Positions 1 to 64,000 of a stretch of 64,000 bases of DNA are shown here, one piece after another (the stretch's first letter is position 1; every line of letters starts with the position of its first letter). The translations under genes were made by a program, and so were the position numbers. The stretch is from Ruania halotolerans (lineage in GTDB: Bacteria; Actinomycetota; Actinomycetes; Actinomycetales; Beutenbergiaceae). Location of the stretch: NCBI RefSeq assembly GCF_021049285.1, contig NZ_CP088017.1:3545380-3609379 (forward strand), read 5' to 3'. The notes below the pieces were generated by a model. That model was not told the DNA's origin and did not search any database. It saw only the letters and a program-made list of their open reading frames with translations.

Positions 1-950
1 CCGCACATGCCAGGGACCTCGTGCAGTTGGTCGCTGTTGACCACATGGCAGGTGGAGGTGCCCATGATGAGGGTGAGTTGACCGTTCTCGACGGCGTTCG
101 CAGCCGGCAGGGTCACGTGCGCATCCACGTTGCCCGCGGCCACCGCGATGCCCTCGGGAAGTCCGGTCCAACCTGCCGCCTCGGCGGTGAGCTGCCCGAC
201 GGCGTCCCCCAGCTGGGCGATCGGCTGCTCCAGTTTGTCCTGGACGAACGTGGCGAAGTCGGGGTTGAGTGCGGCGAGAAACTCTTCGCCCACATGTTTG
301 CCATCCTGGTAGATGCCCTTGTAGCCGACCGTGCAGGCGTTGCGCTGGTATTGCCCGCCGAGTTGCCAGACGATCCAGTCCGCAGCCTCCACCCAGCGGT
401 CCATCGCGTCGTAGATTTCGCGGTCCTCCTCCAGGAGCTGCAACCCCTTGGCGAACTGCCATTCGGAGGAGATCAGCCCGCCATACCGCGGCAGCCAGGA
501 CTCGCCACGCTCACGGGCGAGGGCATTGATCCGGTCGGCGTGCGGTTGGGCGGCGTGATGCTTCCAGAGCTTGACGTACGCATGCGGGCGGTCGGCGAAC
601 TGTTCGAGCTCGCACAGCGGAGTGCCGTCGGCCCGAACCGGGATCATCGTGCAGGCGGTGAAGTCGGTGGCGATGCCGATCACCTGGGCAGGGTCGATCC
701 CGGCGGCCTCGACGGCGGCGGGCACGGCAGTCTTGAGCACCTCCACGTAATCGGCAGGCACTTGCAGCGCCCACTCGGGCGGGAGCTCAGAGTTGGCGGC
801 CGAGGCGGTGAGCGTCCGGTCCATCACGGCATGGGGGTAGGTATGCTCGGCGCTGCCGAGTTCAGCTCCGTCACTGACCCGGACGACGACCGCCCGGCCG
901 GAGAGCGTGCCGAAGTCCACTCCGATGGTGTAGGTGTTCTCGTCAGTCAT
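1..950 (-). CDS. araB: L-ribulokinase, FGGY family (3' end beyond window)
   Basis: The product phosphorylates L-ribulose to L-ribulose-5-phosphate in cytoplasmic arabinose catabolism. About 316 N-terminal residues are visible; the C-terminal part lies beyond the window edge. The N-terminus has the ribulokinase signature VDFGTLSGRA, the ATP/sugar-binding start of FGGY kinases. Further in are the family-typical stretches SSEWQFAKGLQLLEED, RWVEAADWIVWQL, GYKGIYQDG and GNVDAHVT, then MGTSTCH near the window edge. These favour AraB over xylulokinase or glycerol kinase. The start is the ATG at 950-948, with AAGGA about 6 bases upstream. A LacI-type gene lies directly upstream on the same strand, with an operator-like palindrome in the gap, so arabinose-responsive repression is likely (inference). 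Confidence 0.93.
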   Translation of the reverse strand, partial: MTDENTYTIGVDFGTLSGRAVVVRVSDGAELGSAEHTYPHAVMDRTLTASAANSELPPEWALQVPADYVEVLKTAVPAAVEAAGIDPAQVIGIATDFTACTMIPVRADGTPLCELEQFADRPHAYVKLWKHHAAQPHADRINALARERGESWLPRYGGLISSEWQFAKGLQLLEEDREIYDAMDRWVEAADWIVWQLGGQYQRNACTVGYKGIYQDGKHVGEEFLAALNPDFATFVQDKLEQPIAQLGDAVGQLTAEAAGWTGLPEGIAVAAGNVDAHVTLPAANAVENGQLTLIMGTSTCHVVNSDQLHEVPGMC

Positions 951-992
951 CGCGATCCTTGGGTCGGCGTCGTTGCTCGGGCAATGCATTGA

Positions 993-1006
993 TGTTAGCG
1001 CTCACA
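993..1006. promoter_or_regulatory. LacI-type operator palindrome upstream of araB
   Basis: TGTTAGCGCTCACA is a near-perfect 14-bp palindrome with 6 of 7 half-site bases matching around a central AGCGCT. It fits the CG-centred operator pattern of LacI-family regulators. It lies 43 bp before the araB start and 25 bp after the stop of the LacI-type gene, so that regulator is the obvious candidate to bind it. Binding itself is inference. Confidence 0.62.
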
Positions 1007-1030
1007 ACCGCCAGAGCGCTACCCTGATCT

Positions 1031-2053
1031 TCATGATCCCGGCAGGCGCGGGCCGGTGCTCGCGCGCACGAGAAGCTGCGGCGGGATCGGCACCGGCGCG
1101 AGGAGGCGCCCCGTCACCGCGCCGATCAACACGTCCATCGCGTGCCGGCCGAGCGCGTCGAAGTCCTGACGGACCGTGGTCAGCGGCGGGATGAAGTGGT
1201 CCGAGCCCTGAACATCGTCATAGCCGACCACACTGACGTCCTCGGGAACCCGCACACCCCCGTCAGCGAATGCGTGCAGGAGTCCGAGTGCCGTCTGGTC
1301 ATTGGCGGCGAACACGGCGTCGGGCAGATTCGTCAGCAGCCGTTGCCCTGCGCGGTAGCCGGCGTCAGCTGTCCAGTCCCCGGCGATCTCGTCACGGGGG
1401 AGCACCCCTGCCATCGCCAACTCTGCCCGCCAGGCATCTCGCCGGGCGATCGCGTCGAACCAGTCCGGCGGTCCAGTCACATGCACGAGATCCCGGTGCC
1501 CGAGTTCGAGCAGGTGCCGCACCAGCAGCCGGGTGCCGCTGCGCTGGTCCACGTGCACGATGGTGGGATCGCCAGGTTGTGCATCCATGGCTGCGAGCAA
1601 CAGCACCGGCACATGCGCAGAGGCAGCCCGTGCGGCATTCGCCACCCGTTCCTCCGGAGCGATCACCACGATGCCCTCGACCGACTGATCCATGAACGAG
1701 CCGAAGATCTGCGTCATCGTCTCCGGGGTCGGTTCGTCCGCCGTCGCCACGCTCACGAAATAGCCCGCCGCCCGGGCGGACTGCTCCAGCACGGCGAGGG
1801 TGGTCGCAGGCCCGAACTGCATCGACCCGCTGGTGACGATCCCGACCGTGGCCGACCGGCGGGTGACCAGGGCGCGGGCGGCACTGTTGCGGCGGTACCC
1901 GAGGGCCTCGATCGCCTCCAGCACCTTCTCCCGGGTCTCCGGGCGCACATTCGGGTGATCGTTGAGCACCCGCGAGACCGTCTGGTGGGAGACGCCGACC
2001 ATCTTGGCGACGTCGTTCATTCCTGGCCGTCCGGCCTGCGCTGCGCCAGCCAC
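1031..2053 (-). CDS. LacI-family transcriptional regulator
   Basis: A 340-residue LacI/GalR repressor, probably controlling arabinose utilisation. The helix-turn-helix is at residues 12-35 (MNDVAKMVGVSHQTVSRVLN) with a hinge-helix region about residues 50-65. A periplasmic-binding-protein-like sensor follows and runs to residue 340, with typical segments such as DAVFAANDQTALGLL and VPEDVSVVGYDD. I chose the GTG at 2053 because GGGAGG lies 5 bases upstream. The ATG at 2020 would start right at the HTH, and no family member needs the long extension further upstream. The gene lies 80 bp upstream of araB on the same strand, and the AGCGCT palindrome in that gap is its likely operator. The arabinose ligand is inferred from context only. 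Confidence 0.9.
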   Translation of the reverse strand: MAGAAQAGRPGMNDVAKMVGVSHQTVSRVLNDHPNVRPETREKVLEAIEALGYRRNSAARALVTRRSATVGIVTSGSMQFGPATTLAVLEQSARAAGYFVSVATADEPTPETMTQIFGSFMDQSVEGIVVIAPEERVANAARAASAHVPVLLLAAMDAQPGDPTIVHVDQRSGTRLLVRHLLELGHRDLVHVTGPPDWFDAIARRDAWRAELAMAGVLPRDEIAGDWTADAGYRAGQRLLTNLPDAVFAANDQTALGLLHAFADGGVRVPEDVSVVGYDDVQGSDHFIPPLTTVRQDFDALGRHAMDVLIGAVTGRLLAPVPIPPQLLVRASTGPRLPGS

Positions 2054-2088
2054 GCCCACCTCCCACTTCCCCGTCTGTGCAGGTGAGC

Positions 2089-2529
2089 CTAACGGAGTCG
2101 GGCGAGGAGCCGGTCGCGGACGAGGCCTGCGGGCGGGTTCGTGTGCGCCTCGCCCTCGATCACCACCGTGGGTACCGTCTCGTTGCCACCGTTCACGCTG
2201 CGGACGAAGGCGGCCGCTTCGTCGTCGGTCCAGATGTTCACCCAGGTGGCCGATCGCCCGGTACGGCCGAGTGCGCGGCGCAGCCCGCTGCTGTACATGC
2301 AACCGGGCCGCCAGTAGATGATCACCCGGCCGCGGGGGTCGTCATCGGCGAGCGTCATCGCCTCCGTGTGGCTGGTGCCTGCGCCTCGCCGCGGGTAGGT
2401 CCACCACCCGTAGAAGGCAATGAACGCCGCGAGCGGGACGGCCAGCCACGGGTGCCCGTCAGCGGCGACGAACCACCCCAGCACGACGATCAGGATGAGG
2501 AGGCCGAGCCAGAGGAGCCGGGAGCGCAT
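2089..2529 (-). CDS. membrane-anchored glutaredoxin-like protein with monothiol motif
   Basis: A 146-residue protein with two N-terminal hydrophobic segments (about residues 4-21 and 28-43) and a C-terminal glutaredoxin/mycoredoxin-like domain (about 68-146). The redox site reads WRPGCMYS, so only Cys77 of a CxxC pair remains and the second position is Ser80. The substrate-binding TVPTVVIEG region, with its cis-proline, is present. Relatives in actinomycetes are annotated as glutaredoxin-domain proteins and may act on mycothiol mixed disulfides (family knowledge). The start at the ATG at 2529 is preferred over 2562 because it opens directly on the first membrane helix. It stands alone between the LacI-type gene and the SRPBCC gene. 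Confidence 0.75.
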   Translation of the reverse strand: MRSRLLWLGLLILIVVLGWFVAADGHPWLAVPLAAFIAFYGWWTYPRRGAGTSHTEAMTLADDDPRGRVIIYWRPGCMYSSGLRRALGRTGRSATWVNIWTDDEAAAFVRSVNGGNETVPTVVIEGEAHTNPPAGLVRDRLLARLR

Positions 2530-2621
2530 GGTCCCAGCATCCCCTGGCCGGCGCATTCCCACATCCGCCGCACGAGGGATCCTCAGGAGGCGCGCGGGTG
2601 GCCTCGTGGCCGTCCGGCAGG

Positions 2622-3107
2622 TCAGGCAGCGAGGAGATCGTCGATCTGGTTGATCGCCAAGGTCGCGCCCTCCTCCATACCCATCTCGAGTACCTGCTGC
2701 AGTCCTTCGGCGGTCTCGTACGTGCTGGTGAACGTGGCACGAGTGCCGGTCTCAGTGGCCTCGAACCGGTAGACGTTCTCCGAAACCGGCATCGAGTCGA
2801 CCGGGTTGAGGTCGGCGTCGGCGAACCCGTCGCGGAAGGTGAACGCGTGCGGTTCGTCCACGCTGATGATCTCCCACCAGCCGCCGTGCTTCTCCCCCTC
2901 TGGGCTGGTCATGTAGTAGGTGACGCGCGCGCCCGGCGTGAGGGAGTGATCCACGAACGTGGCTGGGTAGGTCGGCGGACCCCAGACCTTCTCCAGCTGG
3001 CGGGGATCTGCGTAGATTCCCCACACCCGGTCCACCGATGCGGCGAAGTCGGCCGTGATGGTCAGGGTGCGGCTGTCGATGTCCTTCTGAACTCCGGTCA
3101 CAGGCAT
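2622..3107 (-). CDS. SRPBCC (AHSA1-like) domain protein
   Basis: A 161-residue single-domain protein of the START/Bet v1 (SRPBCC) superfamily, AHSA1 type. The pattern ITADFAASVDRVWGIYADP followed by LEKVWGPP is the usual N-terminal strand-helix start, and the C-terminal helix reads GLQQVLEMGMEEG. Such proteins bind hydrophobic ligands; the substrate is unknown here. The ATG at 3107 has AAGGAG about 8 bases upstream and begins one base after the stop of the ArsR-type gene. The two are therefore almost certainly co-transcribed and perhaps translationally coupled. ArsR plus AHSA1 pairs of this kind are common in actinomycetes. Confidence 0.88.
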   Translation of the reverse strand: MPVTGVQKDIDSRTLTITADFAASVDRVWGIYADPRQLEKVWGPPTYPATFVDHSLTPGARVTYYMTSPEGEKHGGWWEIISVDEPHAFTFRDGFADADLNPVDSMPVSENVYRFEATETGTRATFTSTYETAEGLQQVLEMGMEEGATLAINQIDDLLAA

Positions 3108-3108
3108 G

Positions 3109-3483
3109 TCAGTTCTCCTTCGTGGTGATGGTGGAATCCTCTTGCTGGCCGGGGCCCGCGGCGGCGAGCAGTTCATCGATGCGCCCCACCCGGCCCCGCC
3201 AGACGTCCTCGATCTCGTCGAGCAAGGAAGCAACGGAACGAACGGCGTCGATGTCTCCGGTCGCCAACGCCTCACGCCCAACGCGGCGTTTGGTGATGAG
3301 GCCGGCCCGTTCGAGGACAGCCACGTGCTTTTGCACCGCGGCGAAACTCATCTCGTACTTCTGTGCAAGGGCGCTGACCGAGTGCTCCCCGGCCAGCACC
3401 CGGCGCATGATGTCGCGCCGGGTGCGATCGGCGAGCGCGTGGAATAGGGCGTCCGCCCTGTCCTCGTCTGTGTACTCGGCCAC
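3109..3483 (-). CDS. ArsR-family winged-helix regulator
   Basis: A 124-residue ArsR-type repressor. The winged helix spans about residues 10-85, with DRTRRDIMRRVLAG and the recognition-helix region YEMSFAAVQKHVAVLERAGLI. No CxC or other metal-site cysteines are visible, so it is probably not a metal sensor. The GTG at 3483 has no Shine-Dalgarno sequence but lies 6 bases after a good -10 (TACATT), pointing to a leaderless mRNA. A perfect inverted repeat over this promoter suggests autorepression. It forms an operon with the downstream SRPBCC gene. Confidence 0.9.
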   Translation of the reverse strand: MAEYTDEDRADALFHALADRTRRDIMRRVLAGEHSVSALAQKYEMSFAAVQKHVAVLERAGLITKRRVGREALATGDIDAVRSVASLLDEIEDVWRGRVGRIDELLAAAGPGQQEDSTITTKEN

Positions 3484-3489
3484 GAGAAG

Positions 3490-3519
3490 AATGTACAACC
3501 TGATGGTTGTAGGTTGCAA
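3490..3519 (-). promoter_or_regulatory. promoter and operator of the ArsR-SRPBCC operon
   Basis: On the minus strand TTGCAA (3519-3514) and TACATT (3495-3490) are separated by 18 bp. Between them lies the perfect inverted repeat ACAACCTGATGGTTGT (3495-3510; 6-bp arms, 4-bp spacer). An operator covering the spacer and touching the -10 would block RNA polymerase. The GTG start begins 6 bases after the -10. Confidence 0.62.
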
Positions 3520-3541
3520 GGGGTTCGGCCCCACACAAGAA

Positions 3542-3589
3542 ATCCGTCGCCGATCTGGTCGTTTGCAGACGACCGGATCGACGACGGAT
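3542..3589 (-). terminator. long imperfect palindrome, likely terminator of the helicase gene
   Basis: A 48-nt near-palindrome: each arm of about 22 nt begins ATCCGTCG and mismatches are few and mostly G-U compatible. Read on the minus strand it follows the helicase stop by about 50 bases and is followed by a short T-rich tail (TTTCTT). It therefore fits an intrinsic terminator. The stem is unusually long for one. Confidence 0.6.
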
Positions 3590-3639
3590 CTCAGCAGATG
3601 GTGCTTAGTCAGCCGTCAGCTCGACGACTCCTCCTCGGC

Positions 3640-5214
3640 TCAGCGGGAACTGCCGGGGCTGGTGGCGCGTCGTGCACCTGCACGACGGCGTCCTGAACCG
3701 TTGGCAGCGTCGCGACCACTTGGGGCAGCTGCACCCGAGGGGCGTCCCGAACCAGAGCGAGGCGTCGAACTTGACCACGCAGGACCGCTCGCAGGAGCAG
3801 CACCGGCGCCGCGGCTACGGCCACGACTCGACGAGCCGGCAGCGGCGGCAACACCGGACCGGCCACCTGACCCGGAACGGCCGGCCGACCCTGAACCGCC
3901 ACGCGCACCGTTCCCGGAACGCGAGCCACCCCCGGAACCACCACGTCGGCCAGAACCGCGACCTGCACCAGCCGGTGCCGCTGCAGGCTTACGTGCCGCC
4001 GCCTCCGGCGCCCGGTCCGGGCTCACCCGGGCGGCGACGTCGCCAACGAGCTCAGCGACGAGATCAGGCTTGGCCGCCACCGGTGTGGCAGTGATCTTCG
4101 CGGCGCGGAGCAGCTGACGCACATCGTTGCGCTGCTCGGGCAACATGATCGTCACGACTGTGCCACCGGAGCCGGCCCGGGCCGTGCGCCCGGAGCGGTG
4201 CAGGTAGGCCTTGTGCTCGGCCGGCGGATCCACGTGCGCCACCAGGTCCACATCGTCCACGTGAATACCGCGGGCAGCGATGTCCGTGGCCACGAGAACA
4301 CGCACGGCACCGCTGGAGAACGCATCCAGGTTGCGCTCACGCGCCCCCTGGGAGAGGTTCCCGTGCAGATCGACGGCGGGAATCCCACTCGCGGTGAGCT
4401 GGCGGGCCAACTTGCGCGCCTGGTGTTTGGTGCGCATGAAGAACAGCCGGCGGGAGGCTCCGGAGGCAAGCTGCTCCACCAGGTCACGCTTGGCACCCAC
4501 ATCGGAGACTTCCAGGATGTGGTGCGTCATCGCCGTCACCGGCGAAGACGCCGGATCGACGGAGTGGGTGAGCGGGTTGGTCAGGTACCGCTTGACGATG
4601 ATGTCCACACCGTTGTCAAGCGTGGCGGAGAACAGCATGCGGTGCCCCTGACGCGGGGTAGCGTCGAGGATCCGCTTCACGGCCGGCAGGAAGCCCAGGT
4701 CGGCCATGTGGTCCGCCTCATCGAGCACGGTGATCTCGACGGCGTCCAGGCGCAGGTGGCCCTGCCCCTTGAGGTCCTCGAGCCGGCCGGGGCAGGCGAT
4801 CAGGATGTCGACACCACGGCGCAGCGCCTCGACCTGCTTGCCCTGGCCGACACCTCCGAAGATCACGCTGTGGCGCAGGCCCGCCGCTGCGGCGAGCGGT
4901 GCGATGGTCTCGGCGATCTGGGAAGCGAGTTCACGGGTCGGGGCGAGGATGAGTCCGCGCGGGGAGCCCGAGCGCGCCGGGCGCCCGTCGCTGAGGCGGG
5001 TGATCATGGGAAGCGCGAACGCGAGCGTCTTACCCGAGCCGGTGCGGCCACGGCCGAGCACGTCACGCCCGGCGAGCGTGTCGCGCAGCGTGGCGGTCTG
5101 GATCGGGAACGGATCAGTGATGCCTCGCTCGGCGAGCGAACGCACCAGCGAGGCAGGAACGCCCAGGGCCGCGAACGTCGTCGGGGCATCAACAGGAGAA
5201 ACAGGTGTGGACAC
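3640..5214 (-). CDS. DEAD-box ATP-dependent RNA helicase
   Basis: A 524-residue DEAD-box helicase that remodels RNA duplexes or RNPs in the cytoplasm. Motifs in order: Q motif DPFPIQ (34-39), Walker A GRTGSGKT (56-63), PTRELA (92-97), DEAD (165-168), SAT (196-198), TDIAARG (310-316) and HRSGRTAR (339-346). From about residue 400 the chain becomes a long Gly/Ser/Arg/Ala-rich tail typical of RNA-binding extensions in actinomycete RhlE/DeaD-like helicases. The GTG at 5214 lacks a clear Shine-Dalgarno sequence. A 213-bp gap separates it from the divergent SGNH gene, enough for a long 5' leader. The exact orthologue (RhlE or DeaD type) cannot be decided. Confidence 0.93.
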   Translation of the reverse strand: MSTPVSPVDAPTTFAALGVPASLVRSLAERGITDPFPIQTATLRDTLAGRDVLGRGRTGSGKTLAFALPMITRLSDGRPARSGSPRGLILAPTRELASQIAETIAPLAAAAGLRHSVIFGGVGQGKQVEALRRGVDILIACPGRLEDLKGQGHLRLDAVEITVLDEADHMADLGFLPAVKRILDATPRQGHRMLFSATLDNGVDIIVKRYLTNPLTHSVDPASSPVTAMTHHILEVSDVGAKRDLVEQLASGASRRLFFMRTKHQARKLARQLTASGIPAVDLHGNLSQGARERNLDAFSSGAVRVLVATDIAARGIHVDDVDLVAHVDPPAEHKAYLHRSGRTARAGSGGTVVTIMLPEQRNDVRQLLRAAKITATPVAAKPDLVAELVGDVAARVSPDRAPEAAARKPAAAPAGAGRGSGRRGGSGGGSRSGNGARGGSGSAGRSGSGGRSGVAAAAGSSSRGRSRGAGAAPASGPAWSSSTPRSGSGRPSGAAAPSGRDAANGSGRRRAGARRATSPGSSR

Positions 5215-5427
5215 GAAACGTACAACTCTCTGAGGTCAGGGTTCACCGCAGAGACCGTCACTGTGTGCTCACCTGGCGTCCAGCCGGCGCACGCGAAACC
5301 GCGATGTCGGGCGTGCACGAGCGACGCCCTGCCTCCCAGTCTCCCCCACCACTGTCGAAATCAACGACATTGGTGGGCAGCATCACAACGGCACCATCTA
5401 CCGTGGTGAACAGTAGGCTGACTCCTC

Positions 5428-6015
5428 GTGACGATCCTCATGACCGGTGACTCGATCACCGACTGCAGCCGCGACCGATCCGACCTACGCAGCCTCGGCG
5501 AGGGCTACGCCGCCCTCGTGGCCGCTGACCTCGCGCACGAACGGGTCATCAACACCGGCATCGGAGGCAACCGGGTGGTGGACCTGCAGGCGCGGTGGGA
5601 GGAGGACGTGCTCGCCCACGCGCCCACCGTGCTCTCGGTGATGATCGGCATCAACGACACCTGGCGCCGCTACGACTCCGACGATCCGACCTCGGCCCAG
5701 GCCTACGAGGCCGGCTACCGCGCTCTGCTCACTCGCACCACGGCCGCCGGCGTGGCGCGGATCATTCTCATCGAGCCCTTCCTGCTTCCTGTGCGCGAGG
5801 AGCAGTGGGCCTGGCGCGAGGATCTGGATCCGAAGATCCAGGTGGTGCGCCGCCTCGCCGCCGAGTTCGGTACCGAGTACCTGGCCACCGACGGTCCACT
5901 CACGCAGACGGCGGCCCGCACCGCTCCCGATTTCCTCGCCCATGACGGTGTGCACCTGACCCCGGTCGGGCACCGGCTGCTGGCCGACCTCTGGCTGGAC
6001 AACTACCGCCGCTGA
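5428..6015 (+). CDS. SGNH/GDSL-type hydrolase
   Basis: A 195-residue cytoplasmic SGNH-fold esterase/lipase-like hydrolase. Block I is MTGDSITD with the nucleophile Ser, block II GIGGN, block III GIND, and block V HDGVHLT supplies the Asp-His pair. The length is typical of single-domain GDSL hydrolases acting on acetyl esters of sugars; the substrate is unknown. There is no signal peptide. The GTG at 5428 has no Shine-Dalgarno sequence, but TAGGCT lies 8 bases upstream, so leaderless expression is possible. It is convergent with clpC across a shared hairpin. Confidence 0.9.
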   Translation: MTILMTGDSITDCSRDRSDLRSLGEGYAALVAADLAHERVINTGIGGNRVVDLQARWEEDVLAHAPTVLSVMIGINDTWRRYDSDDPTSAQAYEAGYRALLTRTTAAGVARIILIEPFLLPVREEQWAWREDLDPKIQVVRRLAAEFGTEYLATDGPLTQTAARTAPDFLAHDGVHLTPVGHRLLADLWLDNYRR

Positions 6016-6066
6016 AGCGCCGCCCGACCACCTCGATCGACACCCCGCTCAACGCGGGCAATGCAA

Positions 6067-6102
6067 CGAAGGCCGGCCACCCACTCGGGTGACCGGCCTT
6101 CG
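6067..6102. terminator. bidirectional hairpin between SGNH gene and clpC
   Basis: The arms CGAAGGCCGG and CCGGCCTTCG enclose a second short stem (CACCC/GGGTG), giving a very stable hairpin between two convergent genes. It ends 11 bp before the clpC stop codon. There is no long T-run on either side. Confidence 0.75.
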
Positions 6103-6113
6103 CCACGTGCTGC

Positions 6114-8639
6114 CTATTCGCCGCTGGCTGCAGCGGGGAGCTCAGGCGAAGCGCCCGCTCCCACCGCCAGAGGCTCCTTCTCGGATTCCTTGTCCACACC
6201 GCGGAACGTGAACTCGCCGAGCAATCCTTCACCCGTGGCGTCCACGATGACCCTCTGACCGGCGCGCAACTCGCCGTAGAGAATCCGCTCGGACATCTGA
6301 TCCTCGATCTCCCGCTGGATCGCGCGACGCAACGGCCGGGCGCCGAGCACCGGGTCGTACCCGCGCTCGGCGAGCAGTTCCTTCGCCGCCGGGGTGAGCT
6401 CGAGATCCATGTCCTTGTCGGCAAGACGCACGGACAACTTGTCCATCATGAGGTCGACGATCTGGAAGATCTCGTCCTGAGAGAGCTGCGGGAACACGAT
6501 CACATCGTCCACGCGGTTGAGGAACTCGGGGCGGAAGTGCTGCTTGAGCTCCTCGTTCACCTTGACCTTCATCCGGTCGTAGTTGGTGGAGAGGTCACCA
6601 CCGGCCTGGAATCCGGTGAGCAGGCCCTTGGCGATGTCCCGGGTACCGAGGTTGGTGGTCATGATGATCACGGTGTTCTTGAAGTCGATCACCCGGCCCT
6701 GGGAGTCGGTGAGGCGGCCGTCCTCCAGGATCTGCAGCAACGAGTTGAAGATGTCCGCGTGAGCCTTCTCCACCTCGTCGAACAACACCACGGAGAACGG
6801 ACGGCGGCGCACCTTCTCGGTGAGCTGGCCACCCTCTTCGTACCCCACGTACCCGGGAGGTGAACCGAACATCCGGGAGACGGTGTGCTTCTCGGAGTAC
6901 TCGCTCATGTCCAACTGGATGAGCGCATCCTCGTCGCCGAACAGGAACTCTGCGAGCGCCTTGGCGAGCTCGGTCTTCCCGACGCCCGTGGGGCCGGCGA
7001 AGATGAACGAGCCGCCGGGCCGCTTCGGGTCCTTCAGGCCGGCGCGGGTACGCCGGATTGCCTGAGAGAGGGCCTTGACCGCGGCGTTCTGGCCGACGAT
7101 CCGCTTGTGCAGCTCGTCCTCCATCCGCAACAGCCGCGAGGACTCCTCCTCGGTCAGCTTGAACACCGGGATGCCTGTCGAGGCGGCGAGCACCTCCGCG
7201 ATCAGCTCCTCGTCCACCTCGGCGACGTTGTCCATATCGCCGGCCTTCCAGGCCTTCTCCTTGTCCAGACGCGTGTTCGAGAGGGTCTTCTCCTCGTCAC
7301 GCAGCCGGGCTGCCTTCTCGAAGTCCTGATCATCGATCGAGGATTCCTTGGCGCGGCGCGTCTCGGCGATCTGCTCATCGAGCTCACGCAGTTCCGGTGG
7401 AGCAGTCATCCGGCGGATCCGCAGGCGAGCACCGGCCTCATCGATCAGGTCGATCGCCTTATCCGGGAGGAACCGGTCGTTGACGTACCGGTCGGCCAGG
7501 TTCGCCGCAGCCACGAGGGCCGCATCGGTGATGGTCACCCGGTGGTGCGCCTCATAGCGATCGCGCAGACCCTTGAGGATCTCGATCGCGTGAGACAAGG
7601 TGGGCTCGGCCACCTGGATCGGCTGGAAGCGACGCTCCAGCGCAGCGTCCTTCTCAATGTGCTTGCGGTACTCATCAAGTGTGGTGGCACCGATGGTCTG
7701 CAACTCACCGCGGGCGAGCATCGGCTTCAGGATGCTCGCGGCGTCAATGGCACCCTCGGCTGCTCCGGCACCGACGAGCGTGTGGATCTCGTCGATGAAC
7801 AGAATGATGTCACCGCGGGTGCGGATCTCCTTGAGCACCTTCTTCAGGCGTTCCTCGAAGTCACCGCGGTAGCGCGAACCCGCCACGAGTGCGCCGAGAT
7901 CAAGCGTGTAGAGCTGCTTGTCCTTGAGGGTCTCAGGGATGTCCCCCCGCACGATGTCCTGTGCGAGACCTTCGACCACGGCAGTCTTTCCCACGCCTGG
8001 CTCACCGATCAGCACCGGGTTGTTCTTGGTGCGCCGCGAGAGCACCTGCATCACGCGCTCGATCTCGTTGCTGCGCCCGATCACCGGGTCCAGCTTGCTC
8101 TCGCGCGCCGCCTGGGTGAGGTTGCGGCCGAACTGATCCAGCACGGCAGAACCGGAGGGGGTGCCCTCGGACGGGCCACCGGCGGATACGGCTTCCTTCC
8201 CCTGGTAGCCGTTCAGGAGCTGGATCACCTGCTGGCGCACCCGGTTCAGGTCGGCCCCGAGCTTGGTGAGCACCTGCGCGGCCACTCCCTCACCCTCACG
8301 GATCAGGCCGAGCAGGATGTGCTCGGTGCCGATGTAGTTGTGGCCGAGCTGCAGCGCCTCGCGCAGCGACAGCTCGAGCACCTTCTTGGCACGCGGGGTG
8401 AACGGGATGTGCCCGTTCGGGGCCTGCTGGCCCTCACCGATGATCTCCTGCACCTGCTGGCGGACGGCTTCGAGGGAGATGTTCAGCGATTCGAGGGCCT
8501 TGGCGGCCACTCCCTCGCCTTCATGGATGAGGCCGAGCAGAATGTGCTCAGTGCCGATGTAGTTGTGGTTGAGCATCCGTGCCTCTTCTTGGGCAAGGAC
8601 GACCACCCGACGGGCGCGGTCGGTAAATCTCTCGAACAT
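6114..8639 (-). CDS. clpC: ATP-dependent Clp protease ATP-binding subunit ClpC
   Basis: An 841-residue AAA+ unfoldase that feeds substrates to ClpP. It has two N-terminal Clp repeats (about 1-145), first Walker A GEPGVGKT (212-219), a UVR-like middle region (about 435-455), second Walker A GPTGVGKT (549-556), and ends in a GARPLRR sensor-2 segment. The length matches family members. The start is the ATG at 8639 with GAGGAG about 6 bases upstream; longer in-frame extensions lack support. At the position of the ClpP-docking loop, usually [L/V/I]-G-F, this protein reads T-G-F (675-677), a small oddity. It is divergent from an MFS gene. Standard housekeeping identity is secure. Confidence 0.97.
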
Positions 8640-8796
8640 CTCGTGCTCCTCACTGGCAACAAGGCCGCAAGTGGGCGGTCTTGGCGGTGTGTCATCCAGG
8701 CTAACGGCGGGTGAGCCCGGAACATGCCCCTGTTCGCCAGCGGCAGAGAGCGTGAGGCCAGTGCCCACGTTCACGAGGAACCGCGATGATGAACCG

Positions 8797-10020
8797 GTGA
8801 CGCATCTGCCGCCTGCCCCGCTCACCGGCGCCCGGTTGTCCCTCGCCCTGTTCGCGATGGCTCTCGGCGGCTTCACGATCGGGACCACGGAGTTCGCGAG
8901 TATGGGTCTGCTTCCGCAGATCGCGGACGGCCTGCGAGTCTCCGTACCGGAAGCGGGCCACATGATCTCCGCCTACGCACTCGGCGTGGTGGCCGGTGCG
9001 CCGATGATCGTGGTGGCCGCAGCGCGGCTGGAACGCAAACGACTTCTGGTGGTGCTCGCCGCGGCGATAGCACTCGGCAACGGCCTCTCCGCGGTGGCGC
9101 CGGGCTTCGCTTCCTTGACCGCCGCCCGGTTCGTCGCCGGTCTGCCGCATGGGGCGTATTTCGGAGTGGCCGCCCTGATCGCCGCCACCCTCGCCGGTCC
9201 GGCCCGTCGCGGCCGCGCCGTCGCCCTGGTGATGCTGGGACTGACGATCGCCACCATGGTGGGCGTCCCACTGGCCACGGCCCTCGGCCAGGCCATCGGA
9301 TGGCGCTCCACCTACGCTCTGGTCGTTCTCACCGCACTCGCCACCGTGGTCGCGGTGTGGCGCTTCGTTCCTCCGCTCCCTCGGCCCACGGGTGCGGGAG
9401 CCTCTGCTCGCGGGGAGCTGCGCGCCTTCCGGCACGGGCAGGTGTGGTTCGCCCTCGGGATCGGAGCGATCGGCTTCGGCGGCATGTTCGCCGTCTACAG
9501 CTACATCGGTGAGATCGTGCCGGAGGTGTTCGGTCTCTCCATGGCGGCCGTGCCCGTGGCGCTGGCCGTCTTCGGTATCGGGATGACGGTCGGCAACCTG
9601 GTGGCCGGACGCCTCTCCGATTGGAATGTGATGGGCACCGTGCTGCTCGGCCTGATCGGGATGGCCGCCGTGCTCGCCGCGTTCGCGCTCACCGCACCGT
9701 TGCTCACTGGCGGCGTGCCGGTGATCGGGATGATCGGGTTGTTCCTGATCGCCACGATCTCGCAGTTCCTCGGGCCCTCGTTACAGACCCGGCTGCTGGA
9801 CGCCTCACCAGATGCGCCCTCGCTTGCCGCTGCACTACACCATTCGGCATTGAATATCGGCAACGCCACCGGCGCATGGATCGGCGGCGGCGTGATCGCC
9901 GCCGGGCTCGGCTACCTCGCACCCGCGTGGGCCGGCGCCATGCTCGCCGTGGCCGGACTCGTGATGGCCGCTGCGGCGATCTTTGCCGAACATCGTGCAC
10001 AGGAGCGCGCGCTGATCTGA
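8797..10020 (+). CDS. MFS drug/metabolite exporter
   Basis: A 407-residue major facilitator superfamily protein with 12 predicted membrane segments, of the Cmx/AraJ-like drug:H+ antiporter group. It opens ALFAMALGGFTIGTTEFASMGLLPQIA, with the TEF motif typical of this group. Motif-A-like and motif-C-like stretches follow, and a late GPSLQTRLLDASPDAPSLAAALHHSALNIGNATGAW-type region marks the subgroup (seen in shortened form). The GTG at 8797 is the first in-frame start after the divergent clpC promoter region. GATGAT lies 6 bases upstream, so the transcript may be leaderless. The substrate is unknown. A second, related MFS gene lies at 42835. Confidence 0.9.
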   Translation: MTHLPPAPLTGARLSLALFAMALGGFTIGTTEFASMGLLPQIADGLRVSVPEAGHMISAYALGVVAGAPMIVVAAARLERKRLLVVLAAAIALGNGLSAVAPGFASLTAARFVAGLPHGAYFGVAALIAATLAGPARRGRAVALVMLGLTIATMVGVPLATALGQAIGWRSTYALVVLTALATVVAVWRFVPPLPRPTGAGASARGELRAFRHGQVWFALGIGAIGFGGMFAVYSYIGEIVPEVFGLSMAAVPVALAVFGIGMTVGNLVAGRLSDWNVMGTVLLGLIGMAAVLAAFALTAPLLTGGVPVIGMIGLFLIATISQFLGPSLQTRLLDASPDAPSLAAALHHSALNIGNATGAWIGGGVIAAGLGYLAPAWAGAMLAVAGLVMAAAAIFAEHRAQERALI

Positions 10021-10027
10021 GCGAGGC

Positions 10028-10537
10028 TCAGTCAAGCAACGCCGCGAACTCCTGGTGCGCCGCCGGGCTGAACAGCACGAAGCGCACCAGTTCCACCTGC
10101 CTGCCGGTGAAGCCGGATACGGCCGCCACGGCGATCCGCGCCACGTCACTCATAGCCCAGCCGTAGACCCCGCCGCTGACCGCAGGAAAGGCCACGGAGG
10201 CGGCGCCCACCTCCTCGGCCACTCGCAGGCTCTCCGTGAAGCACGCCGCGAGCAGCGCGGGATCGGTCTGGCCGGAATGCGCATTGGGCCCGACAGTGTG
10301 GATCACCCATCGCGCGCGCAGGTTCCCGGCGCCCGTGGCCACGGCGCGCCCCACCGGCAGCCCACCGGGTAGCACGCTCGCGCGCAAGGCCCGGCATTCC
10401 TGAAGCAGCACTGGCCCTGCCGCGCGGTGGATCGCCCCATCCACCCCGCCACCGCCGAGCAGGCTGGAGTTGGCCGCATTGACGACGGCGTCCACCGCTT
10501 GGGTGGTGATGTCACCGATCGTTGCTTCGATCCGCAT
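10028..10537 (-). CDS. macro-domain ADP-ribose/O-acetyl-ADP-ribose hydrolase
   Basis: A 169-residue stand-alone macro domain of the MacroD/YmdB type, which removes the acetyl group of O-acetyl-ADP-ribose or ADP-ribose from acidic residues. The diagnostic start [18 protein letters not shown] is followed by [16 protein letters not shown] (catalytic loop) and the phosphate-loop [11 protein letters not shown]. The length equals that of E. coli YmdB. The ATG at 10537 is the only start compatible with the domain. It is convergent with the upstream MFS gene (7-bp gap) and precedes no obvious partner. Confidence 0.93.
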
Positions 10538-10614
10538 CCCACCATGGTGCCGCGTCGAACGACTCCGCACCATGGCCGCCGACGGCGCCGACCTCGACGG
10601 GCAGGCGCGAGCGT

Positions 10615-11037
10615 TCAGGCCTCCACCAGCACCGTGACCGGGCCGTCGCCGGCGAGATCCACCGCCATGTCCGCACCGAACATCCCGGTGGCCACTGTGA
10701 TTCCGCGGTCTCGCAAGGCGGCCACCACTGCCGCCACCAGCGGTTCGGCCACCGGGCCGGGAGCAGCCGCGGTCCACGAGGGCCGCCGCCCCTTCTTCGT
10801 GGACCCGTACAAGGTGAACTGGCTGACCACGAGCACCTCGGCGCCGGCGTCGGCGACCGACTGCTCCCCACGCAGGATGCGCAGCTCGGCGATCTTGCGC
10901 GCCACGGTCTCGGCCTGCGCCTGCGTGTCCTCATGGGTCACCCCCACGAGTGCGAGCAGCCCGACCCCGATGGAGCCGACCACCGCACCATCCACGGTCA
11001 CCGAGGCTCGGGTGACGCGCTGCAGCACCGCCCGCAT
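10615..11037 (-). CDS. dtd: D-aminoacyl-tRNA deacylase
   Basis: A 140-residue DTD that hydrolyses D-aminoacyl-tRNAs (and glycyl-tRNA-Ala) as translational proofreading. It starts [17 protein letters not shown], as almost all DTDs do, has the catalytic SQFTLYG motif around residue 77, and a C-terminal GDGPVT at the place of the NxPxT motif. The length is normal. It follows the asparaginase gene by 4 bp, so it is likely the end of an operon with that gene and DUF2516. Confidence 0.96.
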
Positions 11038-11041
11038 CGGG

Positions 11042-12076
11042 TCAGCCTTGCGCGCCCGGGTCAGCGCCCGGGCGAACGCCTGGGTGCGTCAGCGCTGGAG
11101 CGTGCGGGCCAAAGGCGGCAAGCACTGAGCCCACCGGTTGCCCATACCCGAGCACCGGGACCTGCGCCCAGGGCCAGTCGCCGTGCACACCAAGCAGGCG
11201 CAAGCCGGCGGCCAGCACGGCCGGACGAGGGCGAGCACCGCCGTCGGAAATCTTGAAGGCCACCGTGGCACCGTCCGGCAGTGCGGCGGCGTACACCCCG
11301 TCGGCACCGTCCTTGGCGATCAGGCCGGGCACGGCGCGCATCGCCGCCGTGGCATCCCGGCCGGTACCGGCCACGAGGAACGGATTGGCGCGCATCGCCT
11401 CGGCCACCCGGTGCTCCGGGGAATCCGCATCAGCCGTTGCCAAGCGGGCGAAGCCTCGTGCCAGGCCGCGCACGGTGGAGGAGGGCTGCGGTGCCCCGCA
11501 CCCGTCCACCGCTACGTGCCGCACCGGCTCACCGGTGAGTTCGGCGACGGTATCGACGAGGTGTCGTTGCAGAGGATGATCGGGATCCCGGTACCCCTGC
11601 GGCGACCATCCGGCGGCCACACAGGTGGCGAGCATGGCGGCGTGCTTCCCGGAACAGTTCTGCGTGATCGGTGCTGCCTCGTTCCCCTGCGCGCGCCAGT
11701 CCGCAGCCGCCGCCGGATCCAGTGGGAGATCCGCCGTGTTGTCCAGGTCACCGGCGTCCAATCCGACTGAGGCGAGGATCCCTAGGGCCACCTCACGATG
11801 CCGCGGCTCACCGTTGTGCGAGGCGCAGGCCAGGGCGAGCTGGGCATCGTCGAGCCGGACCCCCGCACGGAGCATCCCGACCGCCTGCAGGGGCTTGAGC
11901 GAGGAGCGCGCATAGAGCTCCTGGTCCGGGTCGCCGAGCCGCAGCACCTCGCCACCATCGGGCGAGACGGCGAGCAGGTGACCGGTGTGCACCGATTCGA
12001 TCAGGGTGCCGCGGATCACCCAGGCCAGCACGTCACCCGGTGACGGCGCCTGGTACGTCGGAGGGGCTGTCACCAC
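11042..12076 (-). CDS. asparaginase (L-asparaginase II family)
   Basis: A 344-residue protein of the Asparaginase_II family (not the AnsA/AnsB fold), which hydrolyses L-asparagine. The active-site-region segments [39 protein letters not shown] and GCGAPQPS are the conserved features of the family. The start (GTG GTG at 12076/12073) lies within the last codons of the upstream DUF2516 gene, so translation is likely coupled. A dtd gene follows 4 bp downstream. The C-terminal 15 residues are low complexity. Confidence 0.9.
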
Positions 12077-12399
12077 CGGCTTCCGCCGCTGGAGCCGCCG
12101 CCGTACATCCGCACCGCGGGGCGCACGTCAGCCAGGTACACCCCGGCAGGCACCCCGCCGAGCAGCATCAGGAACAGCACACCGCCACCGCCACCGCTGG
12201 GCACCGCGAGGAACGCCAGCAGCGTCGCGATCCCGGTCACCGCCAACCAGAAGCCCTTGGTGCGCTTGTCCGCGCTCACGAATGCCTGCGCGGGGCGCAC
12301 CGCGGCATCGATGAGCGCCCAGAGCGCCAGCGCGAAGGCCGACAGCGCCAGCACGAGGAAGAGATACCCCTGAATGAGTCCGATCACCTGCACGGGCAT
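12070..12399 (-). CDS. DUF2516 family membrane protein
   Basis: A 109-residue small membrane protein with three predicted hydrophobic helices (about 5-28, 48-66 and 70-90) and the family-typical segment ALWALIDAAVRPAQAFVSADKRTKGFWL. The function of DUF2516 is unknown; it is widespread in actinomycetes. The start at the ATG at 12399 (MPVQVIGLIQGYLFL) fits the family better than the ATG at 12423. The 3' end overlaps the asparaginase start by 7 bp. Confidence 0.86.
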   Translation of the reverse strand: MPVQVIGLIQGYLFLVLALSAFALALWALIDAAVRPAQAFVSADKRTKGFWLAVTGIATLLAFLAVPSGGGGGVLFLMLLGGVPAGVYLADVRPAVRMYGGGSSGGSRW

Positions 12400-12403
12400 G
12401 AGC

Positions 12404-13468
12404 CTACGCGAGGGCACCCACACCGGCGGCTAGCTGGTCGACATCCTCAGGTCGCGTGTCCCACGAGCACATCCAGCGCACCTCCACCAGATCCGGATGA
12501 CCGCCCGGCGCCCAGTCGTAGAAGTGATGCTGGTGCCGTAGCTGCTCAGCCAACTGGCGGGGCACTCGAGCGAACACCACATTCGCCTCCGTGGGCTGGG
12601 TGAACTGCACCAGGCCACGATCCACGGCGGCGGTGCCGAGCACGGCCTCTCGTAGCCGGGCCGCCATGGCATTGGCATGGCGCGCGTTACGCCACCAGAG
12701 CGGCTCAGTGAACCCCTCCGGCGCCGTCAGGAGCGCGAGCAACTGGGCTGAGACGTACCGCTGCTTGGAGGCGAGCTGCATCGCGGATTTGCGCACGAAC
12801 TCCATGCCGTCCACCGCTTCGGGGTTGAGTACGATCACGGATTCGGCCAGTGCCGCGCCGTTCTTCGTGCCACCGAAGGAGAGCACGTCCACGCCCACAT
12901 CGGTGGTGATCTCCCGCAGACTGCAGCCCAGGGATGCGGCGGCATTGGCCAACCGGGCGCCATCGAGGTGAACCGCCATCCCGGCGGCGTGGGCCGCCTC
13001 CGCCACGGCGCGCACCTGCCCCGGGGTATAGACGGTGCCGAGTTCGGTCGCCTGAGTGAGGGAGACGGCGAGCGGTTGGGCACGGTGGATATCCCCCAGG
13101 TCGCCGGCCCAGCCGTGCACCGCCTCGGGGGTGAGTTTGGCATCCGGCGCAGGCACCGGCAGCACCTTGATCCCGCCGACGCGTTCGGGTGCCCCGTTCT
13201 CGTCCGTGTGCAGGTGCGCACGGTCCGTGGCGATGACCGCGCCCCAGCGGGGCAGCATCGCGGTGAGCGAGACCACGTTCGCCCCGGTGCCGGTGAGCAC
13301 CGGGAACACCTCGGCCTGCTCACCGAAGGTGCGGCGGACGGCACTGGCGAGGGCCGCCGTCGTGGGATCGGCGCCGTAGGCGCCTGCGGGTTCAGCGGGA
13401 ACGGCGGCAAGGGCGGCGAGCACCTCCGGGTGCATCGCGGCGTAATTGTCCGAGGCGAACTGGCTCAC
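12404..13468 (-). CDS. ltaE: low-specificity L-threonine aldolase
   Basis: A 354-residue PLP-dependent fold-type I enzyme that splits L-threonine/allo-threonine to glycine and acetaldehyde. It starts FASDNYAAMHPEV, has HLDGAR (167-172, PLP-contacting Asp) and the Schiff-base lysine in FGGTKNG (Lys202). The length is typical. The GTG start at 13468 overlaps the stop of the upstream FUSC gene by 4 bases (GTGA), indicating coupled translation. DUF2516 begins 5 bp downstream. Confidence 0.93.
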   Translation of the reverse strand: MSQFASDNYAAMHPEVLAALAAVPAEPAGAYGADPTTAALASAVRRTFGEQAEVFPVLTGTGANVVSLTAMLPRWGAVIATDRAHLHTDENGAPERVGGIKVLPVPAPDAKLTPEAVHGWAGDLGDIHRAQPLAVSLTQATELGTVYTPGQVRAVAEAAHAAGMAVHLDGARLANAAASLGCSLREITTDVGVDVLSFGGTKNGAALAESVIVLNPEAVDGMEFVRKSAMQLASKQRYVSAQLLALLTAPEGFTEPLWWRNARHANAMAARLREAVLGTAAVDRGLVQFTQPTEANVVFARVPRQLAEQLRHQHHFYDWAPGGHPDLVEVRWMCSWDTRPEDVDQLAAGVGALA

Positions 13469-14637
13469 CCGATCAGCGTAGGCGGATCCTGGCGTTCATC
13501 GGTGCCACCCGCGTCCAGCGAGGCGAGCTCCCGGCGGGCCTGTTCACCAGACATCCCAGTGAGCTGGAGCAGGTCCACCACGAGGGAGCGCATCAGCACC
13601 ACGAGTGTCTGCGCGGGCCACCCGGCGAACGTCGGCGGGTCGAGTTCGGCCGCCACGGCGAGCAGCTGGCGCCGCAACCCGCTCGGGTCGGAATCGGAGC
13701 CGAGCGCGAACGCCAGATCGTCGGCCGAGCGGGCGATGGTCTGCAACAGTCGCGCGATCTGCTCCTGGCTGGTCATGTCCTGGGTGGCGGACCAGGCGCG
13801 GCGGGTGATCACCCGGGTGTTGCGCATCGCCCGGTCGCACAGCGTGGCCGCCCGCTGCAGGCGGAGCATCTCACCGTCGTGCCGGAGCCGGGCCGGAGTG
13901 AACCTGGTGGCGGCCAGCCCTCCTTGCACAAGCGTGCTCCACTCATCGATCACCCCCTGGGAACCGCGGGCGCGGGTGAGTGCGTCGTCAACGATCTCCT
14001 CGTCGCCGGCGCGCACCCCCTTGGCCACCTCGGCAAGGGTGAGCGCGATCTCGGTGAGACCGGAGGAGGCGAGCACCCGCACCCGGCGGCGCACGTCCAC
14101 CGGCAGGAGCGCGGCCACCAGCAGTGCCACAGCGCCGCCGATCAGCGCATCCACCCAGCGGCCCACACCGTCGCCGCCGAGCGTGGGCGGCAACGCCACC
14201 ACCACCACCGCCTGCACCCCAGCCTGCATGGCCAGCATCGCGGCCCCGTCGATGAGCCGCGCGATCGCCACAGCAACGGCGAGCACCACCGCGATCTGCA
14301 CCGGTCCGGAGCCGATCACGGTCCCCACGATCTCCCCGAGCGCCACCCCCACCGTGACCCCGAGCGCGAGCTCGGCGACCTTACGTGGGTGGCGTTCGGC
14401 GCCGAAGCCGAGACAGACCCACGCGGCAATGGCCGCGAAGACGGGGATCTGGTGCCCCACCACCCAATAGGCGATTCCGTAGGCCACGCCGGCTGCGAGC
14501 GCACCGGTGAGGATCGGCCACGCATCACCGCGCAGCCGGCGCCACCCGCGCCGTAGCCGCCCGGAGAGCAGCAGCCGGGTCGCCCGCACTCCGCGGGGGC
14601 GTGGCGACGCCGAGCCGGCCGGGCGCGCGGTGGACAC
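13465..14637 (-). CDS. FUSC-family inner-membrane protein (aromatic-acid exporter like)
   Basis: A 390-residue protein with five to six membrane helices in the first 190 residues (from WPILTGALAAGVAYGIAYWV), followed by a soluble helical C-terminal half rich in Arg/Leu. This is the half-size FUSC/ArAE layout used for efflux of aromatic or lipid-like compounds; the substrate is unknown. The GTG at 14637 opens a Pro/Arg-rich cytoplasmic tail. It lies 14 bp after the ygfZ-like gene and overlaps ltaE by 4 bp, so a ygfZ-FUSC-ltaE-DUF2516-asparaginase-dtd operon is likely. Confidence 0.86.
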   Translation of the reverse strand: MSTARPAGSASPRPRGVRATRLLLSGRLRRGWRRLRGDAWPILTGALAAGVAYGIAYWVVGHQIPVFAAIAAWVCLGFGAERHPRKVAELALGVTVGVALGEIVGTVIGSGPVQIAVVLAVAVAIARLIDGAAMLAMQAGVQAVVVVALPPTLGGDGVGRWVDALIGGAVALLVAALLPVDVRRRVRVLASSGLTEIALTLAEVAKGVRAGDEEIVDDALTRARGSQGVIDEWSTLVQGGLAATRFTPARLRHDGEMLRLQRAATLCDRAMRNTRVITRRAWSATQDMTSQEQIARLLQTIARSADDLAFALGSDSDPSGLRRQLLAVAAELDPPTFAGWPAQTLVVLMRSLVVDLLQLTGMSGEQARRELASLDAGGTDERQDPPTLIG

Positions 14638-14651
14638 GGCCGGGACCGTCC

Positions 14652-15767
14652 CTACAGGTTCCGACGGCGCAGAGTGGGTCCCGGAGCAGCCTCGGGCCGT
14701 CCGGTGCCGGCGCCTTCTGGGCTGACGATGACTTCCTGAGCGGCGGCAATACCTGCCACGGTGAGCGGGGCGTCACTGGCCAGGTTGCGCTTGACCAGCG
14801 CCAGTGCCACGGGGCCGAGTTCGTGGTGCCGCACCACGGAGGTCACCCGGCCAACGGTGCGGTCGCCGGAGTGGACTTCCTCCCCCGGTTCCGGCGTGGT
14901 GTGCTCGCTCCCGTCCAGATGCAGGAGCACCAGCCGCCGCGGTGGGCGGCCCAGGTTGAATACCCGCGCGATGGTCTCCTGGCCGCGGTAGCAGCCCTTG
15001 TTCAGGTGGACGGCGGTGCGCAGCCAGTCCAGTTCGTGCGGGATGGTTCGTTCGTCCACCTCGCGGGCCAGGCGTGGCCGCCAGGCGGCTACCCGCATCG
15101 CCTCCCACGCCCACGCGCCGGCGAGGCGAGCGCCAGCGGATTCCGCTGCGCTGACCACTCCCTCGACGGCCTCCTGCGCCACCAGCGTGAGCCGGGCGTG
15201 CCACTGGGACCCCGGGTGATCGGCATCCTCGGGCCCGTAGCGAGTGGAGCCAGCCGGGGTGTGCGGCCACGGATCGGTCCAGGTCAGCGCCGCGGCGTGG
15301 CCGGCGGGAACGAGGCCGCTCAGGTCCGGACCGGCCGCACTGGTGCCGAGCACGGCGATCGACGCCTCGTGAGTGACGTCGACGCGCAACATGAATCGCA
15401 TCGAGTCCAGGAACGCGGCGAGCGGCTGCGCCGCGGCGCCCTCGGTGATCAGCCACGCACGCTCGCCATCGTCGAGGACGGCTGCTGCGTGCTCGATGCG
15501 TCCGTTCGGGTCGAGCAACAACAGTTCCGTGCTGGCACCGGGTGCGAGTTCGGTGAGCACCTGTGAGGACAGCGTGTTCAGCCAACTGAGCCGGTCCGGG
15601 CCGCTGACGGTGACCACGCCGAGGTGGCTGAGGTCGACCACACCGATACCACGTTCCAACGCGCGCTGTTCGGCGACCGGGTGGCCGTAGTGGGCGGCCA
15701 CACCCTCGTCGGGGCCGGTGGCGCGGACGGCGCCCGGCCGGGTGAGCAGTGGCGATGGTGCGTTCAT
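14652..15767 (-). CDS. ygfZ: folate-binding protein YgfZ, iron-sulfur cluster repair/assembly
   Basis: A 371-residue GcvT-fold protein. The YgfZ hallmark KGCYRGQE, which carries the functional Cys, lies in the middle, followed by a barrel-like C-terminal domain. YgfZ uses tetrahydrofolate to support synthesis or repair of certain Fe-S enzymes. The N-terminus (RALERGIGVVDLSHLGVVTVSGPDR) matches the folate-binding half. The ATG at 15767 has GGAG about 6 bases upstream. It is the first gene of the minus-strand run after a 117-bp gap. Confidence 0.94.
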   Translation of the reverse strand: MNAPSPLLTRPGAVRATGPDEGVAAHYGHPVAEQRALERGIGVVDLSHLGVVTVSGPDRLSWLNTLSSQVLTELAPGASTELLLLDPNGRIEHAAAVLDDGERAWLITEGAAAQPLAAFLDSMRFMLRVDVTHEASIAVLGTSAAGPDLSGLVPAGHAAALTWTDPWPHTPAGSTRYGPEDADHPGSQWHARLTLVAQEAVEGVVSAAESAGARLAGAWAWEAMRVAAWRPRLAREVDERTIPHELDWLRTAVHLNKGCYRGQETIARVFNLGRPPRRLVLLHLDGSEHTTPEPGEEVHSGDRTVGRVTSVVRHHELGPVALALVKRNLASDAPLTVAGIAAAQEVIVSPEGAGTGRPEAAPGPTLRRRNL

Positions 15768-15884
15768 GGTCTCCTCAGCGCGTCGTGTCCGGCCCGGTGT
15801 CCGCGGGCCGCGACAGTACCGATGGCCCGGACCATACCGATTCCGGTACTGGCAGCAACGTGCTCGGGTCCATCGTTCATTCCC

Positions 15885-16535
15885 TCAGGACTGCCGTTGT
15901 AGCCGGCCCGAGGAGTAGGACTGCATCTCGTGCCCGAACGCGGCCATATCGGTGGCCCACATCAGCTCGGAGTTCACCATGCCGTACATCCGGCGAGCCG
16001 CAGTCACCTCGGCACCGGTGGCGGTCCGCGCGATCAGATCGGTCGCCAGGGTGATCCGCGGCCCCTGCACCACCCCGAGGTAGACGCTCGCGTGCCCGGT
16101 CGGCTCGCTGAGCAGCACCTCCAGTTCCGTGCGCGGCGGGGTCGTCGCGCCGGATGCGTGGGCCGCGCCGTTCGTGCCAGGTGTGCCACGTGTTCCGGCT
16201 GCCGCGCCCGGCTCGTCGTGAGCCGGCTCCGCATCGGCGTCGCCACCTTGTGGCGGCACCCGCCAGTACCCGGACTCGGTGGCCCACACCTCTCCCGCCG
16301 TCATTGCGGCCACGTCGATCTCACCCTCGAGGGAGGCGGGCGGGTTCTCCAGCAGCCAGGTGGTGCACGTGTACGCCAGATACGGTCCGCCGTCGGAGGT
16401 GTACGTCGCCTCCACCAGGATCGGCCGCTCCTCGATTCCCGGGTAGCCGAGGAACCCCGGCCCGCGCCAGGTGCCGAGTAGCCAGGCGAGCGGGTAGGTC
16501 TCGGGGGCAAGGCCGTCAGGGATGGCGAAACTCAT
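15885..16535 (-). CDS. FABP/nitrobindin-like heme-binding family protein
   Basis: A 216-residue ten-stranded beta-barrel protein of the nitrobindin/FABP-like family. The family motif GxWxGxG is present as GTWRGPG (21-27). Family members bind heme and isomerise peroxynitrite. This copy differs in two ways. It has an acidic/Gly/Ala-rich insertion of about 35 residues near position 100-135. Near the C-terminus, where relatives usually show a heme-ligating His before SA-LxR, the sequence reads MQSYSSGRLQR. Heme binding is thus uncertain. The ATG at 16535 is the natural start. Confidence 0.8.
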   Translation of the reverse strand: MSFAIPDGLAPETYPLAWLLGTWRGPGFLGYPGIEERPILVEATYTSDGGPYLAYTCTTWLLENPPASLEGEIDVAAMTAGEVWATESGYWRVPPQGGDADAEPAHDEPGAAAGTRGTPGTNGAAHASGATTPPRTELEVLLSEPTGHASVYLGVVQGPRITLATDLIARTATGAEVTAARRMYGMVNSELMWATDMAAFGHEMQSYSSGRLQRQS

Positions 16536-16555
16536 GAGGCCCGAGTCTACGGCGC

Positions 16556-17284
16556 TCAGCCAAGCAGCACCCGGCCGAGTACGTACACGGGAACCCCGGA
16601 CACGGCCACCGGCAGCATGGCCGCGGCGAGGGCCGCCGTCGGGCGCCCAGAGGCGGGAAACTGACCGAACAAGGCATGCACCGCGGCGATCAGCACCCCG
16701 GCGGAGAGTCCGACCAGACCTCCGGCGAGCAGACCGACCGCGTCAATCAGGGATCCGGTCAGCAAGCCCGCTGCGGCGGCGATCACGAGGGTGGCGGCTG
16801 AGCCCAACCATCCCGGGATCGGCAACGCGGTGCAGGCCGAGCCCAGGGTCAGCGTGACCGCCCCTACCAGAAGCAGCGCGGTGGCGACCTCACCGGTCCC
16901 CACCGCAAGCCATCCGGCGGCCGAGGCCACCACGACGGCGCCGGTCACCACTCCGGAGACCGACTCCACGAGCCGGGGGCGGCCATCGCGGCGAAACATC
17001 TCGTGCACAAAGGCCCCGACGACGCTCAGGCCCAGTGCCACCGCCACGTAGAGGAGGTCGTCCCACACCAGCAGCGCGGTCAGTGCCGCAGCGGCCGTGA
17101 TGAGCAGCACGACGACTCCGCCGCGGCGGGCGGGCAACTCAAGCAGGGTGGGCCAGCCGATCGCGAACAGGGCAACGATCCCGGCGATGGTGCCCACCAG
17201 CACGGCGCGGTCGCCGAAAGCGGTGATGCCGATGCCTGCCGCCGCGGCCGCCGTGACGACGGCACGAAACGCCCCGCTGATCAT
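16556..17284 (-). CDS. multi-pass membrane protein of unknown function
   Basis: A 242-residue, very hydrophobic Ala/Val/Gly/Leu-rich protein with about eight predicted membrane segments and a short charged loop (MFRRDGRPRLVES) in the middle. I do not recognise the family. The ATG at 17284 is preferred because AGGTGG lies 8 bases upstream. The gene is divergent from glnR, with a 147-bp intergenic region, and lies 20 bp upstream of the nitrobindin-like gene, suggesting co-transcription. Confidence 0.7.
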   Translation of the reverse strand: MISGAFRAVVTAAAAAGIGITAFGDRAVLVGTIAGIVALFAIGWPTLLELPARRGGVVVLLITAAAALTALLVWDDLLYVAVALGLSVVGAFVHEMFRRDGRPRLVESVSGVVTGAVVVASAAGWLAVGTGEVATALLLVGAVTLTLGSACTALPIPGWLGSAATLVIAAAAGLLTGSLIDAVGLLAGGLVGLSAGVLIAAVHALFGQFPASGRPTAALAAAMLPVAVSGVPVYVLGRVLLG

Positions 17285-17431
17285 GCGTCGTTCCACCTCA
17301 CGTAGATGATCGTGTCACACGAGCGGGATGGTCGCGGGCCACCCGCTCGAGGAGGCGCCCCGCACGGGAGGTCATGGCGCGGGGTGGACCTGCAATAGAG
17401 TTGCACCCGATCTCGATCGGGAGGAGGACCT

Positions 17432-18148
17432 GTGGCGGACCTTCTGCTGCTCACGTCGGAGGCAGGCGGATCGGCTCGCGTCCTCCCCGCGTTGACGCTG
17501 CTCAGCCACCGCGTGCGCGTAGTTCCCACCGAGCCGGCTGCCCTGCTGGACGCGCCCGATTCGGATGTGGTGCTCATCGACGCCCGCCAGGATCTCGCCC
17601 GGGCCCGGGCGACCTGCCAGTTGTTGCGATCCACCGGGATCGACGTGCCGGTCATCCTGGTGCTGGGCGAAGGCGGCCTCTCCGTGGTCCGCCCCGACTG
17701 GGGTACCGACGACATCGTGCTCGCCGACGCCGGCCCGGCGGAGGTGGACGCCCGACTCCGGTTGGTGGTCGGACGGTCCCAGCTCTCCGCAGGCAACGAC
17801 GATCCTGAGCAGATCGTGGCAGGTGACCTGACCATCGATTCGGGTGGCTACACGGCACGCCTGCGCGGACAGGCACTGGACCTGACGTTCAAGGAGTTCG
17901 AGCTGCTCAAGTATCTGAGCCAGCACCCCGGCCGCGTGTTCACCCGCGCCCAATTGCTTCAGGAGGTGTGGGGCTACGACTACTTCGGCGGCACTCGCAC
18001 TGTGGACGTGCACATCCGCCGCCTGCGCGCCAAGCTCGGACCCGAGCACGACCAGATGATCGGGACTGTGCGCAATGTCGGCTACCGGTTCGACCTGCCG
18101 CGGCACGCCGGTGATCAGGTGGTCGCACCCGATGCCGGCACGCCATGA
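17432..18148 (+). CDS. glnR: GlnR-type orphan OmpR-family nitrogen regulator
   Basis: A 238-residue atypical response regulator that in actinomycetes is the global activator/repressor of nitrogen assimilation genes. It has an N-terminal receiver-like domain (1-125) with the conserved Asp50 in [10 protein letters not shown] but no complete phosphorylation pocket, and a C-terminal winged helix (about 135-225) with [28 protein letters not shown] and [15 protein letters not shown]. Similarity to Streptomyces GlnR runs over the full length. The GTG at 17432 has GGGAGGAGG about 5 bases upstream. Linkage to pit, pst, ppk and mshD resembles the arrangement in streptomycetes. Confidence 0.92.
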
Positions 18149-18411
18149 TGCGGGTTTCGCGGACTCCCAGGATGAGCGAACCCCGGGCCGGGGAGCGGTT
18201 GCGTTCGCTCCGCGAGCGTATGTCAGACTTGATGGTGACGCCGGGTCGCGCTAGCCCCGGGCTCCAACATCTGCCGCTACGAGCGGCCTTCGCGCCGTCA
18301 GGCGCTGGGCGGCCCGGCGTCCTCATCTCCCGCGCGATCTCCCACCGAGATCCGCCCGTGCGAGACATGCCCTAGCCTGTTCGCGTTGTCCGATCCTCAC
18401 TGGGAGCCGTG

Positions 18412-19053
18412 GTGCGACTTCGCCTGACCCCGCGCGACGCCGTCTTCTTCGACCTGCTCGCCGCGTCCGCCGCTCAACTGGTGGTCGGTGCCGACCTGCT
18501 CGCACAGTTGATCGCCGCAGAACCGCCGGACCGGGTGCGCTTCGCCGAGCGGCTGCGCGAGGCTGAGCACGAAGCCGACGTGTCCACCCACGAGATCATG
18601 CGGAGGCTGAACCAGACCTTCGTGACTCCCTTCGATCGCGATGACATCTACCGCCTTGCCTCTGGCCTGGACGACTGCATGGATGCCATGGAGGCGGCCG
18701 GCGACCTGATGGTGCTGTACCAGGTGGACGCCCTGCCCGGCGAGGTTGCCACCCAGGTGGCGACGCTGCAACGCTCCGCCGAACTCACTGCCGGCGTGAT
18801 GCCGAAGCTGCGATCCATGCGCGAGGACGTGCGCGCCTACTGGATCGAGATCAACCGGCTCGAGAACGAGGCCGACCGTGCCTATCGCGGCCTGCTGGCA
18901 CTGCTGTTCCAGAGCCCGAAGTATCAGGAGAGTCCCGCCGCGGTGATCGAGATGATCAAGCTCAAGGGCGTGATCGACACCTTGGAGCAGGCCGCCGACT
19001 CCTTCGAGTCCGTCGCTCACCAGGTCGAAGCCCTCTTCCTCAAGGAGTCCTGA
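18412..19053 (+). CDS. DUF47/PhoU-like protein partner of Pit transporter
   Basis: A 213-residue all-helical DUF47 (UPF0111) protein, related to PhoU, thought to regulate low-affinity phosphate transport. It starts RLRLTPRDAVFFDLLAASAA as usual, with the conserved region ADVSTHEIMRRLNQTFVTPFDRDDIYRLA. The GTG at 18412 is preferred over the adjacent GTG at 18409 because GGGAG then lies at a workable distance. It ends 4 bp before the pit gene, clearly an operon. The 263-bp region after glnR shows only short inverted repeats and a possible -10 (TAGCCT near 18374). Confidence 0.9.
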   Translation: MRLRLTPRDAVFFDLLAASAAQLVVGADLLAQLIAAEPPDRVRFAERLREAEHEADVSTHEIMRRLNQTFVTPFDRDDIYRLASGLDDCMDAMEAAGDLMVLYQVDALPGEVATQVATLQRSAELTAGVMPKLRSMREDVRAYWIEINRLENEADRAYRGLLALLFQSPKYQESPAAVIEMIKLKGVIDTLEQAADSFESVAHQVEALFLKES

Positions 19054-19057
19054 GCCG

Positions 19058-20050
19058 GTGGAGCTCGCCCTCGTCCTGCTCGTGGTGGTGATCGCCCTCG
19101 TTTTCGCCTACACCAACGGGTTCCATGACGCCGCCAACGCGATCGCGACCTCCGTCTCCACGCGGGCGCTGACCCCGCATGTGGCGCTGGTGCTGGCCGC
19201 CGTCATGAACTTCGTGGGTGCGCTATTGGGCACCGGCGTGGCCGAGACCATCGGCAGCGGCATCATCGATGCCCCCGTGGGCACCACCGGCCTTGTGGTG
19301 GTGCTCGCCGGCTTGATCGGAGCAATCGCCTGGAACCTGATCACCTGGTGGAAGGGGTTGCCGTCGTCCTCCTCCCATGCGCTGATCGGAGGCCTCACGG
19401 GGGCCGGGGTGGCCTCGGCGGCGACTGTGCACTGGAACGTCATCCTGGACCGGGTGGTCATCCCGATGGTGGCCTCACCGCTGGTCGGGTTCGTGCTCGC
19501 CTACCTGCTCATGGTGGGCGTGCTCTGGTTGGTCCGCAATGCCGCGCCGGGGCGGACAACGCGCCGCTTCCGGTTGGCCCAGACCGTCTCGGCGGCCGCC
19601 ATGGCGCTCGGGCACGGCCTGCAGGATGCGCAGAAGACGATGGGCGTGATCGTGCTTGCCCTGCTGGTCGGGGGGCTCCAGGGCGACCATGAGATCCCCC
19701 TGTGGGTCAAGCTCGCGGCCGCGGCGGCCATCTCGCTCGGCACCTACTCGGGCGGCTGGCGCATCATGCGCACCCTCGGCCGGCGGGTCATCGAACTGGA
19801 CCCGGCACGGGGCTTCGTGGCCGAGTCGGTGGCGGCCGGGGTGCTGTACAGCACCGCCTTTGCGCTGCACGCCCCGATTTCCACCACCCACACGATCACC
19901 TCGGCCATCATGGGCGTCGGTGCCACCAAGCGCCTCTCCGCTGTGCGTTGGGGAATGGTCCGCAGCATCGGTATCGCCTGGGTGCTGACCATCCCGGCGG
20001 CGGGCGGGGTGGCCGCGCTGCTGTATCTGGTGTTCTCGCTGTTCACCTGA
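19058..20050 (+). CDS. pit: inorganic phosphate transporter, PiT family
   Basis: A 330-residue low-affinity metal-phosphate/proton symporter. The PiT signatures are present twice: FAYTNGFHDAANAIATSVSTRAL at the N-terminus and GHGLQDAQKTMGVI plus ISTTHTITSAIMG in the second half. About nine to ten membrane segments are predicted. The GTG start 4 bp after the DUF47 stop shows coupling. It provides phosphate uptake in phosphate-rich conditions, complementing the PHO-box-controlled pst operon further on. Confidence 0.95.
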   Translation: MELALVLLVVVIALVFAYTNGFHDAANAIATSVSTRALTPHVALVLAAVMNFVGALLGTGVAETIGSGIIDAPVGTTGLVVVLAGLIGAIAWNLITWWKGLPSSSSHALIGGLTGAGVASAATVHWNVILDRVVIPMVASPLVGFVLAYLLMVGVLWLVRNAAPGRTTRRFRLAQTVSAAAMALGHGLQDAQKTMGVIVLALLVGGLQGDHEIPLWVKLAAAAAISLGTYSGGWRIMRTLGRRVIELDPARGFVAESVAAGVLYSTAFALHAPISTTHTITSAIMGVGATKRLSAVRWGMVRSIGIAWVLTIPAAGGVAALLYLVFSLFT

Positions 20051-20181
20051 GCGCGCAGGATCACCGGCGATGGGCAGTTCAGCCCACGCTCGACGCAATC
20101 TCGAGGTGTGGTTCTCCTCTAAAGTAGGAGCGAACGAGCGCCGGGGGTTCAGCTCCGGTCCACCATGACTTGGGAGAGAAC

Positions 20182-20640
20182 ATGAACACCCGTGCAATCA
20201 CACGCTCCGCGCTGGCCGTCGTCGGCGTTGCGGGCGTGGCCATCTCGATGACGGCCTGCGGCATGCTCGGCGGCGAGGTTGCGACCGCAGAGGTCGGCGA
20301 ATGCGCCCAACTCGCGGACCTGCAGAGTGACGAGATCACCGAGATCCCGACGGTCGATTGCTCGGAGGAGCACGACGCTCAGTTCTTCCACAAGTTCGAC
20401 CTGCCCGATGGCGACTTCCCGGGCACCGACGGTGTGCAGACGGCGGCCGAGGAAGGGTGCCTCGGTACCGAGTTCGAGAACTTCGTGGGTACGTCGTACG
20501 AGGAGTCCGCGCTGTACGCGAACTTCATCGGCCCGACCCAGGAGACCTGGGACCAAGCGGACGACCGCGAGGTGCTGTGCATCGTCTTCCTCGACGACGG
20601 CACCACCACCACTGAGTCCTTCGAAGGCTCCGGTCTCTGA
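20182..20640 (+). CDS. septum-formation-domain lipoprotein
   Basis: A 152-residue exported lipoprotein. The signal peptide ends in a lipobox SMTAC with Cys26 as the lipidated residue. The mature part (EVGECAQLADLQ...IPTVDCSEEHDAQFFHKFDLPDGDFPG in outline) matches the small 'septum formation' domain found in actinomycete membrane proteins, with four mature cysteines that could form two disulfides. The ATG at 20182 has GGGAGAG upstream. A likely -10, TAAAGT (20120-20125), precedes it. The biological role is not established. The palindromic repeat A begins 16 bp after the stop. Confidence 0.82.
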   Translation: MNTRAITRSALAVVGVAGVAISMTACGMLGGEVATAEVGECAQLADLQSDEITEIPTVDCSEEHDAQFFHKFDLPDGDFPGTDGVQTAAEEGCLGTEFENFVGTSYEESALYANFIGPTQETWDQADDREVLCIVFLDDGTTTTESFEGSGL

Positions 20641-20655
20641 GTCATCCCTCCATCG

Positions 20656-20725
20656 GAATCCACTTCCACGACTCGAATCCACCTGCACCGCGCGCGGGAT
20701 GGATTCGGTCCGTGGAAGTGGATTC
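20656..20725. repeat. palindromic repeat, copy A
   Basis: The outer arms GAATCCACTTCCACG and CGTGGAAGTGGATTC are perfect 15-bp complements. The inner arms CGAATCCA/TGGATTCG add 8 bp after a 3-nt internal loop, and an 18-nt GC-rich loop closes the structure. Each arm thus carries GAATCCA twice. It lies between the 3' end of the lipoprotein gene and the 3' end of the nuclease-like gene and could act as a shared terminator. The same sequence recurs as copy B. Confidence 0.85.
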
Positions 20726-20737
20726 GATCGTGGTCGC

Positions 20738-21721
20738 CTACCGGTGAACCCGCGGGACGCCAGCCCGTAGGAGTTTCGCCTCGAGGCGAGACCTTTGCCA
20801 GCAGTCCTGCCAGTTCCACCGCACCAGCGCACTGACCTGCGATCGGATCTCGTCCTCCCGGTACTTCTCGTCAATCACCCGCTGCGCCGCATCTCCCCCC
20901 GTCGCCGCGCTGCGGTACTTGCTCTCCCCATCTGCCTCCCCCGCGATACCGGGCTGCTCCCAGTAGAAGTCGAGGAATGCGTCACCACCAGACGGAAGTG
21001 CAATTCGCACCTGGTGGAGCGCAGTGGCGAACCCCAGTTCGTCAATCAGCACGTCACTGAGAGTTTCCAGCGTGGACTCGGCGTTGTCCCGAACACGGTT
21101 CAGCACCGCTGCGACCCGGCGCGAACAGCGATAGGGCAGCAGCCGCTCATGCTCCGCGCGCAGTCTCGCAGGGGTGGTCAGCGGCGGACGATCACCCGGA
21201 GTGGTCCGCCCTGCGCCGCCGGCGAAGCGCGGTCGCAGGCAGGCCGCGTTCGCAGCGGCGAGGGCAGCGCGCAGCGGCGCAGTGCGTGCGCGCTGGATGA
21301 GCGAATACTCGATCGGCGTCATCATCAGGCCACCCACCTCCACGACGGCCACCTCGTGCCGACGAGCAAGGGAGACCACGCCGGTGCGCCGCTTGCCGTG
21401 CGCGGTGCCCGAGAGTACATACACCTCCTCGGGCCATGAGCCGATGATCGGGAGGCCGCACAGTGCGATCGCTGAGTATCCCGTGAAGATCGGCACCGTC
21501 ATCCGGCGTGCCGCAGCAAGCACCCGTCGTTCATGGAGGGCAGCAGCCTGCTCCGACGCCGAGCCCTGGAGGAGATTCTTCGCCGGCACGTAGCCGCCGC
21601 GGGCAACGCGGACCAGCCGGCCGTCGCGATGTGCGCGCAGCAGAGAGTCGGTCAGGCCAGCGGCGGCAGCATTGCCATAGGTGATGAGATCGCTGCTGCG
21701 ATCTGAGCGCGAACGGTTCAT
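20738..21721 (-). CDS. AbiEi-like winged-helix plus Vsr/DUF559-like nuclease-fold protein
   Basis: A 327-residue protein with no close functional assignment. The N-terminal about 50 residues (AAAAGLTDSLLRAHRDGRLVRVARGGYV) look like the winged-helix 'antitoxin domain' found in AbiEi-type proteins. The C-terminal about 115 residues resemble the DUF559/Vsr PD-(D/E)xK fold, with candidate catalytic residues Glu215, Asp251, Glu262-x-Asp264 and Lys268 (GEADGESKY). No toxin partner is adjacent. It is bracketed by repeat copies A (12 bp after the stop) and B (80 bp before the start). Such genes are frequent, often orphan, in actinomycetes; the activity is unproven. The ATG at 21721 has only a weak ribosome site. 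Confidence 0.72.
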   Translation of the reverse strand: MNRSRSDRSSDLITYGNAAAAGLTDSLLRAHRDGRLVRVARGGYVPAKNLLQGSASEQAAALHERRVLAAARRMTVPIFTGYSAIALCGLPIIGSWPEEVYVLSGTAHGKRRTGVVSLARRHEVAVVEVGGLMMTPIEYSLIQRARTAPLRAALAAANAACLRPRFAGGAGRTTPGDRPPLTTPARLRAEHERLLPYRCSRRVAAVLNRVRDNAESTLETLSDVLIDELGFATALHQVRIALPSGGDAFLDFYWEQPGIAGEADGESKYRSAATGGDAAQRVIDEKYREDEIRSQVSALVRWNWQDCWQRSRLEAKLLRAGVPRVHR

Positions 21722-21800
21722 CGCTCCATCGGAGCGCAGAAGTCACCGCGGCGGCAGATCTGCCCACCGGGGTTGTGCACAGGCAGACATCGGGCCGTTC

Positions 21801-21871
21801 GAATCCAGTTCCACGGGAGGAATCCATGTCCACCACATCTGGTCGTGGATTCGGTTCGTGGAGGTGGATTC
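21801..21871. repeat. palindromic repeat, copy B
   Basis: GAATCCAGTTCCACG and CGTGGAGGTGGATTC pair at 13 of 15 positions. The inner arms GGAATCCA and TGGATTCG pair at 7 of 8 positions, and the loop is about 19 nt. Architecture and arm sequence are the same as copy A. It ends 8 bp before the pstB stop and lies upstream of the nuclease-like gene, so it could terminate the pst transcript. Confidence 0.82.
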
Positions 21872-21878
21872 GGATGCG

Positions 21879-22658
21879 TCAGCCGAAGCGGCCGGAGATG
21901 TAGTCCTCGGTGTCCTTGACCGAGGGTGAGGAGAACATCGTGGTGGTCTCGTCCATCTCGATGAGGCGGCCCGGCTTGCCGGTCCCCTCGATGTTGAAGA
22001 ACCCGGTCCGGTCCGAGACGCGGGCCGCCTGCTGCATGTTGTGCGTGACGATCACGATCGTGTAGTCGTTCTTCAGCTCGCTGATGAGGTCCTCGATCGC
22101 GAGGGTGGAGATCGGGTCGAGCGCCGAGCACGGCTCATCCATCAGCAGCACGTCCGGCTGCACGGCGATCGCCCGGGCGATGCACAGACGCTGCTGCTGG
22201 CCACCGGAGAGCGAGGAACCGGGCCGTTCCAGCCGGTCCTTCACCTCGTTCCACAGGTTCGCGCCGGTCAGCGCCCGCTCCACCAGCTCGGCAGCATCGG
22301 ACCGCGAGATCCGCCGGTTGTTCAGCTTCACCCCGGCCAGCACGTTGTCCGCGATGGACATCGTGGGGAACGGGTTCGGCCGCTGGAACACCATGCCGAT
22401 CTGACGGCGCACCTCCACCGGGTCAACCCCGGGGCCGTAGAGGTCCATACCGTCCATCACGGCCTTGCCCTTGGTGTACGCGCCCGGGATCACCTCGTGC
22501 ATCCGGTTCAGAGTGCGCAGGAAGGTGGACTTGCCGCAGCCGGAGGGGCCGATCAGTGCAGTCACCGACCGTGCCTCGATGGTCATGTTGACGCCCTCAA
22601 CGGCGAGAAAGTCGCCGTAGTAGACGTTCAGGTCGCTGACGTCGATTCGCTTAGACAC
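21879..22658 (-). CDS. pstB: phosphate ABC transporter ATP-binding protein
   Basis: A 259-residue ATPase of the high-affinity phosphate importer. Walker [11 protein letters not shown]-loop QRPNPFP, signature LSGGQQQR, Walker B VLLMDEP and the H-loop THNMQQA are all present. The PstB-specific [14 protein letters not shown] start and the CSALDPIS segment are also present. It is the last gene of the operon transcribed pstS-pstC-pstA-pstB, 75 bp after pstA. Repeat copy B follows directly. Confidence 0.97.
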
Positions 22659-22733
22659 GGGCAGTCCTTCCGGGGGTTGCCGCGGAGGTCACGCGGCTGG
22701 AGCAGCAGGTCGAGGGGGCAGAGTGGTCAGTGA

Positions 22734-23783
22734 TCATCGTCCACCCTTAGGGGAGAAGAACTTGCTCACCAGCCGGCCGACGAGGTTGAGCAGCATCACG
22801 ATCAGCAGCAGCGTGAGCGCGGCCGCCCAGGCCCGGTCGGCCGCCGGGCCGCCCTGCGCGTACTGGCGGAATACGTACACCGGCAGCGTCTCGATCCGCC
22901 CGTCGAAGGGGTCCCAGTTCATGGCCTGGATGGTGCCGACAGTGACGAGCAACGGCGCCGTCTCGCCGATCACCCGGGCGGTGGCGATCATGATGCCCGA
23001 GGTGATGCCCGCGACGGCGGTGCGCAGCACCACCTTGACGATCGTCAGCCACTTTGGCACCCCGAGGGCATAGGCGGCCTCGCGAAGCTCGTTCGGCACC
23101 AGCTTGAGCATCTCCTCCACGCTGCGCACCACGTAGGGCGTCATCAGCACCGCGAGGGCGACACCACCGATGAGCGCCGACTTGTACGCCGGCCCGAAGA
23201 TCACCAGGAACATCGTGTAGGCGAACAGACCCGCCACGATGGAGGGGATACCGGTCATCACATCGACGAGCAGGGTGATGCCGCGCTTGATCGGGCCGCT
23301 GCCGTATTCCACGAGGTAGATCCCAGTGAACATACCCAACGGCACCGCGATGAGGCCGGCGATGCCAGTCACATAGACCGTGCCCACGATTGCGTGCGCC
23401 ACGCCACCCTCGGCCATGGACCCGAAGATGCCGACCATGTCGGTGGTGAGGAACTCCCAGCTGAACCGCTCCAGGCCGTCACCCACCACGATCCACAGCA
23501 GGGAGACGAGCGGGACGAGTGCCAGCAGGAAGGCGAAGGTGACCAGCGTCGTCGCGAATCGATCAGCTGCCCACCGGCGACCCTCCACCACGGTGGAGAC
23601 CGAGGTGATGGCCACGGCGTACACGATGGCGCCGAGGAAGAAGAGCGGCGCGATCGCCAGCGAGCCCAGGGCGAGCAGGAGCGCGGCGGTCAGCGCGATC
23701 GAACCGGCGAGCACGACATAGGGGGCCCAGCCCGGGAGCCGACGGTATGAACGGGTGGGGACGGGAGGAGCGGCGACAGACAT
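22734..23783 (-). CDS. pstA: phosphate ABC transporter permease
   Basis: A 349-residue inner-membrane permease with three extra N-terminal hydrophobic segments before the six-helix binding-protein-dependent transport domain. The EAA-loop region reads ELREAAYALGVPKWLTIVKVVLRTAVAGI. The gene overlaps the pstC stop by one base (ATG at 23783), so it is translationally coupled. It pairs with PstC to form the phosphate channel. Confidence 0.95.
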   Translation of the reverse strand: MSVAAPPVPTRSYRRLPGWAPYVVLAGSIALTAALLLALGSLAIAPLFFLGAIVYAVAITSVSTVVEGRRWAADRFATTLVTFAFLLALVPLVSLLWIVVGDGLERFSWEFLTTDMVGIFGSMAEGGVAHAIVGTVYVTGIAGLIAVPLGMFTGIYLVEYGSGPIKRGITLLVDVMTGIPSIVAGLFAYTMFLVIFGPAYKSALIGGVALAVLMTPYVVRSVEEMLKLVPNELREAAYALGVPKWLTIVKVVLRTAVAGITSGIMIATARVIGETAPLLVTVGTIQAMNWDPFDGRIETLPVYVFRQYAQGGPAADRAWAAALTLLLIVMLLNLVGRLVSKFFSPKGGR

Positions 23784-24751
23784 CAGTTGGCCCCCGAGAA
23801 CTCGGCACGACGGTTGATGATCCAGCGGGCGAGCATGTTCACCCCGAAGGTCAGCGCGAAGAGGATGAGCCCGGAGGCGATCAGCGCGTCGACCGCGATT
23901 CCGCTGGACTCCGGGAAGTGCAGCGCGATGTTCGCCGCGATGGTGTTGTGCTGACCCGACTGGAGCAGGAAGAAGTTGATGGCATACCCGGGTGAGAGCA
24001 CGATGAGGATCGCCATTGTCTCGCCCAAGGCGCGGCCGAGGCCCAGCATGGCCGCGGACATCATCCCAGAGCGTCCGAACGGCAGCACGGCCATCCGGAT
24101 CATCTCCCAGCGCGTGGCCCCGAGTGCGAGCGAGGCCTCCTCGTGCAAGCGCGGCGTCTGCAGGAACACCTCGCGGATGGTGGCGGTGATGATCGGCACG
24201 ATCATGATCGCCAGCACCAGCCCACCGGTGGTGATGTTACGCGCCGGTGCGTTGTAGTCCGCGAACAGCGGGATGAACCCGAGGTTGGCGCTCAGCCATG
24301 CGAAGACCGGTTCCACGAGTGGCCGTAGCCACTGGAAGCCCCACAGCCCGAAGATGACCGAGGGGATCGCGGCGAGCAGGTCGATGATGTAGCCGAGGAA
24401 CTGCGCGAGGCGGCGGGGTGCGTAGTGCGAGATGAACAGCGCGATCCCGATGCTCAATGGCAGGGCCACCACCAGGGCGATGATCGAGGCCAGCACGGTT
24501 CCGAACAGCAGCGGCGCCACCCACGACCAGAGATTGCCCCCGATGAAATTGACGTCCTCGAACTGTTCGGCATCCGCCACGAACGCCGGCCAGGCGCGAT
24601 AGAGCAGAAAGATCGCCACGGCGGCCAGCATCACCAGGATCATCACACCGCTGGTGGTGGAGATGCCCTTGAAGATGACGTTGCCGAGCCGCCCCGGCGC
24701 GCGCTTGTCCGCGGGCCTGGTCTGATCCTGCGGGGGCGTGGTGGTTGCCAC
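23783..24751 (-). CDS. pstC: phosphate ABC transporter permease
   Basis: A 322-residue permease with about six membrane helices. The first helix is near residue 35 (ISTTSGVMILVMLAAVAIFLLY). The PstC-typical EAA loop LHEEASLALGATRWEMIRMAVLPFGRSGMM is seen in two adjoining segments, and AMLGLGRALGETMAI follows. It lies 95 bp downstream of pstS and overlaps pstA by one base. Confidence 0.95.
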   Translation of the reverse strand: MATTTPPQDQTRPADKRAPGRLGNVIFKGISTTSGVMILVMLAAVAIFLLYRAWPAFVADAEQFEDVNFIGGNLWSWVAPLLFGTVLASIIALVVALPLSIGIALFISHYAPRRLAQFLGYIIDLLAAIPSVIFGLWGFQWLRPLVEPVFAWLSANLGFIPLFADYNAPARNITTGGLVLAIMIVPIITATIREVFLQTPRLHEEASLALGATRWEMIRMAVLPFGRSGMMSAAMLGLGRALGETMAILIVLSPGYAINFFLLQSGQHNTIAANIALHFPESSGIAVDALIASGLILFALTFGVNMLARWIINRRAEFSGAN

Positions 24752-24846
24752 AGTTCCTCCGTCGTCTGCGGGTGGGAGCGTGCCTCAGGCGGGTCGGCTG
24801 ATGGTGGGAACCATCGCCGACCCGCCCGGAGCAGAGTACTGCTGGA

Positions 24847-25980
24847 TCAGCCGGCGGAGATCGTCTCGAGCGCAGCGTTCACGCGCTCGCGCAGGCTGTC
24901 CGAGATCGGGGCGGACCCTGCGACGTCGGGCTGGGCGGCGCGCTCCTGGCCCTCCTCGCTGGCGACGTAGCTGAGGTAGCCCTGGACGAGCGAGGCGTGC
25001 TCCTCGTTGTCGTAGGTGCCGCAGGCCAGCGAGTAGGAAATCAGCACGATCGGGTAGGCGCCCGATTCCTGGGTGTCGCGAGCCAGGTCGATCGTGAGGA
25101 TCGTGTCGGTCGCATCCGCGGCCGGCTCGGAAACGTCCACGACGGTCGCGGCGGCCTCCGGGGAGAACGGCACGAACTCCTCGCCCACGCCGACGGCCAC
25201 GCTGCCCAGCTCACCCACGCGGGAGGCGTCGACGTAGCCGATGGTGCCCTCGGCGGCCTCGACCACTCCGAGCACACCGGAGGTCTGCGCACCGGACTGG
25301 CTGCCCTCGATCGGCCAGAGGCCGGACGGCTCGTGGGTCCAGGTGTCGGGGGCTGCGGCGGCGAGGTACTCGGTGAAGTTCTCCGTGGTACCCGAGTCGT
25401 CGGAGCGGTTCACCGGCACGATGTCCAGGTCAGGCAGCTCAGCATCCGGGTTGGCCTCGACGATCGCCGGGTCGTTCCAGTTGGTGATCTCACCGGCGAA
25501 GATGCGGGCGATGGTGTCGGGGCCCAGGTTGATGTTCGTGTCGTTCAACTCGGGGACGTTGTAGACCACGGCGATCGGGCTGATGTACAGCGGCGCCTCG
25601 ATCACGGTGCCGCCGCAGCGCTCCTGCGCGGCGGCGAGCTCGTCGGCATCCAGAGCCGCATCAGAGCCGGCAAACTGCACAGTCCCGTTGATGAACTGCT
25701 CGCGTCCGGTGCCCGAGCCAGTCGGGTCGTAGGTCACGGTCGCATCCGGGTTGGCCTCCATGAACCCGGCCAGCCAGCCCTGCACCGCGCTCTCCTGGGA
25801 GCTGGCGCCGGAACCGGCGATGGTGCCGGACAGTTCGGTGGACTCGTTCGTCCCGTTGCTCTCGGTGGTCTCGTCCCCGTCGCCGGAGGAGCTGCCACCA
25901 CAGGCAGCGAGGGTGAGCGCGAGGGCGCCAATCGCGGAGATACCCGCCACACGGCGGCTAGGTGCAAGCTTCACGTTCAT
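24847..25980 (-). CDS. pstS: phosphate-binding lipoprotein of the Pst system
   Basis: A 377-residue extracellular phosphate receptor anchored by a lipid at Cys27 (lipobox LAAC). After an acidic Ser/Gly/Thr linker come the PstS motifs GSGASSQESAVQGWL, DPTGSGTGREQFING, FAGSDAAL, RSDDSGTTENFTEYL and SYSLACG. These form the phosphate-binding cleft (GSGA, SD, RSD-GT residues). It is the first gene of the pst operon. A two-unit PHO box lies 95 bp upstream, so induction by phosphate starvation through PhoP is expected. Confidence 0.96.
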   Translation of the reverse strand: MNVKLAPSRRVAGISAIGALALTLAACGGSSSGDGDETTESNGTNESTELSGTIAGSGASSQESAVQGWLAGFMEANPDATVTYDPTGSGTGREQFINGTVQFAGSDAALDADELAAAQERCGGTVIEAPLYISPIAVVYNVPELNDTNINLGPDTIARIFAGEITNWNDPAIVEANPDAELPDLDIVPVNRSDDSGTTENFTEYLAAAAPDTWTHEPSGLWPIEGSQSGAQTSGVLGVVEAAEGTIGYVDASRVGELGSVAVGVGEEFVPFSPEAAATVVDVSEPAADATDTILTIDLARDTQESGAYPIVLISYSLACGTYDNEEHASLVQGYLSYVASEEGQERAAQPDVAGSAPISDSLRERVNAALETISAG

Positions 25981-26074
25981 TCCCGTTTCTGTCGAGGTCT
26001 GGGGGCTGCGTGCCGCACGGCGGCATCCGCAACCACGACTGACGGTAGGGATCCCGAGTGACTGCCCGTCCTGG

Positions 26075-26096
26075 ATCAGGTGAACATCAGGTGAAC
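26075..26096 (-). promoter_or_regulatory. PHO box: two 11-bp direct repeats
   Basis: On the minus strand two identical 11-base units GTTCACCTGAT follow each other without a gap. This matches the actinomycete PhoP-binding pattern of 11-nt direct repeats with a GTTCACC core. It lies 95 bp upstream of the pstS start, facing that gene. Function is inferred from the known pattern. Confidence 0.8.
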
Positions 26097-26168
26097 GAGC
26101 ATCGACAGCTCACGTGAGGCTCGCCACACCAGGCGGCGTTGCTCGTGTGTGCGGAGGTCCGCGAACAC

Positions 26169-27152
26169 TCAGGAGGGTGGTCGATGCCGTTCCACGGCCA
26201 CTACCCGCGCGCGCCGGTTCTCCCGGCGCGACATGTGCACCACGAGCACCTCACCGGTGCGCAGATAGGGGTTCTCGCGGGGCAGTTGTTTCGCCACCCG
26301 GTGCGGGCTCCTCGCCTCGACGGCGTCCAGGACGAACGGGAACACCGGGCGGTGGGTACAGACGGCCGTCGCCTCACGAGGTCTGCCGAGGAGTTCCCCG
26401 ACCAGGGCACGTGCCGCACTGGGACGGTCCCGCGCCGCGGCCTCGGTGAGCTGCGGTGCGGAGACGATCATGTTGTCGCACGCCTCCGCGAACGGAGTCA
26501 TCGTGTCGCGGCAGCGCGCCCACGGCGACGAGATCACCTCATGGACCCCGTAGGCGGCAAACACAGGAATGAGCGCGTTCGCCTGTTCCCGGCCCACCGG
26601 CGTCAGCGGCCGGCTCTCCTCACCCCCCGGCCAGGCAGAACGCTTTCTCGCTCGCCCGTGCCGTACCAGCAGCAAGGTCCAGGTGCGTAGCAGCCCGTCC
26701 TCGAAGTAATCGATCAGGGCACCGAGCGGTTCGACGTCGTCGGCGCGGGTCAGGAGTTTGCGCGCCTTCTTCGCCTCCACCCAGCGCGCCTCATCCACCT
26801 CGTGCTTGGAGGCCGGCTTGATCCGTGGGCGCGCTGTCAAAGCGGCGACGTCCACCCCGTCCACATCGGCGGCCGTGGCAGCCCAGTAGTGGCACACTTT
26901 GCGCACACCGCCGGCGAGTGTGTAGCTGACCGTGGGCAGGGGCAGGCCGAGCACCACCGGCACTCCGGTCTCCTCCTGGACCTCTCGCACCGCGCACATC
27001 GGCAGGCTCTCCTGCGGTGTGTCCAGCTTTCCCTTCGGCCATGACCAGTCGTCATACCGGGGGCGGTGGATGAGCAGGACCTCGAGGTGCCGGCCGACGA
27101 TCCGCCAGACCAACGCCCCGGCCGCCTGAACGACGCGACCTGAGGACCCCAT
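26169..27152 (-). CDS. mutT1: MutT1-type NUDIX hydrolase fused to histidine phosphatase domain
   Basis: A 327-residue two-domain enzyme. The NUDIX domain (about 5-135) carries the full box GKLDTPQESLPMCAVREVQEETGV (seen as Gx5Ex7REVQEETG). The C-terminal half is a SixA-like histidine phosphatase, with the RHG motif in LLLVRHGRA near residue 165 and a later His in VCTHRPVF. In mycobacteria MutT1 hydrolyses 8-oxo-(d)GTP and dinucleoside polyphosphates and is the neighbour of ppk, as here (gap 3 bp). A role in nucleotide-pool sanitation coupled to polyphosphate metabolism is likely. Confidence 0.92.
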   Translation of the reverse strand: MGSSGRVVQAAGALVWRIVGRHLEVLLIHRPRYDDWSWPKGKLDTPQESLPMCAVREVQEETGVPVVLGLPLPTVSYTLAGGVRKVCHYWAATAADVDGVDVAALTARPRIKPASKHEVDEARWVEAKKARKLLTRADDVEPLGALIDYFEDGLLRTWTLLLVRHGRARKRSAWPGGEESRPLTPVGREQANALIPVFAAYGVHEVISSPWARCRDTMTPFAEACDNMIVSAPQLTEAAARDRPSAARALVGELLGRPREATAVCTHRPVFPFVLDAVEARSPHRVAKQLPRENPYLRTGEVLVVHMSRRENRRARVVAVERHRPPS

Positions 27153-27155
27153 CGA

Positions 27156-29495
27156 TCAGCTGTCCGCGCTTCGCCGACGGTGCACCGAGATCAGATGCTC
27201 CTGCAGATCGCGCAACGGCGCACCCGCAGCGTCGAGGTGATGGCGTTCCCACTGCGGATCGCCCTCCGAATCAGTGCTCAGGTGCCAGGACGACGTACCT
27301 TCCGCCACCGAGGTATCGATCAAACCGACGAGTTCGGCGATCTGATCAGGATCGACCACGCGAACCAGTACCTCCACCCGCCGGTCCAGGTTCCGGTGCA
27401 TCAGATCCGCCGAACCGAGGAAGATCTGCGGGTCTCCACCACCGGCGAAGGCATAGATCCGCGAATGCTCCAGGAACCGGCCGAGGATCGAACGCACCCG
27501 GATGTTCTCACTCAGCCCCGGCACTCCGGCTTTGATTCCGCAGATGCCTCGGACCACCACGTCCACCGGAACGCCCGCCTGCGAGGCGCGGTAGAGCGCG
27601 TCGATCGTCTGCTCGTCCACCACCGAGTTCACCTTGAGCTTCACCCAGGCTTCTTTGCCGGCGCGAGCGTTCTCGATCTCGGTCTCGATCCGTTCGACAA
27701 GCCCACGCCGAATACTCCGCGGTGCCACCAGCAGCCGGTGGAACCGGCTCTTGGGGGCGTAGCCGGAGAGCTGGTTGAAGAGCCGGGTGAGATCCTGGCC
27801 CACTTCGGAGTTGCAGGTCAGCAGGCCGTGGTCCTCGTACAGGCGGGCCGTCTTCGGGTTGTAGTTCCCTGTTCCGACATGGCAGTACCGGCGCAGCCCA
27901 TCCGCTTCCTGGCGCACCACGAGGGAGAGCTTGCAGTGGGTCTTCAATCCCACGATGCCGTACACCACGTGCACTCCGGCCTGCTCCAGCTTGCGCGCCC
28001 AGGAGATGTTCGCCTCCTCGTCGAAGCGCGCCTTGATCTCCACGATGGCGAGCACCTGTTTGCCAGCTTCGGCGGCATCGATGAGGGAGTCCACGATCGG
28101 GGAGTCACCGGAGGTGCGGTACAACGTCTGCTTGATCGCCAAAACCTTGGGATCGGCGGCAGCCTGAGCGAGGAACTGCTGCACGCTCGTGGAGAACGAG
28201 TCGTACGGGTGGTGCAGCAGAATATCCCGCGCGCTGATCGCACCGAAGATGTCCGTCGGGCTGGCCGACTCCACCTCGGCGAGCCCCTTGGGCGTGATGG
28301 CCACGTGCTTGGGGTAGTGCAGTTCCGGGCGATCCAGATCCGCGACCAAATTGAGGCCGGTCAGATCCAGGGGCATCGGCAGCTCGTAGACGTCCGGCTC
28401 GGAGATGTCGAGCTCGCGGATGAGCATCTCTCGCAGCCGGGGCGTGAACCCGGTCGCCAGTTCCAGCCGGACGGGTGGGCCGAAACGTCGCCGCAGCAAC
28501 TCCTTCTCCAGTGCCTGAAGGAGGTTCTCCGCGTCGTCCTCCTCCACCTCAAGGTCTTCGTTGCGCGTCACCCGGAACACGTGGTGCTCGACCACATCCA
28601 TCCCAGGGAACAGGTAGTACAGGAAGGAGGAGATGACATCCTCGATCGGTACGAACGAGCGGTACCCGTCGTCGTCCGGAGCATCTTCGGGCCGGTGGGG
28701 ACGGCCCCGAGCGTCCACGGCGATGAACCGCGGCAACAACGGCGGCACCTTCACACGGGCGAAGTGCTCCTTGCCGGTGGCGGGATTGCGCACCACTACC
28801 GCAAGGTTGAGAGAAAGCCCGGAGATATACGGGAATGGATGAGCCGGATCCACGGCCAGGGGGGTCAGCACCGGGAAGATCATCTTCCGGAAGTACTTGT
28901 GCAGGCGGTCCCGCTCGCTCTCGTGCAACTGATCGAAGTGCACCAGGGTGATGCCCTCCGCCGCAAGTGCGGGCTGCACCTGTTCGGAGAAGACCTGAGC
29001 ATGACGATCGGTGAGCGCATGTGCCTTGGCGGAGATGCTGTCGAGCACCTGCCGAGGCAGCAGCCCGGAGGCGGCCTGGACGGCCATGCCGGTAGCGATG
29101 CGCCGTTTCAGCCCGGCCACCCGGACCATGAAGAACTCATCCAGGTTCGAGGCGAAGATCGCCAGGAATCGCACCCGTTCCAGCAGTGGAAGGTCCGGAT
29201 CCTCAGCCAGCTCGAGCACGCGTTCGTTGAACTGCAGCCAGCTCAGTTCCCGGTCGGCGAACCTGTTCGCCGGAAGCTCCTGCTGGGCGGGTGTGGTGGC
29301 ACCACCATCAGCGGCGCTGATCACCGCGGGCGCACTGGGGTGGGACGTCGTCGAACCGTCCACCGCGGTTGCGGTCACAGTGGCTGGGATGGTGGACATC
29401 CTGCGGGCGCTACCCGCGTCTTCCTGCCGGAAGAAGGACTGCCCGGATGGACTCGTGCCCTCGCTCTGGTGCACCGATCCGACCTGCTCGCTCAT
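27156..29495 (-). CDS. ppk: polyphosphate kinase 1
   Basis: A 779-residue enzyme that polymerises the gamma-phosphate of ATP into polyphosphate. The N-terminal domain starts [19 protein letters not shown] after an about 75-residue Ser/Thr/Ala-rich tail. The catalytic half has [18 protein letters not shown], the phospho-histidine segment [18 protein letters not shown] and a C-terminal RVEVLVRV region typical of Ppk1. The ATG at 29495 is the best start; more upstream in-frame codons are poorly supported. It is followed after 3 bp by mutT1. The location near pst and pit fits phosphate storage. Confidence 0.96.
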
Positions 29496-29554
29496 GGCGC
29501 CTATCGTGTCACCTCGCTCCGGCGGGTGTGAACTGCTCCACAGGCTCGGCCGGT

Positions 29555-30460
29555 TCAGCGCGCGTACTGCACATCGGCCCGCTCGCGGGTGAACCCGGCG
29601 CGGGTGTACGTGCGGATCGCCGGGGCGTTCTCGCCCTCCACGTACAGCTCGATCCGCGCGAGATCGTGCGCCGCGAACGCCGCCATCGCATGGGCAGTGA
29701 GCAGTCCGCCCACACCGCGCCCCTGGGCCTGCGGATGCACGCCGAGGGCATAGATCTCCCCCACCGCGTGGCCAGGATTTCCCTCGATCTTCACCCACAG
29801 GCTGCCCAGCAGCTCCCCGGTGTTCACGTCCTCAGCAAGGTAGAAGACGTCCGGGTCGAACCAGGGTTGAGCCTCACGCTGCTCAAGATCGGCGCGGGTG
29901 AGCCTGCCCTGCTCCGGATGATCGGCAAAGGCGAGGGCGTTCACAGCGAGCCAGGCATCCTCGTCCCGGCCCACCTCGAACGTCCGCACCCGCAGTCCCT
30001 CAACGTGCGGCATCTCAGGTGCGGCGGTGGGCGGCGCGGCGGTCATCACCCATAGGTCCCGAACGCGGCGCAGCTGCCTGGACCTGGCCAACGCCTGGGC
30101 GGCAAGGAGATCGCCGTGGGCCCAGACCGCCGGGGATCCAGGGGCGATATCGAGCACCGCATCGAGCAGTTGGCCGCCGATCCCCTGCCTCCGGCTGCCC
30201 GGGTGTACGGCGAGTTCGGCCGAGGCCGTAGCGGAATCGTGCTGGGCGTAGCCCACCACCTGGCCCGACGGCGCACGGGTGAGAAGGTGCGTGAGGTGGC
30301 GTTCGGCGCCTTCCAGGTTGAGCAGGGTCTGCTCGGAGAGCGCCTCGATCCCGTCCACCTCCTCGGCGGCCTGGGCGAGTGCGCGCACGGCTGCGGCATC
30401 GGCGCCGGTCAGGGACGCCGTCCTACTCGGCTCGGCTGCCACGCGGGGATCGGTGGCCAT
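29555..30460 (-). CDS. mshD: mycothiol synthase
   Basis: A 301-residue protein with two tandem GNAT domains. It acetylates Cys-GlcN-Ins to give mycothiol, the last step of synthesis of the actinomycete redox thiol. The second domain has the acetyl-CoA loop [14 protein letters not shown] and ends [17 protein letters not shown], as MshD does. The first domain retains [14 protein letters not shown]. The start ATG shares one base with the stop of the upstream hypothetical gene (TGATG), so the two are coupled. Confidence 0.95.
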
Positions 30461-31110
30461 CAGTCCAACTTCCCGGCCCGCCAGAGGGCGGCCGCCTGCT
30501 CGAGATCCTCAGCGGTTTCCATCAACGAGCCAGCCCGCCGGGTGAGTTCGCGGGCGCGGGCATCGTCAGAGAGTTCGATCCAGTCCGCGTCCATTGCCGA
30601 ACCGGCGGCCAGCACCCGTAAGAACGCGCCTGCCCGATCCAGTGCCGCGTCCAGATCACCGCGGAACACTCCGTGCAGCACGGCATCGGCGAGCTCCTGG
30701 ATCTGATCGGGGCCCGGCGGGGAGGCCACGCCGGCAACCACGCCAGCCACTTCGGCCCGGTGCGCTCCGAGGTGGTAGCGCTCGGCAATCGTGCGCGGGT
30801 CGCGTCTGGTCCATTCCCGCAGCACGTACAGACGCCAGAGTGCACCGGGCAGTGTGTCCGCAGGACTCGACGCCCACAACTGGGCGAGCAGGTCAAGGCC
30901 CTCGGTGTCCACGAGTTCGATGAGGCGGCGAACCATGGCCGCATCGGCCCGCGGATCGGCCACGGCCTCGCCGGCTCGGCCACCGCGCACGATGGCCGTC
31001 GCGGTGGTGTGCGCGAGCTCATTGCGGTCCGCGGGGTCAGGATCGCCAGGGATTGCCTCGGCTGCCTCGGAGGTCAACATCGCCGGACGGCGGAAGGGAC
31101 GGTTGGTCAC
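30460..31110 (-). CDS. conserved actinomycete protein of unknown function upstream of mshD
   Basis: A 216-residue soluble protein, helix-rich by composition, with the notable segments TLPGALWRLYVLREWTRRDP, GVASPPGPDQIQELADAVL and LDRAGAFLRVLAAGSAMDADW. I do not recognise a named family; similar proteins occur beside mshD in other actinomycetes (recollection, not checked). The GTG at 31110 is preferred because AGGAGAGG lies just upstream. A shorter start is the ATG at 31080. Its stop overlaps mshD, suggesting linked expression. Confidence 0.75.
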   Translation of the reverse strand: MTNRPFRRPAMLTSEAAEAIPGDPDPADRNELAHTTATAIVRGGRAGEAVADPRADAAMVRRLIELVDTEGLDLLAQLWASSPADTLPGALWRLYVLREWTRRDPRTIAERYHLGAHRAEVAGVVAGVASPPGPDQIQELADAVLHGVFRGDLDAALDRAGAFLRVLAAGSAMDADWIELSDDARARELTRRAGSLMETAEDLEQAAALWRAGKLD

Positions 31111-31164
31111 ACCTCTCCTGACGGGCCGTGGGGACCTCGAACCTGGCAACCGTTGCATGTCACC

Positions 31165-32478
31165 TCAGCCGAAGTTCTGACCCTCACCACGATACGTCGG
31201 CACGCTCGAGTGCACCGATCCGGCGCGGACCAGGCGCACCTGATCAAAGCGCTCCATCAGCTCCCCGGCCTTCGCGTGCCGGAGCCACACCCGGGCACCA
31301 ACCGCCGGGCCCTGACGACCGGAGGGGTAGCGCAGGGGCGTTTGCACCTCACCGGCGCCCTCCGACCCGAGCAGCCGGGCGCCGTCCACCGGCCGGGGCA
31401 GACGGCTCGGGCGGGCAGGTCCGGAGGCCACATATCCACCACCGAAAGCTGTGGCGATGCGGGCCGCAGGGCGGCGCACCACATCCAGTCCGAAGAAGGC
31501 GGCGGGGCGAGGATCGAAGGCGTCGTAGCTGTCGAACAGCGTGGGGCACAGCAGCCCCGATCCGGCGGTGAGTTCGGTGATCGTGGGATCGGTGGCTGTC
31601 TGCTGCAACGATCCGGTCCCACCTCCGTTCACCAGGACCTCGCGCCCCAGGTGGTCTTCGAGTGCGCTGACCACGGCCGGACGGCGCGCGGCAAGGTCGC
31701 GCAAGGAGAGTCCCTTCATCACCTGCACGGCCGGGTTCCGCCATCCGGAGCCGTCCGGCACACCGGCCACCTGCGCCTCGTAGAACATCACCCCGCGTAC
31801 CCGCAGCCGGCCGGTCCGTTCCGTGGCCCGAGCCAGGCGCACCACATCCTCGGGGCTGCGCAGCGGGGACCTGCGTACGCCCAGGTGCGCCGAGAACGGA
31901 CCGAACCCGAGCCGTAGTGAGGCGTCCACGTCCAGGCAGACCTGCACCGGCGGCCCCGCCGAACTGCCCGCAGTGGACGCGTTCTCGGTTCGGTCGGTGC
32001 GCAAGCCGTCGGCGCGCATGAAGGCTCGCTCGAGCAGCGCCACCTGAGAGACGTCGTCGACCATCACAGTGATCGCCTGCCGGGCTGCTGGATCCTGGGC
32101 GAGGCGCACCAGCGAACCGGCGTCCACGCTCGGGTACCCCACGAGCACGTCCTCCACGCCGTCCTCGGCCAGCCACAGCGCCTCGGCCAGCGAGTACGCC
32201 ATCACTGAGGCGAAACCGGCATCGAGTGCACGATGGACGAGCTGGCGCACCCGCACCGACTTCGACGCCACACGCAAGGGGAGCCCCCCGGCCCGGGCGA
32301 GCAGGTCCGCGGCATTGGCATCGAAGGCATCGAGATCCACCACCGCGATCGGCGCCGCAAGCGATCGGGTGGCATCGCGCCACGGTGCCGGGCGCGCCGA
32401 TGTGGCCGAACCCCAGCCTGGCTGTGTGCCGGCATGGCCGACCGATCGTGCGGATCCCACCCTGCCGATACGCCTCAT
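31165..32478 (-). CDS. PLP-dependent amino acid deaminase/aldolase (D-threonine aldolase-like)
   Basis: A 437-residue fold-type III PLP enzyme with an alanine-racemase N-terminal barrel and a D-serine dehydratase-like C-terminal domain. The Schiff-base Lys lies in LRVASKSVRV, and the C-terminal HAKAGELMERFDQVRLV region carries the His expected to bind a divalent metal. Such proteins are annotated as amino-acid deaminase/aldolase; the substrate is unproven. The start is uncertain: the ATG at 32478 is used, but GTGs at 32493 and 32517 are in frame. It is divergent from the sulfate operon, with 262 bp between. Confidence 0.82.
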   Translation of the reverse strand: MRRIGRVGSARSVGHAGTQPGWGSATSARPAPWRDATRSLAAPIAVVDLDAFDANAADLLARAGGLPLRVASKSVRVRQLVHRALDAGFASVMAYSLAEALWLAEDGVEDVLVGYPSVDAGSLVRLAQDPAARQAITVMVDDVSQVALLERAFMRADGLRTDRTENASTAGSSAGPPVQVCLDVDASLRLGFGPFSAHLGVRRSPLRSPEDVVRLARATERTGRLRVRGVMFYEAQVAGVPDGSGWRNPAVQVMKGLSLRDLAARRPAVVSALEDHLGREVLVNGGGTGSLQQTATDPTITELTAGSGLLCPTLFDSYDAFDPRPAAFFGLDVVRRPAARIATAFGGGYVASGPARPSRLPRPVDGARLLGSEGAGEVQTPLRYPSGRQGPAVGARVWLRHAKAGELMERFDQVRLVRAGSVHSSVPTYRGEGQNFG

Positions 32479-32564
32479 CTGTTCATTCTCACCCACTTCC
32501 GCCGCGGGCGGGTCCACGATGCGGACTCTTCACGGGCACTGCCCAGCGAGCCGGGCCCCCGGGC

Positions 32565-32570
32565 TACCGT
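32565..32570 (+). promoter_or_regulatory. -10 element of the putative leader peptide/sulfate operon
   Basis: TACCGT fits the actinomycete TANNNT -10 pattern and ends 7 bases before the leader ATG, placing the expected transcription start at that ATG. No convincing -35 is seen, as is common in this phylum. Confidence 0.5.
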
Positions 32571-32577
32571 CGCCATC

Positions 32578-32655
32578 ATGTTCGCCCGCCCCGTGCCCCC
32601 GCAGCCTGCCCCGATGGCGCGCTCACGGCGAATGCCCGGCTGTCGCTGCCGCTGA
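32578..32655 (+). CDS. putative cysteine-containing leader peptide (uORF) of the sulfate operon
   Basis: A 25-codon reading frame (ATG 32578, TGA 32653). The peptide is Pro/Arg-rich and ends Gly-Cys-Arg-Cys-Arg-stop, with both cysteines among the last four codons. It lacks a ribosome site but starts 7 bases after a -10, so it would be translated leaderlessly. It ends 10 bases before a perfect 6-bp hairpin and 85 bases before the sir ATG. Short leaderless cysteine-rich uORFs are known cysteine-responsive attenuators in mycobacteria. The same role here is inference from position and content. Confidence 0.6.
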   Translation: MFARPVPPQPAPMARSRRMPGCRCR

Positions 32656-32665
32656 CGTCAGCCAG

Positions 32666-32683
32666 TCTCGCCGCCGAGCGAGA
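32666..32683 (+). promoter_or_regulatory. hairpin between leader peptide and sir
   Basis: TCTCGC (32666-32671) and GCGAGA (32678-32683) form a perfect 6-bp stem with a 6-nt loop, starting 10 nt after the leader stop codon. A ribosome stalled at the Cys codons could cover or free this stem. No T-run follows, so if it regulates, it is more likely by Rho or translation than as an intrinsic terminator. Confidence 0.45.
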
Positions 32684-32740
32684 GCGTCATCGCGGATCAG
32701 TACCGCCCAGCCCGCCTTCCAGGCCCCGTCGAGGAGCACC

Positions 32741-34486
32741 ATGACCGGCCAGACCGCCACCACCGAACGTCCCACTCCCCGCCCAGCCCGGCCGAAGCGC
32801 CCCAACGGTCAGTGGCTGGTGGACGGCAAGGAGCCGTTGAATCACAACGAGGCGTTCAAACAGGAAGACAACGGCCTCAACGTCCGCGAGCGCATCGAGC
32901 AGGTGTACTCCAAGGAGGGCTTCGACTCGATCTCCGGCGATGACCTGCACGGCCGCTTCCGTTGGTGGGGCCTGTACACCCAGCGCAAGCCGGGCATCGA
33001 CGGCGGGCGCACGGCCACCCTGGAACCGCATGAGCTCGAGGACAAGTACTTCATGCTCCGGGTGCGTATCGACGGCGGTGCGCTCACCACGGAGCAGCTG
33101 CGCGTGATCGCGGGGATCTCCGAGGAGTTCGCACGCGACTCCGCCGACATCACCGACAGGCAGAACATCCAGGTGCACTGGGTGCGGGTGGAGGATGTGC
33201 CGGAGATCTGGCGCCGTCTCGAGGCGGTCGGCCTGGGCACCACCGAGGCCTGCGGCGACGTGCCGCGGGTGGTACTCGGCAGCCCGGTGGCCGGGATCGC
33301 CGCGGACGAGATCCTCGATCCGAGCCCGGTGATCGAGGAGATCAACCGCCGCTACCTCGGGGTGCCCGAGCTGGCGAACCTGCCGCGCAAGTTCAAGACC
33401 GCGCTGACCGGCCACCCCAGCCAGGATGTGGTGCATGAGATCAATGACGTGGCGTTCGTGGGCCTGGAGCACCCCGAGCTCGGCCCGGGCTTCGATGTGT
33501 GGGTCGGCGGCGGGCTCTCGGCGAACCCGCGCCTGGGTGAGCGCCTGGGCGTGTTCGCCACGGCCGAGCAGGCACCGGATATCTGGCACGGAGTGGCGCA
33601 GATCTTTCGCGACTATGGCTACCGCCGGCTGCGCAACAAGGCCCGGCTGAAGTTCCTGCTCGCCGACTGGGGGCCGGAGAAGTTCCGCCAGGTGCTGCAG
33701 GAGGAGTACCTCGGCTACGCGCTGCCGGACGGTCCGCCCGCTCCGCAGCCGCGGATGCCCGGTGACCACGTGGGCGTGCACGCGCAGAAGGACGGGCGCT
33801 ACTACGTGGGCGCCGCACCCTATGTGGGCCGGGTCAGCGGAAGCATCCTGACGGCAGTGGCCGAGCTCGCCGAATCGGTGGGTTCGCAGCGGGTGCGCCT
33901 GACCCCGCACCAGAAGCTGCTGGTGCTGGATGTGCCCGAGGAGCACCTGGACACGGTGACCCGTGGGCTCAAGGACCTCGGCCTGGACCCGAACCCGAGC
34001 CCGTTCCGCCGCAGCACTATCGCCTGCACCGGGATCGAGTACTGCAAGCTCGCCATCGTCGAGACCAAGGCCACTGCAGCCCGGGCGATCGACGACCTGG
34101 AGCAGCGGCTCGCCGACGTGCCCGACCTGCGCCCCCTCACGCTGCACCTGAACGGATGCCCGAACTCGTGCGCGCGGATCCAGACGGCCGATATCGGCCT
34201 GAAGGGTCAGCTGGTGATGAACGACGACGGCGAGCAGGTTCCGGGCTTCCAGGTGCACCTGGGCGGGGGGCTGGCCTCCGAGGACCGGGAGGAGGCCGGG
34301 TTGGGCCGCACGGTGCGCGGGCTGAAGGTCACCAGCGAGGATCTGCCTGAGTACGTGGAACGGGTGACCCGCCGGTACCTGGCCGAGACCGAACAGGATT
34401 GTGACGGCGGCTCCGAGACCGAGAACGCCTCACGTGAGTCGTTCGCCTCGTGGGCCCGCCGCGCAGATGAGGAGGCCCTGACGTGA
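32741..34486 (+). CDS. sir: assimilatory sulfite reductase (ferredoxin), siroheme enzyme
   Basis: A 581-residue siroheme/[4Fe-4S] protein that reduces sulfite to sulfide. The cluster/siroheme cysteines are in ACTGIEYCK (Cys429, Cys435) and LNGCPNSCAR (Cys473, Cys477). Two ferredoxin-like half-domains each precede a siroheme-binding part. The N-terminal segment GRFRWWGLYTQR is typical of actinomycete sulfite reductase/NirA. The neighbours cysH-cysD-cysN argue for sulfite rather than nitrite as substrate. The ATG at 32741 has GAGGAG 5 bases upstream. It overlaps cysH by 4 bases. Confidence 0.95.
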   Translation: MTGQTATTERPTPRPARPKRPNGQWLVDGKEPLNHNEAFKQEDNGLNVRERIEQVYSKEGFDSISGDDLHGRFRWWGLYTQRKPGIDGGRTATLEPHELEDKYFMLRVRIDGGALTTEQLRVIAGISEEFARDSADITDRQNIQVHWVRVEDVPEIWRRLEAVGLGTTEACGDVPRVVLGSPVAGIAADEILDPSPVIEEINRRYLGVPELANLPRKFKTALTGHPSQDVVHEINDVAFVGLEHPELGPGFDVWVGGGLSANPRLGERLGVFATAEQAPDIWHGVAQIFRDYGYRRLRNKARLKFLLADWGPEKFRQVLQEEYLGYALPDGPPAPQPRMPGDHVGVHAQKDGRYYVGAAPYVGRVSGSILTAVAELAESVGSQRVRLTPHQKLLVLDVPEEHLDTVTRGLKDLGLDPNPSPFRRSTIACTGIEYCKLAIVETKATAARAIDDLEQRLADVPDLRPLTLHLNGCPNSCARIQTADIGLKGQLVMNDDGEQVPGFQVHLGGGLASEDREEAGLGRTVRGLKVTSEDLPEYVERVTRRYLAETEQDCDGGSETENASRESFASWARRADEEALT

Positions 34487-35325
34487 GCATCAGCGCACAG
34501 GCTGACGCCAGCCCGCTGGCGACCGCCCGACGGATCGCCCAGGAACGCCAGGCGGCACGGACTGCCGCGCGAGCCGCGCACGCCGAACGGCGGGCCTTGG
34601 CACCGGCGAAGCGGTCGCACGCCGAGCTGAAGGAGATCGTGGCCCGTGGCCAGGAGCTGCTGCACGGCTCCGGTGTGGGCGCAGCCGATGAGGCGAGCCC
34701 CGCTGAGGTGGTGGCATGGGCCGCGCGAGAGTTCGGCACCTCCCTGGCCGTGGCGTGCTCGATGGCAGACGCCGCGCTGCCGCACCTGGTCGCACAGTCC
34801 GCACCGTGGGTGGACGTGCTGTTCCTGGACACCGGGTACCACTTCGCCGAGACCCTCGGCACCCGCGAGCGCGTGGCGCATGAGCTGGACGTGACCGTGG
34901 TGGACGTGCTGCCGAACCTGACCGTGGCTGAGCAGGACACGCAGTACGGCAAGGACCTGTTCGCCCGGGATCCGGCCGCGTGCTGCGCGATGCGGAAAGT
35001 GGAGCCTCTGCAGCGCACGCTGGGGGGGTACGAAGCCTGGGTGACCGGCGTGCGCCGGGAAGAGGCACCCACCCGCGCGAACACTCCCCTGATCACCTGG
35101 GATGAGAAGAACGGCCTGGTGAAGATCAACCCGGTGGCCGCCTGGACCTCCGACGATCTGCAGCACTACGCCGAGACTCACGGCGTGACCATCAACCCTC
35201 TGCTGAACGACGGCTACCCCTCGATCGGCTGCGCCCCGTGCACGGCGCGCGTGGCACCCGGAGCCGACCCCCGATCCGGCCGCTGGGCCGGCCTCGACAA
35301 GACCGAATGCGGGCTGCACTCATGA
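34483..35325 (+). CDS. cysH: APS reductase (iron-sulfur CysH)
   Basis: A 280-residue adenylylsulfate reductase that makes sulfite from APS with thioredoxin. The Cys-Cys (167-168) and CAPC (250, 253) pairs bind the [4Fe-4S] cluster that marks APS-specific enzymes. The catalytic Cys276 lies in the C-terminal TECGLH. The 50 N-terminal residues are Ala/Arg-rich and dispensable-looking. The GTG at 34483 overlaps the sir stop. The absence of an APS kinase in the operon fits direct APS reduction. Confidence 0.95.
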   Translation: MSISAQADASPLATARRIAQERQAARTAARAAHAERRALAPAKRSHAELKEIVARGQELLHGSGVGAADEASPAEVVAWAAREFGTSLAVACSMADAALPHLVAQSAPWVDVLFLDTGYHFAETLGTRERVAHELDVTVVDVLPNLTVAEQDTQYGKDLFARDPAACCAMRKVEPLQRTLGGYEAWVTGVRREEAPTRANTPLITWDEKNGLVKINPVAAWTSDDLQHYAETHGVTINPLLNDGYPSIGCAPCTARVAPGADPRSGRWAGLDKTECGLHS

Positions 35326-36302
35326 GCATCGACCTGACGCACACCCACCGAACGACCGAGGCGGCTGGGCCGGCGGCGCACGCACGGGCACACCAGCGCT
35401 ACCGCCTCCCGCGAGCCGAGGCGCTGGAGAGTGAGAGCATCCACCTCATTCGCGAGGTGGTGGCCGAGTTCGAGCGCCCTGTGCTGCTGTTCTCCGGCGG
35501 CAAGGACTCAGTGGTGATGCTGCACCTGGCTGCGAAGGCGTTCTGGCCCGGCAAAGTGCCCTTCGGGGTGCTGCATGTGGACACCGGGCACAACTTTCCC
35601 GAGGTGCTCGAGTACAGAGACACCACTGCCGCCAGGCTCGACGTGAAGCTGCACGTGGCGACGGTGCAGGAGTACATCGACGACGGGCGCCTGCGGGAGC
35701 GTGCCGATGGCACCCGCAACCCGCTGCAGACGCAACCACTGCTCGATGCCATCACTGGCCACCGGTTCGACGCGGTATTCGGTGGCGGCCGGCGGGACGA
35801 GGAGAAGGCCCGGGCCAAGGAGCGGGTGATCTCGCTACGGGACGAGTTCGGTCAGTGGGACCCCCGCAATCAGCGACCCGAGCTGTGGAACCTCTACAAC
35901 GGCCGGCACCGCCCGGGTGAGCACGTGCGTGCCTTCCCCCTGTCGAACTGGACCGAGTTGGACGTGTGGCACTACATCGCCGCCGAGGGTATCGAGCTGC
36001 CCAGCCTCTACTACGCCCATCAGCGGGAGGTGTTCGACCGGGACGGGATGCTGCTCTCCGTGGGGGAGTTCGCACAACCGAAGACGGAGACGGAGCGTGC
36101 CAGTGTCCGATCTGAACAGGTGCGCTACCGCACCGTAGGTGACATGAGCTGCACCGGTGCGGTGCTCTCCGACGCAGCGACCCCGCAGGACGTGGTGGCC
36201 GAAGTGGCCGCTACCCGGATCACCGAGCGGGGCGCCACCCGCGCAGACGACCGCCTGTCCGAGGCCGCGATGGAGGACCGGAAGAAGGAGGGGTACTTCT
36301 GA
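35322..36302 (+). CDS. cysD: sulfate adenylyltransferase subunit 2
   Basis: A 326-residue ATP-pyrophosphatase-fold subunit that forms APS from ATP and sulfate with CysN. The PP-loop SGGKDSVVMLHLA is near residue 53, followed by FGVLHVDTGHNFPE and FGGGRRDEEKARAKER. The C-terminus ends in the usual RKKEGYF. The ATG at 35322 overlaps the cysH stop by 4 bases (ATGA). Confidence 0.97.
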   Translation: MSIDLTHTHRTTEAAGPAAHARAHQRYRLPRAEALESESIHLIREVVAEFERPVLLFSGGKDSVVMLHLAAKAFWPGKVPFGVLHVDTGHNFPEVLEYRDTTAARLDVKLHVATVQEYIDDGRLRERADGTRNPLQTQPLLDAITGHRFDAVFGGGRRDEEKARAKERVISLRDEFGQWDPRNQRPELWNLYNGRHRPGEHVRAFPLSNWTELDVWHYIAAEGIELPSLYYAHQREVFDRDGMLLSVGEFAQPKTETERASVRSEQVRYRTVGDMSCTGAVLSDAATPQDVVAEVAATRITERGATRADDRLSEAAMEDRKKEGYF

Positions 36303-37714
36303 TGGGTACCGCCGAGACCACCACCACGGGCGCCCCGCCCGCCCCCAGCACCCTCACCTGGAGCACCGTGCCCTCACCCGCCCCCCTCAGCGAGCCCGAC
36401 CTGGCCATCGACCCGACCGCCGTCGACCCCGATGCGGTGGACCCCACCGCGGCCGGCACGCTGCTCCGCCTGGCCACCGCCGGCTCGGTGGACGACGGAA
36501 AATCCACCCTGGTGGGCCGGCTGCTGTACGACTCCAAATCGGTGCTCGCCGACCAGTGGGAGTCGATCGAGCGGGTCTCCACCGACCGCGGCCAGGACAC
36601 CGCCGATCTGGCTCTGCTCACCGACGGCCTGCGCGCCGAACGCGAGCAGGGCATCACGATCGACGTGGCCTACCGCTACTTCGCGACGGCCACCCGTTCC
36701 TTCATCCTGGCCGACTGCCCCGGCCACGTGCAGTACACCCGCAATACCGTGACGGGTGCCTCGACGGCGGACGCCGTCGTCCTGCTGATCGACGCCCGCA
36801 AGGGTGTGCTGGAGCAGACCAGGCGACACCTCGCCGTTGTGGGTCTGCTGCGGGTGCCACATGTGGTGGTGGCGGTGAACAAGATCGACCTGGTGGACTA
36901 CTCCCGGGAGCGGTTCACCGAGTTGGCCGAGGAGATCCGCGACGCCGCCACCGCCCTCGGGGTGCCGCACGTGCACCCGCTGCCGGTGTCAGCGCTGGTG
37001 GGCGACAACGTGGTGACCCGGGCGCAGGACACGATGCCCTGGTACGAGGGGCCGAGTCTGCTTGAGCTACTCGAGTCGCTGCCGGTGGCCGACACCCCGG
37101 GCACCGAATCGTTCCGCCTCCCGGTGCAGTCGGTGCTGCGCCCGCAGGCGGCGGCCGTCTCCGAGGAGTACCGCGAGTACCGCGGCTATGCCGGGCAGAT
37201 TGCCGCCGGTGTGGTGCGGGTGGGCGACCCCGTGGTGGTCCTGCCCAGCGGGCAGCGCACCACTGTGGAAGGGATCGACACCCCTGACGGCGAACTGGCC
37301 GAAGCCTTCGCACCACAGTCGGTCAGTGTGCGGCTCAGCGACGACATCGACGTGGCGCGCGGTGATCTGATCGCCGCCGCGGCGGACGCGCCCGCGGGCA
37401 CGAAGGAGCTGGAAGGAACCGTGACCTGGCTCAGCGATCAGCCGCTGCGCCCCGGGGCGCGGGTGCTGCTCAAGCACACCACCCGCACGGTGCGGGCGAT
37501 CGTGTCCGAGGTGACCGGGCGGCTGGACCTGCTCAGCGCCACCCCGGGGCCCGCCGAGGAACTGGTGCTGAATGACATCGGCACGCTGCGGATCACGCTG
37601 GCAGACGCCGTGGTGGCGGAGGACTACACGCGATCACGCCGCACCGGCGCATTCCTGCTGATCGATGCCCACGACGGCAACACCCTCGCCGCAGGGATGG
37701 TCGGCACCCCGTAG
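36302..37714 (+). CDS. cysN: sulfate adenylyltransferase subunit 1 (GTPase)
   Basis: A 470-residue translation-factor-like GTPase that drives APS synthesis. G1 is GSVDDGKST, G3 DCPGHVQYT and G4 NKIDLVD, and EF-Tu-like beta-barrel domains follow. The about 50 N-terminal residues are a Pro/Thr/Ala-rich extension. It ends after the barrels, so there is no fused CysC APS-kinase domain. The ATG shares a base with the cysD stop (TGATG). It is the last gene before a strong terminator. Confidence 0.96.
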   Translation: MGTAETTTTGAPPAPSTLTWSTVPSPAPLSEPDLAIDPTAVDPDAVDPTAAGTLLRLATAGSVDDGKSTLVGRLLYDSKSVLADQWESIERVSTDRGQDTADLALLTDGLRAEREQGITIDVAYRYFATATRSFILADCPGHVQYTRNTVTGASTADAVVLLIDARKGVLEQTRRHLAVVGLLRVPHVVVAVNKIDLVDYSRERFTELAEEIRDAATALGVPHVHPLPVSALVGDNVVTRAQDTMPWYEGPSLLELLESLPVADTPGTESFRLPVQSVLRPQAAAVSEEYREYRGYAGQIAAGVVRVGDPVVVLPSGQRTTVEGIDTPDGELAEAFAPQSVSVRLSDDIDVARGDLIAAAADAPAGTKELEGTVTWLSDQPLRPGARVLLKHTTRTVRAIVSEVTGRLDLLSATPGPAEELVLNDIGTLRITLADAVVAEDYTRSRRTGAFLLIDAHDGNTLAAGMVGTP

Positions 37715-37732
37715 CCTCCAGCCTCATTCCCC

Positions 37733-37778
37733 CCGCCCGGGGCGGAGTTTTGGCCTGACCAACCTCCGCCCCGGGCGG
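37733..37778 (+). terminator. intrinsic terminator of the sulfate operon
   Basis: The perfect 15-bp arms CCGCCCGGGGCGGAG and CTCCGCCCCGGGCGG, with a 16-nt loop, are followed by CTTTGTGT. It begins 19 bp after the cysN stop. This is the strongest terminator-like structure in the window. Confidence 0.9.
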
Positions 37779-37903
37779 CTTTGTGTCCGGGCAGCGCATC
37801 GGCGGCAGACTTGTGGTCGTTTCTCGGCTCCAGAACGACCAGAAGTCCGCCCTCGATCGTCGAACACCTGACCAACAGCCCCGGGAACGGGCAGGATGGG
37901 CTC

Positions 37904-39226
37904 ATGACGGCGCACACCTGGCGGAACTGGTCCGGCACGGTCACCGCGCACCCGGCGCGGATCGTCGCCCCCCGCGATGAGGGCGAGGTGGCGGACCTGG
38001 TGCGCTCCGCCGGCGCACACGGGCAGCGGGTGCGCGTGGCCGGGGCCGGGCACTCGTTCACCCCGGCAGCCGCCACCGAAGGCACGCTCCTGCAACTCGA
38101 TCTCCTGGACGGTCTCGAGCACATCGGGCAACCGGCACCGGATGGGTCCAGGCTGGTGCGGGTGGGTGCGGGGATTCGCCTGCGCGATCTGACCCAACAG
38201 CTGGCCGCTCGTGATCTGGCCATGGAGAATATGGGCGACATCGACGCCCAATCCCTGGCGGGTGCGATCTCCACCGGCACACACGGCACCGGTGCCCGCC
38301 TGGGCGGTCTCGCCACTCAGGTGCACGCCCTGCGCCTGGTCACCGCCGAGGGTCAGATCCGCGACATCAGCCCCGAGCGCGATGCGGACCTGTTCGAGCT
38401 CGCCCGGCTCGGCCTGGGGACGGCGGGGGTACTGACGGCGATCACCCTGCGATGCGTCCCGGCGTTCACCCTCACCGCCACGGAGGCACCCCTGCCGCTG
38501 GATCACGTGCTGGAATCACTCGGTGAGCTCCTCGCCGCCGACCACTTCGAGTTCTACTGGTTCCCGCGCACCGAGGTGGCGCTGACGAAGACGAACACCC
38601 GGGACGGCTCCTGCCCAGCGCTCCCGGCCGCGCGGCGAATACTTGAGGATGAGGTGCTCAGCAACGGGCTGTTCGAGGTGACCAACCGGCTCGCCACAGC
38701 CGTTCCCGCGCTCACGCCGCAGCTGAACCGGTTCGCCGCCCGGGCGCTCTCGGCTCGCACCTACACCGCCACCTCACCCGAGGTGTTCGTCTCACCGCGC
38801 CGCGTGCGATTCACGGAGATGGAGTACGCCATTGCGGCGGACGCGGTGGTGCCCGCTCTACGTGAGATACAGCAGTGGCTGCACCACAGCCAGGAGAACG
38901 TGCCGTTCCCGATCGAGGTGCGATTCGCCGCCGCCGATCAGGTGTGGCTCTCGACGGCGTACGCTCGCCCGACCGCGTATGTGGCCGTCCACCAGTATCA
39001 CCGCCTCAGCCATGCCCGGTACTTCCGCGCGGTGGAAGCCATCATGCGCGACTACGACGGGCGACCCCACTGGGGCAAGCTGCACCGCCGTCGGGCGGAC
39101 GATCTGGCGAGCGCCTACCCGAGATGGGCCGACGCGCACAGGGTGCGGACCGCCGTCGATCCGGGCTCGGTATTCGCCAACTCCTACACTGAGCGGGTGT
39201 TCTCCCCCGCGACTGGGCGAGGCTGA
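37904..39226 (+). CDS. FAD-linked sugar 1,4-lactone oxidase (ALO/gulonolactone oxidase type)
   Basis: A 440-residue flavoprotein of the D-arabinono/L-gulono-lactone oxidase (or xylitol/alditol oxidase) group. The FAD domain contains VRVAGAGHSFTPAA and GDIDAQSLAGAISTGTHGTG, and the ALO C-terminal domain ends in DPGSVFANSYTERVF. The N-terminus WRNWSGTVTAHPARIVAP is typical. No signal peptide is visible. The ATG at 37904 is used. The exact substrate (aldonolactone or alditol) cannot be told. It is a monocistronic gene after the sulfate terminator. Confidence 0.9.
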   Translation: MTAHTWRNWSGTVTAHPARIVAPRDEGEVADLVRSAGAHGQRVRVAGAGHSFTPAAATEGTLLQLDLLDGLEHIGQPAPDGSRLVRVGAGIRLRDLTQQLAARDLAMENMGDIDAQSLAGAISTGTHGTGARLGGLATQVHALRLVTAEGQIRDISPERDADLFELARLGLGTAGVLTAITLRCVPAFTLTATEAPLPLDHVLESLGELLAADHFEFYWFPRTEVALTKTNTRDGSCPALPAARRILEDEVLSNGLFEVTNRLATAVPALTPQLNRFAARALSARTYTATSPEVFVSPRRVRFTEMEYAIAADAVVPALREIQQWLHHSQENVPFPIEVRFAAADQVWLSTAYARPTAYVAVHQYHRLSHARYFRAVEAIMRDYDGRPHWGKLHRRRADDLASAYPRWADAHRVRTAVDPGSVFANSYTERVFSPATGRG

Positions 39227-39278
39227 GGCACGGCAGGAGAGGTAGCATCACGGGGTCCGCTGCGAAGAGGAGATGCGC

Positions 39279-40112
39279 GTGCGCCGCACCGTCACCGCTG
39301 AACTGAACCTCACCGCCGCGGCCGGCTCCACCCAGCTGGCGATGATGATCGCCGTGGCGCGGGTCCCTGGCCTCACGGTGGACGATGAGCTCGAGGTGCG
39401 GATGGACGGCGCTCCCGTGCCCGCGGTCGCCGTGGAGGGGCCGCACTTCGGCCTCCTGCACCTGGTGGACCTGGACCGCGCGGAGAGCGCTGCGGGCGCC
39501 GTGACCGTGCACTACCAGGCACGCGTGGACGGCGACCCGGCCGCCGCCGCCCTCGAATCCCCCGAACCGGGTGCCACCGACCTGCTCACCTACCTGCGGC
39601 CCAGCCGCTACGCCGAATCTGACGAATTGTTCCCCACCGCGCGGCGCGAGTTCGCCGGAGCGGGCGGGCTGGAGTTGGTGCACGCCGTCACCGACTGGGC
39701 GGCGAAGCGCCTGTACTACGTGCCCGGATCCAGCAGGGTGACCGACGGCGCGGTCTCCACCTACCTTCAGGGCCAGGGGGTGTGCCGGGACTACGCCCAC
39801 CTCGTGGTGGCGGTGCTACGCGCGATGGACGTCCCGGCCCGGCTGGCCGCCGTGTATGCCCCGGGCCTGCGCCCGATGGACTTCCACGCCGTTGCCGAGG
39901 CATGGGTGGACGGGCACTGGCACGTGGTCGATGCGACCCGGCTGGCGCCGCGCCTGGCACTGCTGCGGGTGGCCACCGGGCGAGATGCAGCCGATACCGC
40001 ATTCCTGTCCGCCTACGGTGCGGGGATCCAGATGGGCACGCAAGCGGTGACGGCGGTGGTGGAGGGAGACCTTCCGGTCGAGGATCGCACTGCGGCAGTG
40101 CGCCTCCCGTGA
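39279..40112 (+). CDS. transglutaminase-like cysteine protease-fold protein
   Basis: A 277-residue cytoplasmic transglutaminase-superfamily protein with an N-terminal beta domain (TVTAELNLTAAAGSTQLAM). The core contains Cys169 in GVCRDYAHL, His in DFHAVAEAWV and Asp in VVDATR, giving the complete Cys-His-Asp triad. The GTG at 39279 is preferred to the ATG at 39273 because GAGGAG directly abuts the ATG and sits 6 bases before the GTG. Substrates of these bacterial proteins are unknown; some process peptides. Confidence 0.88.
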   Translation: MRRTVTAELNLTAAAGSTQLAMMIAVARVPGLTVDDELEVRMDGAPVPAVAVEGPHFGLLHLVDLDRAESAAGAVTVHYQARVDGDPAAAALESPEPGATDLLTYLRPSRYAESDELFPTARREFAGAGGLELVHAVTDWAAKRLYYVPGSSRVTDGAVSTYLQGQGVCRDYAHLVVAVLRAMDVPARLAAVYAPGLRPMDFHAVAEAWVDGHWHVVDATRLAPRLALLRVATGRDAADTAFLSAYGAGIQMGTQAVTAVVEGDLPVEDRTAAVRLP

Positions 40113-40167
40113 GCACACGGAGCCTGGCGCGATCACCTAAAGTGGGAGAGCCGGCCCAACAGAACGA

Positions 40168-40878
40168 GTGAACAGGACTGTCGAGACCGTGCCAGCCGCG
40201 CCGGGAACCCGCGAGGAACGGTGGGAGAACCGCCTCGCGTGGCCCGTGCTGATCGCTGCACTCGCCTCCGTTCCGGCGATCTTCCTCACATTGCTTCCCG
40301 ATCCCATGTCCACCTGGGGCACGGTCGCCAACATCCTCTCCGGCATCGTCCTGACCGCGGAGACTGTGGTGTTGTTCGCCGTCTCCTCGAACAAGCGAGC
40401 ATGGGTGCGCCGCAACTGGTGGCTGATCGCGCTGACACTGGTGGTCGTGGCCGGTGTTGCACTCGCCCTGGGACCGGTGCAGCTCCTCCGTCTGATCCGC
40501 GCCATCGGTGCGCTGCGGGTGATCCGGGTGAGCCGGATCGTGAAGGCAGGGCGCATCCTCGGCCGCCGCCTGGACGGGACCTGGGCCAAGCTGCCGGCGA
40601 TGCTTGCCTCCGCGCTGGTGGCACTCTTCGTCGCCATCGTGCTGGCCGACCCGACGTCGTTCACGCGGGAACTGCTCGACGACATCGTCGGAGAGCGGTT
40701 CCGGGTCCCGATCGCGATCGGTGCCGGTCTGGTGCTCGCGGTGGCCACCTTCGTGGTGATCCGCAACCGTGAGAACACGGGCACACCGGCCCAGGATCGC
40801 GGTTCGGACCCTGGTGATGCAGAGCCGGACTCGCAGGAGACGAGCGGCCGAGACGGGCCGCCTCGCCAGCACGCGTAG
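40168..40878 (+). CDS. voltage-sensor-like membrane protein without a recognisable pore filter
   Basis: A 236-residue protein with six hydrophobic segments (about 24-43, 51-72, 84-102, 104-130, 141-160 and 179-198). Segment four is S4-like: basic residues at Arg108, 111, 117, 120, 123, Lys126 and Arg129 recur every third position. An acidic Glu65 lies in segment two. The loop between segments five and six (161-178) has no TVGYG-type or other ion-selectivity filter. It therefore looks like an ion-channel homologue whose pore loop is lost, or a voltage-sensor protein. The GTG at 40168 is preceded by TAAAGT (40138-40143). Confidence 0.75.
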   Translation: MNRTVETVPAAPGTREERWENRLAWPVLIAALASVPAIFLTLLPDPMSTWGTVANILSGIVLTAETVVLFAVSSNKRAWVRRNWWLIALTLVVVAGVALALGPVQLLRLIRAIGALRVIRVSRIVKAGRILGRRLDGTWAKLPAMLASALVALFVAIVLADPTSFTRELLDDIVGERFRVPIAIGAGLVLAVATFVVIRNRENTGTPAQDRGSDPGDAEPDSQETSGRDGPPRQHA

Positions 40879-40904
40879 ACTCGTGCGTCGCACCGTGCGT
40901 GCAA

Positions 40905-40977
40905 GGGCCTCTAGCTCAACTGGCAGAGCAACGGACTTTTAATCCGTGGGTTCCGGGTTCGAGCCCCGGGGGGCCTA
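40905..40977 (+). tRNA. tRNA-Lys (anticodon UUU)
   Basis: A complete 73-nt cloverleaf. The acceptor stem is GGGCCTC paired with GGGGCCT (two G-U pairs), the D arm starts GCTC, and the anticodon stem ACGGA/TCCGT holds the loop CTTTTAA with TTT as anticodon. The T arm is CCGGG-TTCGAGC-CCCGG and the discriminator is A. The CCA end is not encoded. Confidence 0.97.
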
Positions 40978-41128
40978 CCGCCACCGCCGAGCGAACGCAT
41001 CCCCGCGTCGAGAGACGCCGGAGTATGCGAGGGCTGGGCGGCGCCGCCGGGTGGGCTCGACGTGAGTGGCGGAAGCTGTCACTGAGGGGGACAGGAACCC
41101 TCGGTTCACGCGGGGCAGACTGGGTGCC

Positions 41129-41974
41129 ATGACGAAGCAAGCGGTGGGTCTGGGTGACTTCCTCCGGTCGCGGCGCGCGCAGATCGCGCCGGAGAGCGCT
41201 GGCGTGGTCACCTATGGGTTCCGGCGGGTCACAGGGCTGCGACGGGAGGAACTGGCCGAACTCGCGGGCGTCTCGCTCACCTACTACACCCGGCTCGAGC
41301 AGGGGAATGCGACGAACGCCTCCGATGCGGTGCTCGATGCGCTGGCGCGAGCACTGGGACTGGACGCGATCGAACGAGCACATCTGTTCTCGTTGGCCCG
41401 GGGCGGCGTGCCCCGGCCGGCAGCCGGCGATCCGTACAGTCCTCGCCCCTCGACCTTGACGTTGCTCGACAGCATGGCCGAGGTGCCCACCGTTCTTCTC
41501 GCTCGCAACCAGGACATCCTCGCCTGGAACCGCTTGGGCCACGCGTTGATCGCCTCGCACCTCGACCCGTCGGCACCCACGAGGGGGCAACGGCCGAATG
41601 CGACGCGGATGCTATTCCTGGACCCCGCCACGCGAACGCTGTACCGGGACTGGGGCCACGAAGCGTGCCTCACGGTGGCTTCCCTGCGTTATGTCGCGGG
41701 CCAGCATCCCGATGATGAGCGGCTCCAGGCGATGATCCATGACCTGCGTACCGAGAGCGGCGAGTTCGATGCGCTCTGGCGCAGGCAACCGGTCGATCTG
41801 TGCATCTCGGGCGTCAAACGCCTCAGGCACCCTCGCGTCGGTGATCTGACCGTCTCCTACGAGATTCTGCACCTCGCGGAAGCAACCGGTCAGCGGCTCC
41901 TGACCCACACCTCCGTGCCCGGCAGCCCGGACGCCGACGCAGTGCGCGTACTTGCCTCGACCACCCTGACCTGA
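41129..41974 (+). CDS. XRE-family regulator with MmyB-like ligand domain
   Basis: A 281-residue regulator. The helix-turn-helix (about 28-85) contains GLRREELAELAGVSLTYYTRLEQG. The rest is the MmyB/MLTR ligand-binding domain, with VLLARNQDILAWNRLGHALI and a late DLTVSYEILHLAEATGQRLL. Such regulators usually control adjacent SDR-type oxidoreductases, and an SDR gene follows 87 bp downstream on the same strand. The ATG at 41129 lacks a Shine-Dalgarno sequence but is 7 bases after CAGACT, compatible with a leaderless mRNA. Confidence 0.9.
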   Translation: MTKQAVGLGDFLRSRRAQIAPESAGVVTYGFRRVTGLRREELAELAGVSLTYYTRLEQGNATNASDAVLDALARALGLDAIERAHLFSLARGGVPRPAAGDPYSPRPSTLTLLDSMAEVPTVLLARNQDILAWNRLGHALIASHLDPSAPTRGQRPNATRMLFLDPATRTLYRDWGHEACLTVASLRYVAGQHPDDERLQAMIHDLRTESGEFDALWRRQPVDLCISGVKRLRHPRVGDLTVSYEILHLAEATGQRLLTHTSVPGSPDADAVRVLASTTLT

Positions 41975-42061
41975 TCTGCCGGGCGGAATCGCCGCCCGTT
42001 GCCTTCCCAGCACGCACACCCGTCCCGGGTGGGCGTCAGCCTGCCCTCCGAAGGAGCACCC

Positions 42062-42835
42062 ATGGACCTCCACCTGCAGAACGCGGTCGTCATCGTCACC
42101 GGCGCAAGCGCCGGCATCGGCGCCGCCACATCAGAACTGCTCCACGGCGAAGGTGCGATCGTCATCGGCATCGCCCGCACCGCACCACCCGAACAGAAGC
42201 ACCCGTTCATCCTGGCCGATCTGCGCGATCCGGCCGCACCGGCACAGGTGGTCGAGGCAGTGATCCGCGAGCACGGCCGCCTGGACGGCCTGGTGAACAA
42301 CGTCGGTGCCATCGCGTCACGCTCCGGCTTCCTCGACGTGAGCGACGAGGACTGGCAATCCACCTGGGAACTGAACGTGATGTCGGGGATCCGGATGACG
42401 CGGGCGGCGCTGCCGCACCTGCTGGCGGCCGGGTCTGGATCGATCGTCCACATCACGAGCGAGGCTGCGCGACTCGGTGATCCGACGATCGTCGACTACG
42501 CGGTCTCCAAGACGGCGATGCTGATGATCTCGAAGGCGTTGGCGGCAGAGTTCTCCCCACGAGGAGTTCGATCGAATGTCGTCGCGCCCGGCCCCACCAG
42601 GACCAGTCTGTGGGATGCGCCCGGGGGCTTCGCCGACCAGCTCTCGACGCAGTTCGGGTTGCCCCTCGAGCAGGCGATCGAGCATTTCGTCCACACTGTG
42701 CGCCAGCTGCCCTCGGGCCGGCTCGGCAGCCCGGAGGATGTCGCCCGAGTGATCGGCTATCTCCTCTCTCCGATGGCCTCGCAGGTCACCGGAGCCGAAT
42801 GGGCGGTCGACGGTGGCGCGCTGAGGCAGATCTGA
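42062..42835 (+). CDS. short-chain dehydrogenase/reductase
   Basis: A 257-residue classical SDR oxidoreductase. The cofactor loop is TGASAGIG (near residue 14), the NNVG motif replaces NNAG, and the catalytic Ser is in IVHITSEAA with Tyr/Lys in VDYAVSKTA. The C-terminus VTGAEWAVDGGALRQI is typical of 3-oxoacyl-ACP-reductase-like SDRs. The ATG has AAGGAG 7 bases upstream. The stop shares a base with the following MFS start (TGATG), so the SDR-MFS-esterase genes form one operon. Confidence 0.92.
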   Translation: MDLHLQNAVVIVTGASAGIGAATSELLHGEGAIVIGIARTAPPEQKHPFILADLRDPAAPAQVVEAVIREHGRLDGLVNNVGAIASRSGFLDVSDEDWQSTWELNVMSGIRMTRAALPHLLAAGSGSIVHITSEAARLGDPTIVDYAVSKTAMLMISKALAAEFSPRGVRSNVVAPGPTRTSLWDAPGGFADQLSTQFGLPLEQAIEHFVHTVRQLPSGRLGSPEDVARVIGYLLSPMASQVTGAEWAVDGGALRQI

Positions 42836-44016
42836 TGCTCCTGACAACTCGACGTTCCGCCGATCACCGTTCACGGGCAGGTCTGGCGGCACTGAGTCTG
42901 GGGTCGTTCGGGATCGGGCTCACCGAGTTCATCCTCGCCGGCCTCCTCAGCCCGGTCGCCCGCGACCTCGATGTCTCCCTCTCCGCGGCCGGTCAACTCG
43001 TGACGGGGTACGCGCTCGCGGTCGTGGTCGGTGCCGTCGCACTCACGCCTCTGCTGCTGCACCGGCCGCCCCGGAACGCCTTGGTGCTCCTCATGGGCCT
43101 GTTCGTCGCGGGCAACCTTCTCTCCGCGTTCGCGCCGGACTACAGCTCGCTCATGGTGGGGCGGGTGATCGCCGCGCTGTGTCACGGCGGCTTCTTCGGG
43201 ATCGGCGCGGTCGTCGCCGGAGACATGGTCAGACCGGATCGTCGCGCCGGAGCCATCGCCGGCATGTTCGCCGGTCTGACCCTGGCGAATGTTCTCGGGG
43301 TACCGCTGGGCACCTTGGTCGGCCAGCAGTACGGGTGGCGGGCGACGTTCTGGCTTATCACGCTCGTCGGAGTGATCGCTCTGGTCGCTCTGCGCACCGT
43401 CGTTCCGCGTCTACCGCCCCGCAACGACGGTCCGCTCCGGTCGCAGTTCGCCATGGTGACCGCCCGGCCGGTACTCGCCTCCATCGCCCTGACAGCAGCG
43501 GTGTTCGGTGGCGTTTTCGGCGCCTTCACCTACATTGAACCGCTTCTGACGTCCGTCTCGGGCTTCGACGAGGCCGCCGTCCCGTGGCTCCTGGTGCTCT
43601 TCGGCGTCGGCCTCGTCGTCGGCAATGTGATCGGCGGCCGGGCCGCCGATCGGAACCTGGCTGTCACCCTCGCCACGCTCGTGACGCTGCTGCCGCTCGT
43701 CCTCGCTGGGCTGGCGCTGGTCTCCTCCCATCGTGTACCCACGGCGATCGCCCTGACACTGCTGGGCCTGGTCGGCTTCGCCACCGTCGCACCGCTCCAG
43801 CTTCGCGTGCTCTCCTACGCGGCACGCGCGCCCATCATCGCCTCGGCGACGAATATCGCCGCGTTCAACCTCGGAAACACCATCGGGGTAGCAGCGGGCG
43901 GCTACGCACTGGCCGGCTTCGGCCTCGTCGCACCCGTGTGGACCGGAGCCTGCCTCTGCCTGCTCGGTTTCCTTCTTCTCGTGGTCAGCACCCTCTCCCG
44001 AAAGGCACGACGATGA
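42835..44016 (+). CDS. MFS exporter (drug:H+ antiporter type)
   Basis: A 393-residue, 12-helix MFS protein, closely similar in layout to the one at 8797. It has GSFGIGLTEFILAGLLSPVARDLDVS at the start, an APDYSSLMVGRVIAALCHGGFFGIG region and AFNLGNTIGVAAGGYAL near the end. It overlaps the SDR stop by one base and the esterase start by 4 bases. It probably exports the substrate or product handled by the SDR/esterase pair (inference). Confidence 0.9.
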   Translation: MLLTTRRSADHRSRAGLAALSLGSFGIGLTEFILAGLLSPVARDLDVSLSAAGQLVTGYALAVVVGAVALTPLLLHRPPRNALVLLMGLFVAGNLLSAFAPDYSSLMVGRVIAALCHGGFFGIGAVVAGDMVRPDRRAGAIAGMFAGLTLANVLGVPLGTLVGQQYGWRATFWLITLVGVIALVALRTVVPRLPPRNDGPLRSQFAMVTARPVLASIALTAAVFGGVFGAFTYIEPLLTSVSGFDEAAVPWLLVLFGVGLVVGNVIGGRAADRNLAVTLATLVTLLPLVLAGLALVSSHRVPTAIALTLLGLVGFATVAPLQLRVLSYAARAPIIASATNIAAFNLGNTIGVAAGGYALAGFGLVAPVWTGACLCLLGFLLLVVSTLSRKARR

Positions 44017-44951
44017 CCCTCACCCCTCAAGCAGAAGCGCACCTGGCCGCGGCCGCCGGGGCCGGTGCACGCCCGGTGCACGAACTCACCGTCGGCGAGG
44101 CCCGCATGGCTAGCCTCGGCTACCTGGACCTGCAACGCCCAGCACCCGGCGTGCACTCGGTCACCGACACGTTCATCCCCGGGCCGACGGCGGATCTGCC
44201 CATTCGCATCTATCGCACCACCACCGCCCCCGACCTCCCCGCCGTCCTGATGCTGCACGGCAGTGGGTGGGTGATCGGCACCATCGACCTCGCCGACGAG
44301 CCTGCACGCCAGCTCGCCCTCGACACGGGGTATGTGGTCATTACGGTGAACTATCAGAAGGCTCCCGAGCACCCCTTTCCCCAGCCCCTCGACGACTGCG
44401 CGGCCGCTTTCACCTGGATGCGCGACCACGCCGCCGATCTGGGGATCGATCGTGACCGGATCGCCGTCGTCGGAGACAGTGCCGGAGGCAACCTCGCCGC
44501 TGCGCTCTGCCTGCGCCTGCGCGATCAGGGCGTCGACGGGCCGGCCGCGCAGGCGCTGCTCTATCCGGCGCTCGCCCCGGACTTCACCACCGCCTCACAC
44601 CGGAAGTACGACGAGGGCACCGGGCTCAGCAGTGCCGATATGCGCTGGTTCTGGAGCCACTACCTCCACGGACAACTGAACGATCCCGACCCGCACGCGG
44701 CACCGCTGACCGCCCGTTCCCTCACTGGCCTGCCACCGGCCTACATCGCCGCCGTGGAACACGATGTTCTCCATGACGACGCCACCGCCTACGCACGACG
44801 CCTCGCGGATGCAGGAACGTCGGTCGAACTCGAGGAGTACCCCGGCATGATCCACGGCTTCTACTGGATGGATGCCGTCCTCGACGACAGCCGGCAGCTT
44901 CAGCGTCGTCTCGCCGCCTGGCTCACCCGGACCCTTGCAGCCGCCCTGTGA
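44013..44951 (+). CDS. alpha/beta hydrolase, HSL-type esterase
   Basis: A 312-residue esterase of the hormone-sensitive-lipase family. The oxyanion motif is HGSGW (82-86, a variant of HGGGW), the nucleophile elbow GDSAGGN (Ser156), the acid Asp near 251 (VEHDVLHDD) and His in the YPGMIHGF region. It is cytoplasmic, with no signal peptide. The ATG overlaps the MFS stop (ATGA). It is the last gene of the XRE-linked operon and faces the anti-sigma gene tail to tail, with only 24 bp between. Confidence 0.92.
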   Translation: MTLTPQAEAHLAAAAGAGARPVHELTVGEARMASLGYLDLQRPAPGVHSVTDTFIPGPTADLPIRIYRTTTAPDLPAVLMLHGSGWVIGTIDLADEPARQLALDTGYVVITVNYQKAPEHPFPQPLDDCAAAFTWMRDHAADLGIDRDRIAVVGDSAGGNLAAALCLRLRDQGVDGPAAQALLYPALAPDFTTASHRKYDEGTGLSSADMRWFWSHYLHGQLNDPDPHAAPLTARSLTGLPPAYIAAVEHDVLHDDATAYARRLADAGTSVELEEYPGMIHGFYWMDAVLDDSRQLQRRLAAWLTRTLAAAL

Positions 44952-44975
44952 CAGCCCATATTGACCGACGGCGAA

Positions 44976-45668
44976 TCAGAACGTGGCGCTGGACCAGACG
45001 TATCCGGCCTCGGCCACCAATTCCACTGCCATGGCGCCGTCATCGTCCACTACCCACCGGTTCGGGGAATCCTCCGCCAGTGCCCACGCCCCCATGTCCG
45101 CCTTGGTCCCGTCGGCGTACTCGACCATGCAGGTGTACTCAACTCCGACCGGACCCTGCGCCACGTCCACCACGAGCATCGGCCCATCCGGGCTCCAGCT
45201 GCGGGAGACCTGCCCGATCTGGGTGCCGTCCGCGGTGAGCAGCGGTGCCGTCCATTCCGAGGCGGCCGACGGCGGTGGTTGCGTTGCCGAGTCCAGCAGC
45301 TGCATCGCAGTCACCCCCACAGCGATGCCGAGCAGCCACGCCGCTGCCACGGCGAGAATCGCCCGACGACGGCCCCTCGCCCGACCGTGCGGCGCACCGG
45401 CGTCGGCGGTGGGTTCACCCGCACGTTCGGCTCGTAGCCGGGCAAGCACGGACGTCTCGAAGTCGGGCGGCGGCGCGTGCCGGGGCACTGCCGGCAAGAC
45501 CTGCTCGATAGCCCCGGAGAGATCGTCGTATTCGCGCCGGCAGGGGGCACATCCCGTCAAGTGGCCGCTCACGCGGGCGCGGGTGGCGGCATCGGCCTGG
45601 TCGAGCGCGACCTCGATGAGGGCGTCGTGGTCCGGGTGCCATCCCGGGACGGTCCGGTCCGGCGTCAT
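44976..45668 (-). CDS. anti-sigma factor (ZAS type, RskA-like)
   Basis: A 230-residue single-pass membrane anti-sigma factor. The N-terminal zinc-type anti-sigma motif HxxxCxxC is complete (His36, Cys40, Cys43). A membrane helix lies at about 100-122 and the extracytoplasmic C-terminal domain resembles that of RskA. It overlaps the upstream sigma gene by 4 bases, the usual arrangement for co-expressed sigma/anti-sigma pairs. The signal is unknown. Confidence 0.9.
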   Translation of the reverse strand: MTPDRTVPGWHPDHDALIEVALDQADAATRARVSGHLTGCAPCRREYDDLSGAIEQVLPAVPRHAPPPDFETSVLARLRAERAGEPTADAGAPHGRARGRRRAILAVAAAWLLGIAVGVTAMQLLDSATQPPPSAASEWTAPLLTADGTQIGQVSRSWSPDGPMLVVDVAQGPVGVEYTCMVEYADGTKADMGAWALAEDSPNRWVVDDDGAMAVELVAEAGYVWSSATF

Positions 45669-46270
45669 GTTCGGTCTCCTTGTTCTGTTTCGGCACCGCG
45701 TTCTGTCTCGACACCGCGCCGTAGCCGTCGGAGCCCGTCCCGGATGCGCGTCTTGGCCGTCCCCAGCGGAATGCCCTCCCGGTCACTGACCTCCGCTGCC
45801 GTCAACCCGCCGAGTACGGCCAGCATGACCGCGCGGGCCTGTTCGGGCGAGAGGACGTGCAGCCGGCGGACCGCACGCTCGGCCTCCACCCGGTGCATCG
45901 CCGTCTCTTCCAGGTCCGGGGAGGTGATGAGCGTGTCATGGAGGAGTTGGTCGAGGATCCCGTCCTCTGTCGGTGTGCTCCGCCGGGCGCGCACGGCGTC
46001 GATGGCGGCGTTGCGGGTGATCGTGAGGAGCCAGGTGAGCACGGAGGCGCGCCGCGCGTCGTATCCGCCGGCGGACCGCCAGGCACGCAGGAACACTTCC
46101 TGGCTGACGTCCTGGGCGAGCGCCGGATCTCGCGTGATGCTGACCGCCATACCGAAGACCGCACTCTGGAATCTGCGCACGAACGCCGCCGAGCCGGCCG
46201 GATCGTCCAATCCCAACCCCGCAAGCAGGGCGGCATCGTCTGCCCGATCGGCGCGTGACATGGCTCCCAT
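45665..46270 (-). CDS. ECF-family sigma factor (SigK-like)
   Basis: A 201-residue ECF sigma factor. Region 2 contains DVSQEVFLRAWRSAGGYDARRASVLTWLLTITRNAAID and region 4 has LSPEQARAVMLAVLGGLTAAEVSDREGIPLGTAKTRIRDGLRRL (both seen in adjacent shorter stretches). It pairs with the membrane anti-sigma factor that overlaps its 3' end. It is divergent from a secreted-repeat lipoprotein, a plausible target. The start is the ATG at 46270, 5 bases after TATCGT, or the ATG at 46261. Confidence 0.93.
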   Translation of the reverse strand: MGAMSRADRADDAALLAGLGLDDPAGSAAFVRRFQSAVFGMAVSITRDPALAQDVSQEVFLRAWRSAGGYDARRASVLTWLLTITRNAAIDAVRARRSTPTEDGILDQLLHDTLITSPDLEETAMHRVEAERAVRRLHVLSPEQARAVMLAVLGGLTAAEVSDREGIPLGTAKTRIRDGLRRLRRGVETERGAETEQGDRT

Positions 46271-46420
46271 ACTTCACGATACGGCCGAGACCCTCGGTGC
46301 GGATTGCGTCACCTCGTCGCTTCGCAGGTTCGATCGTGGCAATCCCTGCGGCTCCGCTGACACGTACTACTCGCAACCGGCCCCCTGCCGGCGACGAATG
46401 AGCGACGAGTGGAGACGACG

Positions 46421-46978
46421 ATGCGACGTACTCGAGTGGTACTGACGGCCGCCCTGGTGGGAGCAGGCCTGCTGCTGGCAGGCTGTGGCTCCGCCGACGA
46501 GGGCGATACGGGTGAGTCTGGCGGCGAGGAGAGCGCCGCAGAGGAGATGGCGGGCGACGATGACACGGAGGGCACGGACGAGGACATGACCGAGGAGGAC
46601 GACGGCGACATGATGGCCGCCACCGCTCTCACCACGGCGGAGACCGATCTCGGCACGATCCTCACCGACGGTGACGGCAACACGATCTACCTGTTCACCA
46701 ACGATGAGGAGGGTGTGAGCAACTGCGACGGCGAGTGCATTGCGAAGTGGCCCGCCGTCGAAGGTGAACCAGAGGCCGGCGCCGGTGTGGACGCCGCCCT
46801 GCTCGGCAGCATCGAACGGTCCGATGGGACCGTGCAGGCCACGTATAACGGCCACCCGTTGTACTACTTCGTCCAGGACTCAAGTCCTGGTGACACCACC
46901 GGTCAGGGCGTGAACGAGGTCTGGTACGTCCTCTCCCCCGAGGGCGAGATGATCGAAGCCATGGACGACATGGGCTGA
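46421..46978 (+). CDS. secreted-repeat (Lipoprotein_15) lipoprotein
   Basis: A 185-residue exported lipoprotein with lipobox LAGC (Cys22) and then about 45 very acidic residues (Glu/Asp/Gly/Met). Two copies of the short 'secreted repeat of unknown function' follow: DLGTILTDGDGNTIYLF with CDGECIAKWPAV, and IERSDGTVQATYNGHPLYYF. The function is unknown; relatives are linked to ECF sigma regulons and heme/copper or redox biology (not certain). The ATG at 46421 has GGAG 6 bases upstream. It is divergent from the ECF sigma gene. Confidence 0.86.
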   Translation: MRRTRVVLTAALVGAGLLLAGCGSADEGDTGESGGEESAAEEMAGDDDTEGTDEDMTEEDDGDMMAATALTTAETDLGTILTDGDGNTIYLFTNDEEGVSNCDGECIAKWPAVEGEPEAGAGVDAALLGSIERSDGTVQATYNGHPLYYFVQDSSPGDTTGQGVNEVWYVLSPEGEMIEAMDDMG

Positions 46979-47001
46979 CACGGCCCCGTCAGTTGGCGCA
47001 C

Positions 47002-47778
47002 CTACCCGCCGACCACCTCAGTCGAGCGGGCGGGGGCGCTGAGCTCGACGAGGGCAGTGATCGCGCCGACTGCGAACAGCATCGATCCGACCAGGAAGGA
47101 CCAGTTCACGACAGCATCCGCCGCCGCACCCGGTGGCGCGAAACCCGCTGTGCTGCCCACCAGGAAGAGCACGCTGCCGAGCAGGTTCGCTGCCGAAGAT
47201 GTGGTGCCGACATCATGCGCCGGCCACGACTCACGCAGATACAGGTAGCTCGCGAGGACGAAGCCGAGCGAGCCCACGGTATTGAGTGCGGCGACCAGAT
47301 GTGCCTGCTCGGTGTTCGCCATCGCAATCACCATGCCGACCTGGAACGGAAGTAGAGCGGCAACCCCCTGAATGAGGGACGCCCGACCCGCGATACTGGC
47401 CCAGAACTGAGACCATCGACGTGGTTCCACCGCGCATCGTGCCTCCTCCACGGCGAACAGCGCACCGACGCTGAACACGGTGGCACCGATCAGGTTGCCT
47501 AGCCGCACCGTCGTCGCTTCGGCGCCCGGGCCCACGATCGCACTGATCCCGGCAACGATGAATACCACTGACCCGATGGCGAAGCACACCGCCATCCACA
47601 CCGAGGCGTCCCAGGAACTGAGGGAGCGTTCAGCAGACCGGGACCGCCGCGACCACCGTTCGTTGAACTCCAGCAGTCGCCCGTCGACGACCGCGGCAGC
47701 ATGCACGACGATCCCGTGGACGAGACTGAGTTCACGGCGCTCGAGGGTGGCTACCTCGTAGGCAATAGGACGTTGCAT
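47002..47778 (-). CDS. multi-pass membrane protein, possibly YrhK-like
   Basis: A 258-residue membrane protein. After about 50 polar residues come roughly six hydrophobic segments in which W/A-x-FxxGSxxFxxxG-like units recur (VCFAIGSVVFIVAGI, NLIGATVFSVGALFAV, NLLGSVLFLVGSTAGF, FLVGSMLFAVGAI). This resembles the YrhK-like domain. The function is unknown. The start is uncertain: the ATG at 47778 directly follows GAAGG, and longer frames exist upstream. It shares a 64-bp gap with the divergent DUF6221 gene. Confidence 0.7.
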   Translation of the reverse strand: MQRPIAYEVATLERRELSLVHGIVVHAAAVVDGRLLEFNERWSRRSRSAERSLSSWDASVWMAVCFAIGSVVFIVAGISAIVGPGAEATTVRLGNLIGATVFSVGALFAVEEARCAVEPRRWSQFWASIAGRASLIQGVAALLPFQVGMVIAMANTEQAHLVAALNTVGSLGFVLASYLYLRESWPAHDVGTTSSAANLLGSVLFLVGSTAGFAPPGAAADAVVNWSFLVGSMLFAVGAITALVELSAPARSTEVVGG

Positions 47779-47842
47779 CCTTCTATCGTGGCCGCCGGTG
47801 TCCAGTGGCGTCGACGCGCTGACCTGCGTGCGACCATGACGA

Positions 47843-48178
47843 GTGACAATCACCGAGTTCGTCCATGCCAGGATCGCCGATGACGAGGCGGTGGCGTCCC
47901 GAACATCGGCTACCTCAGATGTGCGCACTGTTTCGGGCAATCCTGCAGTGACTGCGCACTTGCACCGGTTCGGGCCCGAGCGGGTCCTCGCGGAGTGCGC
48001 CGTGAAGCGAGCACTCATTCAGGACCTGTGGGAGACCGCGAGCCTGTCCGGGAACGAGTTCGGCGCCTTCCGGGAGCGGCGTGAGCTGGAGCGTGACGGG
48101 GCCTACCCGGTGGGCCTGCGCCACCTGGCGACCGTGTACGCCTGGCACCCCGATTTCCAGGAGGGGTGGCGCCCCTGA
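47843..48178 (+). CDS. DUF6221 family protein
   Basis: A 111-residue soluble protein. It begins MTITEFVHARIADDEAVA, has PERVLAECAVKRALIQD in the middle and ends LATVYAWHPDFQEGWRP. This is the pattern of the DUF6221 proteins common in actinomycete genomes and prophages. The function is unknown. The GTG at 47843 has no ribosome site. It is a single gene between opposing neighbours. Confidence 0.78.
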   Translation: MTITEFVHARIADDEAVASRTSATSDVRTVSGNPAVTAHLHRFGPERVLAECAVKRALIQDLWETASLSGNEFGAFRERRELERDGAYPVGLRHLATVYAWHPDFQEGWRP

Positions 48179-48196
48179 TCGCCGCGACGCGGCATC

Positions 48197-48646
48197 TCAC
48201 CAGAGCAGTGCCACCGAGGCGCCCAGGGCCAGTGCCGTGCGCAGATGGTTCCACCGCCCCCACACTCGCCGATACTGGTCCCAGGCGGCCGGTGCGGCCG
48301 GATCGCTCACCGGCACCAGGTCGAGCCGCCGGTTGAGCGGCACGTTCGCCAGGACGGTCACGGCGAAGGCGGCGAGCCCGAGCACGGCACCGATCAGTTG
48401 CGGCCCACCACCGGCACCTCCCCGCATCACCTCCACCGCAACGAAGGCGCATGCTGCCGGCGAGCCGAACAGAGGCACCATCAACAGACTGCGCGGGGCC
48501 ACAGCGTTGATGGCCTGCATCACGCCATGAGCGGTGCCAGGGTGAGTCCGGCCGAGCGCCGGCAGCACCACCGCGCTGAACGCGAGAAACAGCCCGCCGA
48601 GCACCGCGGACAGGATCGCAGCGCCCACCACGATCACCTCGTTCAT
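48197..48646 (-). CDS. DUF1772 (anthrone-oxygenase-like) membrane protein
   Basis: A 149-residue membrane protein with four helices, matching DUF1772: an N-terminal GGLFLAFSAVVLPAL and a C-terminal WDQYRRVWGRWNHLRTALALGA. Fungal members are anthrone oxygenases; bacterial roles are unknown. The ATG at 48646 has GGAG 6 bases upstream and overlaps the stop of the NmrA-type gene (ATGA), so the two form an operon. Confidence 0.86.
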   Translation of the reverse strand: MNEVIVVGAAILSAVLGGLFLAFSAVVLPALGRTHPGTAHGVMQAINAVAPRSLLMVPLFGSPAACAFVAVEVMRGGAGGGPQLIGAVLGLAAFAVTVLANVPLNRRLDLVPVSDPAAPAAWDQYRRVWGRWNHLRTALALGASVALLW

Positions 48647-49497
48647 GCCCTGCTCCACGCGCCACCGGCCGCCGCCGCGGCGGCGAAATCCTCGAGCGAT
48701 CGGGCCGGCCTGCCGAGGACGTCCGCCACAGTGGACGTCGTGGCACTGTTGCGGCCGTCGAACAGGTCCACGAAGACGTCGGCCAGTCCCTGCGCCTCAT
48801 CGGCGGGCAAGCCCATGGACTCAGCCCCCGCTGCGAACTCCGGACCGGTCACCTGGTGATACTTCACGGGCCTGCCGAAGGCGTCCCCGAGGATCCCGGC
48901 GGCCTCCGCCAGCGGCACCACGCGGGGACCGGTGAGCTCGAGCACACGACCCTGATACTCCGCATGCGAGGCCGTCAGGGCAGCAACGATGACGTCGGCG
49001 ATGTCCTCGGCGTCCACGAACGGCTCGCCTCTCTCCGGAGCCCCCGGCAGCGCCAGCACACCCTCGATCACGGTCTGCGCGAATGCGCCCTCGCTGAAGT
49101 TCTGGTGGAAGAAGGCGCATCGCACCACGGTGCCGGTGGGGATCAGGTCAAGGAACGCATGCTCGCACTCCTGCGCGAGAGGTTCGCCGCGGCCGGAGAG
49201 CAGTACCGCTCGCTGCACCCCCCGCTCCACGAGGGCCGCTGCCACCCCGGTGACGGCCTCGCGGGCACCCGGGAGGGCGAGGTCGGGCTGGTAGGCGAGA
49301 TAGGCCGCGCGGACACTGTCCACGGCGCCGGGCCAGGTGGTGGGATCCGTCCAATCGAAGCGTGGGTCACCGGAGCGGGAGCCGGCGCGGACGGCGTGGC
49401 CCGCAGCCGTGAGCCGTGAGGCGACGCGGCGTCCGGTCTTTCCGTGGGCGGCTGTCACGAGGATCGGGCGGTCGCAGATGCTGGGTGGGGAGGTCAT
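48643..49497 (-). CDS. NmrA-like NAD(P)-binding protein
   Basis: A 284-residue atypical SDR of the NmrA/QOR2 group. The dinucleotide loop is VTAAHGKTGRRVA, followed by AVRAGSRSGDPRFDWTDPTTW, and AVLLSGRGEP at the position of the catalytic Ser. Relatives act as NAD(P)H:quinone or azo-type reductases, or sense NADP. The ATG at 49497 has GGAGG only one base away, so initiation may be leaderless or weak. It is divergent from an AraC-type gene, a classic regulator-target arrangement. Confidence 0.86.
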   Translation of the reverse strand: MTSPPSICDRPILVTAAHGKTGRRVASRLTAAGHAVRAGSRSGDPRFDWTDPTTWPGAVDSVRAAYLAYQPDLALPGAREAVTGVAAALVERGVQRAVLLSGRGEPLAQECEHAFLDLIPTGTVVRCAFFHQNFSEGAFAQTVIEGVLALPGAPERGEPFVDAEDIADVIVAALTASHAEYQGRVLELTGPRVVPLAEAAGILGDAFGRPVKYHQVTGPEFAAGAESMGLPADEAQGLADVFVDLFDGRNSATTSTVADVLGRPARSLEDFAAAAAAGGAWSRA

Positions 49498-49565
49498 GCC
49501 TCCATCACAGCGCGCCCGGGTGAGACGATCCATAGTCATGCGGCTCAATTTCATACGCAATCGTC

Positions 49566-49571
49566 TAATCT
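49566..49571 (+). promoter_or_regulatory. -10 element of the AraC-type gene
   Basis: TAATCT ends 6 bases before the GTG start at 49578, placing the transcription start at or next to the start codon. No ribosome site is present, so a leaderless mRNA is likely. Confidence 0.55.
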
Positions 49572-49577
49572 GAGTGC

Positions 49578-50552
49578 GTGGACGCTCTCTCCGCCATGCT
49601 CGACGGGCCCCGCACCCGGGGTGCATACGTCCTGCGTTGCCTGCTCGCCGCGCCCTGGTCCATCCGCGTGGGCGACGAGGCACCGCTCGCACTCGTGGCC
49701 ATGGTCCGCGGCCAGACCTGGCTCACCCTCGACGGGGACGAACCGGTCGCGCTGCGCGCCGGCGATGTCGCGCTGATCAAGGGGCCCGAGCACTACACAC
49801 TCTCCGACCCGCCCGGGCACGCTCCGGACGTGTTCGTGGGCACTGACGAGGTCTGCCGGGACGCCGACGGCGGCTCGCTCGAGGACCAGATGCTGCTAGG
49901 TGTGCGGACCTGCGGTAATGCGCTCGACGGTGAGACCGCCTTCATCGTCGCCTGCTACGACTTGCGCGGGCAGGTGACCCCGCGGTTGCTCGGGACGCTC
50001 CCCCCATTCGTGCGTATCCCGGCCACCACTGACGACGCCCTGATGAGGGTGCTGCACGCGGAAGTGGATCGGGACGCCGTCGGGCAACAGGTGATCCTGG
50101 ACCGCCTCGTGGACCTGGTGCTCGTGCAGGCGTTGCGCGCATGGTTCGCCGACCCCGCTTCACAGGCACCGCGATGGTGGCAGGCCACGAGCGATCCAGT
50201 GGTCGGGCCTGCCGTGCGGGCCCTCCAGGCGAACCCTGCCTCCCCGTGGACGATCGACCGGCTCGCGCGCTCGGTGGGGGTCTCCCGCGCGACTCTGGCC
50301 AGGCGGTTCACCGAACTGGTGGGGGAACCGCCGATGTCCTACCTCACGAGCTGGCGACTCACCCTGGCGGCAGATCTGCTCCGAAGCGGCACTGAGACCC
50401 TCCCCGCGCTTGCTCGGCAGCTGGGATACGCCTCGGGCTTCTCATTCAGCAGTGCGTTCAAGCGCCGTTACGGCGTGAGCCCGCAGACGTTCCGCGCAGA
50501 CACGTCCGCGCCGAGCACGGAGGCGCGAGCCACACCGCCGCCCCCGCGCTGA
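49578..50552 (+). CDS. AraC-family regulator with cupin sensor
   Basis: A 324-residue regulator. The N-terminal cupin_6-type sensor has LVAMVRGQTWLTLDGD and VALIKGPEHYTL. The C-terminal double HTH (about 205-300) contains WTIDRLARSVGVSRATLARRF and ARQLGYASGFSFSSAFKRRYGVSPQTFR. It is divergent from the NmrA-DUF1772 pair across 80 bp and probably activates it in response to a small molecule (inference). The GTG start is likely leaderless. Confidence 0.92.
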   Translation: MDALSAMLDGPRTRGAYVLRCLLAAPWSIRVGDEAPLALVAMVRGQTWLTLDGDEPVALRAGDVALIKGPEHYTLSDPPGHAPDVFVGTDEVCRDADGGSLEDQMLLGVRTCGNALDGETAFIVACYDLRGQVTPRLLGTLPPFVRIPATTDDALMRVLHAEVDRDAVGQQVILDRLVDLVLVQALRAWFADPASQAPRWWQATSDPVVGPAVRALQANPASPWTIDRLARSVGVSRATLARRFTELVGEPPMSYLTSWRLTLAADLLRSGTETLPALARQLGYASGFSFSSAFKRRYGVSPQTFRADTSAPSTEARATPPPPR

Positions 50553-50633
50553 CCGAAGGGCCGCGGGCCGATGTCGGTCCACGAGGCTCGTGGCCGCGGA
50601 TGCCAGACTAGGCCGGAACAAGGGAGGTGACCC

Positions 50634-51245
50634 ATGCGGATGCGGGTCCTGCTGCTGGTCTGGAGCGGCCTGATGCTGACGTGGCTGGGAGCCGCGGTGT
50701 TCGGATGGGGGAATGCCGAGACCGGGTCAGCCCAGCCGCTGGTGCAGATCCGCAGTGCAAGCGATCTCGTACCGGCGCAGATCGAAGCACAGGCCACCCC
50801 GGAGTACTACCTCGGCGAGGGGCACCTGCTGGTACTGATCGCCGTCACGGCCCTGAGCGTGCTGCTGCCGCTGCGTGCGAAGCCGCTACGCATCGTGGCC
50901 GGGCTCGCCTATCTCGCTGTCGGTGGATACCTGGGCTACACGGCCTGGTCCGGCGATCCGCCGGCCGAGGTAGGCACCATGGTCGGGTACGTGGTGGCCG
51001 GGGCGCTGGTACTGGCCGGCCTGTTCTTCTTCGCCGATCAGCGCGGCGCCGTGGGGATCGTGGCTGGGGTGGCGGCACTGGCCGGCGCCGCGTGGAACAC
51101 GCATGCCGTCGTGGCCGTTGCCCTGCCGGATGATGGCAGGCCGGGCCTCGGGGCCGTCTGCCTCACGTTGGGTTACGTGCTGGTGGCCGCGGGGTCCTTC
51201 GCTGCCCTGGGCGACCACGGCCGTCGATCGAATCGACGCGCATAA
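50634..51245 (+). CDS. membrane protein of unknown function
   Basis: A 203-residue protein with an N-terminal hydrophobic segment (about 4-25), an about 40-residue outside loop containing PLVQIRSASDLVPAQIEAQ, and about five further membrane segments from residue 62 on. I do not recognise a family. The ATG at 50634 has GGAGG 6 bases upstream. It stands alone after the AraC-type gene. Confidence 0.72.
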   Translation: MRMRVLLLVWSGLMLTWLGAAVFGWGNAETGSAQPLVQIRSASDLVPAQIEAQATPEYYLGEGHLLVLIAVTALSVLLPLRAKPLRIVAGLAYLAVGGYLGYTAWSGDPPAEVGTMVGYVVAGALVLAGLFFFADQRGAVGIVAGVAALAGAAWNTHAVVAVALPDDGRPGLGAVCLTLGYVLVAAGSFAALGDHGRRSNRRA

Positions 51246-51329
51246 CTTCGCGGGTCGCCTCCCGGTCCGCCCGAAGGTCTCCGTGTCACTGACTTGGTGA
51301 CCTCGTACCGAGCCGCGACGAGCGCTCGA

Positions 51330-51701
51330 TCACGTGTTCGGGTCGCGGAACTTCGCCATCGGATCCGGGTCACCCATGGAGTCGATCTCGGATCGATCGC
51401 TGTAACTGACCTCGGCAGCCTCCCCGGAGGACGGATGGCGACCTTGACCCGGCGCACCGGATCGCAACTGTCCGCGCTGCCTGGCACTCTGGATGCTGCG
51501 GATCTTCCAGAACAGCACGGCACCCCCGATCAGGGCCACCACGAGGAGGATCGGCACCATCGCGTCCATGCTGATGACATCAAAGGTCATCGCGAGAATG
51601 ACGGCGGCGAACACCGCCCCCTCGATGAGAGCAAACCTGACGAAGAAGCGTGAAAGCTCCCGACTCACGTTCGTGGACCCACCTGGGTTCTGAGACGCCA
51701 T
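51330..51701 (-). CDS. small two-helix membrane protein
   Basis: A 123-residue protein with two membrane segments (about 22-40 and 46-64) and a charged, flexible C-terminal tail containing several Asp-Pro motifs. The family is unknown. Its ATG lies only 17 bp from the divergent start of the HExxH-type gene, so the two must share promoter DNA. Confidence 0.7.
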   Translation of the reverse strand: MASQNPGGSTNVSRELSRFFVRFALIEGAVFAAVILAMTFDVISMDAMVPILLVVALIGGAVLFWKIRSIQSARQRGQLRSGAPGQGRHPSSGEAAEVSYSDRSEIDSMGDPDPMAKFRDPNT

Positions 51702-51718
51702 GGCACTATCGTCTCACT

Positions 51719-52192
51719 GTGCCGGCGAATCGTCATCCGTCCGGTTCGGTACGGGTGCGGGTACGTCACGTGGCGAACTGGCTCAACCTCTCCACCCCGC
51801 TGGGCCTAGCGGTGGCGGCCGTCGGTGGCGCCCGGCGCCGGCCCGGCCCCGCGCTCCTCACCCTGGCTGAGGGGTATCGGTGGCGGTTCCCGACCGGAGG
51901 TGCGTTCACCGTCGGCGATGTGGTGATCACGCGGACAACGATCGCGCGCCTGAGGGCCCGCCACCCCTTCCTGCTGCGGCATGAGGAGAAGCACGCGCGG
52001 CAGTGGGCCTACTGCCTCGGGCTTCCGTTCCTCCCGCTGTACGGCCTGACGATGGGCTGGTCGTGGCTGCGCACCGGAGATCGTGCGGCACGGTGCTTCT
52101 TCGAGCGGCAGGCGGGCCTGGCCGACGGCGGGTACCGGGACGTACCACCCCGGAGACTGCCTACGTTCTGGCGCAAGGCCCACCGGCCCTGA
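51719..52192 (+). CDS. small protein with HExxH motif (possible minimal metallopeptidase)
   Basis: A 157-residue protein. A central HEEKH (88-92) fits the zinc-binding HExxH pattern and is followed by ARQWAYCLGLPFLPLYGL and a FFERQAG segment whose Glu could be a third ligand. There are weak hydrophobic stretches but no signal peptide. Related short actinomycete proteins are uncharacterised. The GTG at 51719 is 6 bases after TATCGT, consistent with leaderless expression. The neighbouring minus-strand gene starts 17 bp away. Confidence 0.72.
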   Translation: MPANRHPSGSVRVRVRHVANWLNLSTPLGLAVAAVGGARRRPGPALLTLAEGYRWRFPTGGAFTVGDVVITRTTIARLRARHPFLLRHEEKHARQWAYCLGLPFLPLYGLTMGWSWLRTGDRAARCFFERQAGLADGGYRDVPPRRLPTFWRKAHRP

Positions 52193-52294
52193 GCTCGGCG
52201 GTCTCGTCCGCAGTTCTCTTCACTTACATCTTGATTACTCTCTTGTTGCTCCCCCAGGCTCACACGTGCAACGGAGCACAGGAGAGGACGTGTC

Positions 52295-53420
52295 GTGGCG
52301 GATTCCACCACAACCGGCGACGAACGACCCACGGCTACCGTGCGGGACGCCGCCGTGCGCGCGCTCAAGTTCCAGTCCCTGGCCGGCGATCTGCGTCGTG
52401 GAATTCTGGCAGGTGAGTGGGCAGCCGACGGCAAGTTGCCCACTGAGAACCGCCTCGCCGCCGACACCGGACTTTCCCTGACGACGGTGCGCCGCGCCTA
52501 CGACGAGCTCGTCGAGGACGGGTTGATCCTGCGGCGCCGTGGAGCGGGAACATTCGTCATCGACAGGACTGCCGGCTCACCACGCCAGCGCCTCCGGATC
52601 GGCGTCCTGGTTCCGGACACGCACCTCTACTTCCCACGGATGCTGCAGGGCATCGACGACGCGTTGTCCGCGGCCCGTGCCGGAATGCAGCTGGCGACGT
52701 ACCACTACGACCCGGCGGAAGAGCGCGAAGACATCGCGCAACTGCTGGACTCCGGCGTGCACGGACTCCTCCTCGCCCCGGACCTGCTGACCGTCGAGAA
52801 CCCGGCGGCCCGCGCAGCGGAGCTCACCTCGCTGCCGGTTCCTGTCGTGTTGATGGAGCGTCGACTCGTCGGCGCGGGCCCGGCCGACACGAGCGAACAC
52901 GTCACCTCCGACCATCGCGGCGGGGCATACGACGCGGTCGTCCACCTCCATCGGCTCGGTCACGAGAAGATCGCCCTGCTCACCCGCAGCCACGGCCCCA
53001 CCCAGGATGCCGTGCGCGCCGGCTACGAGGCCGCCGTCGGTGCGCTCGAACTCACGCCGCTGCAACGGTCCGAACCGCCCACCTGGAACCGCGAGCTCGC
53101 CGAGGACTGCATCACCACCCTGACCACCGCCGGGGCCACTGCGGCTCTTCAGCGATCGCGAGGCCACGCTCGTGCTCGGCGCCGCACGTCGTCGCGGCCT
53201 GCGGGTTCCCGAGGACCTCGCCTTGGTCTCCTATGACGACGAGCTGGCCGATGTGGCGGACGTACCGCTGACCTCCGTCGCACCCGCCAAATACCGCGTC
53301 GGCAAGCTCGCCGCCGAGATCCTGCTACGGCGGATCACCGACGGGGACGCCGGCCCCGTTCACCAGGTGCAGCTTCGGCCCCGCATCGTGATCCGGGACT
53401 CGTGTGGCGCTCGCCATTGA
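52295..53420 (+). pseudogene. GntR-type regulator with LacI-like sensor, interrupted by a frameshift
   Basis: The intact product would be about 374 residues, with a GntR winged helix at about 25-90 (GKLPTENRLAADTGLSLTTVRRAYDELVEDGLI) and a LacI-type sugar-sensor domain. The first frame runs from the GTG at 52295 and, after codon 283, drifts into Arg/Ser-rich nonsense until 53236. The second frame carries the missing sensor end (FSDREATLVLGAARRRGL... to 53420). The switch is in GCTCTTC (53144-53150), where a lost CT pair from GCTCTCTTC would restore the consensus. It precedes the family-8 lyase gene and would be its regulator. A sequencing error cannot be excluded. Confidence 0.82.
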
Positions 53421-53495
53421 CCCGTGATCGACACCCATCGAGTGACAGCCCGGGCGGATCAGATCCGTCACCAGATATCGCAGAAGGAGCCAGTC

Positions 53496-56453
53496 ATGAC
53501 GCAAGGACGCGCCACCGATCATCCGATTCCCGCGGTGAGCCGCCGGGCCGTACTCGCCGGGTTCGGAGGTGTCGCCCTCCTCTCCGGCACGCTCCCGGGG
53601 CTGGGGAGATTCTCCGCATCGTCGGCCCATGCGGACCCGGGCGACAGCTATGCGGCAGCTCTCGACGTGTGGCGCGAGTTGCTCACCGGCGGTGCGGACT
53701 TCGATCCAGGTGATCCTCGGCTCGCCGCAGCCGTCGACGTCCTCGACGCCGAGGTGGCCGATGTGATCCCGCTCATCACCCGCACTCCGGGCCGGAACCT
53801 GGTGTTCACCGACCTCATGCTCGACGAGCCCCCGATGATGACCTCCACCTACCGGCGGCTGGCATCGATGGCCACTGCCTTCGTCACCCCCGGGAGCGAC
53901 TATCAGGACGATCCCGCGGTGCTGGCTGATGTGCTGGCGGGCCTGCGGACCACGCACGACATTGCCTATCACCCGGACCGGGACGAGCCGGGTAACTGGT
54001 GGGAGTGGGAGATCGGGTCGGCACGCGCCTCGATGGACGCGTGCATCCTCGTTGCCGATCACCTCAGCGATGCTGAGATCGCCGACTACACCTCGACCAT
54101 CGACTACTTCGTCCCTGATCCCTTCTACCAGTTCCTCGACTCTCGGCGGACCGAGTCCACTGGCGCGAACCGGATCGACCTGTGCCGGGCCGTGGCGCTG
54201 CGCGGGCTCCTTGGCCGATCCGAGCAGAAGGTCCTGCGCGCACGTGACGGCATCTCGGCGGTGTTCGAGTACGTCGACTCGGGCGATGGCTTCTATCGGG
54301 ACGGCTCCTTCGTCCAGCACGGAAACGTCGCCTATACGGGCACCTACGGCGAAGTGCTGCTCGATGGCACCTCCCGTCTGATCACATTGCTCTCTGGTTC
54401 TCCGTGGGAGATCGTCGACCCAGATCGGCACATTCTGTTCGACGCCGTCGACCTCACGTTCGCCCCGGTCATGGTCAATGGCCTCATGATGGACTTCGTC
54501 AGTGGCCGGGCGATCTCCCGCGAGAACGCATCAGACAGCTACCACGGCCGGCTCGTGATCGACCACATCCTGCGACTTGCGGACGGAGTGGCGGTCGAAC
54601 GCCCCGATGTCGCCAACCGCTGGCGCGCGCGATGCAAGGGCTGGCTGGAGCGATCCACATTCGGCGATGTCTTCACCGAAGCCCGCGTGCCACGAGCAGC
54701 CGCCTATGCCGCGCTGCTCGAGGACGACTCCATCGAGCCGCTTCCGGAGCCGCAGAACCTGGCGCTGTTCCCCGCCATGGCGCGCGCGGTCGGACGAGGT
54801 GAGGGGTGGGCGCACGCGATCTCGATGTCGAGCAAGCGAATTGCCTACTACGAGGCCGGCAACGGGGAGAACGAGCGCGGGTTCCACACCGGCGCGGGTA
54901 TGACCTACCTCTACAACGACGACCACGGACAGTTCACCGACGCGTTCTGGCCGACAGTCGACCTGTACCGGCTGCCCGGCACCACGGTGGACAGCAAGCC
55001 ACTGCCCGATGCCGTCGGCGGTGAGTGGGGCACCGCACGACCACCCAGCGCCACCTGGGCCGGTGGGGCATCGCTGGGTGCATACGGCGCTGTCGGCCAA
55101 CATCTGCAGGGCATCGCCTCCACGCTGGAAGCCCGCAAGTCCTGGTTCTACCTCGGCGAGGTCGTGGTGGCCCTGGGTGCAGGGATCACTGGTGGCGGCG
55201 CCGAGCACCCGGTGGAGACGGTCGTGGAGAACCGCAACCTGCACGCCGATGGGACCAACACTTTGCTCCTCAACGGTGACGTGCAGCCGGCGCATCAGGA
55301 TTGGTCCGCCCACGCGCCGGTGCGCTGGGCGCACCTGGAAGGTGTGGGCGGCTACATCTTCCCTCGCGGATCCCAGCTCCACCTCCGCCGGGAGGAGCGG
55401 ACCGGCAGCTGGAGCGATGTGCATGAGAGCGGGTCGACCGATCCGATCACGCGGAGATACCTGACGATGTGGTTCGACCACGGCGTTCGCCCTGAAGACG
55501 ACAGCTATGCGTACATGCTGCTCCCCGGCGGTTCGCCGGCTCAGACTGAGGAGCTCGCCCGGCCCGGTCGCAGCCGCGTGCAGATCCTGGAGAACTCCCG
55601 AGGTGTCCAGGCCGTCCGGCGGCGCAGCCTGGGACTGACGGCGGTCAACTTCTGGGGCGCTGCGGGCGCCGACACGATCACCACGCTCGCCGCTGCCGAT
55701 GCGCATGTCAACGACGGTCAGCACGCCGGTACGAACTACGGCACCCGGACCCTCATGCTCGTCAAGCACGTGGCACAGGAAGACTCCGGCTACTCGCGGC
55801 AGAGCTACCTACGATTCGACCTATCTGACGTGACCCTGCCGCCCGACGATGTGGCTGTCGCCACGCTGCATGTGCGTGCCCGGGTCAACGATGCGGGCGG
55901 CACCATCGCCGATGTCATCGTGCACGCGGTGGACGAGACCTGGGAGGAGTCCGCGCTGACCTGGAACACCAAACCTCCGCTGGGAGAGGAGATCACCACA
56001 GTCCAGATCGATAGCGGCTGGGCGTGGCATGCGATCGAGCTCACCGCCCACGCGGTCGAGAAACTTCGCAGCGGCAGCAACCTCTCCCTCGCCCTGGCAG
56101 AGCCGGACGGCCCCACGAACGGGCTCTCGATCGAGATCTCCAGCCGAGAGTCGGCCGATGCCCCTTACGTCTCGTTCGAACCGATCCCGCAATCGCAGTC
56201 CGTCGCGAGGATCACCACAGCGAACCCGTGCTCAGTGGTGCTCGACGAGTCCGACCCCCGGGCGCTCGCCGTGGCCGTGTCCGACCCCACCCAGGAGCAG
56301 GACACGGTGTCGGTGACGATCGCGGGGCGTAGGTTCCGCACCTGGGAGGCCGACGCCACGATCGACGTCACGCGAGAAGGGAACGACACGCGGCTGACCG
56401 TACGCACCGAGGGATCGCTGGGAGCCACGCACCGGGTCACGTTCCGCAGCTGA
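53496..56453 (+). CDS. Tat-exported polysaccharide lyase family 8 with inserted beta-sandwich domain
   Basis: A 985-residue secreted lyase acting on hyaluronan/chondroitin- or xanthan-like polymers by beta-elimination. The signal has SRRAVLAG (twin-arginine type). Asn225, His275 and Tyr284 have the same spacing as the catalytic Asn349/His399/Tyr408 of pneumococcal hyaluronate lyase; NWWEWEIG (167-174) is the aromatic patch. Between the central domain and the C-terminal lyase domain, about residues 733-897 form a DNRLRE/CBM96-like sandwich (YLRFDLSD, WNTKPPLGEE, IEISSRESADAPYVSF). The ATG at 53496 has AAGGAG upstream. nagB lies 1.7 kb further on. Confidence 0.92.
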   Translation: MTQGRATDHPIPAVSRRAVLAGFGGVALLSGTLPGLGRFSASSAHADPGDSYAAALDVWRELLTGGADFDPGDPRLAAAVDVLDAEVADVIPLITRTPGRNLVFTDLMLDEPPMMTSTYRRLASMATAFVTPGSDYQDDPAVLADVLAGLRTTHDIAYHPDRDEPGNWWEWEIGSARASMDACILVADHLSDAEIADYTSTIDYFVPDPFYQFLDSRRTESTGANRIDLCRAVALRGLLGRSEQKVLRARDGISAVFEYVDSGDGFYRDGSFVQHGNVAYTGTYGEVLLDGTSRLITLLSGSPWEIVDPDRHILFDAVDLTFAPVMVNGLMMDFVSGRAISRENASDSYHGRLVIDHILRLADGVAVERPDVANRWRARCKGWLERSTFGDVFTEARVPRAAAYAALLEDDSIEPLPEPQNLALFPAMARAVGRGEGWAHAISMSSKRIAYYEAGNGENERGFHTGAGMTYLYNDDHGQFTDAFWPTVDLYRLPGTTVDSKPLPDAVGGEWGTARPPSATWAGGASLGAYGAVGQHLQGIASTLEARKSWFYLGEVVVALGAGITGGGAEHPVETVVENRNLHADGTNTLLLNGDVQPAHQDWSAHAPVRWAHLEGVGGYIFPRGSQLHLRREERTGSWSDVHESGSTDPITRRYLTMWFDHGVRPEDDSYAYMLLPGGSPAQTEELARPGRSRVQILENSRGVQAVRRRSLGLTAVNFWGAAGADTITTLAAADAHVNDGQHAGTNYGTRTLMLVKHVAQEDSGYSRQSYLRFDLSDVTLPPDDVAVATLHVRARVNDAGGTIADVIVHAVDETWEESALTWNTKPPLGEEITTVQIDSGWAWHAIELTAHAVEKLRSGSNLSLALAEPDGPTNGLSIEISSRESADAPYVSFEPIPQSQSVARITTANPCSVVLDESDPRALAVAVSDPTQEQDTVSVTIAGRRFRTWEADATIDVTREGNDTRLTVRTEGSLGATHRVTFRS

Positions 56454-56467
56454 GGCCGGCGGGCCGG

Positions 56468-57001
56468 TCAGCGTCTGGCGCTGTCGACGAAGGCGCGCGC
56501 CTCGCTCTCGTCCCAGCCGCTGATGGACAACGTCCCCTGATCGATGCGTTCCATCACGGTGGGGGCGGAGATGACTGCACCGTCCACCAGCAGGGCGATC
56601 CGCCCCAGATCAGATACGGACGCCGTCTCGGTAAGTTCCGCGAACTCCTCGGCGGTCTCCGGCAGCAACTCGATCTGTACGACCGTCTCATCGGTGGCCG
56701 CGCCGTCGGCATTCACGCTCTTTCCGAGTTCGATTCCACGCACCGTGTGAACATCGATCTGCTCGGAGAGCGCGAAGCACTCGGACCCCTCCGGGGCGGA
56801 GAGGTACTCGTCTGGGCAGTTCGGCCCGCTCACCACCTCATCCACGAGGGCGAACGAGAACGGGTCCGCGAGGGTGACCTCGCCATCGTCTGTATCGCCT
56901 GCCGAACATCCGACCAGCACGAGCCCAGCAGTCCCTGCAATGGCTGCGATGCGTCCTCGCACACCCCCGGCCTGACCTTCGCCCGCGCCCCCACATGCCA
57001 T
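56468..57001 (-). CDS. lipoprotein with SecDF P1-head-like domain
   Basis: About 177 residues with a lipobox LVGC. The C-terminal half (VVQIELLPETAEEFAELTETA ... RIALLVDGAVISAPTVMERI ... LSISG, in separate stretches) matches the P1 'head' of SecD, the periplasmic part of the SecDF translocation motor, but no membrane channel follows. Stand-alone SecD-head lipoproteins occur in actinomycetes; their role is unknown. The start is uncertain: the ATG at 57001 or the GTG at 56962, the latter giving a more standard signal peptide. It is convergent with the lyase gene. Confidence 0.78.
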   Translation of the reverse strand: MACGGAGEGQAGGVRGRIAAIAGTAGLVLVGCSAGDTDDGEVTLADPFSFALVDEVVSGPNCPDEYLSAPEGSECFALSEQIDVHTVRGIELGKSVNADGAATDETVVQIELLPETAEEFAELTETASVSDLGRIALLVDGAVISAPTVMERIDQGTLSISGWDESEARAFVDSARR

Positions 57002-57039
57002 ACCTCTCACGGTACGCACGCGACCCTCATGCGCAAGGC

Positions 57040-57690
57040 CTACTCGCTCACGAAGTCGGCCGTCACCTCGGCATTGATGTCCACGTCGCCGGCTTTGAGG
57101 TCCGCCGAAGCCCCGGCTGGGGCGGGCGCGCCACGGGTGGCGAAAGCCTGTGAGGGCGGACCGGCGCCAGCATTCGGCCGCAGCCCGGGCTCGAACACGG
57201 CCACCAGGCGAGGCTCAGCCAACCCCAGGGCCGCCGCATAGTCGCCTGCCCGCACGACGGCGTCCCGGACCGCGTCCACACGCGTCGCCTTCTCCATCTC
57301 ACGACGAGTGCGCTGAGTCAGTTCCCACGTCACACCGCCGAGTGAGACACCGTCGAGCGTACCGACCTGGGCCACCCATTCGGCCAGCACGCCGAAGTCG
57401 AGGAATCGCACAGTCACGGAGGCCGAACTGCGGAACTTGGTGATCGTCCTCTTGGAGTCCTTCACGTACTCCTTGAACGGTGCGGCCTGCACGCGGTCCG
57501 CACCCCACCAGGTGGCAGCGCCGGAATCCTGGTGGCGCCGCGCCGCGTCCGTGACGTGGCGGTGCGCCTCCAGCGTCTGGTTCAGCACGCTACCCCGGTT
57601 CGTGCCTTCGAACCCGACCAGAAGATGCAATTGCGCTCGCTCCGGCGGGAGGGAACGAGTGGCGGTGCCGTGCACGCTGAACGTCGTCAT
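57040..57690 (-). CDS. SIMPL (DUF541) domain protein
   Basis: A 216-residue SIMPL-domain protein: FSVHGTATRSLPPERAQLHL at the start, SVTVRFLDFGVLAEWVAQVG in the middle, and RRDAVRDAVVRAGDYAAALGL-like helices at the end. SIMPL proteins are widespread and poorly understood; one eukaryotic member interacts with IRAK signalling, hence the name. There is no signal peptide. The ATG at 57690 places the conserved strand at the usual distance; the ATG at 57702 is also possible. Confidence 0.88.
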   Translation of the reverse strand: MTTFSVHGTATRSLPPERAQLHLLVGFEGTNRGSVLNQTLEAHRHVTDAARRHQDSGAATWWGADRVQAAPFKEYVKDSKRTITKFRSSASVTVRFLDFGVLAEWVAQVGTLDGVSLGGVTWELTQRTRREMEKATRVDAVRDAVVRAGDYAAALGLAEPRLVAVFEPGLRPNAGAGPPSQAFATRGAPAPAGASADLKAGDVDINAEVTADFVSE

Positions 57691-57845
57691 GGGCGGCATC
57701 ATCGCACGTTCTCGCGCGGGTCAGAATGAAATCGCCGACCCGGGAACTCCGCGACCCGTAGAAACTCGCGACGGCATGAGTAATGGAATGAATGCTCAAT
57801 GCATGCACGCGCGCGCGATCAGTCCGACGCGACGATAATTCGGCC

Positions 57846-57887
57846 AGCGTGCCAGTCAGATCCGGCCTCGGACCTGACTGGCACGCT
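57846..57887. terminator. perfect 14-bp hairpin
   Basis: AGCGTGCCAGTCAG and CTGACTGGCACGCT are exact complements around a 14-nt loop. It is the second of two tandem hairpins met by a minus-strand transcript leaving the tiny ORF. There is no clear T-run on either side. Confidence 0.6.
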
Positions 57888-57891
57888 GACG

Positions 57892-57928
57892 GGCGCGAAC
57901 GCCCTGCACAGGGCGGGGCGTTCGCGCC
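57892..57928. terminator. perfect 13-bp hairpin next to tiny ORF
   Basis: GGCGCGAACGCCC and GGGCGTTCGCGCC are exact complements with an 11-nt loop; TTTAG follows on the plus strand. On the minus strand it begins 6 bases after the stop of the 25-codon frame. It is probably a terminator. Confidence 0.68.
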
Positions 57929-57934
57929 TTTAGC

Positions 57935-58012
57935 TCACAGGCCCAGCGAACCGAGCAGGCCGAGCAGGAGGGCGAGAACGGTGTCAAGCAGACCGAGGAC
58001 TGGATCGAGCAT
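57935..58012 (-). CDS. 25-residue Leu-rich peptide (candidate small protein)
   Basis: The ATG at 58012-58010 opens 25 codons ending in TGA at 57937. The peptide starts MLDPVLGLLDTVLAL and continues with Leu/Gly/Ser only; 13 of 25 residues are Leu, with just two Asp and no basic residue. It could be an amphipathic or membrane helix. GGGG lies 8 bases upstream of the ATG, a promoter-like pair lies about 72-100 bp upstream, and a hairpin follows within 6 bases. This layout suggests a real small gene, but composition in GC-rich DNA makes chance frames possible. Type-I toxin-like, porin-like or signalling roles are only guesses. Confidence 0.42.
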   Translation of the reverse strand: MLDPVLGLLDTVLALLLGLLGSLGL

Positions 58013-58083
58013 TGGAGTTACCCCATTTCTCATTCAATGAACGACATAAGGAGATATGTCGCACACCCGAAGGTGCACACCCC

Positions 58084-58112
58084 ACTCTGCCAATCCCTAT
58101 ACGGTCGGTCAA
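58084..58112 (-). promoter_or_regulatory. promoter-like element upstream of the tiny ORF
   Basis: On the minus strand TTGACC (58112-58107) and CAGAGT (58089-58084) are separated by exactly 17 bp. The expected start near 58077 leaves a leader of about 65 nt before the tiny ORF. That leader includes the perfect hairpin CGACATA/TATGTCG (58042-58061). It starts 24 bp beyond the nagB stop codon. Confidence 0.45.
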
Positions 58113-58135
58113 GACCCATTGTGATGAACAGTGCG

Positions 58136-58921
58136 TTACAGCCCTTGCCAGGCGGGCTTGGTCTCGTACGTCTCCCGGTAGTAGTCGGCGAGCTGCAGCC
58201 TCGCGGCCGCCGGCGGATCCACCAGGACCGACACATGCGGGTGATGTTGCAGCACCGACGCGGGCCACATCGCCGAGACCGAACCCTCCACCATCTCGTG
58301 GATCGCCTCGGCCTTGTTCCTGCCGGTGGCGACGAGCACCAGGTGGCGAGCAGACGCGATCGTCGCAAGTCCCTGGGTGAGGCAATGCGTCGGCACCTGT
58401 TCCACGTCATCGTCGAAGAACCGAGCATTGTCCATGCGGGTCTGGCGCGTGAGGGTCTTGATCCGCGTGCGGGACGCGAGCGAGGAACCGGGCTCGTTGA
58501 ACGCGATGTGCCCGTCTGTACCGATCCCGAGGATCTGAAGGTCCACTCCGCCCGCCTCGGCGATGGCCCGTTCGTAGGCGGCGCAAGCGGCCGGGATGTC
58601 CTCGGCAAGACCATCCGGGCCCTGGACGGCACCGTCAGCGAAGTCCACCCGTCCGGTGAACTCGGTCTCGATCACGTTCCGGTACCGCTGCGGGTGTGCG
58701 GCAGGCAGTCCGACGTACTCATCCAGCAGGAAGGCGCGCGCCCGCGCGAAGCTCACCTCACCGGCCTCATACCGGCGGACCAGTTCGTCGTAAACCGCGA
58801 GCGGCGACGAACCGGTGGCGAGGCCGAGAACGGCGTCTGGTTTGCGCTTCAGAAGCGCCACGATGGCATCGGCAACGATCCGGGCGCTCTCCGGCGCACC
58901 GGGCTGAATGATCAGTTCCAT
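58136..58921 (-). CDS. nagB: glucosamine-6-phosphate deaminase
   Basis: A 261-residue enzyme converting GlcN-6-P to fructose-6-P and ammonia. It has the typical LGLATGSSPLAVYDELVRR start, FLLDEYVGL, and the active-site segment GIGTDGHIAFNEPGSS with the general-base Asp and the catalytic His. The length matches NagB. The ATG at 58921 opens directly on the MELIIQPG start of the family. No nagA or GlcNAc transporter is adjacent, but a family-8 lyase whose products may contain amino sugars is 1.7 kb away. Confidence 0.94.
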   Translation of the reverse strand: MELIIQPGAPESARIVADAIVALLKRKPDAVLGLATGSSPLAVYDELVRRYEAGEVSFARARAFLLDEYVGLPAAHPQRYRNVIETEFTGRVDFADGAVQGPDGLAEDIPAACAAYERAIAEAGGVDLQILGIGTDGHIAFNEPGSSLASRTRIKTLTRQTRMDNARFFDDDVEQVPTHCLTQGLATIASARHLVLVATGRNKAEAIHEMVEGSVSAMWPASVLQHHPHVSVLVDPPAAARLQLADYYRETYETKPAWQGL

Positions 58922-59060
58922 GCGCCCAGTCTCACAGAGAACGAGGGCCCGCTGCCGATGGTGTCCGCGCAGCAGCCTCCTGAGCTGGTCCGCCGTCCAG
59001 GCTGCGCTTGACCTTGACACGGTGACAACCTCTTGACTGGGGCAGCAAAGGAGGTGGCTC

Positions 59061-59744
59061 ATGAACTCGCCACACAACCAACCGTCGCCCGCGCAGGTCC
59101 AGCTAGGGCTGTACGCGGCCGACTCATCCACGCGCCTGCGCGCCGCCCTGGCCGCGGGCACCTACCCCGACCCCGAGCTCGTCGAGACTCTCATCACGCG
59201 ATCGGGGATCGAGCCGGATTTCTTCGTCCGGGACATGCTCACCTGGGCCCTGACGCGCCATTCTGCGGCCAGCACCGTGCCGCTCCTGCTCGCGGAAATC
59301 AGTGCGCCGAGCTCCGGCCGTGGCCAGGCGCGCAGTCAGGCGCTGCACACTTTGTCCAAGATCGGCGCCGAGCATGCCTGGCCGGCCGTGCAGGAAACGC
59401 TGCGCGATACTGACGATGAGGTGGCGCGCAGCGCATGGCGTGCAGCCGTGGCAATCGCCCCGGCACACGCTCATCCGGTACTCATCGAGACTCTGCTCAG
59501 CCAGCTCGGCCGCGGTGATCGGGACGTGCAGCGCAGCCTGAGCAGGGCGCTCCTCGCGCTGGCTGACCGTTCCGAGCGCATCCAGAGCATCCTGGACGAA
59601 AGCCTCGATGCAGCGTCCACCAGTCCGGACCCGGCTGTTCGTGCTCATGCAGTGGCCACCCAGCGCCTGCAGAACGACCCGGACGCCGCGTTCGAGCTCT
59701 CCGTAGCGCAAGCGCAGAAAGTGCGGGCGCTGGGCGCGAGATGA
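59061..59744 (+). CDS. HEAT-repeat protein
   Basis: A 227-residue alpha-solenoid with about four to five HEAT-like helical pairs (for example SQALHTLSKIGAEHAWPAVQETLRDTDDEVARSAWRAAVAI, seen as two shorter repeats). There is no catalytic motif; it is probably a protein-interaction module. The ATG at 59061 has GGAGG 6 bases upstream. It lies 7 bp before a MerR-HEAT fusion gene, suggesting that the two products work together. Confidence 0.82.
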   Translation: MNSPHNQPSPAQVQLGLYAADSSTRLRAALAAGTYPDPELVETLITRSGIEPDFFVRDMLTWALTRHSAASTVPLLLAEISAPSSGRGQARSQALHTLSKIGAEHAWPAVQETLRDTDDEVARSAWRAAVAIAPAHAHPVLIETLLSQLGRGDRDVQRSLSRALLALADRSERIQSILDESLDAASTSPDPAVRAHAVATQRLQNDPDAAFELSVAQAQKVRALGAR

Positions 59745-59751
59745 TGGCGGC

Positions 59752-60867
59752 ATGCTGATCGGTGAGGTGTCCCGCCGTTCGGGGGTGAGTTCCCGGATGC
59801 TCCGCCACTATGACTCACTCGGCCTGGTGCGCCCGACGGGGCGCACCAGCGGCGGCTACCGGGAGTACACCGACGAGGACTTCCGGCGCATCTTCCAGGT
59901 CGAGGGGCTGCGCACGCTCGGGCTGTCTCTGCGTCAGATCGCCCGGGCACTCGAGGATCCGGAGGTCACGCCGGCCACGCTCGTCGGTGATCTGATCGAG
60001 CAGTCCGAACAGCGCCTAGCCCGCGAAGAGGAGCTGCTCAGGCGCCTGCGTGCGGTCGAGCAACTCCGGTCCCCCGCCTGGGCGGATGCCCTGCAGATCG
60101 TGGCCCTGCTGAGCGACCTTCGGTCAGCCAGCTCGCTTCGCCGGCAACGCGCAGCCCTGGAACCAGGATCGGCGATGCCGGCGGAGGCGCTGGCCGAAGC
60201 CGTACTCACCGAGTCCGAGCCGAATGCGGCCGGTGCGCTGCGGTGGGCCCTGGCACGCACCGGGACCGCGGCCGCGCCGCATCTGGCCCACGCCCTGGAG
60301 TCCGAGGACGTCCAGGTACGCCGCCGCGCCGTGCGGGCCGCCACCGCACTTCCCGTGGAACAGGTGCATGCGCTGCTCGCCCGGGCCATCCACGATCCGG
60401 ATCCGGACGTGCGACAGCACGCCGCACTCACCCTGGGCGCACAGGGATCACCCACCGCCCTCGGCACGCTGATCACGATGGTGGTGGACGGCTCCAACGA
60501 CGTCGAGGCGGCCGAGGCGCTCGGTGTCCTGGCCGGATCGCCGGAGGGCGGCCATGAGGTGCTGGCGCGTCTGCAGTCAGCCCTGCGCACGGCCACCGTG
60601 GAACAGCGGCGCCGCATCACCCAGGCACTGGCGGAGCTACCAGCCGACGCGACCGCTGCCGCCTTGGAAGAACTGGCCGCCGATGGGGACCGCTCAGTGG
60701 CCCTCACCGCGGCTGCCGTGCTCCAGCGCCGAACCCGGTCTCGGACGCTTCCGCGGCGCAGAGATCCAGACGGCGGCGCTCACCGCCAGCGTGCCGGCCA
60801 CCTCTCCCCAGGTGGGGATCTGACGCAGGGCGAGGACGCCGATCACGGTGGCCGAGACCGGCAGTAG
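59752..60867 (+). CDS. MerR-family regulator fused to HEAT repeats
   Basis: A 371-residue protein. The MerR HTH domain (1-70: MLIGEVSRRSGVSSRMLRHY, then YREYTDEDFRRI) and its dimerisation helix (about 85-130) are followed by an array of HEAT repeats to about residue 325 (DVQVRRRAVRAATALP, DPDVRQHAALTLGAQG). A small-molecule sensor is replaced by a solenoid, so it may be controlled by a protein partner, perhaps the adjacent HEAT protein. The last about 45 residues are Arg/Gly-rich and lie opposite the 3' end of the EamA gene (174-bp tail-to-tail overlap); the true end may be earlier or frameshifted. Confidence 0.85.
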   Translation: MLIGEVSRRSGVSSRMLRHYDSLGLVRPTGRTSGGYREYTDEDFRRIFQVEGLRTLGLSLRQIARALEDPEVTPATLVGDLIEQSEQRLAREEELLRRLRAVEQLRSPAWADALQIVALLSDLRSASSLRRQRAALEPGSAMPAEALAEAVLTESEPNAAGALRWALARTGTAAAPHLAHALESEDVQVRRRAVRAATALPVEQVHALLARAIHDPDPDVRQHAALTLGAQGSPTALGTLITMVVDGSNDVEAAEALGVLAGSPEGGHEVLARLQSALRTATVEQRRRITQALAELPADATAAALEELAADGDRSVALTAAAVLQRRTRSRTLPRRRDPDGGAHRQRAGHLSPGGDLTQGEDADHGGRDRQ

Positions 60868-61635
60868 CGCGTTCAGCAGCGCGAATGTGGCCGTGCCCAA
60901 TCGCTTCAACGTGACCTGATCGAGGGTGTACGGCACCACCGTGGAAAGCAGTCCCACCAGCGCCAGGGTGATCCCGATCGGCCAGCTCAGCGCACTGACC
61001 GCCCCGGCCGCCGTGAGCGGCGCGTACAGCAGCGAGGCGAAGGTCAAACCCATGGCGAGTGAGGCCACGCCACTGCGGCGCTTGACGATCCGGCCGCCGA
61101 TGACCATGTATCCCGCCCAGAGCACCCCGGCCCCCAGGGCTGCGGCCAGACCGAGGGCCAGCTCCGCCGTCGTGCGTTCCCCGTTCCAGTTCAGGCCCAC
61201 CAGTGAGATGGCAAGCACCCCCGCGGCGGCGAGCACGACGGCGAACCGGTGCCGCACGCTTCGGCCACCCCACGCGGCCACCACCACCGGGCCGGCGAAC
61301 TCGATGGCCACGGCCGCACCGAGCGGCAGGTGATCGATCGCCACGTAGAAGAGCATGTTCATACCGAGCAAGACCACGCCGAACAGGCCGGTCTGCGCCA
61401 GTTCGCGCCGGGTCCAGCGCAGCCGCCAGGGTCTCACCAAGGCGAACAGGATCACGGCCCCGACGGCGCCCCTCGCCCATGCCACCGACGTAGCCGGAAT
61501 CGTGGCGTACAGCCCCACAGCGAGTGCTGCGCCGATGTACTGGCTCGTTCCGGCTGCGAGGAAGAGCAGCGGTGCCGGGATCCGGTCCATAGCGGCGTTG
61601 CCGCGTTCCCCGCCCTGCTCGCGCGCCGCGTTCAC
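60694..61635 (-). CDS. EamA/RhtA-type transporter
   Basis: A 313-residue drug/metabolite transporter with ten predicted membrane helices in two EamA halves (PATSVAWARGAVGAVILFAL ... LPLGAAVAIEFAGPVVVAAW in the first; LGAGVLWAGYMVIGGRI ... LALRQIPTWGEVAGTLAV in the second). The EFAGP segment is typical of the RhtA threonine/homoserine exporter group. The GTG at 61635 is preceded by a weak ribosome site. The last 174 bp overlap the MerR-HEAT frame on the other strand. Confidence 0.9.
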   Translation of the reverse strand: MNAAREQGGERGNAAMDRIPAPLLFLAAGTSQYIGAALAVGLYATIPATSVAWARGAVGAVILFALVRPWRLRWTRRELAQTGLFGVVLLGMNMLFYVAIDHLPLGAAVAIEFAGPVVVAAWGGRSVRHRFAVVLAAAGVLAISLVGLNWNGERTTAELALGLAAALGAGVLWAGYMVIGGRIVKRRSGVASLAMGLTFASLLYAPLTAAGAVSALSWPIGITLALVGLLSTVVPYTLDQVTLKRLGTATFALLNALLPVSATVIGVLALRQIPTWGEVAGTLAVSAAVWISAPRKRPRPGSALEHGSRGEGH

Positions 61636-61668
61636 ACCTGCCCCGCCGATGCCGTCACCGGTCCATGG

Positions 61669-62451
61669 TCACAGTCCTACCCGGACCCGCAACCCCCGAT
61701 GATCCGAGATCGCCAGGCGAGGCGCAGACACCTCCAGCACCTCGCCGCCACGCAGGAGCACATGGTCGAGCTGGCGCCGTGGCGCGGCGGCTGGGTACGT
61801 CAGGGCTCGGGGCATCCGATACCCACGGGTGAGCGGATCGACCCAGGCAGGGTCGAGGTTCAGGTCACCGCACACCAGTGCGCGTCCGCGCGTGTGGCGA
61901 GCGAGATGTTCCATCGCGCGCAGAACCCAGAGCATCTGAAACGCCGCGACGGGGCCAGCGAGCGAGAGGTGCGTGGAGCAGACGGCGACGGGCCCGCCCG
62001 GGGCGTTCAGCACGGCAGCAAGCACACCACGGGGTTCGTCCTCCCATCGCGCCAGACGACCGGCCCGCACGCTGGGCAGCGATACCGGTACCCGGGGCAG
62101 GCGCGCGGTGAACCAGGCGAGCACCGGATACCGCGAGGCGATGGCGAGTCCGTAGGCCGGGCCAGGGTGGTCCCCTGCCTGGCCCGGAACGAGGTCCGCT
62201 CGAGACCCTCGGCGCACATCACCGGCGAGCGTGGCCGCGAAACGCACATGCGCCAGCCCCATCGCCGAGGCCACCACACGGGCCTGGTCGATACCAGCGC
62301 TGCGCGGTTGCCCCCGATCGACCTCCTGGAGCGCCACCACGTCCGCCCGCACCTCGGCGACGGCGCCCGCGAGCGCTGCCGTATCAGTGGGCAGACCAGA
62401 ATCGGCGCGCAGGCCACGCTGGAGGTTGAGGGTGAGAACGTCCAGGTTCAC
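61669..62451 (-). CDS. endonuclease/exonuclease/phosphatase family protein
   Basis: A 260-residue EEP-fold metal-dependent phosphoesterase. It has LTLNLQRGL (N-terminal strand), ALQEVDRGQ with the metal-binding Glu, CSTHLSL, ALVCGDLNLDP with the catalytic Asp/Asn, and SDHRGLRV with the final Asp-His. It is cytoplasmic; the substrate (nucleic acid, phospholipid or sugar phosphate) is unknown. The GTG start overlaps the msrB stop by 4 bases, so it is coupled to msrB. Confidence 0.9.
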   Translation of the reverse strand: MNLDVLTLNLQRGLRADSGLPTDTAALAGAVAEVRADVVALQEVDRGQPRSAGIDQARVVASAMGLAHVRFAATLAGDVRRGSRADLVPGQAGDHPGPAYGLAIASRYPVLAWFTARLPRVPVSLPSVRAGRLARWEDEPRGVLAAVLNAPGGPVAVCSTHLSLAGPVAAFQMLWVLRAMEHLARHTRGRALVCGDLNLDPAWVDPLTRGYRMPRALTYPAAAPRRQLDHVLLRGGEVLEVSAPRLAISDHRGLRVRVGL

Positions 62452-62864
62452 GCGCCGCCAGTGGGTTCGGCACCCTCGTCGAAGCTCAGCGAGACGGAGT
62501 TCATGCAGTACCGGTCTCCTGTGGGGGTCTGCGGAGCATCGGCGAAGACGTGGCCGAGGTGGGAGCCGCACTTGGCGCAGCGCACTTCGGTGCGGACCAT
62601 GCCGAGACTGCGGTCCTCGATGGTCTCGACCGCGTCGGAGTCCTCCGGGGCGTAGAAGCTGGGCCAGCCGCAGTGGGAGTCGAACTTGGTGGTGGAGCGG
62701 AATAGTTCGTTGCCACATGCGCGGCATCGGTACACGCCCACCCGGTTCTCGTGCAGAAGTTCCCCGGTACCGGCGCGCTCAGTGCCTGCCTCGCGCAACA
62801 CGGCGAACTCCTCGGCACTCAGTTCGGACCGCCACTGCTCCTCGGACTTGCTCACCTCGTACAT
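62448..62864 (-). CDS. msrB: peptide-methionine (R)-S-oxide reductase
   Basis: A 138-residue MsrB that repairs R-methionine sulfoxide in proteins. The zinc cysteines are Cys47/Cys50 and Cys96/Cys99, the catalytic Cys120 is in DRYCMNS (Met replaces the usual Ile), and the resolving Cys65 lies in SHCGWPSF. The ATG at 62864 (MYEVSKSEEQW) is the natural start. It forms an operon with the EEP gene that overlaps its stop. Confidence 0.96.
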   Translation of the reverse strand: MYEVSKSEEQWRSELSAEEFAVLREAGTERAGTGELLHENRVGVYRCRACGNELFRSTTKFDSHCGWPSFYAPEDSDAVETIEDRSLGMVRTEVRCAKCGSHLGHVFADAPQTPTGDRYCMNSVSLSFDEGAEPTGGA

Positions 62865-62965
62865 ATCCCTAGTGTCCCACCTCCCCACCACAGGGCACAG
62901 GGCGACTGCGCACCAGGCAGAATGGTCTCAGCAGCCGGCCGACCCCTTGGAGGAGTGCTCCCCAC

Positions 62966-63742
62966 ATGCGCGTGCTGATCACGAACGACGACGGAATCAC
63001 CTCCCCCGGCCTGGCGATACTCGCCCACGTGGCCGCCGATGCAGGGCATGAGGTTCTGGTGGCCCCGCCGAACCGCGAGTACTCGGGCTACAGCGCCGGT
63101 CTGAACGGTGAACAGGACGACGACGGCGAACTCCGCCGGACCCCGGGCCGGCCCCCGGGGCTACGCGAGGACATCGAGGCGATGGGCGTGCATGCCAGCC
63201 CTGCACTGATCGCCTACGTCGCCGGAATGGGTGGCCTGGGGCCGCGGCCGGACCTGGTGCTCTCCGGGATCAACCTCGGCCCGAATGTGGGGCCGGCGAT
63301 CCTGCATTCGGGCACCGTGGGTGCCGCCCTCTCGGCCGCGGCCCAGGGCATTCCGGCGGTGGCGTTCTCCAGCACCGGCCGGGAGATCGAACATGCCGAG
63401 ACCGCTATTGCCGTGGTGACCGAGGCGTTCCAGTGGGTGACCAATCATCCGCAGGACGGACGGGTGCTGAACATCAACATCCCTGATGTCCCGCGCGGCC
63501 AGCTGCGCGGGTTGCGCACCGCTCCCCCGGCCCGGTTCACCCTCGAGGAGGGTGAACGCGAGCGTCAGGTACGCGGCCTGCTGTTCAGCCCGTTCTCGGC
63601 CGACGCCGTCACCTTCGACCCGGACAGCGACGCCGGATTGCTCGCCAGGGGCTGGGCGACAGCCACTCTGCTGCGCTCGCACACCCACGATGGGACCGCG
63701 GCCACTATGCCCGGATTCGATACTCAGGAGGTTGGCCGATGA
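62966..63742 (+). CDS. surE: 5'/3'-nucleotidase SurE
   Basis: A 258-residue SurE-family nucleotide/polyphosphate phosphatase. The metal site NDDG (7-10) is at the N-terminus, followed by VAPPNREYSGYSAG and the conserved SGINLGPNVG with HSGTVGAA. It hydrolyses 5'- and 3'-mononucleotides and short polyphosphate. The ATG has GGAGGAG upstream. The stop overlaps the galE start (ATGA). Confidence 0.93.
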   Translation: MRVLITNDDGITSPGLAILAHVAADAGHEVLVAPPNREYSGYSAGLNGEQDDDGELRRTPGRPPGLREDIEAMGVHASPALIAYVAGMGGLGPRPDLVLSGINLGPNVGPAILHSGTVGAALSAAAQGIPAVAFSSTGREIEHAETAIAVVTEAFQWVTNHPQDGRVLNINIPDVPRGQLRGLRTAPPARFTLEEGERERQVRGLLFSPFSADAVTFDPDSDAGLLARGWATATLLRSHTHDGTAATMPGFDTQEVGR

Positions 63743-64000
63743 CATGGTTGGTGACCGGCGGCGCCGGATACATCGGTGCGCACGTGGTGCGCGCCTTCAC
63801 CCAGGCCGGGATCGACGTGGTCGTAGTCGATGATCTGTCCAGCGGGAAAGCCCCGTTCGTGCCCGACGGCGTCCCGTTCGAACAGGCATCGATCCTGGAG
63901 ACCGAGCGCCTCACCGAGGTGTTGCGCACACACGCGGTCCAGGGGGTGGTGCACGTGGCCGGGTTCAAGTACGCGGGGGTGAGCGTGCAGCGGCCGTTGC
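63739..64000 (+). CDS. galE: UDP-glucose 4-epimerase (3' end beyond window)
   Basis: The first 87 residues of an extended SDR. The NAD-binding start VTGGAGYIGAHVV is followed by VVVDDLSSG and, at the window edge, VVHVAGFKYAGVSV, the GalE pattern (H-x-AG-x-K). It interconverts UDP-glucose and UDP-galactose. The ATG has AGGAGG about 8 bases upstream and overlaps surE by 4 bases. Confidence 0.92.
   Translation, partial: MTWLVTGGAGYIGAHVVRAFTQAGIDVVVVDDLSSGKAPFVPDGVPFEQASILETERLTEVLRTHAVQGVVHVAGFKYAGVSVQRPL

Follow-up and report, generated by a model that had tools for sequence, protein, structure and literature searches.

The sir-cysH-cysD-cysN operon of the window (the whole stretch of DNA that was analysed, 64,000 nt) is very probably controlled by a leaderless, cysteine-responsive, ribosome-mediated attenuator of the mycobacterial kind. 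Its sensor would be a short upstream open reading frame (uORF) ending in cysteine codons, and this sensor part rests on a conservation that is specific to cysteine, alongside the frame itself, its distance from the promoter and where it lies. Transcription would start at, or 1-2 bases from, the ATG at 32578, so that ribosomes loading at the 5′ end would translate its 25 codons. Under a shortage of Cys-tRNA, a ribosome would pause at TGT 32641 or TGC 32647, and the pause would raise expression of sir-cysH-cysD-cysN and thereby the supply of sulfide for cysteine. With ample Cys-tRNA, the ribosome would complete the uORF and leave, and the operon would be attenuated. Both the pausing and the cysteine response are steps that we infer; candidates for the transmission step are the freeing of the sir ribosome-binding site or the shielding of a C-rich spacer from Rho. 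The features concerned are the following.

32512..32526, no strand assigned: GTCCACGATGCGGAC, conserved upstream element and possible transcription-factor operator, identical in the five sir-bearing congeners
32565..32570, plus strand: -10-like element TACCGT, read from the sequence, 7 nt (CGCCATC) ahead of the uORF ATG
32578..32655, plus strand: leaderless-type uORF (leader peptide) MFARPVPPQPAPMARSRRMPGCRCR and stop, from translation and comparison with relatives
32629..32642, plus strand: CGAATGCCCGGCTG, 14 nt running into the first Cys codon (R-M-P-G-C), invariant in the four uORF-bearing congeners
32641..32643, plus strand: Cys codon TGT, residue 22, from sequence and translation
32647..32649, plus strand: Cys codon TGC, residue 24, from sequence and translation
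32656..32740, plus strand: spacer of 85 nt from the uORF stop to the sir ATG, from the sequence
32666..32683, plus strand: perfect 6-bp hairpin TCTCGC-CGCCGA-GCGAGA, first base 10 after the uORF stop
32722..32750, plus strand: GGCC...GGCC around the Shine-Dalgarno (SD) sequence and AUG of sir, local hairpin predicted by the folding model, sequence kept in congeners
32731..32736, plus strand: SD sequence GAGGAG of sir, from the sequence and the congener alignment
32741..34486, plus strand: sir, nitrite/sulfite reductase family (Pfam NIR_SIR and NIR_SIR_ferr above cut-off, NCBIfam matches below cut-offs)
34483..35325, plus strand: cysH, (P)APS reductase (family models including Pfam)
35322..36302, plus strand: cysD, sulfate adenylyltransferase small subunit (TIGR02039 above cut-off)
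36302..37714, plus strand: cysN, sulfate adenylyltransferase large subunit (TIGR02034 above cut-off)

The initial annotation had described a -10 element, a 7-base gap and a 25-codon frame ending in Cys-Arg-Cys-Arg-stop, and sequence and translation agree with this to the base. The frame opens with the ATG at 32578, ends with ...GGC TGT CGC TGC CGC TGA and has its stop codon at 32653-32655. The spacing of the -10 element suggests that the 5′ end of the mRNA coincides with the uORF start codon, i.e., that the transcript is leaderless. A consensus scan of the leader region gave no sigma-70-type promoter with a -35 box. On both strands of the 64-kb window, only four short ORFs (8-60 codons) have a TANNNT motif 6-8 nt before their ATG or GTG, and the uORF at 32578 is the only one of these whose final eight codons include two or more Cys.

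The downstream genes had been described as a cysteine-related operon, sir-cysH-cysD-cysN, and the Pfam and NCBIfam models bore this out. Successive genes overlap by 1-4 nt, with the cysD start chosen by us within a longer ORF beginning at 35238, and the sir product is assigned as a sulfite reductase by operon context. The uORF therefore has the position before a cysteine/sulfur operon that is typical of the mycobacterial kind of attenuator. A profile search for the sulfate-binding protein family TIGR00971 gave no match at E ≤ 0.001.

An ortholog of sir (at least 69% identity) is present in 8 of 24 family genomes, namely 5/8 of the window's genus and three of genus g8. Whether relatives conserve the terminal Cys codons had been named by the initial annotation as a test that could refute its proposal. 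We ran this comparison and found a leaderless-type uORF with terminal Cys ahead of sir in four of the five sir-bearing congeners (window included) and, across the order, in 17 of 88 regions. In the genus alignment, the peptides end with ...RRMPGCRCR in the window, ...GRMPGCCCRCC in G015 and ...SRMPGCRCRCH in G017 and G019, and CGAATGCCCGGCTG is invariant in all four, in contrast to the mid-frame sequence, which drifts. The alternating Cys-Arg codons stressed by the initial annotation are present in the window (C-R-C-R) but are not a conserved trait, the corresponding stretches being GCCCRCC in G015 and GCRCRCH in G017 and G019. Because this alternation varies among congeners, it is Cys rather than Cys-Arg that is kept. 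Arg 23 of the window (CGC) is aligned to Cys (TGC) in G015, an exchange whose direction is not polarised, and Arg 25 is Arg in G015 as well. The -10 element reads TACCGT in the four uORF-bearing congeners, with a spacer of 6 nt in G019, and TAGCGT in the fifth congener, G020. The latter has sir, and its leader is devoid of Cys codons in the genus alignment: a single deletion extends from the middle of the uORF to just 5′ of the SD sequence, and the promoter and the upstream element are retained. The truncated leaderless frame of G020 (105 nt) overlaps the sir start, which lies 64 nt downstream of the ATG of the frame. In the three g8 genomes, no such uORF precedes sir.

The upstream element allows a different view of the locus, in which the uORF is a relic, the leader having become irrelevant in the genus, and a transcription factor that binds GTCCACGATGCGGAC (32512-32526) exerts the main control over sir. 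Compatible with this are the identity of the 15-mer in 5/5 sir-bearing congeners, its retention in G020 despite the lost uORF end, the presence of its core CCACGATGCGG upstream of cysK too, and the mere two Cys codons of the window's frame. We nevertheless consider a relic unlikely, as four of the five congeners have kept the Cys end together with the preceding 14 nt despite the drift in mid-frame. A search with the operator core gave 12 matches, including those at sir and cysK, compared to 3 control matches. The 600 nt preceding cysK contained no frame of 5-60 codons in which Cys occurs twice or more. The genome from which the window is taken comprises 4.27 Mb in one contig. Among 117 of its loci (L214-L330), 90 of which were contributed by three pattern searches (30 loci each of 166, 196, and 218 places), the only Cys uORFs were that of sir and two further matches, one of them located inside a long ORF.

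For a survey across the order, sir was searched in 297 genomes and found in 145 at E ≤ 1e-150. The survey set of 88 consisted of 80 upstream regions, few per genus and two of them clipped by contig ends, and of 8 family regions. A region passed if TANNNT was located 4-9 nt before an ATG or GTG opening an ORF of 8-60 codons whose final eight included two or more Cys; 17 regions passed this rule and 71 failed. Dinucleotide shuffles gave a mean of 0.05 passes per 88 (20 rounds) and the reverse strand 0/88. The passes were distributed over the Cellulomonadaceae-like family f9 (9/18), f3 (3/3), f13 (1/1) and the window's family (4/8), with none in ten other families. Each of 11 other amino acids put to the same test (W, H, M, F, Y, K, N, D, I, Q, and E) gave 0 or 1 of 88. 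TANNNT is a loose pattern, and a chance ORF might happen to lie beside a chance match to it; with 17/88 against 0.05/88 in shuffles, cysteine specificity and conservation in the genus, we regard such a coincidence as extremely improbable. As far as the comparison of sequences goes, the terminal-Cys leader frame is real, conserved and cysteine-specific.

In a second set made up of the best 80 of 592 sir matches in contigs of GTDB species, 13 loci passed and 67 failed. The passing loci belong to three Oerskovia, two Cellulosimicrobium, Sediminihabitans, Sanguibacter suarezii, Luteimicrobium, Cellulomonas bogoriensis, Promicromonospora, Pengzhenrongella, Isoptericola, and one MAG. Among these 80 named loci, those of Arthrobacter, Microbacterium, and Brevibacterium failed, as did those of Myceligenerans and Antribacter, in which the Cys-bearing frames extend beyond the cluster. 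Of the best 30 f9 loci by score, two had already been surveyed and the remaining 28 all passed; lower-scoring f9 loci were sampled only through the survey, where half of them are without the uORF. The spacer between -10 element and ATG was 7 nt long in 15/17 survey, 11/13 named, and 26/28 further f9 uORFs. The pooled sets (survey, named, and f9, with overlapping species) contain 39 distinct uORF peptides. A contiguous Cys run is absent in the window (C-R-C-R) and present in G015 (CCC) and many Cellulomonadaceae-like relatives.

Since the window's peptide carries Arg at residues 23 and 25 and many Pro and Arg residues upstream, the uORF might sense arginine, or a Pro/Arg-rich nascent chain, instead of cysteine. 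This is very unlikely in view of the relatives: the last nine codons of the 39 distinct peptides, which were chosen for terminal Cys, contain on average 3.56 Cys and 1.15 Arg, and several peptides end with CCCC or CCCCC without Arg there. Moreover, the operon serves cysteine.

Ribosome-sensed cysteine control via leaderless short ORFs is known from mycobacteria. A cysteine response was reportedly shown in M. smegmatis by Canestrari and colleagues in 2020. The uORF of the window resembles the mycobacterial polycysteine uORFs in its leaderless-type start, the short frame, the Cys codons near the stop and the position before a sulfur/cysteine operon. It differs from them in having two Cys codons that alternate with Arg rather than a contiguous run, in occurring in another order, and in a folding that lends no support to SD sequestration. 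The locus is best explained by a leaderless Cys uORF attenuator, which the initial annotation had proposed as a variant of the mycobacterial control in a different lineage, and this reading is supported by the conservation in congeners and across the order; we file it as a variant and not as a member because the contiguous Cys run is missing in the window. Leaderless Cys-rich uORFs of mycobacteria are described in the relevant passages of Shell et al. (2015; PMC4633059), and the precedent is also found in parts of PMC9031893, PMC13236596, and PMC9094748. Seliverstov and colleagues predicted cys leader peptides for Mycobacterium, Propionibacterium acnes, and Bifidobacterium longum; the sections of their paper on these leaders describe runs of Cys codons close to the stop in leaders that lack a terminator, and suggest an involvement of Rho (PMC1262725). 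The window's leader is similar to these in its Cys codons near the stop and the lack of a terminator hairpin, whereas the term "leaderless" appears nowhere in that paper and the species given in the same sections do not include the window's lineage (PMC1262725). With a classical trp-type transcription attenuator it shares leader codons for the end product, but no intrinsic terminator was found in 32400-32900. A search of titles and abstracts, which covered only a minor part of the subscription papers, gave no report of such a leader in Beutenbergiaceae or Cellulomonadaceae. That sir operons in several families of a second actinobacterial order share this arrangement would make the transmission step comparable across lineages, and the distribution of the uORF suggests a wider actinobacterial mode of control of sulfate assimilation.

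With respect to the transmission step, the initial annotation had pointed to the perfect 6-bp hairpin behind the uORF. Its presence and position were confirmed, but not its significance: when the 85-nt spacer was dinucleotide-shuffled 2000 times, 165 of the shuffles (8%) contained a perfect hairpin of at least 6 bp (loop of 3-8 nt), and the hairpin is not retained in the congener alignment, in which G015 could, by reading, form a shifted 4-bp version. A function as conserved terminator or anti-terminator was ruled out, as the hairpin is near chance and not kept, and the number of intrinsic terminator-like sites in 32400-32900 was zero. The Rfam covariance models gave no match at E ≤ 1 in 32440-32800 and, at gathering threshold, a single tRNA in the whole window. 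The minimum free energy of the leader was no better than that of shuffles (z -0.12).

The GGCC...GGCC hairpin around the SD sequence and AUG of sir was predicted whether or not a stalled ribosome was included. In the window, opening the SD sequence had a modelled cost of 3.7 for the free RNA, 4.0 with a ribosome over the stop codon and 3.3 with a ribosome further back; with 18 nt more of sir, the values for the same three states were 6.8, 7.7, and 6.9, and with other boundaries the cost was 6.5 in all four ribosome states. For G017 and G019, a drop of 2-3 kcal/mol appeared in one model run and hardly any in the other. As the opening cost hardly moves, the folding gives no support for an SD sequestration in the window that is relieved by a stalled ribosome.

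Because neither support for SD release nor an intrinsic terminator was found in the window's leader, a path via Rho is a serious rival for the transmission step; it concerns this step and not the sensor. A stalled ribosome would bar Rho from the C-rich spacer, and a finished ribosome would expose the spacer, so that transcription ends before sir. The first 72 nt of the spacer contain 44% C, 28% G, and 20 YC dimers, and Rho belongs to the earlier proposal for cys leader peptides of Actinobacteria in the sections cited above (PMC1262725). An RNA element found in relatives, in turn, favours SD release. Taken together, we rate termination by Rho as possible yet rather doubtful.

This RNA element was derived from 24 leaders, 23 of Cellulomonadaceae-like genomes and one of f13. 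Three arms can be recognized: arm 1 (GCGCC) is located 2-3 nt after the uORF stop in 23 of the 24 rows, arm 2, a GGGCGCGCG-like block, begins 42-64 nt after the uORF stop, and arm 3, a CGCGYGYCC-like block, begins 30-42 nt before the sir ATG. RNAalifold predicted pairing of arms 2 and 3 for one alignment of 22 leaders and pairing of arms 1 and 2 for a trimmed alignment; these differing outcomes are consistent with arms 1 and 3 competing for arm 2. In the 2:3 helix, 91.6% of the cells are paired and the covariation, scored on the rows from which the structure was derived, is 0.253, a value reached by 1/500 shuffles, while slid versions gave at most 0.140. Other measures did not exceed the shuffles (both-sides-changed pairs 312/500, further pair types 121/500). 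When own pairing of arms 2 and 3 was compared with swapped pairing, 126/5000 permutations were as good for 11 groups and 134/5000 for the 24 rows, in a test that counts related rows as independent. The 1:2 helix showed no covariation, arm 1 being nearly invariant. For a pairing of arm 3 with the SD sequence (3:4), own partners did slightly better than swapped ones, but not convincingly, with 337/5000 (11 groups) and 711/5000 (24 rows) permutations being as good.

Masking the RNA up to 10 nt past the uORF stop reduced the modelled opening cost of the sir SD sequence by a mean of 1.54 kcal/mol in 14 relatives; in the shuffled control the reduction was 0.32 (sd 0.36) kcal/mol and none of 20 reached 1.54. 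Exceptions were L208, with the opposite direction, and L030 and L106, which hardly changed. Over all 24 leaders, the cost fell in 15 and rose in 3 by more than 0.5. In 25 leaders, the mean SD cost was 7.1 for the free RNA; a ribosome placed on the first Cys codon of the cluster brought it to 6.7, one on the last Cys codon to 5.9 and one on the stop codon to 5.7. For the first of these positions, the mean gain was 0.38, exceeding 1 in 7/25. The folding model by itself thus cannot tell stalling from termination, since the mask to 10 nt past the stop fits a ribosome at the last Cys as well as at the stop and a ribosome at the first Cys gives little gain.

Rfam gave no match at E ≤ 0.1 in the loci of 16 relatives. 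A covariance model built from 22 leaders was run on 33 sources and, among the uORF-bearing loci outside its building set, clearly matched only L024, L026, L031, and L094. At the uORF-bearing loci L032, L035, L061, and L003 (of G015), it was placed correctly with non-significant E values of 0.21-0.44, and at the uORF-bearing loci L036, L108, and L204 there was no match, nor was there one to the window's leader at E ≤ 1. Because the model misses several of them, the RNA element appears to be limited to a subset of the uORF-bearing relatives. We tentatively propose, at a little less than even confidence, that in the relatives the Cys uORF is wired to an uncatalogued three-arm RNA switch, that the window's genus has the sensor without the switch, and that one congener has lost the attenuator. 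If arm 2 is contested by arms 1 and 3, a ribosome that pauses towards the end of the Cys cluster would cover arm 1, the 2:3 helix would form and the SD sequence would be freed. If true, the loci would form a series from poly-Cys with switch, via a minimal Cys-Arg sensor, to loss. The natural deletion in one species and the RNA element common to many others would aid a comparison of lineages.

Ms4527A presumably precedes a sulfite reductase. Like the leaders studied here, the NCBIfam families NF042936 ("Ms4527A family Cys-rich leader peptide") and NF042934 ("putative leader peptide") comprise Cys-containing leaders. The window's peptide and those of ten relatives gave no match to either model at E ≤ 1, and two peptides encoded ahead of sir in other families of this order scored against them below the curated cut-offs. 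Frames similar to R-R-H-V-D or L-L-V-T-S-R-H, motifs made by eye and counted without a control, occur in 15 of the 88 regions.

In one congener of the window strain (genome G020, locus L006), a single deletion upstream of sir takes out the Cys codons of the leaderless-type uORF together with its stop codon and the spacer. The remnant is a leaderless-type frame of 105 nt which overlaps the sir start, the latter being located 64 nt downstream of the ATG of this frame. In g8, another genus of the family, the Cys uORF was absent before sir in genomes G014, G013, and G012 (loci L007, L008, and L009). According to the sequence, sir may itself be leaderless at these three loci, with a weak -10 region ahead.

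A motif search with a pattern made by eye revealed R-R-H-V-D-like frames upstream of sir at twelve loci between L126 and L177, which belong to several further families of this order; most of these frames have a Cys near the end. A similar stretch, L-L-V-T-S-R-H, is present in some of the Cellulomonadaceae-like peptides. The R-R-H-V-D-like frames may represent a different form of an ancient sir leader.

The region upstream of sir contains the following features:

32512-32526, conserved upstream element GTCCACGATGCGGAC, identical in all five congeners with sir
31165-32517, minus strand, gene whose product matches the Pfam alanine-racemase N-terminal domain

A second copy of the core of this element, CCACGATGCGG, was found upstream of cysK (genome G000, 2834616-2834628). 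Two of the three g8 relatives carry CCACGATGTGG before sir and the remaining one a one-base variant. The element is a possible operator of a sulfur regulon. The alanine-racemase domain gene is divergent to sir, and both share the intergenic region containing the sir promoter.

In Streptomyces lividans, the leaderless metL, MSTTSDRTPATEATTTPGARCMCRRMCAF, precedes metNIQ and is termed methionine-dependent in the publication (PMC8079986). Its end, C-M-C-R-R-M-C, looks at least equally like a cysteine leader.
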